Positions 1 to 57,621 of a DNA stretch of 57,621 nt are shown piece after piece. A program made the translations under genes and the position numbers. The DNA lies in NCBI GenBank assembly GCA_902806435.1, contig CADCWO010000115.1, positions 1 through 57,621 on the forward strand. Direction: 5' to 3'. This stretch comes from an uncultured Synechococcales cyanobacterium. Its GTDB lineage: Bacteria > Cyanobacteriota > Cyanobacteriia > Thermosynechococcales > Thermosynechococcaceae. The notes beneath the pieces are model-generated. The model did no database searches, had not been told where the DNA came from, and worked only from the letters and a program-made list of their open reading frames with translations. Every line of letters starts with the position of its first letter. Position 1 is the stretch's first letter.

Positions 1-841
1 TTAGTCCTTTTCTAAGCCTTCTTCCCCCTTCACTATTGATGATGGCTTGCTCAAAGCTGATGAAACGGAAATCATTGCTGATATGCTTCCACTGCAATGC
101 GATCGTCTCAGATGGCCTAGCACCAGTAGAAAATAAAAACTTTACTAGTGAGGCATAAAAAGAATGCTTTACCTTTGAAGTTTTAGGACAAAACTTGTTT
201 GTTTCGATTGCTGCAATGATTGCATCCTTTTCCGTAGCGGCAAAAGGAAAAATATCATGCTCTGACTTTTGGGCCTTTGGCAATTTAATCTCTCTGCTCA
301 TCCCAGCAAACGGATTCTCGGAAATCAAACCTGTCTTGATACTCCAATCACAACAAGCACTTAATCTGGTAAGAAAACGCTTACAGGAATCCATCGGGAT
401 ACTCTTGAGACAGTAATCTCGAATTTCAGAAGCTTTGTCTAAGTCGAGAGCCGGTAGGGATTTGAGATAGTTGCTGTAAACCCCGTAGGTGTACTTCATT
501 GTGTTAGGTGAGCATTGGGGTTGCTTATAATCGAGAAACTTTTCCCAAAGTTCAGATAGCGTTGGAGTAGAGATTGAGGTAAAAGTTGGGGTAATGGTGC
601 TGAGTGCTGATTGTGGCTTGTACTTGGCTAGTGTGTCATCAAACCGTTCATAAGCAATGTCAGCTTCAATTAGTTTGGCCTTAGCTTCCGCTGCCTTGTG
701 GTTGAGTTTATTGTCTGGCAGCCCAAGGGATAGATAGTGACGCTTGCCACCGTAGGAGAAAACTAGTTGCAACCGTCCATTAGAAGTTTTGATTTGGACG
801 GAACCCTTACTAGCTTTATGTTGGGTGTCTTTGGAGTACAT
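1..841 (-). CDS. Tyrosine-type site-specific integrase, partial (runs off left edge)
   Basis: The minus-strand frame opens with ATG at 841 and stays open for 280 codons to the window edge, so the 3' part is missing. The N-terminus (KGSVQIKTSNGRLQLVFSYG, then KRHYLSLGL) looks like the arm-site DNA-binding domain of cyanobacterial/phage integrases. A core-binding SAM-like domain follows (TLSELWEKFLDYK, SPNTMKYTYGVY). The start of the catalytic domain is reached at STGARPSE, where the Arg would be the first catalytic residue; the HxxR and Tyr boxes lie outside. The gene sits just 3' of tRNA-Gly(CCC) on the same strand, the usual arrangement for a tRNA-targeting island integrase. Whether it is intact cannot be judged from this window. 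Confidence 0.85.
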   Translation of the reverse strand, partial: MYSKDTQHKASKGSVQIKTSNGRLQLVFSYGGKRHYLSLGLPDNKLNHKAAEAKAKLIEADIAYERFDDTLAKYKPQSALSTITPTFTSISTPTLSELWEKFLDYKQPQCSPNTMKYTYGVYSNYLKSLPALDLDKASEIRDYCLKSIPMDSCKRFLTRLSACCDWSIKTGLISENPFAGMSREIKLPKAQKSEHDIFPFAATEKDAIIAAIETNKFCPKTSKVKHSFYASLVKFLFSTGARPSETIALQWKHISNDFRFISFEQAIINSEGGRRLRKGL

Positions 842-1020
842 TAGATAGTTTGTTGGGGTAAAGGCTTACGTTCTACCCCAATCTTACCCCAATTATTACC
901 CCAAACTACCCTAAAGATGCCCAATCGTTTGTCCAATTCAAAAGTTTAGACTTTGACTAAAATATATGAAAGTCTTGAATTTCCAAAGGAAGCAAGGCTT
1001 TTCAAGGATTCTGAACTTAA

Positions 1021-1092
1021 AGCGGATGATCGGACTCGAACCGACGACATTCAGCTTGGGAAGCTGACGTTCTACCACTGAACTACACCCGC
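1021..1092 (-). tRNA. tRNA-Gly(CCC)
   Basis: Read on the minus strand, the acceptor stem GCGGGTG pairs with CATCCGC (one G-T wobble). The anticodon loop is TTCCCAA, giving anticodon CCC, on the stem GTCAGC/GCTGA. The T-arm contains GGTTCGAGTCC. The discriminator base is T and CCA is not encoded. The 3' end faces the integrase about 180 bases away, so this tRNA may be the attachment site. The other attachment repeat would be to the left, outside the window. Confidence 0.95.
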
Positions 1093-1264
1093 AGTGACTT
1101 TAAAGTAGCATCGATCAAGACGATGTTATACCCTACGTGCTAACAAGTTACTTCATAACAGATTCGCGTCACAGTTTAGGGTTATCCGAGCTTGTAGATT
1201 GCAGTATTCCTAAGCTAAACTAAAGCTTGATAAAGTGTAGTCGTTATGAGTTCGTATAAATCCC

Positions 1265-2653
1265 ATGACTAACGCAACCGCAGCGAATACTGTTGAAAAT
1301 TTAGTGATTATTGGTTCTGGACCAGCTGGCTACACTGCTGCAATTTATGCTGCCCGTGCCAACTTGAAGCCCTTTATGTTTGAGGGGTATCAGATGGGTG
1401 GTTTGCCCGGTGGTCAGTTGATGACAACAACAGAAGTGGAAAACTTTCCTGGTTTCCCTAAAGGAATTCAAGGCCCAGAGCTGATGGACTTAATGAAAGC
1501 CCAGGCAGAACGGTGGGGAGCTGAGCTAGTGACTGAAGACGTAACATCGGTTGATTTAAGCCAGCGACCTTTCGTGATTCGCTCGGAGGAGCGCGAGATT
1601 AAAGCCCATAGCATTGTGATTGCCACGGGGGCTACCGCAAAGCGACTCAATCTCCCTTCCGAAGAGAAATTTTGGAGCCGAGGTATTTCTGCCTGTGCTA
1701 TTTGTGATGGCGCCACACCCATCTTCCGGGCTTCGGAGTTGGCCGTAATTGGGGGTGGCGATAGTGCCGCAGAAGAGTCTGTCTACCTGACAAAGTATGG
1801 CTCTCACGTGCATATGTTGGTGCGCGGTGACAGGTTACGGGCGAGTAAAGCGATGCAAGACCGGGTCTTCAATAATGACAAGATTACGGTTCACCTGAAC
1901 ACAGCAGTGTTGGATGTGTTTGGGGAAGAAAACCACATGAAAGGCATTCATATCGAGAACACTCAGACGGGTAAAGAAGAAGAATTGCACGTCAAGGGTT
2001 TGTTCTACGCGGTTGGTCATCGGCCTAATACCTCTCTTTTTAAGGAGCAGATCGAGCTAGATGATGTTGGTTATATTGTGACTAAGCCCGGTTCGGTAGA
2101 AACCAGTGTTGAAGGGGTTTATGCGGCTGGGGATGTGCAAGATCATGAATACCGGCAGGCAATTACTGCCGCTGGTACTGGCTGTATGGCAGCAATGCTG
2201 GCAGAGCGTTGGCTTTCAGTTAATGGTTTGGCTCAAGAATTTCATCAGCCTGAAGAAGATAAGCGCCAAGATACAGACATCGCAGAGATCCATGCCAAAA
2301 CAGAGGCAGAGTTAGAGAAAGAATTTAGCCTGGAAGCAACACGTCATGCCGGGGGATTTGCTTTGCGAAAACTTTTTCATGAAAGCGATCGCCTAATTAT
2401 GGTCAAGTACGTCTCCCCCACCTGTGGTCCCTGCCATAGCCTCAAACCAATTCTGAATAAGGTGGTGGATGAGTTTGAGGGCAAAATGCATCTGGTAGAA
2501 ATTGACATTCAAGCTGACCCAGAAATTGCGGAGCAAGGAGGAGTGACAGGAACACCAACCATCCAGTTTTTTAAGAACAAAGCGTTGCTAGAGCAGCTGG
2601 TTGGGGTGAAACCAAAAAGTCAGTACCGCGAAACGATTGCCAGTAACTTGTAG
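1265..2653 (+). CDS. trxB: NADPH-thioredoxin reductase with fused thioredoxin domain (NTRC)
   Basis: The 462-residue protein joins an NADPH-dependent thioredoxin reductase to a C-terminal thioredoxin. Residues 16-30 hold the FAD motif [14 protein letters not shown]. The redox-active CAIC is at 144-147, the NADPH motif GGGDSAAEE at about 163-171, and the second FAD motif near 288 (AAGDV). The thioredoxin active site CGPC is at 387-390, preceded by a linker of about 40 residues. This fusion is typical of cyanobacteria and chloroplasts. There it reduces 2-Cys peroxiredoxins and links NADPH to redox control of metabolism, including tetrapyrrole synthesis. The ATG at 1265 gives a normal N-terminus. 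The gene appears to be monocistronic. Confidence 0.95.
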
Positions 2654-2751
2654 CTCAATATGCCGACCGATGCTATGCAGTTTGCGGCCACAAATTAGCA
2701 CTCTGGGGCAAGCATTGTAAAATAAGGGCTTCTGACATCGCACAGCCTTCC

Positions 2752-3648
2752 ATGACCTTTGCTAAACTGCCTTTGCCCCGCTTCTTCAGGGTGTTAAAAC
2801 GCCCAACGCTTTCAGTCCAGTTTATGCTCTTGGGGCTAGTGATCACACTGGTATATGTACTAGTGGCGTTGCTAGCCCCTGTTTTACAGGCTTGGGGTTG
2901 GTTGCAAAGTCCTACAGAGTTTTTAATCAATCCAACCCATGAACCGCCTTCCGCTCAGTACTGGTTTGGCACCAACCAGCAGGGTTATGATGTTTTCTCT
3001 CGCACCTTGTTTGGTTCTCAGGCAGCGCTGCAAGTTGTGATTGTCGCAACGTTGCTCAGCTTAGTGATTGGTGTACCCCTAGGATTGGTCAGCGGTTACC
3101 TGGGGGGTCGCTTAGACCGGGTGCTGTTGTTTTTGATGGACACCATTTATACCCTACCGGGACTACTGTTGTCGGTAACCGTTGCATTTGTGGTGGGTAG
3201 GGGCGTTTTGAACGCCGCGATCGCTCTTAGTGTTGCCTATATCCCTCAGTACTATCGGGTGGTCCGCAACCACACGATCAGTGTTAAAACCGAGCTATTT
3301 ATTGAAGCGGCGCAGGCATTAGGTGCTTCCACCTGGACGGTACTTTCTCGCTACCTATTTTTCAATGTGATTCAGAGTGTGCCAGTGTTATTCACCCTGA
3401 ATGCGGCGGATGCGATCTTGACGCTGGCAGGGTTGGGTTTCCTAGGGTTAGGCTTGCCAGAGGAAGTGCCAGAGTGGGGGTACGATTTACGTCAAGCCTT
3501 AGATGGATTAGCTACCGGGATCTGGTGGACAACCTTCTTCCCCGGTTTTGCTATGACGTTGATGGTAGTGGGTCTGTCCCTGGTTGGGGAAGGGCTGAAT
3601 GAGTTCATCAACCCACTACTGCGGCGCGAGAATTGGAATCGTAAATAG
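2752..3648 (+). CDS. Peptide/nickel-type ABC transporter permease (OppC/DppC family)
   Basis: This is an inner-membrane permease of 298 residues. It has an N-terminal membrane anchor (VITLVYVLVALLAPVL), a periplasmic stretch with the family signature YWFGTNQQGYDVFSR, then about five membrane segments. The cytoplasmic EAA loop (EAAQALGASTW, about residues 183-193) contacts the ATPase. OppC subunits pair with an OppB subunit, a substrate-binding protein and ATPases. Here OppA and OppB lie about 22 kb downstream (25509-28268), and no ATPase gene is in the window. The likely substrate class is short peptides, but it cannot be fixed from sequence. Confidence 0.88.
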   Translation: MTFAKLPLPRFFRVLKRPTLSVQFMLLGLVITLVYVLVALLAPVLQAWGWLQSPTEFLINPTHEPPSAQYWFGTNQQGYDVFSRTLFGSQAALQVVIVATLLSLVIGVPLGLVSGYLGGRLDRVLLFLMDTIYTLPGLLLSVTVAFVVGRGVLNAAIALSVAYIPQYYRVVRNHTISVKTELFIEAAQALGASTWTVLSRYLFFNVIQSVPVLFTLNAADAILTLAGLGFLGLGLPEEVPEWGYDLRQALDGLATGIWWTTFFPGFAMTLMVVGLSLVGEGLNEFINPLLRRENWNRK

Positions 3649-3740
3649 TTACTTATGTTTAACGTTAAGGCTGGTGAAGACTGAGCTTTATTGTGCACAG
3701 CGTTTCTATGGGGAACAGCAAGAAATCATTCAATTTAAAG

Positions 3741-4303
3741 AACAACAATACTCTCCAGAAGAATATTTAGAACTCGAAACTGCTGACGACTACATGAGCG
3801 ATTACCATGACGGCAAATATTACAAACGACAGGTGAATCATCCAATCATAATCAGATAACAACCAACTTTTATGCTGACTGAGTTTTGCCTTAATCAGGC
3901 AGCAAGATGATCTGCTCATTGGCAATATACATGTATCAATATGCCGAAAGCCACTCCACACTTATCATTCGGGCTCACTTATAGTCTCAGGCTCACCAAA
4001 GTTTGCTGAGGTTACAGGGGCCTGATTAGTAACCCTTTGATGATTACAGAAGTGATATCACAATCTACGGAAAACGATGACCTAGTTAAAAAGTTCCAGT
4101 TTTATCGGTCAATTTTTATACTGAGGACACACATGCTGATTGCTCAATCTCAAAGGCACATTGAACAGGTTTCAAAAGTTACTGACAACCAATCGATACT
4201 TTGTGGGTATGTCGATGAAGATACATTAGGCTTGACCTTCTTTCAACTGGAAGTTCCGTTAACAGAGATTTATAGCAAAGTTGATTTTGAGCCTAAGGAG
4301 TAG
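3741..4303 (+). pseudogene. Decayed Uma2-family (DUF820) nuclease-like gene
   Basis: Two fragments of one Uma2 protein lie in the same frame. The first reads QQYSPEEYLELETADDY, then MSDYHDGKYY, matching the N-terminal region of Uma2 proteins, and ends at a stop at 3857-3859. The second starts near 4037 (ITEVISQSTENDD, KKFQFYRSI) and runs through a family-like C-terminus (PLTEIYSKVDFEP) to 4303. The central part, which normally holds the PD-(D/E)XK catalytic residues, is degraded between 3860 and 4036. The gene is therefore almost certainly dead. Uma2 genes are very numerous in cyanobacteria and often decay. Confidence 0.75.
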
Positions 4304-4310
4304 AAGAGCA

Positions 4311-7377
<3,067 letters not shown>

Positions 7378-7986
7378 ATCAACTACTCTCCATCTATTCA
7401 CTTTCTCAAGCAGTCTGATCCGGTCTTGGGGCAGCTGATTGAACGGGTTGGTCCCTGCCAGCTTGACCAAGCCCAGCAGGCTGGGGACTTGCTGGCCTCA
7501 CTCTCTAGGGCAATCATTTTTCAACAACTCTCCACCAAGGCTGCAACGAGCATCTACCGTAAATTTCTGGGGCTGTATCCGGGTATTCCGACCGCGGTGG
7601 ATATCTTGCATACCCCAACAGATGTCCTCCGCAGTGCAGGTATCTCCCGGCCCAAGATCGCTTACCTGAGAGATTTAGCCGAAAAAACCCTTGCGGAGCT
7701 ACCATCTCTGGAAGTATTAGCCACATTGGATGACGAAGCAATTATCCGGGCTTTAACCCAGATTAAAGGAATTGGCCGCTGGAGCGTGCAGATGCTGCTG
7801 ATTTTTCGGCTGCACCGGTGGGATGTCCTGCCTGTAGATGATCTGGGTGTACGAGCGGGCATCTGCAAGGTTTATGGTCTAGAGGGGCTTCCTGACAAGA
7901 AGACGGTAGAGAAACTAGGACAGAACTGGCGGCCTTATTCTACGATCGCCACTTGGTATCTATGGCGAAGTTTAGAGATTGACTAG
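7378..7986 (+). CDS. DNA-3-methyladenine glycosylase II-like protein (HhH-GPD, AlkA family)
   Basis: This is a base-excision repair glycosylase. The helix-hairpin-helix is ALTQIKGIGRWSVQMLLIF, followed by the Gly/Pro-rich loop and catalytic Asp in DVLPVDDLGVRAG. The N-terminal QQLSTKAATSIYRKF segment is typical of the family. The first canonical start in frame is TTG 7426. The family's conserved N-terminus (NYSPSIHFLKQSDPVL) is nevertheless encoded upstream, back to ATC 7378, with only a TGA at 7345-7347 before it. ATC 7378 falls where homologues have Met and has AGCAGG seven bases upstream, so I place the start there. It needs experimental support; 7426 is the fallback. Confidence 0.8.
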   Translation: MNYSPSIHFLKQSDPVLGQLIERVGPCQLDQAQQAGDLLASLSRAIIFQQLSTKAATSIYRKFLGLYPGIPTAVDILHTPTDVLRSAGISRPKIAYLRDLAEKTLAELPSLEVLATLDDEAIIRALTQIKGIGRWSVQMLLIFRLHRWDVLPVDDLGVRAGICKVYGLEGLPDKKTVEKLGQNWRPYSTIATWYLWRSLEID

Positions 7987-8175
7987 GTCATATCAGTCGT
8001 ACTGCTGCCCAACCTAGCCTCCTAAAATCGCAAGATGTCTGTTAGCTCTAACTAGTGTGCCTGTTACTATGCCTCAATTCCCTTGGACTGAACCGGAACG
8101 AAGACCCGCCCCTGAAGTAGGCCTCGCCTATCGAGTGTTGTGTAGGTATTTGACGGCGCGATCTCGAGCAACTTG

Positions 8176-8976
8176 CTAATAGGCAAAGGTTTGATAAACC
8201 TCAGCTTCTGGCTTGTTGTCAAGAGATTCGACGACGGGATTGAAACGTAATAACTGGCGAGCGCGTTGAGACAGGGTATCAAGGGCAGCACGTGGAACCT
8301 GAATAGACACCTCCGGGCGAAACAGCCAGCGGCGGCTATAACCAATGACAACCATCGGCCGTGGGATTTCGGTATGGTTTGGGGTACCGCGGTGTAGACC
8401 TCGCACATCGCGAATCATCACATCTCCCAGTTTCATTGGGATTGGTTCTAACTTGACGTCCCCCGACTCCATGCGGCGCAACCCTTCTGTCTTCGACATC
8501 ATGTGGGTACCACGCGTAATCTCAAGCGGTCCATTTTCTAGCGTGACATCGACGAGCGGAAAGTTGACTGCCAGCTGATAAGGGGGCGTTTCTCTATCGG
8601 TTTCTGGGAAAAGCGGTAAGGTATCCCGGTGCACATCTTGATAGTCAGATCCGAGGAGTGGGGTGTCGGTGGCTAGCTGGCACATAACAGCATCTTCGCC
8701 AACTAAACGCTCAACGATCGCCAGAATATCCGCATCTTCGTAAATACTTGGATCAGCAAAGGGAGCGTCAAAGGGAAGGGTGACATAGTAGCGAGCGGCA
8801 CCTCGATTACGCAGGCTGCCTTCACGGGCGATGTGCTCTTCTAGTAAAGGCTTAAAAGCTTCTTGCCAGTTTTTAAGTGTCGCTGGAGAGAAGTGGTCGC
8901 TCAGGAGGCAATAACCGTCGTTCAGTACCGCTTGGGTGAACGTTTCAATTTCCTGTGGGGTATAGCGGTGTGTCAT
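8176..8976 (-). CDS. Phytanoyl-CoA dioxygenase (PhyH) family protein
   Basis: The 266-residue protein looks like a non-haem Fe(II)/2-oxoglutarate dioxygenase. The iron facial triad is visible as H116-x-D118 (DVHRDT) and H195 (RGLHRGTPN), with R206 (PRPMVVIGYSR) placed to bind 2-oxoglutarate. PhyH proteins hydroxylate diverse small molecules, so the substrate is unknown. The gene stands alone between alkA-like and the galactoside operon, divergent from the latter. ATG 8976 is a good start; a repeated 13-mer and an inverted repeat lie at and just upstream of it. Confidence 0.85.
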   Translation of the reverse strand: MTHRYTPQEIETFTQAVLNDGYCLLSDHFSPATLKNWQEAFKPLLEEHIAREGSLRNRGAARYYVTLPFDAPFADPSIYEDADILAIVERLVGEDAVMCQLATDTPLLGSDYQDVHRDTLPLFPETDRETPPYQLAVNFPLVDVTLENGPLEITRGTHMMSKTEGLRRMESGDVKLEPIPMKLGDVMIRDVRGLHRGTPNHTEIPRPMVVIGYSRRWLFRPEVSIQVPRAALDTLSQRARQLLRFNPVVESLDNKPEAEVYQTFAY

Positions 8977-9030
8977 TAGAGCTTAAGGGAACGCTTCAAC
9001 TTTTATAAGGTATAGCGGTGTAGCGCTATA
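8959..9030. repeat. Duplicated 13-mer and hairpin at the phyH-like start
   Basis: GGTATAGCGGTGT occurs at 8959-8971, inside codons 2-6 of the PhyH-like gene, and again at 9009-9021. The second copy continues into an inverted repeat, TATAGCG (9011-9017) with CGCTATA (9024-9030) across a 6-base loop. It lies in the phyH-like leader. It could be an operator or a small local duplication; no known regulator site is recognised. Confidence 0.4.
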
Positions 9031-9289
9031 AGTTAATTTTAATCGAGTTCGGTATTGCTTGATACAGACAAAAATCTTAGCTCTAAACGTTTTTATATAC
9101 TCTGAATTGATGCAGAGGTAAGTGAGCCTTTGTCTGGACTCCGGCACGGGATGTACATTTCAAAATTCTCATAAGGTCGGCTGGCTCTTATGTCTTCCTA
9201 AATGCCGATCCCCAAAGCACCATTTTGCGCATGGGACAGTTAAACTAAAGGCGTTAAGGGTATGTGCTAGCGGCTAGGATTTAGTCTTC

Positions 9290-11266
9290 ATGAAATCGTT
9301 GGGTAGACGTCTTGAGAATCGTCATACAGAAGGGTCCAGTAATTCTCATAACCGGGGTATTGGCCAACGCTCCGCGGAAGACGGTTTAGGGCTGCCTAAT
9401 ACGGCTTATCCGCGACCCCAGTTGCAACGCGATCGCTGGGTTTGCCTAAACGGTCCCTGGAAGTTTGCCTTCGACGATACCGGTAAATTTGCTCACCCCA
9501 GCGACGTCCCTGAGTGGGCTCATCGGATTGAAGTTCCCTTTGCGCCAGAATCAAAGCGCAGCGGTATTGGAGATACAAGTTTTCACCCGTACTGCTGGTA
9601 TGAGCGGGAATGTGATCTTGATAATGGCGGCGAAGGCCGGGTACTGCTTCACTTTGGAGCCGTAGATTATCGGGCACGCGTTTGGGTTAACGATCAGTTC
9701 ATGGTGGAGCATGAGGGTGGCCATACCCCATTCTCCGTTGACATTACCGCCGCTTTGCACCAAACTGGGCCCCAGCGGATTACGGTCTGGGCGGAGGATG
9801 ACCCCCACGACCTGGCTAAGCCACGGGGTAAGCAGGATTGGCAGTTGGAACCGCACAGCCTCTGGTACCCTCGGACTAGCGGCATCTGGCAAACGGTCTG
9901 GGCTGAGTACGTTCCGGCTACCTATATCGAGCGTATCGGCTGGGAGCCGCACTTTGAGCGCTGGGAGATTGGCTTTCGGGCCTTTGTCACAGGTGAGCAT
10001 CCCGATGGGAAGCAAATCAAGGTGAAATTAACTGTTGATAACCAACTGCTCGTCAACGATTCCTACGAAGTATTTAGTGGCGGGGCTCACCGGCAGATTT
10101 CCCTTCCGGACCCCGGCATTGACGACTACCGCAATGAATTGCTCTGGAGCCCGGAGAAACCAACACTGATCCAGGCTGAGATTCAGCTTTGGGATCAAGA
10201 CCAGCTGATTGATGCGGTCAAGTCATATACGGCGATGCGCACTGTCGGCATCCAACGCGATCGCTTCATGCTGAATGGGCGGCCCTACTATATGCGGCTG
10301 GTGCTAGACCAAGGCTACTGGCCGGATACCCTAATGAGCGCCCCATCGGACGAAGCCTTACGACGGGATGTTGAGCTGGCCAAAGCCATGGGCTTCAATG
10401 GCGTCCGCAAGCATCAGAAGATCGAGGATCCTCGATTTTTATACTGGGCCGATGTCTTGGGCCTGCTGGTTTGGGAGGAGATGCCCAGCACCTATCGATT
10501 CGTTCCCCAAGCGGTGGAACGAATGACGCGGGAGTGGACCGAGGTAATTAAGCGTGATGCCAGCCACCCTTGTGTGGTGGTGTGGGTGCCCTTTAATGAG
10601 TCTTGGGGAGTGCCGAATCTCACCGAGATGGCTGCCCACCAGAACTACGTCCAGGCCCTCTATCACCTGACAAAGACTCTAGATCCAACTCGCCCCGTAA
10701 TTGGCAATGACGGTTGGGAAAGCTCAGCTACCGACATCATTGGCATTCATGATTACGACAACAAGCCCCAGCGGTTGGCAAGCCGCTACGGTTCGGAAGC
10801 CAAGCTATCAGATCTCTTTGATACTAGGCGTCCGGGAGGACGTGTGCTTACTCTTGATGGCTATCCCCATCGGGGACAGCCGATCATCCTGACCGAGTTC
10901 GGGGGAATTGCCTATGCCGATCAGAAACATCCTGAGTCCGGCAACGGCTGGGGATATGTGCTTTCTACAGATATTTCTGAATTTGAGATAAGGTACACGG
11001 CGCTGCTGCAGGCAGTCAACCGGATCGAAATGTTTAGCGGATTTTGTTACACCCAGTTCACGGATACCTTCCAGGAAGTGAACGGGCTGCTGTATGCCGA
11101 TCGCACGCCCAAGTTTCCCCTGGAAGCGATCGCCGCTGCCACCTTAGGAGGAATTGAGGAGGAATATGCACTCCCAGGAACTATTAAAGCCGGATGGGCG
11201 CAAGCTGACCATATACAGTCGGCGACCCATTGCGGCGGGAATTACAGCTCCCAGCCCCAGCAATGA
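9290..11266 (+). CDS. Glycoside hydrolase family 2 protein (beta-galactosidase/beta-glucuronidase-like)
   Basis: The 658-residue retaining glycosidase has the GH2 order. A jelly-roll sugar-binding domain comes first (LNGPWKFAFDD, CWYERECDL, DYRARVWVND, GGHTPFSVDITAAL). An Ig-like domain follows, then a TIM barrel with FNGVRKHQKIEDPRFLYWAD and WEEMPSTYRF. E437 (PFNESWGVP) is the expected acid/base and E536 (ILTEFGGIAY) the nucleophile. There is no signal peptide, so it should be cytoplasmic. It is the first gene of an operon with galT, an M24-like gene and galK, which makes galactosides the likely substrate; the exact specificity is inferred from this context. Its 3' end overlaps galT by about 100 bases. 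ATG 9290 lacks a clear ribosome-binding site and the first ~35 residues are unconserved, so a later start is possible. Confidence 0.88.
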   Translation: MKSLGRRLENRHTEGSSNSHNRGIGQRSAEDGLGLPNTAYPRPQLQRDRWVCLNGPWKFAFDDTGKFAHPSDVPEWAHRIEVPFAPESKRSGIGDTSFHPYCWYERECDLDNGGEGRVLLHFGAVDYRARVWVNDQFMVEHEGGHTPFSVDITAALHQTGPQRITVWAEDDPHDLAKPRGKQDWQLEPHSLWYPRTSGIWQTVWAEYVPATYIERIGWEPHFERWEIGFRAFVTGEHPDGKQIKVKLTVDNQLLVNDSYEVFSGGAHRQISLPDPGIDDYRNELLWSPEKPTLIQAEIQLWDQDQLIDAVKSYTAMRTVGIQRDRFMLNGRPYYMRLVLDQGYWPDTLMSAPSDEALRRDVELAKAMGFNGVRKHQKIEDPRFLYWADVLGLLVWEEMPSTYRFVPQAVERMTREWTEVIKRDASHPCVVVWVPFNESWGVPNLTEMAAHQNYVQALYHLTKTLDPTRPVIGNDGWESSATDIIGIHDYDNKPQRLASRYGSEAKLSDLFDTRRPGGRVLTLDGYPHRGQPIILTEFGGIAYADQKHPESGNGWGYVLSTDISEFEIRYTALLQAVNRIEMFSGFCYTQFTDTFQEVNGLLYADRTPKFPLEAIAAATLGGIEEEYALPGTIKAGWAQADHIQSATHCGGNYSSQPQQ

Positions 11267-12266
11267 GCCTGTAGAGGCCAATCCTCACCTGCGCTGGCAT
11301 CCCTTGCGGGGGGAATGGATCACCTACGCCAGCCACCGACAGGCACGCACCTTTATGCCGCCCCCGGAATATAACCCGCTGGCACCCACACATGACCCGC
11401 AATTTCCGACGGAGCTGCCTCAGGGAAACTATGACATTGCGGTCTTCGATAACCGCTTTCCCTCACTCACCCTGGCCGCTCATGATGCACCCACCAATAT
11501 TGTGGATACCATGCCGGCAAAAGGTGTGTGCGAGGTGGTTGTCTTTACGCAAGACCCCCAGGCTTCTCTGGGCTCCCTGGACGTAGATCATCTGGAGCTA
11601 CTTTTGCAGGTGTGGGCGGACCGCACCCGGGTTGTCGGTGGGCATCCCCAGATCCAGTATGTGCTGCCCTTTGAGAACCGGGGGGTGGAGGTGGGGGTAA
11701 CCTTGCACCACCCGCACGGGCAGATTTATGCCTATCCCTTTGTGCCGCCTGTTCCTGCCCGGATGGCAGAGCGAGAGAAAGCTTATTACCATACCCATCA
11801 GCGTGCCTTGCTGCAAGACTTGATTCAGCAGGAAATCAAGGACAACCAACGAATCTTGTACAAAGACGACCACGCGATCGCCTTTGTACCGGCCTGCGCC
11901 CGCTATGCCTATGAAGTCTGGATTGCCCCGATCTCGCCGGTGGCCACGTTCATCGATCTCACTCCAGAGCAACGCCGGGGGCTGGCCAGAGCCCTGAAGA
12001 CGGTGACCCTCAAGTACGATGGGCTATGGAACCGCCCTTTTCCTTACTTAATGGCTTGGTTTCAAGCACCAACTGACGGCCAGCCGCATCCAGAATCGCA
12101 CTTGCATGCAGAGTTCTATCCCCCCTACCGAATGCGCGATCGCCTCAAGTACCTAGCGGGAACGGAACTGGCAGCCGGCCTGTTTGCCAATGACGCCCTG
12201 CCGGAGGCAAAAGCGAAGGAGCTCCAGGCCGTCTCCGTCAACCTCCAAACCCTAGCAACCTTATGA
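11166..12266 (+). CDS. galT: Galactose-1-phosphate uridylyltransferase
   Basis: GalT swaps UMP between UDP-glucose and galactose-1-phosphate in the Leloir pathway. The catalytic motif [10 protein letters not shown] is present, with H184 as the expected UMP-carrying residue. FDNRFPSL and the C-terminal [11 protein letters not shown] motif are also present. The N-terminus [18 protein letters not shown] fits the family from ATG 11166. Two AGGAGG sequences precede it (11146-11151 and 11157-11162), inside the end of the GH2 gene; TTG 11154 is an alternative start. The structural-zinc cysteine pair of the E. coli type is not seen (YASHRQART in that region), as in many GalT proteins. Its stop overlaps the next start as ATGA. 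Confidence 0.95.
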
Positions 12267-13357
12267 ATTCCCTAGATGAAGAAATCTCTTGGAAGCTAAG
12301 GGCAATCCGTAATGTCCTGGCGGAAACTGGGGCAGCGGCAGTCCGTCTACGCGGAACCGATTGGTTTGCCTGGGCAACCGCGGGCGCATCTCCAACCGTG
12401 CTCCTGACCGCCGAAACCGGGGTAGCAGAAGTCTTAGTAACAGCCGCAGCTGCCTGGGTGTTGACGGATGAAATTGAGCGATCGCGCTTAGAGGAAGAAG
12501 AATTGCAGGGGCGCTCCTACACCCTCCAGATCAACCCCTGGGCTGACAGCGCCGCGCGTGAATGCTTCGTGCAGGAAGCCACTGAAGGTGGACAAATTCT
12601 TAGCGATCGCCCAACTGGGCCAGAAGTGGCCTTGCCAGCGTCGCTCTTACACCAAAAGCGGGTGCTACTACCGGGTGAACTAAAGCGGTATCGCCAAGTC
12701 GGGCAGTTAGCCAGCGAAGCGATGACTGAAGCGCTCTCAAAGGCACAGCCTACCTGGACAGAGTACCAGCTTGCCGCAGCGGGTGCTGCGGCATTATGGG
12801 CACGCGGGCTACACCCCGCTCTGACCCTAGTAGCCGGCGAACGGCGTCTGCCCCGCTACCGCCATCCCATCCCTAGCAGGGAGAAGCTTGGCAGAGAGGC
12901 CATGATGGTGTTTTGTGCGCGGAAGTACGGACTGTACGCCAACCTTACCCGGTTTGTCTCTTTCGGGTCACTGTCGGCGGAACGCGCGGCCTTGCATCGC
13001 CAGGTTCGCGAAGTGGAAGCCGAGACCCTGAATCAGTCTCAACCTGGTGTATCCCTCAATGCTGTCTACAAAGCGATCGCTGCAGCCTACGAACAGCAGG
13101 GATATCCCCAAGCGATTCGCCAGCACCACCAAGGGGGAACCACGGGTTACCTGGCACGAGAAATTGTGGCAAATCCAACTACCACTGATGTTCTGTCAGC
13201 GGGCATGGCTGTAGCCTGGAACCCCAGTCTACCGGGAGCGAAGGTGGAAGATACCTTCGTGCTACTTGAAGCAGGGCTGGAAAATCTCACCTTTGATCCT
13301 AGCTGGCCGAGTGTCGAGGTTGCGGGCCGTCTGCGGCCGATTCCCCTGGAGCTTTAA
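12263..13357 (+). CDS. M24 (aminopeptidase P-like) family protein, probably non-canonical
   Basis: This 364-residue protein has a pita-bread C-terminal domain recognisable from [35 protein letters not shown] and [19 protein letters not shown]. The metal-binding Asp expected after 'GLYA' is Asn (LYANLTRF) and other metal ligands are not obvious, so it may not be a normal metallopeptidase. ATG 12263 overlaps the galT stop (ATGA), implying translational coupling, and galK starts three bases after its stop. An M24-like protein between galT and galK suggests a role in sugar metabolism or a structural role, but its function is unknown. Confidence 0.75.
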
Positions 13358-13359
13358 AC

Positions 13360-14427
13360 ATGAACTTTCAGCAGATATTTGGGGCTGCACCGGCGACCGA
13401 AGCCAGCGCTCCGGGGCGGGTGAACCTACTGGGTGAGCACACCGACTACAACGATGGCTTTGTCCTGCCAACCGCGATTCCTCAGCGCACGACCGTGCAT
13501 CTGGGCTTTAGTCGTGATGGACAGCACCACTTTTACTCTGCGGAGCTGGATCAAAAGGTCAGCGTTTCCGAGCACGATGCTACCCCGCAGGGGTTTGGCA
13601 GCTATATTTTCGGTTGTATCCAGCTTTTGCACCAGGAAGGGTATACCATTCCGCCAGTCAATCTCTACGTTACTTCTGCGGTTCCGATCGGCTCCGGCTT
13701 GTCCAGCAGTGCTGCTCTAGAAGTCGCCACTCTTCGGGGGCTGAGAAAATTATTACAACTTGATATTGACGATGTGCGGATTGCCCAGCTGGGACAGCAG
13801 GCAGAAATCCAGTATGCAGGGGTAAACTCGGGAATTATGGACCAGATGGCGTCGAGTTTAGCTGACACTGAGCACCTGTTATTCCTTGATACCCGCACCC
13901 TGGAGCGCCGAGTGATTCCTTTGCCGGCCGATACAGAGATTGTGATACTCGATAGCGGCGTTCCGCGGACGCTAGCCGGCAGTGGATACAACCAGCGTCG
14001 CACTGAGTGTGAGGCAGCAGCACGGCTGTTAGGTGTTCAAGCTCTTAGAGATGTCACTGATCCACAGGCGGTAGAAGGTTTGCCGGAACCATTGCGACAG
14101 CGTGCTCGCCATGTGGTTAGGGAGGACAACCGAGTTCTGGAGGTGCTGCAAGGTGTGTCAGCAGCGTACTTTGGCGAGCTAATGAATGCCTCCCATGCCA
14201 GCCTGCGGGATGATTACGAAGTTTCTGTACCCGCGCTGGATGCCCTGGTAGCCCTGCTTCAGTCAACCTCTGGAGTGTTCGGGGCCCGCCTTACAGGGGC
14301 AGGATTTGGCGGAGCTTGTGTAGCACTGGTCACGGCTGGACAAGGTCGAGCGATCGCTCAGGAGGTGCTGGAGCGTTACAACAATACAGGTTATAGCGGG
14401 CGCATTCTGGTTCCGGCGGTAACTTAG
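13360..14427 (+). CDS. galK: Galactokinase
   Basis: A GHMP kinase of 355 residues that phosphorylates galactose at C1. The galactokinase signature [19 protein letters not shown] is near residue 20. The ATP-binding [13 protein letters not shown] loop is near residue 108, and the third GHMP motif [14 protein letters not shown] is near the C-terminus. The catalytic Asp lies in [12 protein letters not shown]. It closes the GH2-galT-M24-galK operon. UDP-glucose 4-epimerase and mutarotase are not in the window and must be encoded elsewhere if the pathway is complete. Confidence 0.95.
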
Positions 14428-14529
14428 CGAAAGCGCTCCAGGAATTGGAGGAGTACCGCCCGATAAAACTCTGGTCATAGCGGTGGGCCTAATCTTGCAA
14501 TGGTAGGTACAGATAGTAAGCTCACCTGC

Positions 14530-14561
14530 TTGACCCTCCAGTTAAGTGGAGATTTTAGAAT
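14530..14561 (+). promoter_or_regulatory. MerR-family-type promoter/operator before the HMA chaperone gene
   Basis: TTGACC (14530-14535) and TAGAAT (14556-14561) are separated by 20 bases, or 19 if TTAGAA is taken as the -10. The spacer holds the inverted repeat CTCCA-GTTAAG-TGGAG (14536-14551). An over-long spacer with a dyad centred in it is the hallmark of promoters untwisted by MerR, CueR or ZntR regulators. The start codon at 14590 is about 20 bases downstream of the expected transcription start. A broken merR-type gene lies 1.6 kb away. Confidence 0.7.
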
Positions 14562-14589
14562 GAGGCTAATAGTTACTTGAGTCGTATTT

Positions 14590-14784
14590 ATGACACTTCA
14601 ACTAAAAGTTCCTGATATAGCCTGTTCTGCCTGTGTTGATACGGTTACGAAGGCGGTAAAAAGTGTTGATCCAACCGCTCAGGTAGAAGCCGATCCAAAA
14701 ACCAAGCTGCTTAGGGTCGAAACGCAGCAATCCGAAACGGCGATCAAAGCGGCGATTGCCAATGCCGGTTACCCCGCCGCTTAG
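14590..14784 (+). CDS. Heavy-metal-associated (HMA) domain metallochaperone, Atx1/CopZ-like
   Basis: A single 64-residue HMA ferredoxin-fold domain with the metal-binding CxxC at C12-x-x-C15 (IACSACVDTV) and the C-terminal segment AIANAGYPAA. Such proteins carry Cu(I) to P1B ATPases in cyanobacteria; the residues around the site do not settle copper against zinc. It follows a MerR-type promoter. Immediately downstream is what looks like the start of a P-type ATPase gene, interrupted by an IS element, so its partner pump at this locus is apparently lost. Confidence 0.88.
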   Translation: MTLQLKVPDIACSACVDTVTKAVKSVDPTAQVEADPKTKLLRVETQQSETAIKAAIANAGYPAA

Positions 14785-14892
14785 ATTTAAGCTTGTGAGT
14801 TAGTAGTTTTACGTTTTGCATTCTAAGTCCGTAAGTTGAATGATTGCTGCTAACTCATCACTCAACGCTCAAAATTCGACACTTCTCGCTCT

Positions 14893-14931
14893 ATGGATAC
14901 CCTCACTCTTAAACTGCGGGGCATTGTTATA
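14893..14931 (+). pseudogene. Possible 5' remnant of a metal-transporting P-type ATPase gene
   Basis: ATG 14893 opens a frame reading MDTLTLKLRGI, which resembles the first strand of the N-terminal HMA domain of cyanobacterial CtaA/PacS-type copper ATPases (a Cys motif would come next). The frame runs directly into the IS630 element at 14932. On the far side of the element (16078 onward) no ATPase sequence resumes, so the rest has been deleted. Only about 12 codons remain, so this is a tentative reading supported mainly by its position after the chaperone gene. Confidence 0.4.
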
Positions 14932-16075
14932 TCAAATCCGATTGATCACCCATAGTTAGTTACTGCCTCTGACCACCAATGAAAGTTTGTCAACCCCTGA
15001 ATGAGATCACGTCGCTCTAGCAAGACTCGACAGCGATGAGCAGTTGCAGCTTCAAGCTGCTCTAAGCTGGCAAAACTGCGATTTGCAATAGCCTCATTGG
15101 TCAAGGGCCACAATCGTTCAGCAGGTTGTAGCTCTGGGGACTTTGGAGGCAGAAACAGCAGATGAATGCCCTCTGGCACTCGTACCTGTCGGCTGGTGTG
15201 GAATGTAGCCTGATCCACGACCAAAATCACCCGCTTGTGCTTACTCACTCCAAAGTGCTGAGCGAAATCTGCCAGCACCCGACTAAACACCTCGCTATTG
15301 AGCAGCGGCACAATCCACCAGTAAGTATCACCACTTGTCGGATGCACGAAGCCCACCAGCCATAGCCATTGATACTTCCAGTTGACTGAGGCAATGGGTT
15401 GTTCCCCACGAGGTACCCAAATCATCCGGTTGAGCGGGTGCAGTCCAAGGCGATGCTCATCTTCGGCCCACACCTCAACCGTTGCATCCGGATGCTGCTG
15501 CTGTACCTGCTCTACGCTCTGCGCCAGTTTTTTTTCCAGCGCTCCTGCTCAGCTGGGTCAGCCTCAACATGAGCCGGACGGGGGCGACGACGGCGCATCT
15601 CCATCTGACGCAGGTACTCCCACCCTCGTTGTGGGGCTACTGCTCGTCCTAGCAGCTCGCTCATCCAGGTAGCGACTTTGGGACCTGTCCATAGCCCACC
15701 ATCAGGCGGTGGTGCTTGCAGTGCTTGCCACAGTTGTGCTTGTTGCACATCATCCAGTAGCGGTTTTTGCCCTGGGTTGTGCCGTCGCTTATCTCCAAGG
15801 GATTCAGGGCCGATGCGGTTGTACCCCCAGACTAATTCGTAGATCCAATTGCGGCTGTAGCCGGTGATGGCTGCCACTGCTTCAGTGGGTTGCCCTTGGG
15901 CCAACAGCCAGATGATCTGATAGTGGCTTCGTTGGGTTCCAGCTTGGGCTTGGCGATAGCGTTGTTCGAGTTCGTCTAAGCTTAAGTGCTCAGCTAGGGT
16001 GATCCGTTTAGGCATACTCAACAGATAGATGCAGCACAACTATTGCTAATATTACGGTCATTCAAATGGATTTGA
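14932..16075 (-). mobile_element. IS630-family insertion sequence, apparently intact
   Basis: The 1144-base element is flanked by TA at 14930-14931 and 16076-16077, the target duplication of the IS630/Tc1-mariner superfamily. Its ends are imperfect inverted repeats: TCAAATCCGATTGATCA on the left, and TCAAATCCATTTGAATGA read inward from the right. It encodes one transposase in two overlapping frames. It separates the HMA chaperone and putative ATPase start from a merR pseudogene. Confidence 0.85.
14946..16015 (-). CDS. IS630-family transposase made by -1 frameshifting
   Basis: The upstream frame (from ATG 16039 or, better, 16015) carries the helix-turn-helix part (EAVAAITGYSRNWIYELV) and ends at a stop after ERWKKNWRRA. 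The downstream frame carries the DDE catalytic domain: D in WAEDEHRLGL, D in VILVVDQATFH, E in ELQPAERLWPLTNE. A run of eight A (T8 on the plus strand, 15528-15535) lies at the join. A -1 slip there yields WKKKLAQSVEQV, continuing without a stop into VWAEDEH. This looks like programmed frameshifting rather than decay, because both halves are otherwise complete. Confidence 0.85.
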
Positions 16076-16182
16076 TATTAGAAGTCCAGGCAGTCGCTCC
16101 TCCACCTTTTAAGGCCGCAAGCAGCCCCATAAGTGTTGGTTCACCCTAGGGTATCCTTTTGAGATTGAAGATTGATCTAGAC

Positions 16183-16588
16183 ATGAGGTTAGTTGGTGAA
16201 CCGCCGCTGTCCATGGGACAAGTAGCCGAGCAAAATCGTATCCCGATCAAAATGATTCGCGACTACGAGGATTTAGGTTTGCTGCACAGCTCTGGGCGAA
16301 CTGAAGGGGGCTCTCACCAATTTTCGAGGTCTGGCACATTTAGGCTTCATCAAGCGAGCTCAAAGCTTAGGCCTCAGCCTGCAAGAAATTTGCGAGATCC
16401 TCAAGGCTTAAGATCGCGGAGAACTGCCCTGTAGTGAACTTAAGAAACGGCTAGAGCATGAGCTAGAAGAAATTGATTGCCAGATTAAACAGCTCCAACT
16501 TCTGCAAGCAGAGCCACAAGGACTACTTTATAGGTGGGAATCGGTTCCGATAAAACACAATAAGGAATCTGCCCGATTAGATTACTGA
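16183..16588 (+). pseudogene. MerR-family regulator, frameshifted
   Basis: The N-terminal winged helix reads from ATG 16183 (MGQVAEQNRIPIKMIRDYED, then LGLLHSSGRTEGG). After about 16315 the MerR sequence continues in the +1-shifted frame (FRGLAHLGFIKRAQSLGLSL, QEICEILKA). It then meets an in-frame TAA, followed by DRGELPCSELKKRLEHELEE and the dimerisation coiled coil up to TGA 16586-16588. One frameshift and one nonsense codon make it dead. The palindrome ACCCTAGGGT (16143-16152) lies just upstream. It was probably the regulator of the metal locus at 14.5-14.9 kb. Confidence 0.85.
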
Positions 16589-16651
16589 GCTCAATTGAGT
16601 GTAATCGGTCTGTATCTGGTTCTATCCAAAGGGACACTATTCCTCTCATCC

Positions 16652-18259
16652 CTACAACAGAGGAGTAATGCTAGTTGGTAGCTCTGTGGTTAGCCGCAAA
16701 GGTAGTTCCGGGGTTGAAAGTGATTGGGCATAATCTGAAGTCAAGAAGGGTTGGTAGGCTCTTGCCTGAGGTGTCAATTGTTGAACAAAGCCTAAGCTGA
16801 CACCTTGAAGTAGCTGCTGTAAAGAGGCAACTTCTGGTCCCAGCCGTTCTTTAACAAAGGTTGATTCCTGGCTCAGACTGGTAGGGTCGTTGATACTGAG
16901 GTGAGTTGCCCCAATCGCAGTCAGAAGGTATTTAGGCGAAGGAAGTTGGGTAAAGGGTCGTAGTTGATTACTCAAAGCTGGGGTTACCGTGTCTTTGGTA
17001 CTACTTACAACTAACGTGGAAGTCCTCACACCTCGCAAGCCAGTAGGACCAAACAAATTTCCGATCAAGGGATTAATGGCAATCACCTGAACAACTCGTC
17101 TATCTCGCAGGTCTAGCTGGCGATCGCGTAAGCGGGTGGCCCCACACTGTAACCAATCAGCGGGCGCCAACCCGAGCGGATTTTGAGTTTTGCAAGCAGC
17201 CCTTAGATTATCAAGATCCAGTTCTGCCCCAGCCAAGGCTAAGGCGGTATAGCCCCCTAAGGAGTGACCAATCACGCTGACCTGGTTCGTATTGAACTTA
17301 TTGTGCAGCGAACCTGGCTGCCGGTTTTGCTGCGCCAGTTGATCCAACAAAAAGCTGACATCCCGGGGACGCTCCACAAACTCCCGAGCAGGCAGCAGCG
17401 ATTTGTCTTTGAGCAGGGTTGGATTGACAGCAGTACCGCGCGTAAAAATCGAGGCGGCGTTACTTCCGGGATGCTCCAAAGAGGCAACAGTAAACCCATA
17501 GGAGGCCAGATGGCGGGCTAGATAGGCGAGAAACCTCCGGTCTGCACCAAATCCATGGGACATCACGACTAAAGGACCTTGAGTATTGGTAGCCCAGTAG
17601 AGATCAACCGGAATCGTGCGATCGCGTTGCTGATCCTGTAGGGTTAAGGTCTGAGTTTGGACGGCTTGTGGTCCAGGCTGCGTCGGATTCAATCGGCTAG
17701 TAAAGGAGCGACCGCTGGCAACGCCGAGATCGCGCTTCAAAATTGGGTTGATTGCTTGGCTCTCTAGGTACTTCAAGTTGAGCTGAGAGGCAACCGCCAG
17801 AGCGGAGGTAGCATCGATCGTCACCGTCTTTTCCGGGTAGGCCTTCAGAAAATTGACCAAGTTAATGTTTTTCGCTTGCCGGGCAGCTAACTTTAAACCC
17901 AGTCGCAGTTGTTGGGGTGTGGTGTCTTGCACCACCACACCAAGCACTTGCAACAAACGTTGGCCCGTTGGTGAGCGCAGCAGATCATCAACCGCTTGAC
18001 TGGCAATAGTGGGGTTAAGTTCCAATCCCTGACCAAGGCTTTGACGCACGTTTGGGGTTAGAACCAAGGCGTAGGGTCTCAGGGCCGGACTCAACTCTCC
18101 GGTTTTGACAAACCGCTCTACCTCCGCGATCTCCACAGACTGCTCTAGTGGGCCCAGCCGAAGCTTCAGTCGTTCGGCGGCCAGCCCGGAGGTTGCCAGC
18201 CCCCAGCCCCAAGCCAAGACCATCAGCGGTAGCAGCGAGAATCTATTCCCATTAACCAT
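16652..18259 (-). CDS. Secreted alpha/beta hydrolase with N-terminal DUF1400 domain
   Basis: A signal peptide (NRFSLLPLMVLAWGWGLATS, cleavage near SGLAA) is followed by the cyanobacterial DUF1400 region (residues about 30-160, KLRLGPLEQSVEIAEVERFV) and an alpha/beta hydrolase domain. The nucleophile elbow is GHSLGGYTALALAG; the oxyanion strand PLVVMSHGFGADRRF and the late His in IGATHLSINDP complete the expected catalytic set. ATG 18259 is preferred over ATG 18316 because it places the signal peptide at the start. Members are annotated as putative dienelactone hydrolases or lipases. The substrate is unknown. Confidence 0.85.
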   Translation of the reverse strand: MVNGNRFSLLPLMVLAWGWGLATSGLAAERLKLRLGPLEQSVEIAEVERFVKTGELSPALRPYALVLTPNVRQSLGQGLELNPTIASQAVDDLLRSPTGQRLLQVLGVVVQDTTPQQLRLGLKLAARQAKNINLVNFLKAYPEKTVTIDATSALAVASQLNLKYLESQAINPILKRDLGVASGRSFTSRLNPTQPGPQAVQTQTLTLQDQQRDRTIPVDLYWATNTQGPLVVMSHGFGADRRFLAYLARHLASYGFTVASLEHPGSNAASIFTRGTAVNPTLLKDKSLLPAREFVERPRDVSFLLDQLAQQNRQPGSLHNKFNTNQVSVIGHSLGGYTALALAGAELDLDNLRAACKTQNPLGLAPADWLQCGATRLRDRQLDLRDRRVVQVIAINPLIGNLFGPTGLRGVRTSTLVVSSTKDTVTPALSNQLRPFTQLPSPKYLLTAIGATHLSINDPTSLSQESTFVKERLGPEVASLQQLLQGVSLGFVQQLTPQARAYQPFLTSDYAQSLSTPELPLRLTTELPTSITPLL

Positions 18260-18393
18260 ATCGGATAACCTCTGGAGAACGGAGGGGGTGAGCACTGTCA
18301 GGCCTAGGGCAGCCAAACTTCTTGATTTTAGAAATTTTTGACAGATTGAGTTGAGCTTAACGTGGTTGCTCGACCAATGTCGGGTCTGGATTT

Positions 18394-20013
18394 TTAAGCG
18401 GCCTGAAATTGAGCCGTTGCATCTGCCCAGTGTTTTTGCAGCGTTGCTTGGGGAAGTGGCCCTTGCAAGTGGCTCCAGGGTAACACTTGGGTTTGGAGCC
18501 AGTCGGCATGAACATAGAACTTGAGGTCGGGGAGTTTACCTTTGAGCTGCTTAAAGGCGCGTCGATAGCTGCCGAGGGAGTCTCCATAATCACGAGTCAG
18601 TTCCAGAAGCGCTGACAAACGGCGATCGCCACGAGACAGCAAGGCTTGGATTACGGACCAGTTGTAGCTTTCTGGACGGAAATCAATCCCTTGCGGCCGC
18701 AGGTGCTTTTGCAAAAACTGTAATCGCTTTTCCGCTTGGGGATTAACGCCAAACCACTGAAAAGGCGTCTGAGCTTTAGGCACAAATGTACTGCATCCGT
18801 AGGTGAGGCGTAACCCTGGGACACTACGTTTAATATCACGCAGCAGCGAAACCGTTGCTTCTAGATCGCTCTCAACTTCTCCCGGAACCCCAGCCATGCC
18901 ATAAAACTTAATGCCTTGGAGAGAGCCAGCTTTAGCATTGGCCGCCGCCTGGAAAATCTGGTCATTCTCCAACTTCTTATTAATGATCTGGCGCAGGCGC
19001 TCAGAGCCACTCTCAATCGCGATCGTGATTGAGCGGGCATCTCGCTTTGCAAGCGTGGTAGCTAGCTTAGGGGTAAGCGTGTTAGTCCGGACAGAGGAAA
19101 TACTCAGCCGTACCCCGTCGTACTGCGGTTGGTTGAGGTGATCCAGCAAAGTGTCAAATTCAGGATGCTGGGTGACAGAAGCCCCCAGCAAGCCAATCCG
19201 GTTGGTCACCGTCAGACCGCGCTCAATTGCTGGCAGCAGAGAACCTATAACACTGGGGGTGCGAAAAGGTAAGGTCAAATAGCTAGCGAGGCAAAAGCGG
19301 CACATCTCTGGGCAACTGCGTACTACTTCCACCATGTAAATTTGCTCCCAGGCCGCGTGGGGTGTCACTACCGTAGAACTTGATAGTGTATTGCCGCGAT
19401 AGGTTTGCTTTTGAATTCGCTCTGGAACTCCGGTAGTGCAGGGTTGGATGGACTCAATTGGGCCTTCTGGACTGACATAGGTTACTGCGTAAAGGCTAGG
19501 AACATATACTCCTGGCACCTGGGCTAGCGCTAGCCATTGGGTGTAGCGATCGCGATCGCGCACCGTTTGGTAAGCATCAATGAAGTTGACTAACAAGTCT
19601 TCTCCATCACCTAACAAAATCACATCGAAAAAGTCGGCAAAGGGTTCGGGGTTGGCCGTAAGTACAGGACCACCCCCAAAAACCAGTGGGTGCTCTGTGC
19701 TTCGCTCAGCGGACCGGATCGGAATACCTTGAGCCTCCAGCAGGGCAAAAATATTTGCGTAGTCCAACTCCCAGGACAGAGAAAAGCCAAACAACTCCAC
19801 CTGTTGCGGTAGCGGTTCTTGGCAATCAGTGAACAGGCGGCTGACTTGCAGATCAGAGCGAGAGGCTAAGATGGCCCATACCACTTGATAGCCCAGGCTT
19901 GTAATCCCCACGCTGTACTCATTGGGAAAAGCAAAGATCGTAGGAACTGCGTCACTAGCAGGTGTGGCGGGCCTAAATAGCAGGTGCTCAGCACTAAAAA
20001 TAGAAGCAGTCAC
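18394..20013 (-). CDS. Radical SAM protein with B12-binding-like N-terminal domain
   Basis: The 539-residue protein has an N-terminal Rossmann-like region (FAFPNEYSVGITSLGYQVVW, FGFSLSWELDYANIF, LVFGGGPVLTANPEP) typical of B12-binding radical SAM proteins. The cluster motif CPEMCRFC (Cx3Cx2C) follows in the TIM barrel, then SSVRTNTLT and SGSERLRQIINKKL. It is probably an iron-sulfur enzyme of the TIGR03960/YgiQ-like group, common in cyanobacteria with no assigned reaction. It is convergent with nothing and divergent from the PP2C gene at 20291. Confidence 0.85.
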   Translation of the reverse strand: MTASIFSAEHLLFRPATPASDAVPTIFAFPNEYSVGITSLGYQVVWAILASRSDLQVSRLFTDCQEPLPQQVELFGFSLSWELDYANIFALLEAQGIPIRSAERSTEHPLVFGGGPVLTANPEPFADFFDVILLGDGEDLLVNFIDAYQTVRDRDRYTQWLALAQVPGVYVPSLYAVTYVSPEGPIESIQPCTTGVPERIQKQTYRGNTLSSSTVVTPHAAWEQIYMVEVVRSCPEMCRFCLASYLTLPFRTPSVIGSLLPAIERGLTVTNRIGLLGASVTQHPEFDTLLDHLNQPQYDGVRLSISSVRTNTLTPKLATTLAKRDARSITIAIESGSERLRQIINKKLENDQIFQAAANAKAGSLQGIKFYGMAGVPGEVESDLEATVSLLRDIKRSVPGLRLTYGCSTFVPKAQTPFQWFGVNPQAEKRLQFLQKHLRPQGIDFRPESYNWSVIQALLSRGDRRLSALLELTRDYGDSLGSYRRAFKQLKGKLPDLKFYVHADWLQTQVLPWSHLQGPLPQATLQKHWADATAQFQAA

Positions 20014-20290
20014 TGGCAGTAAGGTGGGTTCAAGGGCATCACTCTCAGCCTAGCACTTGCTAAATTTACTGCCTGAGTGAGCATTCGTGAATGCCCGTAA
20101 CTATCAGCTAGACTTGATTCACTGCTACCGTAGTCAATAGGGCTGGCTAAGGGGGCTGGGCAAACGGGGAACTGGACGCTAGATTAAGTTCAAACTGCTC
20201 ATTTTGAGACAGGCTAACAACACTTAATTGATCAGCCATTTGGTACGGGAATTACGGCTATAGCTGAAGCCGGGCTGGCAAGGAATCTTC

Positions 20291-22618
20291 ATGCAAAACA
20301 CTACGGCAACCCTTTACTGTCCTAACTGTCGGTCTCTAAATCCAGAATCCGTTCAGGTTTGCCAGCAGTGCTATGCTCTACTACCCAAGCGTTACCTGTG
20401 GGCTGTAGGCCAAGGATTAACAACCTACAAAGCCGGTGATACGATCAAGGGTCGCTATGTCCTTAAAAGCAACCGGATTTTGCTAGATACGCTACCAGGC
20501 TTGCCCGTAGACCAGCAGGCTCATATTTCGCCATTAGCTGAACCCTACCTAAAACTGTTTCCCTACCGCCTGCATATCCCCCAAGTATTTGACCTGATTC
20601 AATCAGGTGAAAGGCCAGACAAGGAAATTCTCCTCTTAGAGCAAGCACCGATCAGCGCTCAAGATTTACTCAGCACCCCGAAGCTGGAACAAGCAAAGCA
20701 TGGTTTGGGGGTTGCATTGCTAGAAGCAGCATGGCCACAAGCATCTCCTATGCGCCAGTTGCACTGGTTATGGCAGATTGCCCAACTTTGGCAGCCGTTC
20801 TCTAGTCAAGGTGTAGCTGGAAGTTTATTTCAACCCACACTACTGCGTGTTGAAGGTCCCCTGTTTCGCCTGCTAGAGCTGCATTTGGATCAGGGGGCAG
20901 CACCAACCCTAGCCCAGTTAGCGCAATTCTGGCTGCAATGGCTTCCTGGAACTCATGCGGCGATCGCTAGATCTGTGCAGCAGCTTTGCCAGCAAATGAT
21001 CCAAGGACAACTGCGAAGCGCTGAAGAACTAGTGGCGCAACTGGATCGGTGGTTGACTCAAGTTGGGCGATCGCAGGTCTACCACATTGAGATTGCCTGC
21101 CGCACAGATCAAGGACCGTCGCGACAACGTAACGAGGATGCCTGCTACCCACCTGATGATACGGTGGTTAGCGACCCGCCGCAGGCCCTGGCGATTGTCT
21201 GTGATGGCGTAGGAGGGCACGCCGGTGGGGCTGTTGCCTCTTCCCTGGCAACGACCACCCTGCAGCAGCATTTTCAACCTTTAGCTGTTCCCACTTTAGA
21301 GCCAAAGACACTAATAGCAGAACTGGAAACAGCAACCTGCATTGCCAATGACCAGATCAGCCAGCGCAATGATAGTGAACAACGACAAGAGCGCCAGCGC
21401 ATGGGCACAACCCTAGTTATGGCTTTAGCCCGTGCCCATGAACTATACATCACTCATGTCGGTGACAGCCGTGCTTACTGGATTACACGGAGCGGTTGCT
21501 ATCAAGTCACCTTAGATGATGATGTTGCTTCCCGGGAGGTACGACTAGGGTACACCTTATATCGCGACGCTTTGACTCAACCTGCGTCTGGGGCATTGGT
21601 GCAAGCTTTGGGGATGAGCAGCTCAGCCCTGCTCCGTCCAACTGTCCAGCGCTTTGTCTTGGATGAAGACTGCGTTTTCTTGCTTTGCTCCGATGGCCTG
21701 AGCGATAATGACCGGGTTGAGGAATGCTGGAAAACGGAAATCCTACCAGTTTTAGAAGATAAAACCAATCTTGCTACCGTTAGCCAGCGGCTAATTGAGT
21801 TAGCCAACCAACAAAATGGTCATGATAATGTCACCGTTAGTTTGATTCACTGCCAGGTAGAACCGGCCAGGCCAGTCAATGGCCTGACCCCTGAATCTCT
21901 GGAAAAAACGTCCTCTCCTATTCCAACAGACTTAATTGCTCCTGAAACTAAGTTAGCTAAAACGCAAATTCTGCAACCTGCCCGTCGTAGTTTGCCTAGG
22001 CCTTTGCTGTCCATCGCTCTCCTATCAGGCATCAGTGGGTTACTCGCCTACTTGTTTATGCCTTCTCTGCTAGGGCTGAGACCGCTAGCTAGCAACAGCG
22101 AAGCATCTTTGGAGAAAAATGGCGGAACCTCTGCAAATCAAAATCGTTCGGTTGCTACCAATTCAAAACCATCACAAGCTGGGCTGCGGAACGGGACGAA
22201 GCTCCCGCCAAACCTCAGCGTCGGTTCACGGCTCCAAATCAACCCCTCGATTATGGGTGATTCTGGCAAGCCAATTCCTAGGCCTGTCTTACTAGGGCAG
22301 CCTCAGCAAAATGCTGTAACACAGGGCGTTCTTCTCACGGGCAGTATTTTACAAGTTGAGAGAAGACAAGCAGAAGCCAATCGGGGAAGTTGGCTGAAGG
22401 TTAAAATTTGTGCTACACCCCTAGCACCTTCAACGGCAGCATCCAACAACAAGCCTTCCACCCCTACCATAGCCAGAACTACACCTCGACCAGCAGTGCC
22501 GGGAACTATAGGGTGGGTGCAAGAGTCCGACATTACCCCAGTGACGACGGTTCTCAAGCCAGGACAGTCAAGTTCTTGCGCTGTCAATCGCCCTATCCAG
22601 ACACAACAAGATACCTAA
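20291..22618 (+). CDS. PP2C-type serine/threonine phosphatase with zinc ribbon and C-terminal membrane/SH3-like part
   Basis: The 775-residue protein starts with a zinc ribbon (YCPNCRSLNPESVQVCQQCY). A region of about 240 residues has only weak resemblance to a kinase fold. The PP2C domain, at about 270-515, has metal-binding Asp residues in RNEDACYPP, VCDGVGGHAGG, CSDGLSDND and GHDNVTVSL. A membrane segment lies near 575-595 (LLSIALLSGISGLLAYLFM). The C-terminus is Ser/Pro-rich with an SH3-like stretch (GSILQVERRQ, GSWLKVKIC). The catalytic part should be cytoplasmic. The signal it reverses is unknown. Confidence 0.88.
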   Translation: MQNTTATLYCPNCRSLNPESVQVCQQCYALLPKRYLWAVGQGLTTYKAGDTIKGRYVLKSNRILLDTLPGLPVDQQAHISPLAEPYLKLFPYRLHIPQVFDLIQSGERPDKEILLLEQAPISAQDLLSTPKLEQAKHGLGVALLEAAWPQASPMRQLHWLWQIAQLWQPFSSQGVAGSLFQPTLLRVEGPLFRLLELHLDQGAAPTLAQLAQFWLQWLPGTHAAIARSVQQLCQQMIQGQLRSAEELVAQLDRWLTQVGRSQVYHIEIACRTDQGPSRQRNEDACYPPDDTVVSDPPQALAIVCDGVGGHAGGAVASSLATTTLQQHFQPLAVPTLEPKTLIAELETATCIANDQISQRNDSEQRQERQRMGTTLVMALARAHELYITHVGDSRAYWITRSGCYQVTLDDDVASREVRLGYTLYRDALTQPASGALVQALGMSSSALLRPTVQRFVLDEDCVFLLCSDGLSDNDRVEECWKTEILPVLEDKTNLATVSQRLIELANQQNGHDNVTVSLIHCQVEPARPVNGLTPESLEKTSSPIPTDLIAPETKLAKTQILQPARRSLPRPLLSIALLSGISGLLAYLFMPSLLGLRPLASNSEASLEKNGGTSANQNRSVATNSKPSQAGLRNGTKLPPNLSVGSRLQINPSIMGDSGKPIPRPVLLGQPQQNAVTQGVLLTGSILQVERRQAEANRGSWLKVKICATPLAPSTAASNNKPSTPTIARTTPRPAVPGTIGWVQESDITPVTTVLKPGQSSSCAVNRPIQTQQDT

Positions 22619-22619
22619 T

Positions 22620-24272
22620 TCAGACCTCAAGCAGCTCAGCCATGTAATGACTAACGATCGCTGCCTTTAACCCTTCCAAGGTATACTCTTCGGCTTCTAC
22701 ATCAACCCTGCCAAGTAAGCTGCGACAAGCCTCGGAGGTTTGAGGACCAATGGACGCCACACAAACATCGCTCAATAAAAATTGCCAATTCTCCCCAGTC
22801 AAAGTTTCCAAGGAATTGGTTACGGCTTCTGCTTGCTCTAGAAGTTGACAGAAATTTTGGACTGTTTTAGAGCTGGCAAAGGTAATCACATCCACCTGCT
22901 GTTCTCTAATAGCATCTAAAGCTGAAGGTGCAATTTTCCGCGGACAACGGGATTCGTAGGCAGGAACTTCTACAACCTCTGCTCCCTTGGCGGTCAAACC
23001 CGTTACTAGCGTGTCTCGACCGCCAGTTTCCACACGAGGGAAAAGGATTTTGGTCCCCGTTAAGTCCTTCTCTGGAAAGAACTCCACCAAAGCATCAGCC
23101 ACAAAATCAGGAGGGATAAAATCGGCTGTTAAACCCTTCTGACGCAGGTTGGCAGCCGTCTTTTTACCCACCACGGCGATTTGAACGCCTGCCAAAGCGC
23201 GGGCATCTTTACCTTGAGCGACTAACCGTTCTACGAAGTAATTTACACAATTGACTGAGGTCAAGATGAGCCAGTCGAAAGTTTGCAACTCAGCGATCGC
23301 TTGATCTAGAGCTAACCAACTGGATGGGGGACCAATCTCTAAGGCAGGCATTTCAACTACGTTTGCTCCGGCCTGCTGGAGTTGACTGCTAAAGGAACTG
23401 GACTGTCCAGCAGCACGAGTTACCACAATAGTTTTGCTCGCCAAGGGGCGAGCTAGGAAGTTGGCTTTTTCATTAGGAACTGGCTGATCTGAAGTCATAG
23501 CCTGCTCAGGTTGGTATTGGAGGGGTGGATTGAAAACTTGCTGCTGCCGCTTGTCATTCGCTTGTAGAGACAACTGCCCCACAGCACCAACAACAATCAC
23601 GGCTGGAGACAGCGCCCCAGCCGTTTTCTCGGCAATATTTTTCAGGGTACCACGCCAGATCTGCTGCTGACGGTGCCCGCCCCAGCGAATTACAGCTACA
23701 GGAGTTTGCGGCGACCGCCCCTGCTGCTGGAGTTGCTGCATAATTTCTGTTAGGTGCCGCCCTCCCATCAAAACGACAAGGGTATCGATCTGGGCCAGGG
23801 TAGACCAGTCCAAACTTTCTAGCTCGTGAGCACTGAACACAACAAAACCCTGGCTGAGCTGTGGGTCCGTGAGGGGAATTCCAGCCAATAATGGGGCGGC
23901 CAAAGCCGAGGATAGTCCTGGAACAACCTCAAAGGCGCATCCAGCAGTTTGAAGGGCGACAATTTCTGAACGACAACGACCAAAGATAAACGGATCACCG
24001 CTCTTTAACCGCACCACCTGTTTTCCCTGTTGACAGTAGTCCACCAGTAGGCGATCAATACTCTCTTGCCTAGGGCTAGGATGGCCACCCCGCTTGCCAA
24101 CATCCACACGCTGACAGGTGGCAGGGATAAGCCCTAGTAGTTGCTCATCCACCAAAGCATCGTGGACAATCACCTCTGCTTGAGTGATTAGATGATAGGC
24201 TTGCACGGTTAAGTAAGCAATATCTCCCGGCCCTGCACCAACGAGATAAACCTTACCTTTCTGCTCTGGCAT
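22620..24272 (-). CDS. cobA-hemD: Fused uroporphyrinogen-III C-methyltransferase and uroporphyrinogen-III synthase
   Basis: Residues 1-245 form the SAM-dependent methyltransferase: GKVYLVGAGPGD at the start, VDVGKRGGHPSPRQESI, VRLKSGDPFIFGR, and the VPGLSSALAAP region. This makes precorrin-2 for siroheme or B12. After a linker, residues about 280-540 form uroporphyrinogen-III synthase (KTIVVTRAAGQSS, WLILTSVNCVNYF, VDVITFASSKTVQNF). The fusion places the enzyme that makes uroporphyrinogen III on the same chain as the one that diverts it. Its stop abuts that of the convergent PP2C gene (22618). Confidence 0.93.
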   Translation of the reverse strand: MPEQKGKVYLVGAGPGDIAYLTVQAYHLITQAEVIVHDALVDEQLLGLIPATCQRVDVGKRGGHPSPRQESIDRLLVDYCQQGKQVVRLKSGDPFIFGRCRSEIVALQTAGCAFEVVPGLSSALAAPLLAGIPLTDPQLSQGFVVFSAHELESLDWSTLAQIDTLVVLMGGRHLTEIMQQLQQQGRSPQTPVAVIRWGGHRQQQIWRGTLKNIAEKTAGALSPAVIVVGAVGQLSLQANDKRQQQVFNPPLQYQPEQAMTSDQPVPNEKANFLARPLASKTIVVTRAAGQSSSFSSQLQQAGANVVEMPALEIGPPSSWLALDQAIAELQTFDWLILTSVNCVNYFVERLVAQGKDARALAGVQIAVVGKKTAANLRQKGLTADFIPPDFVADALVEFFPEKDLTGTKILFPRVETGGRDTLVTGLTAKGAEVVEVPAYESRCPRKIAPSALDAIREQQVDVITFASSKTVQNFCQLLEQAEAVTNSLETLTGENWQFLLSDVCVASIGPQTSEACRSLLGRVDVEAEEYTLEGLKAAIVSHYMAELLEV

Positions 24273-24477
24273 AGGATGCCTTTCGGAGTGATTGAGCCTG
24301 CCAATCTAGCCTACCAAAAGGGAGGGTGGAATCGATAGACGGAGGAAGTCTTACGCATCGCTTCATAATCCTAGACTTGATGTGAGGTTGCCAACCCATA
24401 AGGGGGACTCTGCCTATACTGACGACGAACTAACGCAACTAAGGTTATGGTTGACTAGCATTTGGGGGGTTGGATTT

Positions 24478-25314
24478 ATGCGCCTTTTTTTACTGGTGAC
24501 TTCAACAGTAGCAATTGCTCTAGGGCTCGGTGGGTGTGGCCTTTTTGCTGGAGGTGATGAAGACAACGTAGTAGCCCCTGCACCTAAGTCTGCCGCAGCT
24601 CAACCGTTCTCGCAGCCTATTGTTAAACCACAGCTTAAATTGACGCGTGGGGCAGCGCTGATTCAGCCTACCAATCCAGATGAGCGGTTAAAGGCAATCC
24701 GCAGTGGACGCTCTGACCCTTTTGGTGCCCTTATTTCATCCACCGCAGGCACCGCAGGCAATCAATCCTCTGGCTCATCTAATGCTAATAGTTCTGGTGG
24801 CAGCTCTAAAAAAGCTGATCCCGCCTCTGCAATGGCTAAATCCTACAACCGCTTTTTAGATAGAGTAGGTGATTCTTTAGAGGAATCAGCAGATGATTCG
24901 GCTTCCAGCCCAGTCGCCGTGGGTCCAGGTTCAAGTTCTTCTGGTCATCTACCCGAGCTACCTACCTCCAGTAGTAGTTCTTCTGAGGTACCACCACTAC
25001 CACCGCTACCCCAGCCAGATCTTGCTAAAGGCATTCGGGTGACAGGCGTTGTGGTCATAGGTGGCATGCCCAGAGCAATTATTAAAGCTCCCGATGAGAC
25101 TGTTAGTCGCACTGTTGGTCCTGGCGATCGCCTGTCTAATGGTCAGGTGGTTGTGAAACGAATTGATAACCGTAACCCAGATGAACCTCTGGTGATTGTG
25201 GAACAATATGGGACTGAAGTGGCAATTGGCGTTGGCAAATTACCAGTGCAGCTTGCCTCCATTCCAACCAACCTGTCACCAGTACCTGCCTTGTGGTACA
25301 ACAGGCATCATTAA
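24478..25314 (+). CDS. Putative lipoprotein with Ser-rich linker, cyanobacterial hypothetical
   Basis: From ATG 24478 the protein has a lipoprotein signal (MRLFLLVTSTVAIALGLGGC) with lipobox LGGC, so it is probably anchored in a membrane after export. The frame extends 32 codons upstream, but that start would bury the signal. The middle is Ser/Pro-rich and disordered. A conserved-looking C-terminal domain starts near KGIRVTGVVVIGGMPRAIIK and runs through GPGDRLSNGQVVVKRID, reminiscent of PilP-type pilus assembly domains. That likeness is weak and I do not assign a function. Confidence 0.65.
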   Translation: MRLFLLVTSTVAIALGLGGCGLFAGGDEDNVVAPAPKSAAAQPFSQPIVKPQLKLTRGAALIQPTNPDERLKAIRSGRSDPFGALISSTAGTAGNQSSGSSNANSSGGSSKKADPASAMAKSYNRFLDRVGDSLEESADDSASSPVAVGPGSSSSGHLPELPTSSSSSSEVPPLPPLPQPDLAKGIRVTGVVVIGGMPRAIIKAPDETVSRTVGPGDRLSNGQVVVKRIDNRNPDEPLVIVEQYGTEVAIGVGKLPVQLASIPTNLSPVPALWYNRHH

Positions 25315-25508
25315 AACTGTTCGATACGGAACGTTAAGCTGCGGTCTAGAGAATTGAGATAGCGACAATTGCACTCGCACTATACAATGCTGTTCAGCAG
25401 AGGGAATGCCTGGTATGACAGGCTGCCTGAACCCTGAATAAAATTTGTGTTCTGATTTTAGAGAGTGTTGCCTTGTCACTGTTCAATTTCTTCAGACTGA
25501 GTGTATCG

Positions 25509-27194
25509 ATGACTCTTGCGCGCTCCGGGCATCCCGGATTACCCCGATTTTCAGGTAGAATCTCCAGCTTGTCTGCTTTTCACTGGAGAGGTTTCGTTAA
25601 GTTCCTCGGTTTATTTTCGTTGTGCTGCTTACTGGCGATCGCCTGTAGCCGTCAGCCCCAAACCACCTCTTCCCCTGGGTCAGTGGCGGGCAGTAGCCGG
25701 ATCAGCATGGGAACCACTGCAAAGATTCGCACCCTTGATCCAGCCGATTCCTATGAGGTGTTTTCCGGTAATTTGCTCTACAACATGGGCGATCGCCTTT
25801 ACAGCTACGAGTTGGGGACTACACAGCTGAAGCCGCAACTAGCTACCAAATTGCCCGAAGTTAGTGATGATGGGTTGGCGTACAAAATTCCTGTGCGACA
25901 GGGTGTTGTGTTCCATGATGGTACGGCATTTAATGCCAAGGCCATGGCCTTCTCTTTGCAACGGTTTATCGAAAATGGCGGTCAACCAGCTTTTTTACTG
26001 GCAGATACAGTTGATTCCGTTGAGGCAACGGGGGATTACGAGGTAACCATCCGGCTAAAGAAGCCTTTTGCCGCTTTTCCTGCACTGCTGGCCTTTCCGG
26101 GAACCTGTGCGGTTTCCCCCAAAGCTTATGAACTGGGTAGCGGCAAATTTAAACCAGCCGCTTTTGTGGGTACCGGTCCCTACAAGCTGGGCCAGTACGC
26201 CAGTGACTCCCTACGTCTGGATACCTTTGACCAATACTGGGGTGAGAAGCCGACTAACCAAGGAATTGATATCCAGATTTTTACCAGCGGTGCTAATCTA
26301 TTCAACGCCTTTAAGACTAAACAGGTGGATGTTGCCTATCAAACCCTAGACCCCAATCAAGTTAAAACCTTGGAGCAGGGAGCAGAGAGGGGAAATTGGC
26401 AAGCGATCGCCGGACCGGGTAGCAATATCAGCTATTTGACGTTGAACTTGAAAGAACCGCCCTTGGACAAGGTTGAAGTGCGACAGGCGATTGCCGCAAT
26501 GATTGATCGCCCTTTGTTGCAGCGACGAATCTTTCAGGGCCAAATCGAACCCCTGTACAGCTTAATTCCTACTGTTTTTGATGTTAACAAACCTGTCTTC
26601 AAGCGATACGGAGATGGCGATGCTTCCAAAGTGCAAGCTCTACTAAAGCAGGCAGGCTACTCCACCGCCAAACCGCTAAAGGTGAATCTATGGTACCGTT
26701 CTAACGTTCCCAATAATGTCTCTGCCGCTAATACCCTCAAAGGCCTGGTGCAGCAAAAGTTAGGAGGAGCAATGCAGCTAGAGCTTAGTAGTGTTGAGTC
26801 TGCTACCGCCTACACCAACCTTGACAAAGGCATTTACCCCATATTCCTCTTAGACTACTACGGGGACTTTTTTGATCCTGACACCTACGTGCAACCTTTT
26901 TTGGCCTGTGCTAAGGGGTCTCAAACAGTCTGCCAGGAAGGGGCAAGCGTTGGCCAGGGTTCTTTCTACTACAATCAGCGCGTGAACCAACTAATTGATC
27001 AAGAACGCCGGGAACAGAATGCAGGTAAACGCCAGCAAATCTTTGGCCAAATTCAGGAGATTCTTGCCAAGGAAGTGCCTTTCATTCCCCTCTGGCAAAG
27101 CAAGGATTATGCCTTTGCCCAGCAAGGGGTGAATGGTGTGCGCTTGGAACCAACGCAGCAACTTCCCCTCTGGCCCTTGCACAAGGCGTCCTAA
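25509..27194 (+). CDS. ABC transporter substrate-binding protein, family 5 (OppA/DppA-like lipoprotein)
   Basis: A solute-binding protein with a lipoprotein signal (FLGLFSLCCLLAIAC|S). The family-5 fold shows as LDPADSYEVFSGNLLYNMGD, VVFHDGTAFNAKAMAFS, VGTGPYKLGQY and VRQAIAAMIDRPLL. It delivers peptides or similar ligands to an OppBC permease. OppB follows 48 bases downstream on the same strand; the nearest OppC is at 2752. ATG 25509 is taken as the start; TTG 25473 is an upstream alternative in frame. The signal peptide is preceded by an unusually long N-terminal stretch of about 30 residues, so the start remains uncertain. Confidence 0.88.
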   Translation: MTLARSGHPGLPRFSGRISSLSAFHWRGFVKFLGLFSLCCLLAIACSRQPQTTSSPGSVAGSSRISMGTTAKIRTLDPADSYEVFSGNLLYNMGDRLYSYELGTTQLKPQLATKLPEVSDDGLAYKIPVRQGVVFHDGTAFNAKAMAFSLQRFIENGGQPAFLLADTVDSVEATGDYEVTIRLKKPFAAFPALLAFPGTCAVSPKAYELGSGKFKPAAFVGTGPYKLGQYASDSLRLDTFDQYWGEKPTNQGIDIQIFTSGANLFNAFKTKQVDVAYQTLDPNQVKTLEQGAERGNWQAIAGPGSNISYLTLNLKEPPLDKVEVRQAIAAMIDRPLLQRRIFQGQIEPLYSLIPTVFDVNKPVFKRYGDGDASKVQALLKQAGYSTAKPLKVNLWYRSNVPNNVSAANTLKGLVQQKLGGAMQLELSSVESATAYTNLDKGIYPIFLLDYYGDFFDPDTYVQPFLACAKGSQTVCQEGASVGQGSFYYNQRVNQLIDQERREQNAGKRQQIFGQIQEILAKEVPFIPLWQSKDYAFAQQGVNGVRLEPTQQLPLWPLHKAS

Positions 27195-27242
27195 CGGCGT
27201 TGCAGTATCTAGTATCAAGGTGTTTCACTAACTGGATCAGCC

Positions 27243-28268
27243 ATGTCCCGCTCCCGTGCTCTGCAATACTACGTTTTGGCTCGCCTGCTCCTAGCTCCCT
27301 TGATGCTGTGGACAATTACCACGGTTGTCTTTTTGCTGCTGCGGGCGACACCGGGCGACCCGGTGGATGTGATTCTGGGCCCTCGTGCCCCGGCAGAGGC
27401 TAAAAGGTTACTGCGCGAACAGCTTGGGTTGAATGGTAACCTGGTGCAGCAGTACTTAAACTACATGGGAGACTTGCTGCGCTTTGACCTGGGAACTTCC
27501 CTAACCAGTCGTGGCCAAACAGTGTGGGAAATTATCCAGAGCTTCTTTCCGGCAACGGTGGAACTGGCGGTGTATAGTATTGCGATCGCCCTGGCGGTTG
27601 GAGTACTAGTGGGTGTTCTTTCTGCGTCGCGGCCGGGGACTTGGCTGGATGCCGCGGGGAGATTATTTGGCATTATTAGCTACTCCATTCCCTTGTTTTG
27701 GCTGGGGATGCTGCTCCAACTTGTCTTTTCAGTGCAACTAGGATGGTTTCCGTTGGGGGCGCGGTTTCCGTTGGGGGAAACAGTGCCTACCAGCATCACA
27801 GGTCTTTACAGCGTCGATAGCCTACTAAGTGGAAGCTTGGGGCAATTTTTGACCGCCCTCCACTACCTAGCCCTGCCTTGCCTGAGTTTAGGGCTGGTCC
27901 TCAGCGGTATTTTTGAGCGCATTGTGCGGGTGAATCTGAAGCAGACCTTAAAAGCAGATTACGTAGAGGCAGCCCGTGCTAGAGGCATTCCGGAATCCCG
28001 TGTCCTAGTGGCGCATGCCCTCAAAAATGCACTGATTCCGGTGATTACTGTTCTTGGCTTAACCTTTGCTGCCATGTTGGGTGGGGCAATCTTAACGGAA
28101 GTCACCTTCTCCTGGCCGGGGCTTGCTAACCGGCTTTACGAAGCAATTTCTCTGCGCGACTACCCGACGGTGCAGGGGATTGTGATTTTCTTTGCCGTGA
28201 TTGTAGTAATTGCCAGTATTGCGATCGATATCTTGAGCGCCTATGTCGATCCGCGAATTCGATATTGA
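27243..28268 (+). CDS. Peptide-type ABC transporter permease (OppB/DppB family)
   Basis: The 341-residue inner-membrane permease has the OppB N-terminal motif (TTVVFLLLRATPGDPVD), then REQLGLNGNLVQQYLNYMGD, about six membrane segments, and the EAA loop EAARARGIPESRVLVAHALK. The C-terminal FSWPGLANRLYEAISLRDYP is diagnostic of the family. It directly follows the binding-protein gene in a probable two-gene operon. Its partner OppC is likely the gene at 2752; ATPases are elsewhere. Confidence 0.92.
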   Translation: MSRSRALQYYVLARLLLAPLMLWTITTVVFLLLRATPGDPVDVILGPRAPAEAKRLLREQLGLNGNLVQQYLNYMGDLLRFDLGTSLTSRGQTVWEIIQSFFPATVELAVYSIAIALAVGVLVGVLSASRPGTWLDAAGRLFGIISYSIPLFWLGMLLQLVFSVQLGWFPLGARFPLGETVPTSITGLYSVDSLLSGSLGQFLTALHYLALPCLSLGLVLSGIFERIVRVNLKQTLKADYVEAARARGIPESRVLVAHALKNALIPVITVLGLTFAAMLGGAILTEVTFSWPGLANRLYEAISLRDYPTVQGIVIFFAVIVVIASIAIDILSAYVDPRIRY

Positions 28269-28472
28269 TTCAATCTCCATCAGCAATCTGCAACAGCTTT
28301 TGTAACGATACTCTAATTTCAGCCCCGCTACTTGAGTGCTGGATGTGCTCTGCAGAATACCGGCTGTCCTAAGTTAAATTTTCTCTAAGGCCTTGTGTGC
28401 GAAGATGATCAACGATGTAACAGTACTGCGCTACAACAGTAGCAGGTAGAATTTTGACTGTTAGAAATTTCA

Positions 28473-29666
28473 GTGCTAGACCATCGCCCCATCTATCTAG
28501 ATTGTCAAGCAACAACCCCTGTGGATGAACGGGTGCTAGCGGCTATGCTGCCCTATTTCAGTCAACACTTTGGCAATTCGGGCAGTATGGGTCATGCCTA
28601 CGGCTGGGAGGCAGAGGCTGCAGTCAAACAAGCTCGCTGTACTTTAGCCGCAGCTATCCATGCTTCGCCGGAGGAAATTGTCTTCACCAGTGGCGCAACG
28701 GAGGCAAATAACCTGGCAATCAAGGGGGTTGCGGAAGCTTACCTGGAACGGGGGCGGCACCTGATTACAGTTCAAACCGAGCACAGCGCTGTGCTGGAGC
28801 CCTGCCGATACTTACAGTCTTTGGGGTTTGAAGTTACTTTTCTGCCTGTGCAGCCTGATGGCCTGATTGATCTCTCTCAGTTGGAGCAAGCCTTGCGTCC
28901 AGATACGATCTTGGTCTCTGTGATGGCCGCCAACAACGAAATAGGAGTGTTGCAGCCTCTATCAGAGATTGGTACTCTTTGCCGCAGTCGTCAGGTTTTA
29001 TTTCATACAGATGCCGCCCAAGCGATCGCTAAGATCCCCCTGGATGTGGAGGCGATGAAAATCGATCTGATGTCCATGACAGCTCATAAGGTTTATGGGC
29101 CCAAAGGCGTGGGGGCACTGTACGTTAGACGTCGCAAGCCTAGAGTTAAACTCGCACCCCAGTTGCATGGCGGCGCCCAAGAGAAAAACTTGCGCTCTGG
29201 AACACTGTCTACACCCCAAATTGTTGGATTGGCTAAGGCAGTAGAACTGGCTTGCAGTGAACAGGAATCGGAATCTAGGCGCTTAACGGAATTACGGCAA
29301 CGGCTTTGGCAGCAGCTTTGCCAATTAGATGGTGTTTACCTTAACGGTCATCCTACCCAGCGCTTACCCGGCTGCTTAAACGTCAGTATTGCGGAAGTTG
29401 ATGGGGCCTCACTGTTACTGGGATTGCAACCTGTTGTTGCTGTCTCGTCTGGTTCCGCCTGTAGTGCAGCAAAACCTTCCCCTTCACACGTTTTGACAGC
29501 TTTGGGGCATTCCCCGCAACTAGCTGCTGCCTCCATCCGGTTTGGGATAGGGCGGTTCAACACTGCTAGCGAAATTGACCGCGTGGCTCAACAGGTAATT
29601 GCCACAGTGCAGTCTCTACGGCACAGTGGTTTTAGCGACGCTGAACTGCTGATTGCTGCTAGCTAA
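28473..29666 (+). CDS. Cysteine desulfurase (NifS/IscS type)
   Basis: A class V PLP-dependent enzyme of 397 residues that removes sulfur from cysteine as a protein persulfide for Fe-S cluster or thio-cofactor assembly. The N-terminus IYLDCQATTPVDERV is typical. The PLP lysine lies in MTAHKVYGPKGVGALYVR, the substrate loop in GGAQEKNLRSGT, and the catalytic Cys in SSGSACSAAKPS. GTG 28473 is used as the start because the conserved sequence begins six residues later. It stands alone with no iscU or nif neighbours, so its client pathway is open. Confidence 0.93.
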   Translation: MLDHRPIYLDCQATTPVDERVLAAMLPYFSQHFGNSGSMGHAYGWEAEAAVKQARCTLAAAIHASPEEIVFTSGATEANNLAIKGVAEAYLERGRHLITVQTEHSAVLEPCRYLQSLGFEVTFLPVQPDGLIDLSQLEQALRPDTILVSVMAANNEIGVLQPLSEIGTLCRSRQVLFHTDAAQAIAKIPLDVEAMKIDLMSMTAHKVYGPKGVGALYVRRRKPRVKLAPQLHGGAQEKNLRSGTLSTPQIVGLAKAVELACSEQESESRRLTELRQRLWQQLCQLDGVYLNGHPTQRLPGCLNVSIAEVDGASLLLGLQPVVAVSSGSACSAAKPSPSHVLTALGHSPQLAAASIRFGIGRFNTASEIDRVAQQVIATVQSLRHSGFSDAELLIAAS

Positions 29667-29823
29667 TCGCTCAGCAGTTATCGGCCATTAAGACATCTAT
29701 GGGCTTTGCAGTTAGCATCATGATCAGGAAAAGATTGTCATAGCCGGCACAAAGATCCTAGAATTCTTAGATCCGGCTTGCTGATCCTTTTGTGTTTTCT
29801 TACTGTTACGGCCTGACCTTATT

Positions 29824-31158
29824 ATGAATCCTGCTCTGACTCAATTTGGCACTCAAATGTCTAACTTAACTGGTGTACGCGCCATTATGAAGGACATCAT
29901 TGAAACCCTACGGGCGAGCGAGGGGCAAGAATTTATCAATTTGAGTGCTGGAAACCCGGTGATTTTACCAGAGGTCGAGCAGCTTTGGCGACAGTGTACG
30001 ACGGATCTCCTAGCCAGCCCTGACTATGGGGAGGTTGTCTGTCGCTACGGCTCAAGTCAGGGTTATCAACCTTTTGTTGAAGCAGTCGTTCAAGAGTTTA
30101 ATCAACGTTACGGTCTTCAACTCACCGATCGCAACATTTTAATCACACCGGGCAGCCAAGCCCTTTATTTTTTTGCCGCCAATGCCTTCGGCGGGTACAC
30201 AGCAGACGGTCGACTGAAGCAAATTGTCTTACCCTTAAGCCCGGATTACACAGGCTATGGTGGCGTTACGCTGATCCCTGAGTCGTTAGTTGCTTACAAA
30301 CCAACTTTGGATATTGATGCCCCAGCGCATCGCTTCAAGTACCGCCCAGATTTCAGCCAGCTAACGATTAACGAGAATACTGGTTGTGTCCTGTTTTCCC
30401 GGCCTTGCAATCCTACGGGTAATGTCCTGAGCGACGAGGAAGTGCAAAAGATTGCTGCTCTGGCTACACCTCACAATGTGCCTGTTCTGATTGACTCCGC
30501 CTATAGTCCTCCTTTTCCTAGCTTGAACTTTACGGAGATGACGCCGCTAATTGGTGGTGACTCTGGCAGCCCCAACGCCCCAGCTAATGTCCTCCACTGT
30601 ATGAGTTTATCCAAGGCTGGGTTGCCGGGCGAACGCATCGGGATTGCGATTGGCAGTCAGCGACTGATTCAAGTTTTGGAGGCTTTTCAAGCGAATATTT
30701 GCCTGCACTCCTCTCGTTATGGGCAGGCGATCGCGGCGCGGGCCATTCAGTCGGGGGCACTAGCTAACATCTCAGAACAAGTGATTCGACCCTACTATCA
30801 AGCAAAGTTCAACGTAGTTGAAACTACCCTTGATCAGGTAATGCCCCAGGATCTCCCCTGGTTTTTGCATCGCGGTGAGGGAGCGATTTTTGCCTGGTTG
30901 TGGCTAAAAGATCTACCAGTGACGGATTGGGAGTTTTATCAAGCTTTAAAGCAGGTGGGAGTGATTGTCGTGCCAGGAAGTTCCTTCTTTCCTGGCCTCC
31001 GTGAAGATTGGCTGCACAAGCATCAGTGCCTGCGGATCAGCCTCACAGCCTCTGACGAGGAGATTCAAACGGGAATGCAGCGTTTGGCTAAGGTGGCTAC
31101 CCAGTTTTACGGGCAACCATCCCGTCAAGCTTTCTCTTCCCAAGTCACAGTTGGTTGA
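29824..31158 (+). CDS. avtA: Valine-pyruvate aminotransferase
   Basis: A fold-type I PLP aminotransferase of 444 residues. It contains [60 protein letters not shown] and the PLP lysine in [15 protein letters not shown]. This set matches AvtA, which interconverts valine and alanine (or 2-oxoisovalerate and pyruvate). The long C-terminal region ([20 protein letters not shown]) agrees. The next gene, rimM, starts two bases after its stop, so the two are probably co-transcribed. Confidence 0.9.
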
Positions 31159-31159
31159 G

Positions 31160-31738
31160 ATGAACAATGAGCCCTCAGCCCAGAGTCAGCACCAACAATC
31201 TGATCAGCCTACCTCAGCGTGGCTAGAAATTGGCAAGATTGTGGCACCCCAAGGTCTGAAGGGTGAGGTACGGGTTTACCCCAACTCTGATTTTCCAGAA
31301 CGGTTTGAAACACCGGGTCGGCGTTGGCTGCTGTGTCCGAGAGTGGCAGAACCTCAAGCTGTCGAATTGGTGCGGGGATACTATTTGCACGGCAAGGGAC
31401 TTTACGTTATCGAGCTGGCTGGGGTGACGAATCGTACGCAAGCGGAGGCTCTTAAAGACTGCCTTCTTGTGGTTCCTGATAGCGACCGCCCGACTTTAGA
31501 AGCGGGGGAATTTCATATCGTGGACTTGATTGGTCTAGAAGTATTTGATCAGCAGACTCAAACCTTGATTGGTTCTGTGATCAACGTCTTTCCAGCAGGA
31601 AATGACTTGTTAGAAGTTCAAAGGAATCAACCTAGTCAAGCTACCGTTTTGATTCCCCTTGTGAAGGAAATTGTGCCGGTTGTAGATCTGCCCAACAGAA
31701 GATTGGAAATTACGCCACCTCCAGGTCTGCTGCCATAG
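31160..31738 (+). CDS. rimM: 16S rRNA processing factor
   Basis: RimM binds ribosomal protein S19 and helps mature the 30S head. The N-terminal barrel is recognised by [20 protein letters not shown] and the C-terminal PRC-barrel by [34 protein letters not shown] larger open frame begins at 30965 but overlaps avtA. ATG 31160 gives a 192-residue protein with a short Gln/Ser-rich leader before the conserved start. Confidence 0.95.
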
Positions 31739-31888
31739 CCATCGCTTTCTAACATCAAGCTACCCACTTATCAGGTTGAGCATCAAACCAGCTCACTCTT
31801 TATTAGCAACGTGATAGCCGAAGCGCTACAGGAGCAGCAGACTTTGGCCTGATGCTTACTCCTGCAAAATTCCTTTTATCTTTTAAAG

Positions 31889-31917
31889 TTGACATTTTCA
31901 ACTCAAAACGGTTAAAT
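31889..31917 (+). promoter_or_regulatory. Probable sigma-70-type promoter of the riboswitch transcript
   Basis: TTGACA at 31889-31894 is followed after 17 bases by TTAAAT at 31912-31917. This would start transcription about 31925, just before the riboswitch stem at 31936. No NtcA box was seen overlapping it. Confidence 0.6.
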
Positions 31918-31933
31918 TAGATACAGAAATAAA

Positions 31934-32010
31934 TACGTTCATCTCTTCCCCATCTCTTTTTTTGAGATTCTGAAGGGACGGAAGTAGGGCTTAACCCCGA
32001 AGGAACGCGC
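31934..32010 (+). promoter_or_regulatory. Glutamine riboswitch (glnA / downstream-peptide RNA motif)
   Basis: The closing stem pairs CGTTC (31936-31940) with GAACG (32003-32007). A hairpin ATCTC/GAGAT lies at about 31952-31968. The strongly conserved core GACGGAAGTAGG and CCCGAAGGAACGC follow, as in the cyanobacterial glutamine-binding RNAs. The placement 40 bases before a small ORF is that of the 'downstream-peptide' variant. In cyanobacteria such RNAs switch on small proteins when glutamine is high. Confidence 0.88.
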
Positions 32011-32047
32011 CTCCCTTAAATACACATTGATTAAAGAGGCGAAGAAT

Positions 32048-32272
32048 ATGAAACTTGTTTATCGCGGCGTTAGCTACGAATATACTCCCCCCCAAGTTAG
32101 CTATCCTGATAGTTCAACTGCAAAGGCAATGAAAGAAGAGTTTCGTGCTATCAGTGTCGCTGAAGAACACCGAAGTGAAAATCGCCAGCGGTCGATGCTA
32201 ATGCGTTCTTTGCATAGTGTAGGAATAGACGAAATTCCTACTAACTATTCGGACCATGTAGCCTTTAGCTAG
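32048..32272 (+). CDS. Small DUF4278 protein, candidate glutamine synthetase inactivating factor (GifB-like)
   Basis: The 74-residue protein begins MKLVYRGVSYEYTPPQV, the DUF4278 signature. Its C-terminal half is basic, with HRSENRQRSMLMRSLHSVGI, which resembles the Arg-rich GS-binding region of IF7/IF17 inactivating factors as I remember them. ATG 32048 is preferred over TTG 32027 because DUF4278 begins there and GAGGCGAAG lies upstream. It sits under a glutamine riboswitch and tail to tail with glnA, the target of such factors. The DUF4278 call is firm. The inactivating role is an inference from context and the short basic motif. Confidence 0.75.
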   Translation: MKLVYRGVSYEYTPPQVSYPDSSTAKAMKEEFRAISVAEEHRSENRQRSMLMRSLHSVGIDEIPTNYSDHVAFS

Positions 32273-32322
32273 GTCTTTTTTTGTTAGGTCTTTTTTTGCT
32301 AGTCTCATCTAAATGATGGATT

Positions 32323-32347
32323 AAAGCACCCCTGAGGGTGCTTTTTT
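32323..32347 (+). terminator. Rho-independent-type terminator of the DUF4278 transcript
   Basis: AAAGCACCC and GGGTGCTTT (32323-32331 and 32336-32344) form a 9-bp stem with loop CTGA, followed by T residues to 32347. A 13-base direct repeat, TAGGTC plus seven T, lies just upstream at 32270-32282 and 32285-32297; its first copy includes the stop codon. Confidence 0.8.
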
Positions 32348-32351
32348 ATTC

Positions 32352-32382
32352 AAAAAAAGCAGCTACCTATCTAGGTAGCTGC
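32352..32382 (-). terminator. Terminator of glnA
   Basis: A perfect 11-bp stem GCAGCTACCTA / TAGGTAGCTGC (32359-32382) with a two-base loop is followed on the minus strand by seven T (32352-32358), as expected 3' of glnA. Confidence 0.85.
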
Positions 32383-32435
32383 CAAAAGCCGCCACAAAAT
32401 GAGTTGAGACCTTGCGCTAGGCTCTATCCTCCAAG

Positions 32436-33860
32436 TTATGCATCGTAGTAAAGGGCGAACTCGTACGGATGGGGCCGCATGCTCAACGGTTTGACTTCCT
32501 TGCTGAGCTTGTAATCAATCCAGTTATCAATAAAGTCTTCGGTAAAGACCCCAGGATTCGTTAAAAAACCGTGATCCGCCTTCAACGCTTCTAACGCCTC
32601 TTGCAGAGACCCAGGGGTTGAGGGAATTTTAGCAAGTTCTTCTGCGCTGAGTTCGTAGATGTCAACATCTAAAGGATCACCTGGATCAATTTCGTTCTTA
32701 ATGCCATCGAGACCGGCACACAGCATTGCAGCAAAAGCCAAGTAAGGGTTGGCCATTGGATCTGGGCAGCGGAACTCAAAGCGCTTGGCTTTGGGACTAG
32801 TAGCGATTGGAATTCGGCAACAAGCAGAGCGATTCCCCTGAGAGTAGGCTAAGTTCACTGGCGCTTCAAAACCGGGAACCAGACGTTTGTAAGAATTGGT
32901 TGTGGGATTGGTGAAGGCTAAGAGAGCGGGAGCATGCTTGAGGATACCACCAATGTAATGCAAGCCCATCTGGCTCAAGCCAGCATAGCGATCTCCAGCA
33001 AACAGAGGCTGTCCATCTTTCCAGATGGACTGGTGAGTGTGCATCCCCGTGCCATTGTCCCCGAATAAGGGCTTAGGCATGAAGGTAACGGTCTTACCAT
33101 GTTGCTTGGCGACATTCCTAATCACATATTTGTAGGTCATCAAGCCATCTGCTGCCTGGATGATGGGAGCAAACTTGACCCCCAGTTCGCACTGGCCCCC
33201 GGAGGCAACTTCGTGGTGTTGTTTTTCAATCGAAACTCCGCACTTGGCCATCGTTAGCAACATCTCACTGCGGATATCCTGCAGCGAATCAGTTGGGGGA
33301 ACCGGAAAATAACCTTCTTTGTTGCGGGGCTTGTAGCCCAAGTTGCCACCGGGTTCCTCCCGGCCAGAATTCCAATTGCCTTCTGCCGAGTCTACGTGGT
33401 AAAAGCCTGTATTCGCCGTTTGGTCAAATCGAACTTCATCAAAGATGAAGAACTCTGCTTCAGGACCAAAAAAAGCGGTATCGCCAATGTTGGCAGCGGT
33501 TAGAAATTCTAGGGCTTTTTGGGCGATCGCCCGCGGACAGCGATCGTAAAGTTCTCCTGTTCGCGGCTCAATAACCGTGCAAATTAGTGAGAGCGTTGGT
33601 TCTTTCATAAACGGGTCAATCCAGGCCGTGGCCGGGTCAGGCCGCATCGCCATATCTGACTCATGGATGGATTTCCAACCGCGAATACTAGACCCATCAA
33701 AAGCCACGCCCTCTGTGAAGCTCTCTTCCTCAAGTAAATCTCGGTGGATGGTGAGGTGTTGCCAAGTTCCTAACGGATCAACAAATTTGAGATCAATAAG
33801 CTGAATATCATCGTTTTGAATCCAATTCAAAACGTCTTGGGGGGTTTGAGCCTGAGCCAT
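32436..33860 (-). CDS. glnA: Glutamine synthetase type I
   Basis: The 474-residue enzyme makes glutamine from glutamate, ammonia and ATP, the entry step of the GS-GOGAT cycle. Recognised elements are [45 protein letters not shown], the [12 protein letters not shown] metal site, NRSACCRIP and [20 protein letters not shown]. It is a single gene with its own terminator and an NtcA-type promoter about 180 bases upstream. The neighbour on the opposite strand is a riboswitch-led small protein that may inhibit it. Confidence 0.98.
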
Positions 33861-34038
33861 GAATTACTCCTTAATCTTGTAGCGGTCTTAAGTTCGGTGT
33901 AGGGGGCGAGGGCAGGGGGTGTTTGGGAAAGTGAGGATGAGTCGGGAAAGACTTATGACAGGCAAGCTGTGACAACACGGGAAAATTGATTTAAATTAAA
34001 TCGGCATGCAGAGCAGGATTGGTGGACATTGACGTTCT

Positions 34039-34081
34039 ATCGTAAGAGATAGGGCCAGGGGTACTTTGTAACACATTATAC
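34039..34081 (-). promoter_or_regulatory. NtcA-activated class II promoter of glnA
   Basis: On the minus strand GTA-TAATGTGT-TAC (34068-34081) is a perfect GTA-N8-TAC NtcA box. After 23 bases comes TACGAT (34039-34044), fitting the TAN3T -10 element at the classical NtcA spacing. This predicts activation under nitrogen shortage and a leader of about 170 bases. The rest of 33861-34526 shows no gene. Confidence 0.85.
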
Positions 34082-34526
34082 AAAAATCTCTGAAAACTCT
34101 AACTAAGGTTTAGCCTTAAAATTGGCAGAGCTAGCTGTGAAATCTGAAGATATTGCCATGGTTTTCTTAAGCGGAGAGTGAATTAAGCAGCAATGATGTT
34201 CATTGACGTTGTGCTATAGGCAGATGACGTAAAAGACAAATCCTCTCCAAGATGGCTAGGAGAACTAGCCGTTGCTAATGCGCCTGCATGATAAACTGAA
34301 CCTTATGTTCGCGCTAAATTACTAGCTGGCTATGCAGATTGATTAGTAGTTTAATCTCATAACCTGCCTCCAGTGGGTCAGTCTAGCTCAATTTAAAAGT
34401 GCTGGAAATCTCTATTCGGCCTAATGCTTAAGAATTCTTGCTAGAGGCTACCAAGGCGCAGCTTAAGGTCACCAAATCGTCAATAATTTAAGCAGATTTA
34501 ATCAAAAACGTTTGAGAGAGGAATGT

Positions 34527-35036
34527 ATGCGGGACGCAGTGACAGGTTTAATTGGCAGCTATGATCTTGCCGGTCAGTACTTAGATCGGAATGCAGTGGA
34601 TGAACTGAGGTCTTACTTCAACACTGGTACGGCGCGTGTGCAGGCGGCTGGTGCGATTAACAGTAACGCTGCTGCAATTGTCAAGGAATCAGGTAGGCAA
34701 TTATTTGCTCAACTACCTGAACTGATCCAACCCGGTGGCAACGCCTATACAACTCGCCGCTATGCTGCTTGTCTGCGTGATATGGATTACTACTTGCGCT
34801 ACGCTACTTACGCTCTCGTAGCTGGGAATACTGATGTCCTTGATGAGCGAGTCTTAAATGGTTTACGAGAAACATACAATTCTCTGCAGGTCCCTATCGG
34901 GCCAACGATCCGGGGCATTCAAATCATGAAGGAGATGGTTAAAGAGCAAGTAGCAGCAGCCGGTATCGAAGATGCTGATTTTATAGATCAACCCTTTGAC
35001 TATATGACCCGCGAACTAAGCGAAGAAGATATCTAG
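34527..35036 (+). CDS. apcF: Allophycocyanin-like beta-18 subunit
   Basis: A phycobiliprotein of 169 residues that replaces one ApcB in the phycobilisome core next to the linker ApcE. The sequence MRDAVTGLIGSYDLAGQYLD, the GGNAYTTRRYAACLRDMDYY segment with the chromophore Cys, and the end FDYMTRELSEED match ApcF rather than ApcB. Start ATG 34527 has GAGAGGA upstream; the open frame begins at TTG 34512, which is less likely. apcF is commonly separate from apcABC, as here. Confidence 0.95.
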   Translation: MRDAVTGLIGSYDLAGQYLDRNAVDELRSYFNTGTARVQAAGAINSNAAAIVKESGRQLFAQLPELIQPGGNAYTTRRYAACLRDMDYYLRYATYALVAGNTDVLDERVLNGLRETYNSLQVPIGPTIRGIQIMKEMVKEQVAAAGIEDADFIDQPFDYMTRELSEEDI

Positions 35037-35053
35037 AGCCTGTAATTGTTGGA

Positions 35054-35875
35054 TTGACTAAGCAGCGGTTGGATACTCTACTTGTCGAACGCGGTTTGTC
35101 AACTTCGCGTCAGCAAGCCCAGCGTTTAATTTGGGCAGGGGAAGTTACGGTTGACCAGCAAGTGATTGATAAGCCTGGAACAACGGTTAAAGCTTCCGCC
35201 CAAATCCAGGTTAAGCAGCGATCGCCCTACGTTTCTAGAGGTGGCGAGAAGCTAGCCAAAGCGCTTGATGTTTTCCCAATTCAGGTAGCTGATCGGATCT
35301 GCCTTGATGGCGGTATTTCGACTGGTGGCTTTACGGATTGTTTATTGCAGGCCGGTGCTAAGCTAATCTACGGTGTCGATGTTGGCTATGGGCAAGTGGC
35401 CTGGCAGCTGCGCACGGATTCGCGGTTAATCCTTAAAGAGCGCACTAACCTGCGCTACTTGAAACCAGAAGATATTTACCCCTTAGGCCACCTCTACCCT
35501 GACTTGGGAGTTGTGGATGTTTCTTTTATTTCTCTAACCAAAGTTCTGGCTGCATTGTGGAATTTACTTCAAGCTCCGCGAGAAGCGGTGTTATTGATCA
35601 AGCCGCAGTTTGAAGTCGGACGAGCCCATGTAGGCAAGCAGGGTGTGGTTCGAGACCCTCAAGCCCAGGCGGAAGCGATCGCGCAAGTCTTTCAAGCAGC
35701 CCAAGAAATTGGTTGGAACTATAGCGGCTTAACCTGGTCTCCCCTGCTTGGGCCGGCCGGGAACATTGAGTACTTGCTATGGCTGAAAATGGAAGCTCAA
35801 AACCCGTTTATCGATTTAGCGCGCATTAAGCAAGTCACCTTAAGTGCTCAGAAAGATCTTTTAGGCCACCGATAG
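35054..35875 (+). CDS. tlyA: TlyA-family rRNA 2'-O-methyltransferase (S4 + FtsJ-like domains)
   Basis: An N-terminal S4 RNA-binding domain (QRLDTLLVERGLSTSRQQAQ) is followed by an FtsJ-like methyltransferase. SPYVSRGGEKLAKAL precedes the SAM motif LDGGISTGGFTDCLLQAGA, then YGVDVGYGQVAWQLR and LLIKPQFEVGR. TlyA enzymes methylate ribose in rRNA; older annotations call them haemolysins. Start is TTG 35054. The SAM motif reads LDGGIS where LDVGAS is usual, a mild deviation. It starts 17 bases after apcF and may be read from the same transcript. Confidence 0.9.
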   Translation: MTKQRLDTLLVERGLSTSRQQAQRLIWAGEVTVDQQVIDKPGTTVKASAQIQVKQRSPYVSRGGEKLAKALDVFPIQVADRICLDGGISTGGFTDCLLQAGAKLIYGVDVGYGQVAWQLRTDSRLILKERTNLRYLKPEDIYPLGHLYPDLGVVDVSFISLTKVLAALWNLLQAPREAVLLIKPQFEVGRAHVGKQGVVRDPQAQAEAIAQVFQAAQEIGWNYSGLTWSPLLGPAGNIEYLLWLKMEAQNPFIDLARIKQVTLSAQKDLLGHR

Positions 35876-36064
35876 AAATCATTAACCCTGTCGGGAAAGC
35901 GGTTGCAGTAAGCAACAATCACCGGCAGAGTAAGCGTTTCCCTGCCTCTGATACTGTGCTAAGGTTTTATTAGGATTTATATTCGTGTGTAGTTTGTTCT
36001 TGTTTATGTACAGGCGTCTCTCCGAATCTAACTCTCTACACCTTTTTGATTCGGTAAATATTTT

Positions 36065-36367
36065 ATGTCAATTTACGTAGGTAATCTGTCCTTTGAGGTG
36101 ACGCAAGACGACCTCAGTCAAGTTTTTGCAGAATACGGAACTGTGAAGCGGGTACAATTGCCAAACGACCGTGAAACAGGCCGTCCGAGAGGATTTGGTT
36201 TTGTAGAGATGGAAACAGAAGCAGAAGAAGCCGCTGCGATCGAGGCCTTAGATGGTGCGGAATGGATGGGCCGTGATCTGAAAGTGAACAAGGCAAAGCC
36301 TCGTGAAGAAAGAAAACCTTCTAGCGGTAGCTGGGGTAATAATCGTAATACTTCTCGGCGCTACTAA
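36065..36367 (+). CDS. Cyanobacterial RRM RNA-binding protein (Rbp)
   Basis: A single RNA-recognition motif with RNP2 IYVGNL at the N-terminus and RNP1 RGFGFVEM near residue 43, plus a short Ser/Gly/Asn tail ending NNRNTSRRY. Such Rbp proteins are cold- or stress-induced in cyanobacteria and bind mRNA. rpsU follows on the same strand, the classic rbp-rpsU pair. The AT-rich leader from about 35930 may be long; a hairpin terminator separates the two genes. Confidence 0.95.
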
Positions 36368-36402
36368 GCTTTGAAGCTAAGGCTTGAACTCTAAAGTTTT
36401 GT

Positions 36403-36431
36403 GGGCAGGCTTTATTGTCTGCCCTATTTTT
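36403..36431 (+). terminator. Terminator between rbp and rpsU
   Basis: GGGCAG (36403-36408) and CTGCCC (36419-36424) form a stem with a 10-base loop, followed by TATTTTT. It probably ends most rbp transcripts and may limit read-through into rpsU. Confidence 0.7.
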
Positions 36432-36504
36432 GCTTTCAGCTTAATGGATATGGCCGCTACTGGCCAGTATTAACTTAATCAACATAGAAGAGAAGGAGTA
36501 AAGG

Positions 36505-36690
36505 ATGACCCAAGTGATTCTTGGCGAGAATGAAGGAATTGAGTCAGCCCTGCGTCGGTTTAAGCGCCAAGTTTCTAAAGCCGGAATTTTTCCAGACATG
36601 AGAAAACATCGCCACTTTGAAACACCGCTTGAAAAGGAGAAACGTAAAGCGGTAGCCAAGCACAAGCAGCGCCGGCGCCGCTCTCGCTAA
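36505..36690 (+). CDS. rpsU: 30S ribosomal protein S21
   Basis: The 61-residue basic protein has the S21 pattern: [19 protein letters not shown], then [13 protein letters not shown] and an Arg-rich C-terminus ending RRRRSR. AGAAGGAG lies upstream of ATG 36505. It is downstream of rbp, as in many cyanobacteria. Confidence 0.96.
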
Positions 36691-36802
36691 AAGTTGATAC
36701 TGTCTTAAATAGAGCTATGCAAACGGATAGGATGCGATTATCCTAGCGGGGAGAGATAGTTTTATATTTATTGGCACAAAGTTATATAGGAACTCGAAGG
36801 GC

Positions 36803-37081
36803 ATGAAAACCAACGAACTGTTAAGTCGCTATGCTGCAGGGCAACGAGATTTTAGAGACTTAAACCTGATGGCAGCAAAATTGAGGAACGTAAACCTGAG
36901 CTATGCCAACTTGAGTGGGGCTAATCTGAGTGGAGCGAATCTGAGCTACGCCAACTTAAGTGGCGCTAATTTGAGCGGGGCTAACTTGACCAAGGCCAAT
37001 CTAAGTGATATCAATCTCTATCAAGCATCCCTAGGTGGGGCAATTATGCCTGATGGGACTGTTTACGGACTCGTCGCATAA
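36803..37081 (+). CDS. Pentapeptide-repeat protein, small
   Basis: A 92-residue protein. After a 22-residue leader it carries about ten A(N/D)LSx-type pentapeptides (NLSYA, NLSGA repeated; residues about 23-75), which would form a right-handed quadrilateral beta-helix. It ends with GGAIMPDGTVYG, a common tail in cyanobacterial pentapeptide proteins. No signal peptide. The function of such proteins is mostly unknown. The repeats are nearly identical at DNA level too. Confidence 0.9.
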   Translation: MKTNELLSRYAAGQRDFRDLNLMAAKLRNVNLSYANLSGANLSGANLSYANLSGANLSGANLTKANLSDINLYQASLGGAIMPDGTVYGLVA

Positions 37082-37159
37082 ATAGCTACTTTCTATAGAA
37101 GCTTTGGTCTTTGGCACAATAAAGGGGATTCAGGCTTTTATAGAAGAGCAATCTAAATC

Positions 37160-37933
37160 ATGCAGGTTTATCGGCTTCCGGCACTTTCAGATAACTATAT
37201 CTATTTGCTGCACGACCCCTCTAGTAATACCGCAGCAGTTGTAGACCCGGCAGAGGCTAAACCTGTACTGGATTGCTTGCGAAAGCTTCAAGCAAAGTTA
37301 ATCGCAATCTTCAATACCCATCACCACCAGGACCACATTGGTGGCAACGGTGAGTTATTACAAGCATTTCCAGGTGTTCTGGTCTACGGGGGAGCTGAAG
37401 ACCGAGGCAGAATCCCAGAGCAGCAAGTATTTCTCCAGGAAGGTGATCGCGTTAGTTTCGCGGATCGTGAGGCAGAAATTTTATTCGTTCCGGGCCACAC
37501 ACGCGGTCATATTGCCTACTACTTTTCACCCATTGCACCTCAGGAAATGGGTGAATTGTTTTGTGGCGACACTTTATTTGCTGGAGGCTGTGGCAGGCTG
37601 TTTGAGGGAACGCCAGCCCAGATGCTAGAGTCACTAAGCAAACTACGTGATTTACCCGCTAACACACGAGTTTGGTGTGGGCATGAGTACACATTGAAAA
37701 ACCTACAATTTGCCCTGACAGTTGACGGTCAAAATCCTGAATTGCAAGCTCGGTTTGCAGAGGTAAAAGCTGCCCGTAGCCGCTCAGAACCGACAATTCC
37801 AAGTTCTATCGGTTTAGAGAAGCAAACCAATCCCTTCTTGCGGTGGGATGAACTCGGTCTGAGCAATGCTGTGGAGAGTAATGCTCCGCTGCAAACCTTT
37901 ACGCGCTTACGAAAGATGAAAGATCAGTTCTAA
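37160..37933 (+). CDS. gloB: Hydroxyacylglutathione hydrolase (glyoxalase II)
   Basis: A metallo-beta-lactamase-fold enzyme of 257 residues that hydrolyses S-lactoylglutathione in methylglyoxal detoxification. The binuclear metal motif THHHQDHIGG is near residue 54. VPGHTRGHIAYY, FCGDTLFAGGCGRLFEG and the HEYTLKNLQFA segment follow in family order. Its TAA stop directly abuts the convergent mraY stop with no gap. Confidence 0.93.
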   Translation: MQVYRLPALSDNYIYLLHDPSSNTAAVVDPAEAKPVLDCLRKLQAKLIAIFNTHHHQDHIGGNGELLQAFPGVLVYGGAEDRGRIPEQQVFLQEGDRVSFADREAEILFVPGHTRGHIAYYFSPIAPQEMGELFCGDTLFAGGCGRLFEGTPAQMLESLSKLRDLPANTRVWCGHEYTLKNLQFALTVDGQNPELQARFAEVKAARSRSEPTIPSSIGLEKQTNPFLRWDELGLSNAVESNAPLQTFTRLRKMKDQF

Positions 37934-39040
37934 TTACCTAAAGCGGCCCAGCGTGAGACATAGCACTACCAATAGGCTAGCTGCACCATAAAAAACTACC
38001 ACAACCCCAGTTTCAGGCCAGCCTGTTAATTCTAAATGATGATGGAGGGGCGCCATTTTGAACAGGCGTTTGCCAATCCCATCAGGGTTTTTGGTGGCCT
38101 TGTAGTAGGTTACCTGAGCAATTACCGACAGCGTCTCAACGATAAAAACACCGCTGAGAATGAGCAGAGCCCATAGAGTGTTAGTGATTAGCCCCACAGC
38201 CGCTATAGCCCCACCTAATGCTAATGACCCGGTATCTCCCATGAATACACGTGCTGGGTTGTAGTTATGAGCTAGGAAGCCCAGGCAACTGCCACTGAGG
38301 CAAGCACAGAAGATCATTAACCCCGGCCAGGTTGGGGCGATCAGTGCTCCTAAACCAACCAAGGCGATCGCATTCGTCCCCGCAGCCAAGCCATCCAAGC
38401 CATCGGTAAGATTGATTGCATTGCTTTCTGCTGCCCCCACAAACAGCGCTAAGGGCCAGAATAAAAGCCCTAGGGGCAGAATAAACCCAAAGGGAAAGGC
38501 CAGGGTTGTAATCTCAGGTTGGCTCCAACTTAGCCAAATACAAAACAGAGCCGCACAGCCAAACTCTAACCCTAACCGCAATTTGGCGGGAATACCTTGA
38601 TTGGAGCGGTAGCGGAGCACCTGCCAGTCATCCAACCAGCCAATGAACCCGTAGGCAAATGTCAGCGCGATCGCCGCCAGCACTTCAGCGGTTTGACCCG
38701 TAGCAATAGCGGCCCATCCCCCTGACAAGATTAAGGCCACAGGAATGAAAAAAATACCTCCCATTGTGGGGGTACCCGCCTTTTTGAGGTGAGATTCGGG
38801 TCCATCTTCCCGAATAAACTGGCCCATCTTCAAGGCTTGTAATTGAGGAACCACCCAGTACCCCAGCCCTGCTGTGATCAGAGCACTAGTCCCCAAAGGC
38901 ATAGTGATTGAAAGGAAGGGATTCGTGCGGCCTGATAACCAGTCTAGAAGGAGTGCCGTTCCACCTAATCCGAGGAGCAACCCTAAAAACAAACTTTTGC
39001 CAGAAGGGGCAGTTTGCTCAAAAGCCTTATCAGAAAGCAT
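37934..39040 (-). CDS. mraY: Phospho-N-acetylmuramoyl-pentapeptide transferase
   Basis: The integral membrane enzyme makes lipid I in peptidoglycan synthesis. About ten membrane segments are visible. Family motifs are KKAGTPTMGGIFF, the catalytic Asp region NAINLTDGLDGLAAGTNAI, and GDTGSLALGG with MAPLHHHLELTGWPE. At 368 residues it is of normal length. It is solitary here rather than in a mur/fts cluster, as is usual in cyanobacteria. Confidence 0.96.
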   Translation of the reverse strand: MLSDKAFEQTAPSGKSLFLGLLLGLGGTALLLDWLSGRTNPFLSITMPLGTSALITAGLGYWVVPQLQALKMGQFIREDGPESHLKKAGTPTMGGIFFIPVALILSGGWAAIATGQTAEVLAAIALTFAYGFIGWLDDWQVLRYRSNQGIPAKLRLGLEFGCAALFCIWLSWSQPEITTLAFPFGFILPLGLLFWPLALFVGAAESNAINLTDGLDGLAAGTNAIALVGLGALIAPTWPGLMIFCACLSGSCLGFLAHNYNPARVFMGDTGSLALGGAIAAVGLITNTLWALLILSGVFIVETLSVIAQVTYYKATKNPDGIGKRLFKMAPLHHHLELTGWPETGVVVVFYGAASLLVVLCLTLGRFR

Positions 39041-39142
39041 CCTTTAGCCTCAATGATTCCGGTAAGATTTTGCCATTTTTTAACTGCTAATAGTTGTGAT
39101 GTCAGGCGCCCTGGATGTCACAGGTGTTGCCAAGAGACGAGC

Positions 39143-39376
39143 TTAATCGTCTAGGGTAAGATCATCTTCTTCAACATAGTCAGCCTCATCACCTGTCATC
39201 AGTTCAGTGATTTCCTCAACTTCTTCATCTTCGGTTAAGGGAGATAAGTCTGGCCCTTCTCGGGCAATCAACCGGCCTGACTGCTCTAGCCAATCGAGAA
39301 TTGAAGGCTCTTGTCTGGAGGAAACAACACCAGCTTGCTGATTACGAGGTTCTTCACGCAGGGAGGGATTATTCAT
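39143..39376 (-). CDS. DUF3134 family protein
   Basis: A 77-residue acidic protein with the cyanobacterial DUF3134 pattern: NPSLREEPRNQ at the N-terminus, PSILDWLEQSGRLIARE in the middle, and an acidic tail rich in Glu and Asp. No membrane segment or known catalytic motif. The function is unknown. Confidence 0.8.
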   Translation of the reverse strand: MNNPSLREEPRNQQAGVVSSRQEPSILDWLEQSGRLIAREGPDLSPLTEDEEVEEITELMTGDEADYVEEDDLTLDD

Positions 39377-39501
39377 AAGTTAACCAAAAAATTAAATCAT
39401 CCAGATTGATTCTACCTGTCCTACTCATCAAGGCCCACTAGATCGGCAAGCTTTCCAGCATTCTCTAGCGAAAGAGAATCAGTCATTTTTAGTCCTGAGA
39501 G

Positions 39502-40356
39502 CTAATGACCTAACCAGCGACGCGTGCCAAAAGACTCGCAGGCAGCGGAGGCAACCTTTGCTGATTCCTGAAGGGCGATCGTAAATTCTGATTGCAAGAT
39601 GTGATGGCAGAAAGCACCATGAAATATATCTCCAGCCCCAACGGTATCGACAGGATTGATTTGAGGAACCGGCAGCTCATCGGTGTCCCCAGCACTGAAG
39701 TATTGAATCGGCTTATCCCCCTGCGTAATCGCCATATGGGAAACTCCGACGCTCGCTAAGTAGTTCAGAACTTGCTCGCCGTGGCATTCAGGTGGGCAAA
39801 AGTCGGCGGAACAGATGGCATAAGTAACAAAGGGTAATACCTTCTCAAGACCCGGTTTCCAGCTGCCACCATCTAGGACAACAGGAATATTACTGGCTTG
39901 GGCCAACTCAGCGATCGCTTGACCTACTTCGATCTGATGCCCATCTACCAGCACAATATCCACCCCCTGCAATACATTAGCTGGGATGGCATCGCGCTTT
40001 GCCTGAGACTTGCGAGCATTCAAGGAAATAATCGCCCGCTCTCCTGTCGCTTCCGTGACGATGATTGAGGAGACAGGAGGTGGCTCGGAGTAATCAGAAT
40101 CTAGATCACTGATTTCGACTGCATACTGAGCCAAATCTGCGTGGATCAAGTGTCCTACAGGATGGCTGCCGACTACACCGAGCAACCTTGAGTAACCGCC
40201 CAAATAGGCAAAGGTGACGGCTGCATTGGTAGCTGGCCCTCCTGCCGCTACACTATAGTCGGCAGCAACTATTTTCTGGTTGTTAGTAGGAGGGCCTGAT
40301 GTGAGATAAACCAGGTCTAAAGTTACCAAGCCAACAAACAGTCCCTGTCTAGCCAC
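39502..40356 (-). CDS. PfkB-family carbohydrate kinase
   Basis: A ribokinase-type kinase of 284 residues. The N-terminal GLVTLDLVYL strand and the AAGGPATNAAVTFAYLGG substrate/phosphate motif are present. The catalytic signature is PVDTVGAGDIFHGAF near the C-terminus, with the Asp base in DTVGAGD. The family includes fructokinase, ribokinase and nucleoside kinases; the substrate cannot be set from sequence. It lies just downstream of secA on the same strand, 54 bases away. Confidence 0.88.
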   Translation of the reverse strand: MARQGLFVGLVTLDLVYLTSGPPTNNQKIVAADYSVAAGGPATNAAVTFAYLGGYSRLLGVVGSHPVGHLIHADLAQYAVEISDLDSDYSEPPPVSSIIVTEATGERAIISLNARKSQAKRDAIPANVLQGVDIVLVDGHQIEVGQAIAELAQASNIPVVLDGGSWKPGLEKVLPFVTYAICSADFCPPECHGEQVLNYLASVGVSHMAITQGDKPIQYFSAGDTDELPVPQINPVDTVGAGDIFHGAFCHHILQSEFTIALQESAKVASAACESFGTRRWLGH

Positions 40357-40410
40357 TGCTAGCTACTCCTATTCAACGGCTAGATCCTAGTGCCAGGATA
40401 GTTGCAGAGC

Positions 40411-43215
40411 TTAAACCATCTCGGAGGAAGCTTCGACGGTCGGTTCAAACTGGGGTTCAAACTGGAACAGAGAATAAACTACATTCCGGCGAATCGCAAT
40501 CATCATATCTAGGAATAGCTCGTAACCCTCGCTCTTGTATTCAATCAAGGGATCTTTTTGGCCGTATCCCCTTAAGCCAACGGACTCGCGCAGAGCATCC
40601 ATTTGCTGGAGATGTTCACGCCACAGGGTGTCAATTTGCTGGAGGATAAAGAAGCGTTCGGCTTGGCGCATCAGGCCAGGCTGAATTTGGTCCACGTGGG
40701 CTTCTTTGGTGTCATAGGCAATCCGTATCTGCTCGTGCAAGAAGGTTTGCATTTCTGGCATCGAGAAATCTGCCAGATGTTCTGGCTCCAAATCTGACAG
40801 GCGGTTGACGAACTCCTTAATCTTCTCAACCATGCTGTTTAAGTCCCACTCCTCTGGTGGTAACTCTGGATTGACATAAGCCTGAACAATGTCATCCATC
40901 GTCTCCTCAGCGTAGCGGATCACCAATTCCTTCAAGTCTTGGCCTTCTAAAACCCGGCGACGCTCGGCATAAATTGCCCGCCGCTGGTTGTTCATCACCT
41001 CATCGTACTCAAAGACCTGTTTACGGATGTCGTAGTAGTAGGTTTCAACTTTTTTCTGGGCTCCTTCCAAGCTGCGCGTCAGAATGCCAGATTCGATTGG
41101 CATATCCTCTTCTACCCGGAAGGCGTTCATCAATCCGGCAACGCGATCGCCGCCAAAGATCCGTAGTAAGTTATCTTGCAAGCTTAAGAAAAAGCGAGTA
41201 GAACCAGGGTCTCCCTGACGTCCGGCCCGGCCTCGCAGCTGGTTGTCGATCCGCCGCGATTCGTGACGCTCGGTACCAATCACATGCAGCCCGCCCAAAG
41301 ACACAACTTCTTCGTGTTCGCGGGCCGTAAACACCTCGTACTCCCGCCAGATAGCATTGTAGGCATCCCGCAATTTTTGGATGGCTGGGTTGTCTGTCGG
41401 GGCTTTCTCAGAGGCGACTGCCACCAAATCCTCTGCTGCGAGTTCCGGCAGACTACGAGGGCCATGCTGTTTGACCGCAAATTCTACTGCTAACTTCAAC
41501 AGTTGCTCAGCTTCTGGTGAGAGCTCTGTCGGGAAAATCTTAGGCGACGCCTTCCAGGTTTTACGGGAGATTCCGGAGGGAGAAGGATTAACACCAAAAC
41601 CTTGACCGCCACCTCGCGACTCAGAGATAGCTGCATGAGCCATTGCCATCGGGTCATCGTCCTCCGGCCGCACCAACTGAGGCATGAAGTACTCACGTAC
41701 CTTCAACCGCGCCATATAATCGGCGTTACCGCCCAGGATAATGTCTGTCCCCCGGCCCGCCATGTTGGTGGCGATGGTCAGGGCTCCCTTGCGCCCAGCT
41801 TGGGCAACAATTTCTGACTCCCGCTCTACGTTCTCTGGTTTAGCATTCAGCAAGTTATGGGGAATGTTGCGCTCCAATAATAATTGGGAAAGCAGCTCCG
41901 ACTTTTCCACACTAGTTGTCCCTACTAGGACAGGCCGCCCTAGCTCGTGCATTTCGGCACACTCTTCTGCCACCGCTTTCCACTTTGCGTCTTCCGACTT
42001 GTAAACCACATCCGGGATGTTGGTACGACTGAGAGGACGGTTGGTTGGAACGAGCGTTACTTCCAGTTTGTAAATCTTCTCAAATTCGGCCTCCTCAGTT
42101 TTAGCTGTACCTGTCATCCCGGCCAGCTTAGGATACAACAAGAAGAGGTTTTGATAAGTAATGGTTGCTAAGGTTTGGGTTTCATTTTGAATTTCCACAT
42201 GCTCTTTTGCTTCAATCGCCTGATGTAACCCATCACTCCAGCGACGACCGGGCATCACCCGGCCTGTAAATTCATCCACAATCACAATTTCGTTGTGGCG
42301 AACGATGTAGTTCACATCCTTGATAAATAGCTCTTTAGCCTTAATGGCATTGAACATGTAGTGGGCCCAGGGGTCTTGCGGGTCAAACAGATCATCTACC
42401 CCCAGCATATTTTCTGCTGCAATAAATCCTTCATCACTGAGGATGACGTTTCTGGCCTTTTCATCTACCTCGTAATGCTCATCTGGCTTTAAGGCGACAG
42501 CAATTTCGGCAGCTTGCAGGTACTTTTCTGTCGGTCTCTCTACTTGTCCGGAGATGATTAGCGGTGTCCGCGCTTCATCAATCAGTACTGAGTCTACTTC
42601 GTCAATGATGCAGTAGTTGAATGGACGCTGTACCACATCGGCGATCGAAGTTGCCATGTTGTCGCGCAGGTAGTCAAACCCCAATTCACTGTTGGTGCCG
42701 TAGGTGATGTCACAAGCGTAGTTCGTTTGCCGCTCGCTTGGCCCCATGGTTTGCTGAATCAAGCCCACACTCAACCCTAAAAAGCGGTGGACTTGGCCCA
42801 TCCACTCCGCGTCACGCCGGGCTAGGTAATCGTTCACCGTCACGATATGGACGCCCTTGCCGGTGAGCGCATTCAAGTAGGCAGGTAACGTAGAGACTAG
42901 GGTTTTGCCTTCCCCCGTTTTCATCTCCGCAATTTGTCCATCGTGCAGGATCATGCCACCCAGGAGTTGCACATCGAAGTGGCGCATCCCTAGAACTCTA
43001 CTGGCTACTTCCCGCACAACCGCAAAAGCTTCTGGCAGTAGGGCGTCAAGTGACTCCCCTTTTTCCAGGCGCTGCTTAAACTCTGCCGTTTTAGCCTGTA
43101 ATTGCTGGTCGGAGAGAGTTTTAATCTCGGCTTCCAACAGGTTAATTTCGACGATATCAGGCTGGTACTTTTTCAGCTTGCGCTTATTCGGATCACCCAG
43201 CAGAGTTTTAAGCAT
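40411..43215 (-). CDS. secA: Preprotein translocase ATPase SecA
   Basis: The 934-residue motor drives proteins through SecYEG. Walker A is EMKTGEGKT and Walker [19 protein letters not shown]. The preprotein cross-linking domain, the second nucleotide-binding fold ([34 protein letters not shown]) and helical domains follow in order. The C-terminal zinc-binding cysteines of E. coli SecA are absent, as in other cyanobacteria. A cyanobacteria-type insertion of about 90 residues lies near [17 protein letters not shown]. Confidence 0.98.
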
Positions 43216-43463
43216 AGTTAAGTAAAGAAAGCAATTCGGTTGGTGAGGATAAAGTGTCGTCCAGCCAGAGCTTGAAACCTCAAGACAGGCAAACTAGGCC
43301 CAGACCTTGACAACGGACTCAATCTAATCTAATCCTATCATTCTGGGTTTATTCGATTGCGAAATAGTGGGGTGAGGTGCGATCTAAAACGCCCAACGGA
43401 GGAATGGCTGCCTGCCTCAAGCCCCTGTCCACATGGACGCTGATTACTAGTCGATCGTTAAAG

Positions 43464-44264
43464 CTACTCCATTACCAAAGAGGCCTTCAGAGTACGACAG
43501 AACTCGGCGATCGCGCTCAATCCCTGAGCGGGTGTTCCCTCCGCCAAGCGTTTAACAAACGCACTACCAACAATCACGGCGTCTGCTCCCCAATTCATGA
43601 CTTGCCGCGCCTGCTGTGGTTGGGAGATGCCAAAACCAACCCCAATCGGTTTATCGGTTGTCTGCCGCAACGCTGATAGCAAGTATTGCACCCGGTCTTC
43701 CACCTGCGATCGCATCCCGGTCACGCCTGTGGTACTCACCAGGTAAATGAAGCCTTGAGACTGCTGAGCGATCGCCTTAATTCTCTCCTCCGAACTGGTT
43801 GGCGCCACGAGCAAGGTAACCTCAATCCCCACTTCTGATGCCAGTTGCAGTAAGTTCGATGCCTCCTCTAAGGGCAGATCAGGAACGACCAAACCCTGAA
43901 TGCCCACCTGGGAAATTTGTTGTAGGAAAGGTTTGATCCCCCGGTTGAGAATCGGGTTGTAGTAGGTAAATAAAATTAGGGGGGAATGGAGTTGTGGCCT
44001 GACGGCCTCCACCATTTCTAGAACCTGATCTAGACGTGTCCCTTGCTGGAGGGCTCGCGTCGCTGCCGCTTGAATTACCGGGCCATCTGCTAATGGGTCA
44101 GAGTAAGGCACACCGAGTTCAATGAAATCAGCCCCACTGCGATCGAGGACTTTTAGCGCTTCAGCAGTTGTATCTAAATCTGGATCTCCGGCCGTGATGA
44201 AGGGAATCAGAGCGCATTTGCCCCGGCTGCGTAAGGATTCAAAGCGTTGCGAAACAAAAGTCAT
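43464..44264 (-). CDS. trpA: Tryptophan synthase alpha chain
   Basis: TrpA cleaves indole-3-glycerol phosphate and passes indole to TrpB. The TIM barrel has [16 protein letters not shown], the catalytic Glu in [19 protein letters not shown], the Asp in VPDLPLEEA, and phosphate-binding [10 protein letters not shown] and [11 protein letters not shown]. It is not next to trpB. It lies with DUF3007 and ndhL on the same strand, a grouping seen in cyanobacteria. Confidence 0.97.
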
Positions 44265-44305
44265 ACCAAACCAAAAGTGATTGAGGCCAGCAGTTGCATT
44301 TCTGT

Positions 44306-44626
44306 TTAAGGTTTATCCAGTACCTTTGTTCGCTCCTGCTCAAGGTCTGCCTGGAGTTTAGCCAGCTCTTCTGGACTTAGAGCTTCCAGGCGTTTCTGCA
44401 ATACTGCTTGAGCATAATCTTTAAGTTGTTGGTTATAGGTCATCTGCTGAGTCACAGCCCGAAAAGCATAGCTCAGCAACCAACCGATCAAGATGACCAT
44501 GAAAGCAACTTGACTCCAGATGCCCGCAGCTTGACTGTCTAACCCTGCACCTCGCAAAACCAGGTAGACAAGGCCGCCAGCCAGGAAAAATCCTAGGCCA
44601 ATCCCTAAAATATCAATGCGTCGCAT
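44306..44626 (-). CDS. DUF3007 membrane protein
   Basis: A 106-residue protein with two N-terminal membrane segments ([19 protein letters not shown] and [16 protein letters not shown]) and a charged C-terminal helix ([20 protein letters not shown]). It matches the cyanobacteria/chloroplast DUF3007 family. It lies between ndhL (19 bases upstream) and trpA, which hints at a thylakoid role; no function is assigned. Confidence 0.8.
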
Positions 44627-44644
44627 CTCGTACTATCAACCTAA

Positions 44645-44875
44645 CTAGGTTTCCAATTGACGCCGCTTAGGACGAAAATTGAGGAAAGGACTCAAGAGCA
44701 GCAGACCGGGAAAGAAGAAGAAAACAAAAAAGTACAGGAAAAGCCGTTCTATGGAACCAGCAATATACCAGCGGTTTTGGAGATAGAAGTATAAGGCAAG
44801 CGGAACCACAACCAGGTAGGTTCCACCCAAAACTAGATACAGTAGCGCAATAACCATAAAGGAGCTATCCAGCAT
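44645..44875 (-). CDS. ndhL: NAD(P)H-quinone oxidoreductase subunit L
   Basis: The 76-residue protein has two to three membrane segments ([39 protein letters not shown]) and the tail [11 protein letters not shown], matching NdhL of the photosynthetic NDH-1 complex. It supports cyclic electron flow and respiration in the thylakoid. It is first in the ndhL-DUF3007-trpA group. Confidence 0.92.
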
Positions 44876-45052
44876 TTAGCCTTACCATCTTAACTGTTTG
44901 TTGCACTCTGTCGGGCTTCTAGTACGTGCAACAGCAGAGTACCAGTTCAGAAAACTTACAGGCCAATGAAGTATTAATCACAAATTTCGATAAACAAGCT
45001 ATTGGCACGTTGCGTTAAACCCCCAGTTAATGGTGCAATAGTAAGAACACAT

Positions 45053-45439
45053 GGGGACGTGGCGGAATGGTAGACGCTGCGGACTTAGACAACTGAGCCT
45101 TGACAAGAGGAATCTGTCAAGTGACCGCTCTCAAACTCAGGGAAACCTAAATCTGATCTCAGACAAGGCAATCCTGAGCCAAGCCGGGCAAAAAGTTAAG
45201 AGTTCTGAGTGTTGGATGTTGAGTTGAGACCATAACTCATCATTTAAAACTCAATCCTCAAAACTACTCGGAAGGTGCAGAGACTCGACGGGAGCTACCC
45301 TAACGTCAAAACGTGGGTAAAGGGAGAGTCCAATTCTCAAAACTTCTAAGTCAGAGTTTAGAGGTAGTTACGAAAGTAGCAGGAGAATGAAAATCCGTTG
45401 ACTGATGAAGTCGTGAGGGTTCAAGTCCCTCCGTCCCCA
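45053..45439 (+). tRNA. tRNA-Leu(UAA) interrupted by a group I intron
   Basis: Acceptor GGGGACG (from 45053) pairs with CGTCCCC (45432-45438), with discriminator A at 45439. The 5' exon ends GCGGACTT at 45086. The 3' exon resumes AAAATCCGT at 45390, so splicing gives loop CTTAAAA with anticodon TAA. The exons total 84 bases, a normal class II tRNA with T-arm GGGTTCAAGTCCC. Its last 19 bases overlap the antisense 3' end of the membrane protein gene at 45421. Confidence 0.97.
45087..45389 (+). ncRNA. Self-splicing group I intron in tRNA-Leu(UAA)
   Basis: The 303-base intron follows U34 of the tRNA and ends in G. Core pieces are seen: ACTCAGGGAAACCTAAAT near 45135, AATCCTGAGCCAAGC near 45171, and GACGGGAGCTACCC near 45288. 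A peripheral helix around 45195-45265 (GTTGAGTTGAGACC with AACTCATC and AACTCAATCC) is the variable part. It has no ORF. The intron at this position is ancient and shared with chloroplasts. Confidence 0.93.
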
Positions 45440-46374
45440 CTTCTGCCTGTTCTGCGTTCATAAAGCCAAGCTAGGCCAGCGCCTAGGGCCTCGGCTAAAG
45501 TATTAACTAGCCGATAGAGAGCTACAGCGCTCAAGATTAGTCCTGGAGAAAGCGTCCTGCCAGTTTCTGAGTCACTGATTTGTTCTAAGAGTGTGATCAC
45601 AGTCACTTCAAAAATGCCTACTCCCCCTGGAATGCCAGGCGTAATAAAGCCGAGCAACCAGCCTAAGCTAAAGGCTCCAATGAGCGGTGGTATCATTCCA
45701 AACGCCGTAGGAGTCAAGGTGGCCACAGTCAGGACAAAACCAGCCCCACGGAGGGCTAAAAATCCCAATTCCCCAAACAAAGGCCAGATCGGATAGCGTT
45801 TGATCTTAAAAGTTGTTGCCTTGGCAGTGGTTGGATTACGCTTCAAACGGCGCAAAGACTGAACTACCCAATTTAAAACCTGGGGATGCACGGCAATGAG
45901 CACTGCAGCCAGACATAGAAGCTGCACGGTCCATCCTTTCCAAACACTAGTCAATAAAGCCGTAGTCAACCCTGCTGCTGCGAGGAGTAGCGATTCTAGA
46001 AGTAGACTTACGGTTGCAGCAGCCAGCGTTACGCCTGTAGCTGTAGCAGCCAGAACCCGCCCGTAAAAATGCAACAGGTTACTGGGAAGATATTTGGCAA
46101 TGTTTGTTTTTAAGTAAACTTGTATAGCCCAGATGCTACTGACCGGTTGTTCTAACTCCCGCAGAATCAAGCCCCAAACCCAGCCAATCCAAATGTGGGC
46201 CAGTAAGGTGATGCCAAAAGCGATCGCTAGGTAAGCCCAACCCTGCCCCCTAATCCGAATCGCCACCACTTCTTGGGCGTGTTCCTGAAGTGTCTTCCCC
46301 AAAAATACGAGGATTGCCACCAGGATGACGATCCGAAGATAGGGTTTCCAACGAGACAGGTGCTGCATCAGCAA
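45421..46374 (-). CDS. UPF0104 / lysylphosphatidylglycerol synthase TM-domain membrane protein
   Basis: The 317-residue protein has about seven to eight membrane segments (IVILVAILVFLGKTL, WAYLAIAFGITLLAHIWIGW, LLLAAAGLTTALL). Family motifs are VYLKTNIAKYLPSNLLHFYGRV and FITPGIPGGVGIFEVTVI. Members include flippase-like and glycolipid-related proteins; the function here is unknown. The last codons (RSGDGGT and stop) are read from the complement of the tRNA-Leu 3' end. ATG 46374 or ATG 46368 could start it. Confidence 0.8.
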   Translation of the reverse strand: MLMQHLSRWKPYLRIVILVAILVFLGKTLQEHAQEVVAIRIRGQGWAYLAIAFGITLLAHIWIGWVWGLILRELEQPVSSIWAIQVYLKTNIAKYLPSNLLHFYGRVLAATATGVTLAAATVSLLLESLLLAAAGLTTALLTSVWKGWTVQLLCLAAVLIAVHPQVLNWVVQSLRRLKRNPTTAKATTFKIKRYPIWPLFGELGFLALRGAGFVLTVATLTPTAFGMIPPLIGAFSLGWLLGFITPGIPGGVGIFEVTVITLLEQISDSETGRTLSPGLILSAVALYRLVNTLAEALGAGLAWLYERRTGRSGDGGT

Positions 46375-46478
46375 AATCCTGAACTTAGCATGGAATTTAA
46401 GTTAAATTGGCAGAATAGGATGAGTAGTACTCAACTCATTCTGAACACTTTGCAGCTTCCCCTTGAGGATCAGCGCCA

Positions 46479-46727
46479 ATGTGCATTTGTGTTAACTGCC
46501 ATTACGTCGACCGTTGCACGACCTACCACGCCGTTGAAGCCCAACACCAACAGCCTCACTTAACTGAAACACCTGAATTTGAAGCAACAGAGCCAGCCAT
46601 TAATGTCAATATTCGTTCTACCCAGGATGAAATTCAGATGGAGTGGGATGTTGTCGGCTGTCAGAGCTTCAGGCAAGAAGTAGGTAAGTGGGCAAGGTTA
46701 CGGCCTGGAGAACTTGTTCCTACTTAA
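46479..46727 (+). CDS. ycf34: Ycf34 protein
   Basis: The 82-residue protein begins MCICVNCHYVDRCTTYHAVE, the conserved four-Cys N-terminus of Ycf34, an iron-sulfur protein of cyanobacteria and red-lineage plastids implicated in photosynthetic electron transport. The C-terminal EWDVVGCQSF, then WARLRPGELVP, also fits. It is divergent from the UPF0104 gene. Confidence 0.9.
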   Translation: MCICVNCHYVDRCTTYHAVEAQHQQPHLTETPEFEATEPAINVNIRSTQDEIQMEWDVVGCQSFRQEVGKWARLRPGELVPT

Positions 46728-46764
46728 GCTAATTACTCTTAACAACGTTGGAGGTTACTGAAGC

Positions 46765-47385
46765 ATCGGGAATCCATCATTTGCTCTAGGCCTGCACACT
46801 GTGAGCCCGCAGCTTGGCTTGGGCCTTACTAATTTTGCAGATGTATCCCGTTATCAAGCCTGGGAATTAGGCCGGGATCTAGCAACTCACTTGCACTGCC
46901 ACCTTGCTAAATTTCTACTGCCGCAAACTTGGGCTGATCTTTCTTTTATTGCGGTTGCCAAAGGACCAGGGAGTTTTACCGGTACCCGAATCGGGGTTGT
47001 TACGGCCCGGACACTTGCCCAGCAATTTGAACTACCCCTTTTTGCCATCTCTACTTTGGCGATCTTGGCTTGGTCTCAGGTGCTAGCGGGAGTAACCAGG
47101 GAAACCGTTATTGCTGTGGAAATACCCGGACGCTCAGGTGAGGTCTTTGCTGGAATTTACCAAGCTTCCCAGACAGGGTTAGTTGCGCTTTTTCCAGATA
47201 CTGTTTTATCTGTTCAGGAATGGCAACAAGTCCTCAAAGGTTGGTCAATGGACTATCACCGGGTGCAGGATAGTAATAGCTTCAGTGCTGACGCTGCCTG
47301 TCGGGCACTATTAGATTTAGCCTATCAGAGCTGGCTGCAGGGCAATCGCCCTGATTGGTCCGACGCCTTACCGTTCTACAATTAA
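46765..47385 (+). CDS. tsaB: tRNA threonylcarbamoyladenosine synthesis protein TsaB
   Basis: TsaB partners TsaD in making the t6A37 modification. PQLGLGLTNFADVSRYQAWELG, FIAVAKGPGSFTGTRIGVVTARTLA and the AISTLAILAW segment are typical. The first canonical start in frame is GTG 46801. That start would remove the first beta-strand, which is encoded just upstream (FALGLHT) in a frame open back to TGA 46759. ATC 46765 has GGAGG (46750-46754) 10 bases before it, so a non-canonical start is proposed. tsaD lies 1.2 kb downstream on the other strand. Confidence 0.82.
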   Translation: MGNPSFALGLHTVSPQLGLGLTNFADVSRYQAWELGRDLATHLHCHLAKFLLPQTWADLSFIAVAKGPGSFTGTRIGVVTARTLAQQFELPLFAISTLAILAWSQVLAGVTRETVIAVEIPGRSGEVFAGIYQASQTGLVALFPDTVLSVQEWQQVLKGWSMDYHRVQDSNSFSADAACRALLDLAYQSWLQGNRPDWSDALPFYN

Positions 47386-47410
47386 TCTGACAAAGATCTG
47401 GAAGATTCAC

Positions 47411-48490
47411 TTACGCAATAGCGTCAGCTTGGGGGCGAGCAAAGATCATTCGGCCAGCGGAGGTTTGCAGTGCACTGGTGACAACCACAGAAAGTTCATC
47501 CCCGATACTGTCACGAGCTTCTTCGACCACTACCATCGTGCCATCTTCCAAGTAGCCCACCCCTTGAGTTGGTTCTTTACCTTCCCGCAAGATTTTTAAC
47601 TCCATACTGTCACCCGGCAGGTAGACCGGACGCAGTGCCTGGGCCAAGCTATTTACGTTCAAAACTTCTACATCTTGCAAGCTGGCAACTTTATTTAAGT
47701 TGTAGTCTGTTGTCATCAAGGTGCCATTAATCTCTTGCGCTAGACGCACTAACTTGGCATCAACTGTTGAGATATCTTCATAGTCGCCTGGGCAAATTAC
47801 AACCCGATCAGCGTAAGTTTCTTTGAGGCGATTTAAGATATCTAGCCCCCGCCGTCCCCGCATCCGCTTTTGATCTTTGGCAGCGTCGGCAATCGTCTGC
47901 AACTCTTGCAACACAAATTGAGGTACTAAAATTTGACCTTCAATAAACCCAGTTCTTAAGAGGGCTTCTATCCGACCATCAATAATGCAACTTGTATCTA
48001 GAACTTTTCCAGAGGCAGGCTTTAATGTCCCTTCTGCGACCAACATCGTTTCGATACTGTGGGGATTGATCAACCGTAGCAAGGCCCGTCCATGGGTGTC
48101 AGCCAAGTTAACGCCAGAATAGGCGAATATGATACTGCCCAGAATCGCAGTTAAAGGTTTGATAAAACCTAATTCACGCGGAATTGGAAGTAGAAAGATA
48201 GGTGCTAGGAGCAAATTAGCGACAAGTAAGCCTAAGACCAATCCAATAGAGCGACTGAGAACTAAGTCGGCCGGCATTTTGCGAATCCGTAACTCTAACC
48301 GACGATAAGCAGTCTGAGCCGCTACACCAATCGGGATAGCAACCAAACCGCCAAAGCAAGTTGTTACCCATCGCAACCCATCAATGTTATCAACACTATT
48401 GAGGGCACTAGCAGGCAGTAACTCCACACCGTGAAAGCCTATGCTTGCACCCGCAATCATAAATAAGCAAACTATAATGGCATCAAGCAT
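47411..48490 (-). CDS. PIN-TRAM domain membrane protein (YacL-like)
   Basis: N-terminal membrane segments (AIIVCLFMIAGASIGF, LVLGLLVANLLLAPIFL, plus two more) are followed by a PIN nuclease domain starting KVLDTSCIIDGRIEAL. Acidic residues in DTS, DGR, DAKLVRLA and TTDYNLNKVA form the expected metal site. A C-terminal TRAM domain (KEPTQGVGYLEDGTMVVVEE) likely binds RNA. The 359-residue architecture matches YacL-type proteins, putative membrane-bound ribonucleases of unknown target. Confidence 0.87.
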   Translation of the reverse strand: MLDAIIVCLFMIAGASIGFHGVELLPASALNSVDNIDGLRWVTTCFGGLVAIPIGVAAQTAYRRLELRIRKMPADLVLSRSIGLVLGLLVANLLLAPIFLLPIPRELGFIKPLTAILGSIIFAYSGVNLADTHGRALLRLINPHSIETMLVAEGTLKPASGKVLDTSCIIDGRIEALLRTGFIEGQILVPQFVLQELQTIADAAKDQKRMRGRRGLDILNRLKETYADRVVICPGDYEDISTVDAKLVRLAQEINGTLMTTDYNLNKVASLQDVEVLNVNSLAQALRPVYLPGDSMELKILREGKEPTQGVGYLEDGTMVVVEEARDSIGDELSVVVTSALQTSAGRMIFARPQADAIA

Positions 48491-48628
48491 AATTCCAGCC
48501 TGCTACGGTAGTCCTGTTCCTTTCAGATATAAAGCCGTTAAAGCTAGTCTAGGCATCTGAACAGAATTCTTCATTTATTTTAGACCGCTCACACTTCTTA
48601 ATAGTTTAGGATCGCATCACTATTAAGC

Positions 48629-49702
48629 TTAGAGTTGTTTGAGCTTATCGCTCTCTTTTGGGGTGGTATAGAGTTGCATCACATCTTCAATTCCTAGCCG
48701 CGATCGCGCCCCCAACGTCAGGGCTGAAGTATGTCCTCGACTTAAATGTTCAGCAGCAGCACAGCCAATCATGGCTGCATTATCTGTGCATAGGGCTAGG
48801 GGGGGAAATAGGACTTGGATATTCTGCTTGGCAGCCGCTAGTTTCAACTGATCCCGTAGAGCTCGATTAGCAGCTACGCCACCCCCAACCACAATTGTGC
48901 TGAATCCATAATCTAAGGCACAGGCAATCGTGCGCCGAGTCAGGGAACGGGCCACAGTCCCCTGAAAACTCGCTGCTAGATCTGCTACCGGAAGCACAGA
49001 AGAATCTTGCTGCAGCTTTTGCACCAGTCGCAGCATTGCTGTCTTCAACCCACTGAAACTTGAGTCATAAGGATGACTACCACCACCCGGAAGCGAGATA
49101 TTACCCTCAGGGAGGCTGAATGCCTGGGCATTACCTTGAGCTGCTAGACGATCAATTGCTGGGCCGCCTGGGTAACTAAGGTTCAACAGTCGGGCAACTT
49201 TATCAAACGCTTCCCCAGCTGCATCATCCCGTGTTTGCCCTAGGATTTCGTAGTTTCCACAATCTCTGACGGCAATTAAACTCGTATGCCCACCAGAAAC
49301 CAGTAAGCACAAAAAGGGTGGCTCCAAATTTGGCTCAGCTAGATAACTGGCATAAATATGGCCCTCCAGGTGATGAACCCCAACCAGAGGTTTTTGGTGT
49401 GCTAATGCCAGAGTTTTAGCAGCAGTTAAGCCAACCAGAAGCGCTCCGATTAGCCCAGGTGCACAGGTTGTGGCAATGCCATCTATGGCAGACCAATCTA
49501 GACCTGATACTTCTAAAGCCTGTGCGATCGCCTGATTGATCGTTGCAACATGCTGGCGCGAAGCAACTTCCGGCACAACACCACCATATTCCTGATGGAC
49601 ATCAACCTGAGAGGCAACGATACTACTACAAACTTGACGATCTTGCACAACTGCAACCGCCGTTTCATCACAACTCGTTTCAATTGCTAAAACAGTTACC
49701 AT
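48629..49702 (-). CDS. tsaD: tRNA N6-adenosine threonylcarbamoyltransferase TsaD
   Basis: The catalytic subunit of t6A synthesis, 357 residues. It has [16 protein letters not shown], the metal-binding [22 protein letters not shown], and the nucleotide loop [12 protein letters not shown] plus [10 protein letters not shown]. It is near tsaB, its functional partner, although the two are not in one operon. Confidence 0.96.
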
Positions 49703-49862
49703 TACCTGATACTTTTGTTTTAAGGGTTGTACTAAGAAGCTTTTATTTTGCCAGGATTACGAGATATGATGGCTTCCAAGTTTAACTCGTTAGTTTGTTC
49801 AAAAAGTTTAAATCTTTTTGTAAACAAATGCTTTACATTTCGCAACAAAGGGAAACGACTAT

Positions 49863-50411
49863 ATGCGACGATTGCTGGCTTTAATTCTAGTTATTAGTCT
49901 CTGGTTTGGTGTATCACCTTCTGCCTCTGCTGATGTATCTCGCTTAGTTCCTTGTGGTGACGTTCCTGCTTTCAACCAACGTTTAGATACTCAGATTCAA
50001 GGACTCGAGGGCCGTCTACAAAAGTATTCTGCTGATAGCGCTCCAGCAGGAATGCTGAAGAAGGATATCAGGAAGGCAGAAGCTCGATTTGAGCACTATT
50101 CTGGTTTCCTCTGTGGCCCAGACGGTTTACCTCGCTTGATTGTGGATGGTCGGCTAGGACATTTAGGTGAGTTTACACTCCCCGGCCTACTATTTCTATA
50201 CATTACTGGCTGGATTGGCTATGGTGGCCGTAGCTACCTCAGGAAGGTTAAAGAAAGCAAGGAACCTGAGCTGATGGAAATTCAGCCTGATGTTCCTCTC
50301 CTCCTGTCGTGCTTTGCTTCCGGTCTGCTTTGGCCTCTAGGTGCTGTTAAAGAAATCCTCAGTGGAGACTTGATCAACCAGGAGGGAGAAATCCCAGTTG
50401 GCCCACGCTGA
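49863..50411 (+). CDS. psaF: Photosystem I subunit III (plastocyanin/cytochrome c6 docking)
   Basis: The precursor has a signal peptide (RRLLALILVISLWFGVSPSA, cleavage at SASA-D) for thylakoid-lumen targeting. The mature protein begins DVSRLVPCGDVPAFNQR, contains the SGFLCGPDGLPRLIVDGR region, one membrane helix (GEFTLPGLLFLYITGWIGY) and a second near LLLSCFASGLLWPLGAV. It starts the psaF-psaJ-psaL cluster. Confidence 0.96.
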   Translation: MRRLLALILVISLWFGVSPSASADVSRLVPCGDVPAFNQRLDTQIQGLEGRLQKYSADSAPAGMLKKDIRKAEARFEHYSGFLCGPDGLPRLIVDGRLGHLGEFTLPGLLFLYITGWIGYGGRSYLRKVKESKEPELMEIQPDVPLLLSCFASGLLWPLGAVKEILSGDLINQEGEIPVGPR

Positions 50412-50480
50412 TCCCTGGGTGATGCTGGAATATTTTAGTAACGCTCACGCTCAACTTGTACTTCCATTCAGGAGGCCTCT

Positions 50481-50612
50481 ATGCAATCGGAATTCTTCGC
50501 AAAATATCTATCTAATGTTCCTGTACTAGCAGTTGTTGCATCTAGTTTATTATTGACCGCCTTCATCTTAATTAACTGGGCCTTTCCAGACATTCTTTCT
50601 TTTACCCAATAG
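50481..50612 (+). CDS. psaJ: Photosystem I subunit IX
   Basis: A 43-residue single-span protein reading MQSEFFAKYLSNVPVLAVVA at the start, then a membrane helix and the end NWAFPDILSFTQ, clearly PsaJ. AGGAGG lies nine bases before ATG 50481. It lies 69 bases after psaF and is surely co-transcribed. PsaJ stabilises PsaF. Confidence 0.95.
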   Translation: MQSEFFAKYLSNVPVLAVVASSLLLTAFILINWAFPDILSFTQ

Positions 50613-50718
50613 TTTGCAACCTCCCACTTTAGGTAGAGATATATCGCTTTAAAGCTATTACAAATTGAGCTTGATTGAGTACAGGCTTAATTAGCTGTAG
50701 CAAAGCTCATGGCTTTTG

Positions 50719-50753
50719 AAACCCGTGATTATTACGTTAATAATCACGGGTTT
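50719..50753 (+). terminator. Strong hairpin after psaJ
   Basis: AAACCCGTGATTATTA and its exact complement form a 16-bp stem with loop CGT. Only a short T run (GGGTTTACTATT) follows, so it may be a terminator or a 3'-end stabiliser for psaFJ, separating it from the first psaL copy. Confidence 0.6.
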
Positions 50754-50885
50754 ACTATTGGAAGCAGTTCGATAAATTTATAAATAATTAACTTTTTTAA
50801 AGGTCGATTTTTATTTCGTGGTTAGAGTAGACTTCTCACTTAAAATGGTTGCACGATCATAGTTTAAAAAAAGAGAGATACACCA

Positions 50886-51353
50886 GTGATAGCTACTCCT
50901 AGAGATGTTACCCGCCCTGCTGGCGACCCACAGGTCGCTGATCTGGCAACCCCGGTAAATCAATCAGGGTTAGTCAAGGCTTACCTGAATTCTTTGCCTG
51001 CCTACCGACAAGGCCTTAGTCCTGCCACTAGGGGGTTGGTAATCGGTCTATTTCATGGCTACTGGCTGATTGGTCCTTTTGCAAAGTTGGGTCCCCTGCG
51101 GGACACGGACATCGCCAACTTGGCAGGTTTGTTCTCCACGATTGGTCTTGTGATTATTGCAACCCTGAGTGTGCTGGTTTATGCTGCCAGTAACCCGCCT
51201 AAAGCGACGGAGACAAACACGACTCCAAGGCCCCCGCAAGAACTTGAAAGCCCAGCAGAGCCTAGAGCTTGGGGTAACTGGGCAATTGGTTTCTTAATTG
51301 GTGGAGTTGCGGGCGCAGTCCTTGCCTACTTAGTACTCTTTTTCGTAGGCTAA
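50886..51353 (+). CDS. psaL: Photosystem I subunit XI, copy 1
   Basis: The 155-residue PsaL has TPRDVTRPAGDPQVADLATP at the N-terminus, the chlorophyll-binding GLFHGYWLIGPFAKLGPLR region, and two to three membrane helices ending AVLAYLVLFFVG. PsaL mediates PSI oligomerisation. GTG 50886 is the start, preceded by AAAGAGAGA, a leader nearly identical to that of the second copy. Compared with copy 2 it lacks about nine C-terminal residues and differs in the loop between helices. psaF-psaJ-psaL order is associated with tetrameric PSI. Confidence 0.94.
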   Translation: MIATPRDVTRPAGDPQVADLATPVNQSGLVKAYLNSLPAYRQGLSPATRGLVIGLFHGYWLIGPFAKLGPLRDTDIANLAGLFSTIGLVIIATLSVLVYAASNPPKATETNTTPRPPQELESPAEPRAWGNWAIGFLIGGVAGAVLAYLVLFFVG

Positions 51354-51445
51354 TCTTATTTGCCTACTTGACCCAGAACGGTATCAAGCCTGATTGTGTA
51401 CGTAAGCTTAAGTCTTCATTTAACTAAAAAAAGAGAGATACACCA

Positions 51446-51940
51446 GTGACAGTTACTCCTAGAGATGTTACCCGTCCTGCTGGCGACCCACAGGTTGCTG
51501 ATCTGGCAACCCCGGTAAATCAATCAGGGTTAGTCAAGGCTTACCTGAGTATTCTGCCTGCCTACCGGAAAGGACTAAGCCCAACCCGCAGGGGATTGGA
51601 AATTGGTCTATTTCATGGGTTTTGGCTAATCAACCCCTTTGCAAAGTTGGGTCCCCTGCGGGACACGGACATTGCCAACTTGGCAGGTTTGTTCTCCACG
51701 ATCGGTCTTGTAACTATTTCCTCTCTTGCCATACTGCTTTATGGGGCTAGTAACCCCCCCCAGCCCACAAGAACACTCACAACTCCTGAACCACCCAGTG
51801 AAGTCGTGAATAATCCACCAGCAGGCTGGGGTGGTTGGGCAATTGGGTTCTTGATCGGCGGAGTGGCTGGTGCAGTTCTGGGTTACTTTGTGGTTTCTAA
51901 TGTGGAAGTTATTCAGGGTCTGATTGGCCTGCGACAGTAA
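51446..51940 (+). CDS. psaL: Photosystem I subunit XI, copy 2
   Basis: A second intact PsaL of 164 residues, 92 bases after copy 1. The N-terminal 33 residues are almost the same as copy 1, and the KLGPLRDTDIANLAGLFSTI block is identical. It differs in the stroma/lumen loop (NPPQPTRTLTTPEPPSEVV) and has a longer C-terminus ending VEVIQGLIGLRQ. Start GTG 51446 with the same leader. It could be a condition-specific isoform; nothing in the promoter indicates which. Confidence 0.93.
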   Translation: MTVTPRDVTRPAGDPQVADLATPVNQSGLVKAYLSILPAYRKGLSPTRRGLEIGLFHGFWLINPFAKLGPLRDTDIANLAGLFSTIGLVTISSLAILLYGASNPPQPTRTLTTPEPPSEVVNNPPAGWGGWAIGFLIGGVAGAVLGYFVVSNVEVIQGLIGLRQ

Positions 51941-52017
51941 GTCTTCAAACTTGTAGTATCACCGGTTGCGAGGGCTTACAAACAATTTGAGCTCGCACAT
52001 TATTGGGACGTACACAA

Positions 52018-52483
52018 GTGATTAGTACTCCTAGGAGTTTTACTAAAGCTGCTAGTGATCTATAGGTTGCTGGCTTGGCAAGCTAATCAATGATTCTGGT
52101 CTAGTCAATGCACTGCTTAGTAACTTGCCTATTTGTCGTCGTGGTTTATCTCCGCTGCGAAGAGGGCTTCAAGTTGCTATGGCCTATGGCTACTGGCTGA
52201 TTGGTCTTTTTACCACACTAGGTCCGTTCCGGAATAACGATCTAGCCAACAGTAGCAAGTAAACCAGCTAGGTTGGCTAGATCGTTATTATTGCCCTTTG
52301 CCTATCTCTCTACGGTGCCAGTAGCTATCTAAGTCCTCCAGAAACGCTCAGACATTTAGAAGGCTGAAATAGTTTTGATAGCGGTTTCTTGATTGGGGGG
52401 TTGGTGGTAAAACCTTTGGCTACTTCTTGCTAGGAAATCTTGATTTTCTGGAAGGGATAGCTGGCAAAATATGCAATAGCTAG
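52018..52483 (+). pseudogene. psaL: Third psaL copy, degenerate
   Basis: From GTG 52018 the frame reads VISTPRSFTKAASDL, then a TAG where the intact copies have Gln. After a frameshift near 52083 it reads NDSGLVNALLSNLP, GLSPLRRGLQVAMAYGYWLI, GLFTTLGPFRNNDLANSSK and stop. Later pieces include ALCLSLYGASSYLSPPETL and FDSGFLIGG. Order and spacing (572 bases from copy 2) show it is a third tandem copy. Several stops and shifts make it non-functional. Confidence 0.92.
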
Positions 52484-52532
52484 TGTCAGGGCTTCCATTA
52501 AGACACTTGCTTAGAGGAAGAGGAATTGACAC

Positions 52533-54086
52533 TTGTTAACGCTTCGGCAAACAGAAATCCAGCAAGCTGTTGTTAGTACCCATCAGATGCGTGAAATTGA
52601 AAATCGCATCTTTGCAGCGGGTATGCCGGTGGCAGCGCTGATGGAAAAAGTTGGGGGTCTAGTTGCTCATCGCATCCAGACCCTTTATTCTTGCGTTGAT
52701 TTTCGTCAAGTTGGGATTCTAGTTGGTCCAGGGCACAATGGCGGTGACGCTTTAGTGGTAGCCCGTGAATTACATTTTCAGGGTTACAATGTCGCGATCT
52801 ACTGCCCGCTGACTAAACTGAAGGAACTTACGGCTCAACATGCTCAGTATGCTAAAAATCTGGGCATTCCTTTTATTGAGCTTCGGGAGTTAAAGCACTG
52901 TAACCTGCTGATTGACGGGCTCTTTGGTTTTGGGTTGACGCGATCGCTAGAGCCACCGCTTAGTGATACAGTCAACGCGATTAATCAATGGTCCCAGCCA
53001 GTAGTGAGTATTGACGTTCCTTCTGGGTTGCACACCGACACAGGAGAGGTTTTAGGAGTTGCGATTCGAGCTGAGCGCACTTTTTGCTTGGGTTTGTGGA
53101 AGCTAGGGCTGTTACAGGAGCAAGCCTTAGAATACGTGGGAATGGCTGAGCTGATTGGCCTGAATCTACCCCTAACTGATGTAACCGCAGTTTTAGGAAA
53201 TCAACCAGGGATCCAGTGCGTCACTAAGAGCATGGTGATCGCCCATCTTCCCCTGCCTCGCCAATCCGTAACCCACAAGTACAAAGTTGGGCATCTCCTG
53301 CTTGTTTGTGGTTCGCACCGCTACGCTGGCGGTGCAATCTTAACCGGGCTGGGGGCCCGGGCCAGCGGGGCGGGGATGCTATCGATCGCAGTTCCAGAAT
53401 CTTTAAAGCCAACACTAACCGCCCAGTTACCGGATGCCTTGATTCTTGGCTGCCCGGAAATAAATGGGGCAATCGCCAGGCTACCGGATGGCACTGAGCT
53501 GAGTAACTTTGATGCGATCGCCTGCGGTCCTGGATTGACCATGGATGCCACCGCCGTTGTCAAGCAAGTTCTTAAAAGCGAGTGCCCGTTAGTACTGGAT
53601 GCCGACGGCTTGAATATTCTGGCCCAGTTAGGTCCAGTGACCGCATTATCGCAACGTCAAGCTACTACCGTTCTTACCCCACACTTGGGTGAATTCAAGC
53701 GGCTTTTCCGTGACCTAGCTGAGCCAATGAACCGGGTAATGGCCGTTCGGGCGGCGGCTGAGCAAACTGGAGCCGTGGTATTGCTTAAAGGAGCTAGAAC
53801 AGCGATCGCTGAGCCGCAGGGTTCTGCTTGGATCAACCCCGAAAGTACACCAGCCCTAGCGCGTGGTGGCAGTGGAGATGTGCTTACAGGTTTATTAGGG
53901 GGAGTTTTAGCTCAGACAGCTTCTCAACATCCAGGAGGGGAATTCGCCGCAGTAAGTGCTGCCTGGTGGCATGCTCAGGCTGGCATCAGAGCAGCACAGG
54001 AGCGAACTGAACTAGGGGTAGATGCGTTTACCTTGACCCAATTTTTAGGACCAACCCTAAAAGCAGCTCTCCAATCTACTTCCTAG
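52533..54086 (+). CDS. nnr: Bifunctional NAD(P)HX epimerase / ADP-dependent NAD(P)HX dehydratase
   Basis: Residues about 10-215 form the YjeF_N epimerase (MREIENRIFAAGMPVAALME, GILVGPGHNGGDALVVAREL, VSIDVPSGLHTDTGEV). Residues about 245-510 form the ribokinase-like dehydratase (KYKVGHLLLVCGSHRYAGGA, ACGPGL, PLVLDADGLNIL, LARGGSGDVLTGLLGG). The enzyme repairs hydrated NADH and NADPH. It starts at TTG 52533 with GAGGAAGAGGAA upstream. It lies directly after the psaL pseudogene. Confidence 0.94.
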   Translation: MLTLRQTEIQQAVVSTHQMREIENRIFAAGMPVAALMEKVGGLVAHRIQTLYSCVDFRQVGILVGPGHNGGDALVVARELHFQGYNVAIYCPLTKLKELTAQHAQYAKNLGIPFIELRELKHCNLLIDGLFGFGLTRSLEPPLSDTVNAINQWSQPVVSIDVPSGLHTDTGEVLGVAIRAERTFCLGLWKLGLLQEQALEYVGMAELIGLNLPLTDVTAVLGNQPGIQCVTKSMVIAHLPLPRQSVTHKYKVGHLLLVCGSHRYAGGAILTGLGARASGAGMLSIAVPESLKPTLTAQLPDALILGCPEINGAIARLPDGTELSNFDAIACGPGLTMDATAVVKQVLKSECPLVLDADGLNILAQLGPVTALSQRQATTVLTPHLGEFKRLFRDLAEPMNRVMAVRAAAEQTGAVVLLKGARTAIAEPQGSAWINPESTPALARGGSGDVLTGLLGGVLAQTASQHPGGEFAAVSAAWWHAQAGIRAAQERTELGVDAFTLTQFLGPTLKAALQSTS

Positions 54087-54189
54087 ATGCGCCATAGCAG
54101 CTAACTTTCTCTAGTTGCTTCTATCTGTAGCGAGAAGGAATAGCAGTCCGATTTGTTTTACTTTGACTAAAGATGATTCCCTATCGATC

Positions 54190-54975
54190 ATGCTATTTCG
54201 TGAAGATTCAGAGGGACCAATTGGTATCACTCAGCCGACTCATGCCTGGGTTGCTGGTCAGCTAGCACGGGCTTGGGGCAACGAACAGTTTGGTGCTTTC
54301 GCCCCCTGGGAGCCAGTTTGTCTGGGTGCAGAACAACACGATATTGGTTGGCTGACTTGGGAAAAGCTACCGACATTAAACCCGCAGACTGGTCGGCCTC
54401 ATAGCTTTATGGAAGTCCCAACTGCCGTTCACGTAGACCTGTGGTCTGGTGCAAAACAGCTAGCACTTCCCTTTGGTAGATATGTTGCGCTTTTAGTCTC
54501 GCTGCATGGGACGGGGCTCTACGAGCGGTATCGGGGTTGGCAGAACTCTGCGGAGGGCGCTCGGCTTGTGGAGGGGTTTCTTGAGCGTGAATATGCATTC
54601 CAAAGCATCCTAACGGCTAGCCTGATTGACGATCCTTATTATGCTCCCTACGCAACAGCAGAAGCGATCGCGGATAATCAACGGTTAATCGCGCTCTGGG
54701 ATCTACTTTCCCTAAAACTGTGTGGCGGATTGCAGGAGGAACACCAAGTTGATAATGTTCCGACCATTAGTAACACAACAACGTTGACCTTAACACCTGT
54801 AGCCGAGACCACTACCCAGGTAAGAGTTATTCCCTGGCCGTTCCAGCAACCACGTGTAACGCTAACCTACGAAGGGCGCCGCCTCCGGCAAAACTTCACT
54901 GACGAAGCCGAGATGCGATCAGAGCTAGAGCGTGCCCCTTGGGTCACGATGACAACAACGCTTAAGCCAGCTTGA
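54190..54975 (+). CDS. DUF3891 family protein
   Basis: A 261-residue protein recognised as DUF3891 from its N-terminal QPTHAWVAGQLARAWGN, then CLGAEQHDIGWLTWE and LLVSLHGTGLYERYRG. The His/Asp pattern recalls HD-type hydrolases, but no catalytic proof is seen. ATG 54190 is preferred over 54115 because the conserved sequence starts there. The function is unknown. Confidence 0.75.
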   Translation: MLFREDSEGPIGITQPTHAWVAGQLARAWGNEQFGAFAPWEPVCLGAEQHDIGWLTWEKLPTLNPQTGRPHSFMEVPTAVHVDLWSGAKQLALPFGRYVALLVSLHGTGLYERYRGWQNSAEGARLVEGFLEREYAFQSILTASLIDDPYYAPYATAEAIADNQRLIALWDLLSLKLCGGLQEEHQVDNVPTISNTTTLTLTPVAETTTQVRVIPWPFQQPRVTLTYEGRRLRQNFTDEAEMRSELERAPWVTMTTTLKPA

Positions 54976-55039
54976 TCTTAAGGGCTTAAGTAGGAAACAG
55001 AGCCTAATTTAGAAAGCAACACTTCTTCACAGTGCACCC

Positions 55040-55690
55040 TCATTTCCTTGTTTCTTGGGTTTGCCCGTCGATAATAGCGCTCCAATCATCATTGTTAAGG
55101 GCAGTCTCAATTTGCTGCCGCTTGGCATCACTAGTCTTTGATGCTTCTAACTCATGAGTCAGGTTTGTATCAGCCATCGCCTTGCGCAGTTTGAGCTTTT
55201 TCTCCTCGTAGGCGTTGCGTTCGGCTACTGACATGGTTGCCTGTGCTGCTTCACCCACCGTAGTCCAGAGCTCGCTGGCCTCAGCATTACCTGCTGGAGT
55301 GTGATCAAGTTCTGAAAGCCATACATCGCGTAGGGTTTCCATTGCTTGGCGCTGGGGGTAGTTGAAGGTCTGAACCCGGACATACGCACATACTTCAGGA
55401 CCTAGGGTTGCCACATGGCCACTGAGGGAACGTAACACGTTGCGGGAATAGCCAATGTATTGGGTAGCTCGCTCGGTGTCCAAGACCTCGTACACACCTG
55501 CCACCTTTGCATTCGTGGAGCTTTCACACCACGTTCGAAACGGCAGCACTTGCGTACCATCGCTTGCCTGTTCAGGTGGATTTGCTGTCACAGCATGTTC
55601 ATCTTCAGAGCTGTACAAAAAGTCATGCAGCCCTTGGTGGGCTTCAGGTACATTTTGATGCTCAATTGACTTGTCTTTGGGGGTGGCCAT
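55040..55690 (-). CDS. GIY-YIG domain protein (cyanobacterial)
   Basis: The 216-residue protein has a GIY-YIG-like core. AGVYEVLDTERATQYIGYSR holds variants of both GIY (GVY) and YIG motifs; a downstream Arg (RQAMETLRDVWLSE) and Glu complete the pattern. The flanks are charged and probably helical. Members of this group lack partner genes and may be DNA-structure nucleases or have lost activity. It is the last intact gene before the IS remnants. Confidence 0.75.
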   Translation of the reverse strand: MATPKDKSIEHQNVPEAHQGLHDFLYSSEDEHAVTANPPEQASDGTQVLPFRTWCESSTNAKVAGVYEVLDTERATQYIGYSRNVLRSLSGHVATLGPEVCAYVRVQTFNYPQRQAMETLRDVWLSELDHTPAGNAEASELWTTVGEAAQATMSVAERNAYEEKKLKLRKAMADTNLTHELEASKTSDAKRQQIETALNNDDWSAIIDGQTQETRK

Positions 55691-55920
55691 CTGACTAGTC
55701 CCTGTGATTATTGCGCCTCCTTATATTAAACCTCACAGGGATCTCGGTTGGAAACTACTAGCCTTTATATAAGCCTTCCCGCTTTAGCCGGCAGTCAGTG
55801 GCCCGCTCCTTTTTTGCAAACCCACAGCTGGTAGTGGTATAGACAAGTTGATAGGCTGCTAGGGGTGTGGTGTGATGGAGATCATGTTGCAACGGGAGCA
55901 TGCTGATGATTTTGGAACCC

Positions 55921-56313
55921 ATCCATTGCCCCACCTGGTCTAGTATTGATGTCGTCAAAAATGGGTAAAAGCCCTGCTGGCAAACAACGCTATCTAGGCC
56001 GAAACTCAGGATCTACCCCTCGTAGCTTTATCTTAAGTTACTCAAGCTCGCGGTTGTTTACCCGAGAGTAAACGGCAGATTATTGACATGGCTCTCCATG
56101 GTAGTGGTATCCGGACACAGCATAGGTGCTTAAGATTAGCCCCACAACCGTCATCGAAACTTTAAAAATAAGATCGTGACTTGGAACAGCTCAATCATCC
56201 TTTCCTACATCAACTTTGTCCAAGCGCAATTGATATGGTGCCATACCTCGACGAAGCTGAGCTAGACGAGAGGTGGAGTTTTGTAGGTTTCAAAAAGCAG
56301 CGCTGGCTGTATT
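55921..56313 (+). pseudogene. IS1-family transposase remnant, truncated
   Basis: IS1 InsA-like pieces appear in shifted frames: IHCPTWSSIDVVKNGKS (the second zinc-ribbon Cys lost), GKQRYLGRNSGS, KRQIIDMALHGSGI, then VLKISPTTVIETLK. An InsB-like piece follows (SAIDMVPYLDEAELDERWSF, VGFKKQRWLY). Multiple stops and frameshifts show long decay. The match breaks off exactly where the IS630 element begins (about 56317), so that element inserted into an already present IS1 copy or its remains. Confidence 0.75.
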
Positions 56314-56317
56314 GATA

Positions 56318-57494
56318 CCAACTTGCGGCCCGATAGATAATCTTCAATAATGGGGCATCAACCTTAACAGAGGAACATTATGAGCCGAGTGAGTCGAGCG
56401 CTGCCTCACCTGTCAGCAGAAGCACTCAAGCAGAAATTTAGAACAGCCAAGAACTTCTGGCAACAGCAAAAATGGCTCGTGATTTATAACGCTCTGGTTG
56501 ACCCTCGGCCTGCTGATCAGATTGCTAAACATACCGGAGTCTCAGTTTCTACGGTTCATCAAGTGCTTTCTGAGTACAACCGCTACGCTGAGGTGGCAAT
56601 TGAGACTCCAGGTCGAGGGGGACGCCGTAGCAGTTACCTGAGTGTGGCCGCAGAACATGAGTTTCTGCGCCCTTTTATTGCCCAAGCGAAGCAGGGAAAC
56701 ATCAGCACCACTGCCATCATCCAGTCTGCCTTTGAGCAACAAGTGGGAACAAGCGTGGCTGCCTCAACAATTTATCGACTGTTGGAGAGACACCAGTGGC
56801 GTAAACTGGTTCCCCGTCCACACCATCCTAAAGCTGACTTGGAAGCGCAAGCCGCCTTTAAGCAAACTTCCCACAGCAAGTTGAACAACTCTTAGAAACT
56901 AGAAGCAACAATGACCATAGAGAAGTCCTGCTACTGGCTGCTGATGAAGCAAGATTTGGACGCATCGGACAGGTAATGAAAGCTTGGTGCCCCTCTGGAG
57001 TACGACCACTAGTTGCTAAGCAGCGGGTCAGAGAGTACATCTATGCTTATGCCGCAGTCGCACCTGAACTTGGCCAAATGACTGCCCTGGTGCTGCCTTA
57101 TGCCAACACTCCAATAAGGAAGCTCGCCGGAGGAGGATTCCCCCGGCAGACTTCCGCGATGAACCTATTCCTGCAACAAGTCTCGGTGGAGTTTGCCAAC
57201 TACTTCATCGTGATGCAAGTGGATGGGGCAGCTTGGCACCGCTCACAAGAGCTGGTTATCCCTGAAAACATCCGCCTGCTTTTTCAACCGGCTCACTCTC
57301 CTGAAGTTAATCCCGTCGAGCATGTATGGGAGGAGATCTGAGAAAAGCACTTCTACAACCGGATGTTTGACTCAATGGATGCGGTGATGGACACCTTATG
57401 TGAAGGTCTCCAGGACTTAATGAGGGTTCCTCAAGGACTGAGGTCAATGACCTATTTTCCCCATTTACACCTTACTGGTTAGTACGCGAATTGG
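56318..57494 (+). mobile_element. IS630-family element, decayed
   Basis: The element is bounded by TA at 56316-56317 and 57495-57496. The ends read CCAACTTGCGG (left) and CCAATTCGCGT (right, inward), an imperfect inverted repeat. It differs from the IS630 element at 14932 in both ends and transposase. Its transposase is broken by a frameshift and a nonsense codon. Confidence 0.75.
56380..57482 (+). pseudogene. IS630-family transposase, frameshift plus nonsense
   Basis: The first frame (56380-56895) holds the DNA-binding part (ADQIAKHTGVSVSTVHQVLS, VAASTIYRLLERHQWRK). The protein continues in the -1 frame from about 56868 (FPQQVEQLLETR, VLLLAADEARFGRIGQVMKA), with catalytic D in AADEARFG, D in MQVDGAAWH and E in PEVNPVEHVWEE. 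No A-rich slippery run lies at the join, so the shift looks like a mutation. A TGA at 57339-57341 follows WEEI, but family-like sequence (EKHFYNRMFDSMDAVMDTL) continues to TAG 57480-57482. Confidence 0.82.
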
Positions 57495-57621
57495 TATGAT
57501 AGGAGTATCCAAGGGAGAGGTGCTAGTCCAACGGAACTTCATGGCTCACCTATTGGGCGTGGCTGCCTGAGCTGGGTGATGACTCAGGAGCCTTTGTGCC
57601 TTCTCCACTTTTTGCACAAAA

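Follow-up and report, generated by a model that had tools for sequence, protein, structure and literature searches.

PsaL is the protein that clips photosystem I (PSI) units together. The window analysed here, the whole 57,621-nt stretch that forms contig C115 of an uncultured Synechococcales cyanobacterium, carries two intact psaL genes and the remains of a third behind psaF and psaJ. This raises the question of whether both proteins are in use, and whether their differences bear on the oligomeric state of PSI.

Organisation of the psaF-psaJ-psaL array

The genome (4.79 Mb, 99.98% complete, assembled in 278 contigs) contains exactly three places recognised by a PF02605 (PsaL) search, with E-values of 2e-51 and 1e-49 for the first two and 5e-29 for the third, and all of them lie in this array. 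The preliminary description had read the locus as psaF-psaJ followed by three tandem psaL genes, the third dead, which the PF02605 search and the reading frames bear out. The array and its neighbours are arranged as follows:

48629–49702, reverse strand: tsaD, the divergent neighbour, which adjoins psaF at most relatives' loci and marks the conserved site
49863–50411, forward strand: psaF, the single psaF of the genome
50481–50612, forward strand: psaJ
50719–50753: perfect hairpin between psaJ and psaL1 (16 bp, loop of 3)
50886–51353, forward strand: psaL1, intact open reading frame with a GTG start, encoding the tail-less protein L1 (155 aa)
51446–51940, forward strand: psaL2, intact, with a GTG start, encoding the full-length protein L2 (164 aa)
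about 52018–52480, forward strand: psaL3 relic (PF02605 match at 52086–52403), with four in-frame stops and frame shifts
52233–52289: perfect inverted repeat of 18 nt inside the psaL3 relic, arms 21 nt apart
52533–54086, forward strand: nnr, encoding an NAD(P)H-hydrate repair enzyme, the right edge of the conserved site

L1 and L2 score 175 and 169.6 bits against the PF02605 cut-off of 25, and the conserved histidine of the first helix is His57 in both. psaL3 is a pseudogene, still recognisable as psaL, that combines stops within its PF02605 match (one TGA, two TAG and one TAA) with frame shifts and the inverted repeat. The arms of the repeat (52233–52250 and 52272–52289) occupy the position at which L1 and L2 have the stretch coding for LAGLFSTIG, and the repeat is likely the product of a template-switch mutation.

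The genome encodes a single PsaA and a single PsaB, and psaI is also single, located on another contig. With psaA/psaB, psaF and psaI each present only once, L1 and L2 serve one core.

The arms of the hairpin between psaJ and psaL1 are AAACCCGTGATTATTA and TAATAATCACGGGTTT. It is not a textbook terminator because no T run follows it, and it may separate the transcription of psaL from that of psaFJ. Separate promoters and terminators for the two intact copies were considered and rejected, the promoter scan having scored below chance; the sole promoter-like site (50716) overlaps the hairpin. A common upstream light-response element (HLR1) was likewise rejected, near-matches being rarer than expected by chance. 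Both GTG starts are preceded by a common leader, AAAAAAAGAGAGATACACCA.

Gene conversion and the age of the two intact copies

The differences between L1 and L2 had been placed in the inter-helix loop and the C-terminus. Both regions do differ, but the differences are not confined to them, and residues 34–63 differ too. The earlier account can also be extended, since two DNA tracts are almost identical between the otherwise differing copies:

50865–50988 in copy 1, partner 51425–51548: conversion tract A, from the leader to about codon 33, with 4 mismatches in 124 nt
51078–51151 in copy 1, partner 51638–51711: conversion tract B, codons 64–88, with 2 mismatches in 74 nt

Within the tracts dS is 0.08 and 0.17, while outside them it is 1.2 or saturated, with a dN of 0.27 and a dN/dS of about 0.12; there the copies differ by 36% and the amino-acid identity is 65%. 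The third-position identities are clustered (permutation p of 0.005 for the longest run and 0.0006 for the two longest). Gene conversion passes sequence between L1 and L2. The contrast between near-identical tracts and saturation of silent sites elsewhere indicates that the duplication is old and that the likeness of the copies is upheld by this exchange. Because both genes run on one clock, the dN/dS outside the tracts further indicates that each copy was under constraint for most of its life. The figure is compatible with L1 having been relaxed recently, and the argument weakens if L1 and L2 came from different lineages.

A mis-join of short reads might imitate such a pattern, either by creating copies or by creating tracts, and the 278-contig assembly and exact shared stretches short enough to confuse short reads would allow it. 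However, the divergence outside the tracts, the distinctness of the relic, the conserved tsaD and nnr genes flanking the array and the presence of tandem psaL in two other assemblies make an artefact of this kind very improbable. It is also improbable, if less so, that the two copies are interchangeable and merely raise the dose of PsaL or act as back-up, with conversion keeping them alike and their differences being immaterial. The converted leader and start regions, which give both genes one ribosome-binding stretch, would suit such a role, but the large differences outside the tracts fall on contact residues and on the tail.

Contact residues, loop and tail of L1 and L2

The nearest PsaL structure in the PDB is for both proteins that of the tetrameric PSI of Chroococcidiopsis TS-821 (7QCO; 3e-56 and 2e-52 for the two proteins), followed by Anabaena 6JEO; PsaL of the trimer 1JB0 matches at 9e-34 (L1) and 1e-33 (L2). 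For L1, though not for L2, PsaL of the monomeric algal PSI structures 5ZGB and 7BLZ is placed higher than 1JB0. These algal proteins resemble L1 in ending soon after the third helix; unlike the proteins of the window, they are eukaryotic and do not form a tandem pair. In the AlphaFold model of L1 (mean pLDDT of 82) three membrane helices adopt the PsaL fold, the last of them ending at residue 154 of 155, and the best structural matches of the model are PsaL proteins of PSI tetramers.

Kato et al. named the residues that form the contacts of the Anabaena PSI tetramer, including T58, F60, R61, N140 and S144 (PMC6821847). The preliminary description was right that the differences touch regions shaping oligomerisation, since they hit residues of this PSI-PSI contact (PMC6821847). 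At the five positions L2 has S, T, R, G and I, and L1 has S, A, T, G and I, so that neither carries the full set of bulky residues of tetramer-type PsaL. N140 and S144 are lost in both copies and R61 in L1 alone; R61 and N140 are present in 24 of 24 references of the tetramer-type clades. The position of Anabaena E65, occupied by glutamate in all 82 references, holds valine in L1 and keeps glutamate in L2.

A proline motif, NPPxP followed by PNPP, is reported to accompany non-trimeric PSI (PMC8827656). L2 retains half of it (NPPQP, followed by PEPP) and L1 has lost it (NPPKA, followed by PRPP), and the tetramer-type loop between helices 2 and 3, with both elements, is thus found in neither. 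Behind the last conserved Tyr position, after the third helix, the tail measures 7 aa in L1 and 17 aa in L2, compared with 11–18 aa in all references. In Anabaena, L166, I167 and L170 of this tail take part in the contact between PsaL subunits, and the end of the tail meets PsaB of the adjacent dimer (PMC6821847); in Synechocystis, alteration of the PsaL C-terminus converts trimers to monomers (PMC6328476).

Taken against the PsaL proteins of tetrameric PSI (Anabaena PCC 7120, 6JEO, 6K61 and 6TCL; TS-821, 7QCO), the window proteins are therefore alike in being closest to them among solved structures and in the NPP start of the loop, with L2 also keeping R61, NPPxP and a full tail. They are unlike them in reading PEPP or PRPP for PNPP and in lacking N140 and S144, and L1 in addition lacks R61, NPPxP and the tail.

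Oligomeric state of photosystem I

The gene order psaF-psaJ-psaL had been linked, on published work, to tetrameric PSI. It is not a reliable marker of that state, because among the genomes analysed the same order also occurs with PsaL proteins whose loops lack the proline motif (loci L073, L075, L098, L172 and L175). The link to tetramers retains some ground in the closeness of both proteins to 7QCO and 6JEO, but not in their contact residues, given the absence of N140 and S144. PsaL of Cyanobacterium aponinum (6VPV) belongs to a similar type by sequence, long stromal loop included; it has the feature of its own of forming trimers without a calcium bridge (PMC8428864), and its C-terminus is moved. 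As both window proteins have lost N140 and S144 and the 6VPV type forms trimers, the oligomeric state is unreadable from similarity. Residue-based rules for oligomerisation are likewise not firm, given the C. aponinum trimers. Mixed PSI oligomers may form, and the oligomer interpretation as a whole is only partly supported.

Switching under far-red light is not supported, since the genome lacks a second psaA/psaB. A far-red (FaRLiP) PSI set was not found in the genome, which has one psaA and one psaB and all its psaL genes in this array; far-red sets need a second psaA/psaB, and the system is therefore not FaRLiP. In FaRLiP strains a swap of PsaL isoforms accompanies a change of PSI oligomer (PMC8827656), so that the idea of such a swap is not new, only its setting. 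The FaRLiP pairs of Chroococcidiopsis thermalis PCC 7203 and Chlorogloeopsis fritschii PCC 9212 (PMC8827656) resemble the pair of the window in that one cell has two PsaL isoforms differing in oligomer-determining residues. However, FaRLiP PsaL2 is trimer-type and is encoded within the far-red cluster alongside psaA2, psaB2 and other genes, whereas both genes of the window lie in tandem behind psaF-psaJ, neither encodes a trimer-type protein and no second psaA/psaB accompanies them.

Distribution and origin of tandem psaL

Relatives share the order tsaD, psaF, (psaJ) and nnr: G002 of the same family has one psaL at this site, G006 and G008 of that family have none, and G048, which belongs to a different family, has one; in all four genomes nnr comes after psaL or psaF/psaJ. 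This recurrence indicates that the site was inherited and that the expansion to three psaL genes was a local event. Adjacent psaL genes, with all matches listed for 58 relatives, were found in this genome only. The arrangement psaF-psaJ-psaL-psaL is present in two of 19 genomes of the Chroococcidiopsidaceae group, the metagenome-assembled genomes YX2bin18 (L034) and Gloeocapsa sp. UFS-A4-WI-NPMV-4B04 (L035), and no other adjacent psaL pair appeared among the best matches listed for 390 genomes of the class and 391 of the order of that group. Tandem psaL is rare and is not unique to this genome.

Like the window, YX2bin18 and UFS-A4-WI-NPMV-4B04 have two psaL genes behind psaF-psaJ, one of which carries the L2 motifs; unlike it, the tail is full in both copies and the variant copy stands first. 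A third psaL was not found in these two genomes. The INPFAKL variant, with Asn for the Gly of WLIGPFAKL, occurs here only at L034:4947-5462, at L035:4136-4654 and in psaL2 of the window. At L034:2370-3602, tsaD beside psaF is split into three overlapping open reading frames, through either frame shifts or sequencing errors.

Other forms of psaL were encountered in the survey. A short C-terminal fragment with a stop lies at G045:C203:4974-5099, separate from the intact psaL of that genome. In several relatives from the window's family and in Chroococcidiopsidaceae, psaL ends an open frame of about 500 aa (G006:C111:34000-36600, L180; G008:C69, L184; G407-G412). These frames resemble the known IsiA/CP43-PsaL fusion.

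The preliminary description had called for a phylogeny of the copies to time the duplication. A clade was obtained, but its roughly 100 columns are too few for dating. Outside the conversion tracts, L1 and L2 form a clade with the first psaL copies of L034 and L035 (the ‘a’ forms) with support of 95/96, and when L1 is left out L2 joins the ‘a’ forms with 99/97; the motifs SILPAYRKG, INPFAKL, TPEPP and NVEVIQG are common to L2 and the ‘a’ forms. Together with the arrangement in L034 and L035, this would fit an old functional pair common to Chroococcidiopsidaceae that moved between lineages at the level of genes, L2 deriving from variant ‘a’ and L1 from a canonical copy. Such an origin, which is compatible with other readings of function, is nevertheless unlikely. 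AU tests on the placement of L1 and L2 leave alternatives unrejected (p of 0.07–0.29), among them L1 and L2 with the f26 lineage (0.20; L2 alone, 0.07). The order of the copies differs, and tsaD, psaF and PsaB of the window's genome do not group with Chroococcidiopsidaceae. Gene-level exchange with Chroococcidiopsidaceae, a very old shared pair and convergence are all candidate origins of L2.

The closest counterparts of this genome's tsaD, PsaF and PsaB come from families f26, f44 or f18, with G003 of its own family likewise close in PsaB; for PsaF the nearest are G053 (58%) and G045 (56%). The best match of PsaB (G000:C1:147766-149934) is that of G003 (91%); families f26 and f18 come next (86 and 85%), ahead of the small, Thermosynechococcus-like members of the family to which this genome belongs (83%). 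An import of the entire locus from Chroococcidiopsidaceae was rejected, as tsaD, psaF and PsaB are discordant and the nnr border is common to the window's family and f21. A phage or plasmid origin was also rejected: there is no phage match and no viral-contig relative, and the sole plasmid match, on one from Fischerella, stands at 33%.

A possible role for L1

The reading that we tentatively prefer, at just under an even chance, is that L2 is the main oligomer-competent PsaL and that tail-less L1 fits the PSI monomer and weakens PSI-PSI contacts. On this reading the tsaD/psaF-psaJ-psaL-nnr locus would have been kept vertically, with psaL multiplied in tandem there. L2, which keeps Arg61, the invariant glutamate, NPPxP and the full lumenal C-terminal segment, would be the ordinary PsaL of the cell and would join PSI units through the PsaL-PsaL contact (Type 1). 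L1 may fold as PsaL and could occupy the PsaL place of a PSI monomer; without the lumenal tail, it would lack the Type 2 contact with PsaB and one half of the lumenal contact of Type 1, and it has small residues (Ala and Thr) at the positions of F60 and R61. PSI units with L1 would then cap or loosen oligomers, and the ratio of L1 to L2 may tune PSI toward monomers or dimers. It is more doubtful that L1 competes with L2 for one PSI core outside the far-red system and so sets PSI oligomer size, with conversion keeping the shared parts alike and leaving the contact parts free to differ.

Against a capping role, the end branch of L1 is 0.75 in the unconverted parts, compared with 0.09 for L2. This fast branch, together with the change of Glu52 to Val and the loss of the tail, R61 and NPPxP, would also suit a duplicate heading for the fate of the dead copy that adjoins it. 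Such a duplicate would have hardly any function, if any, and would owe its partial likeness to conversion from L2, which alone would supply PsaL. Such decay is nearly as likely as the capping role, and is a substantial possibility in its own right. The lack of stops in L1 is weak evidence of function, since it is not significant under neutrality (P of 0.07–0.26), and the identity of the unconverted parts (65%) agrees with the 64% expected for an L1 evolving neutrally beside an L2 with silent changes only; neither figure decides the matter alone. The sole counter to the latter fit is the equal-clock argument: one clock with a dS above 1 outside the tracts, set against a total dN of 0.27, argues that constraint acted on L1 over most of its past. 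L1 also keeps 31 of 37 highly conserved columns, compared with 30 in L2.

The determinants of PSI monomers, dimers, trimers and tetramers are still argued from correlations among PsaL sequences. A single PsaA/PsaB with two PsaL proteins differing at those residues is a natural test of which of them count. If L1 is in use, the known far-red swap of PsaL would extend to ordinary light; a decaying L1 would show which losses follow once the contact function is no longer needed.
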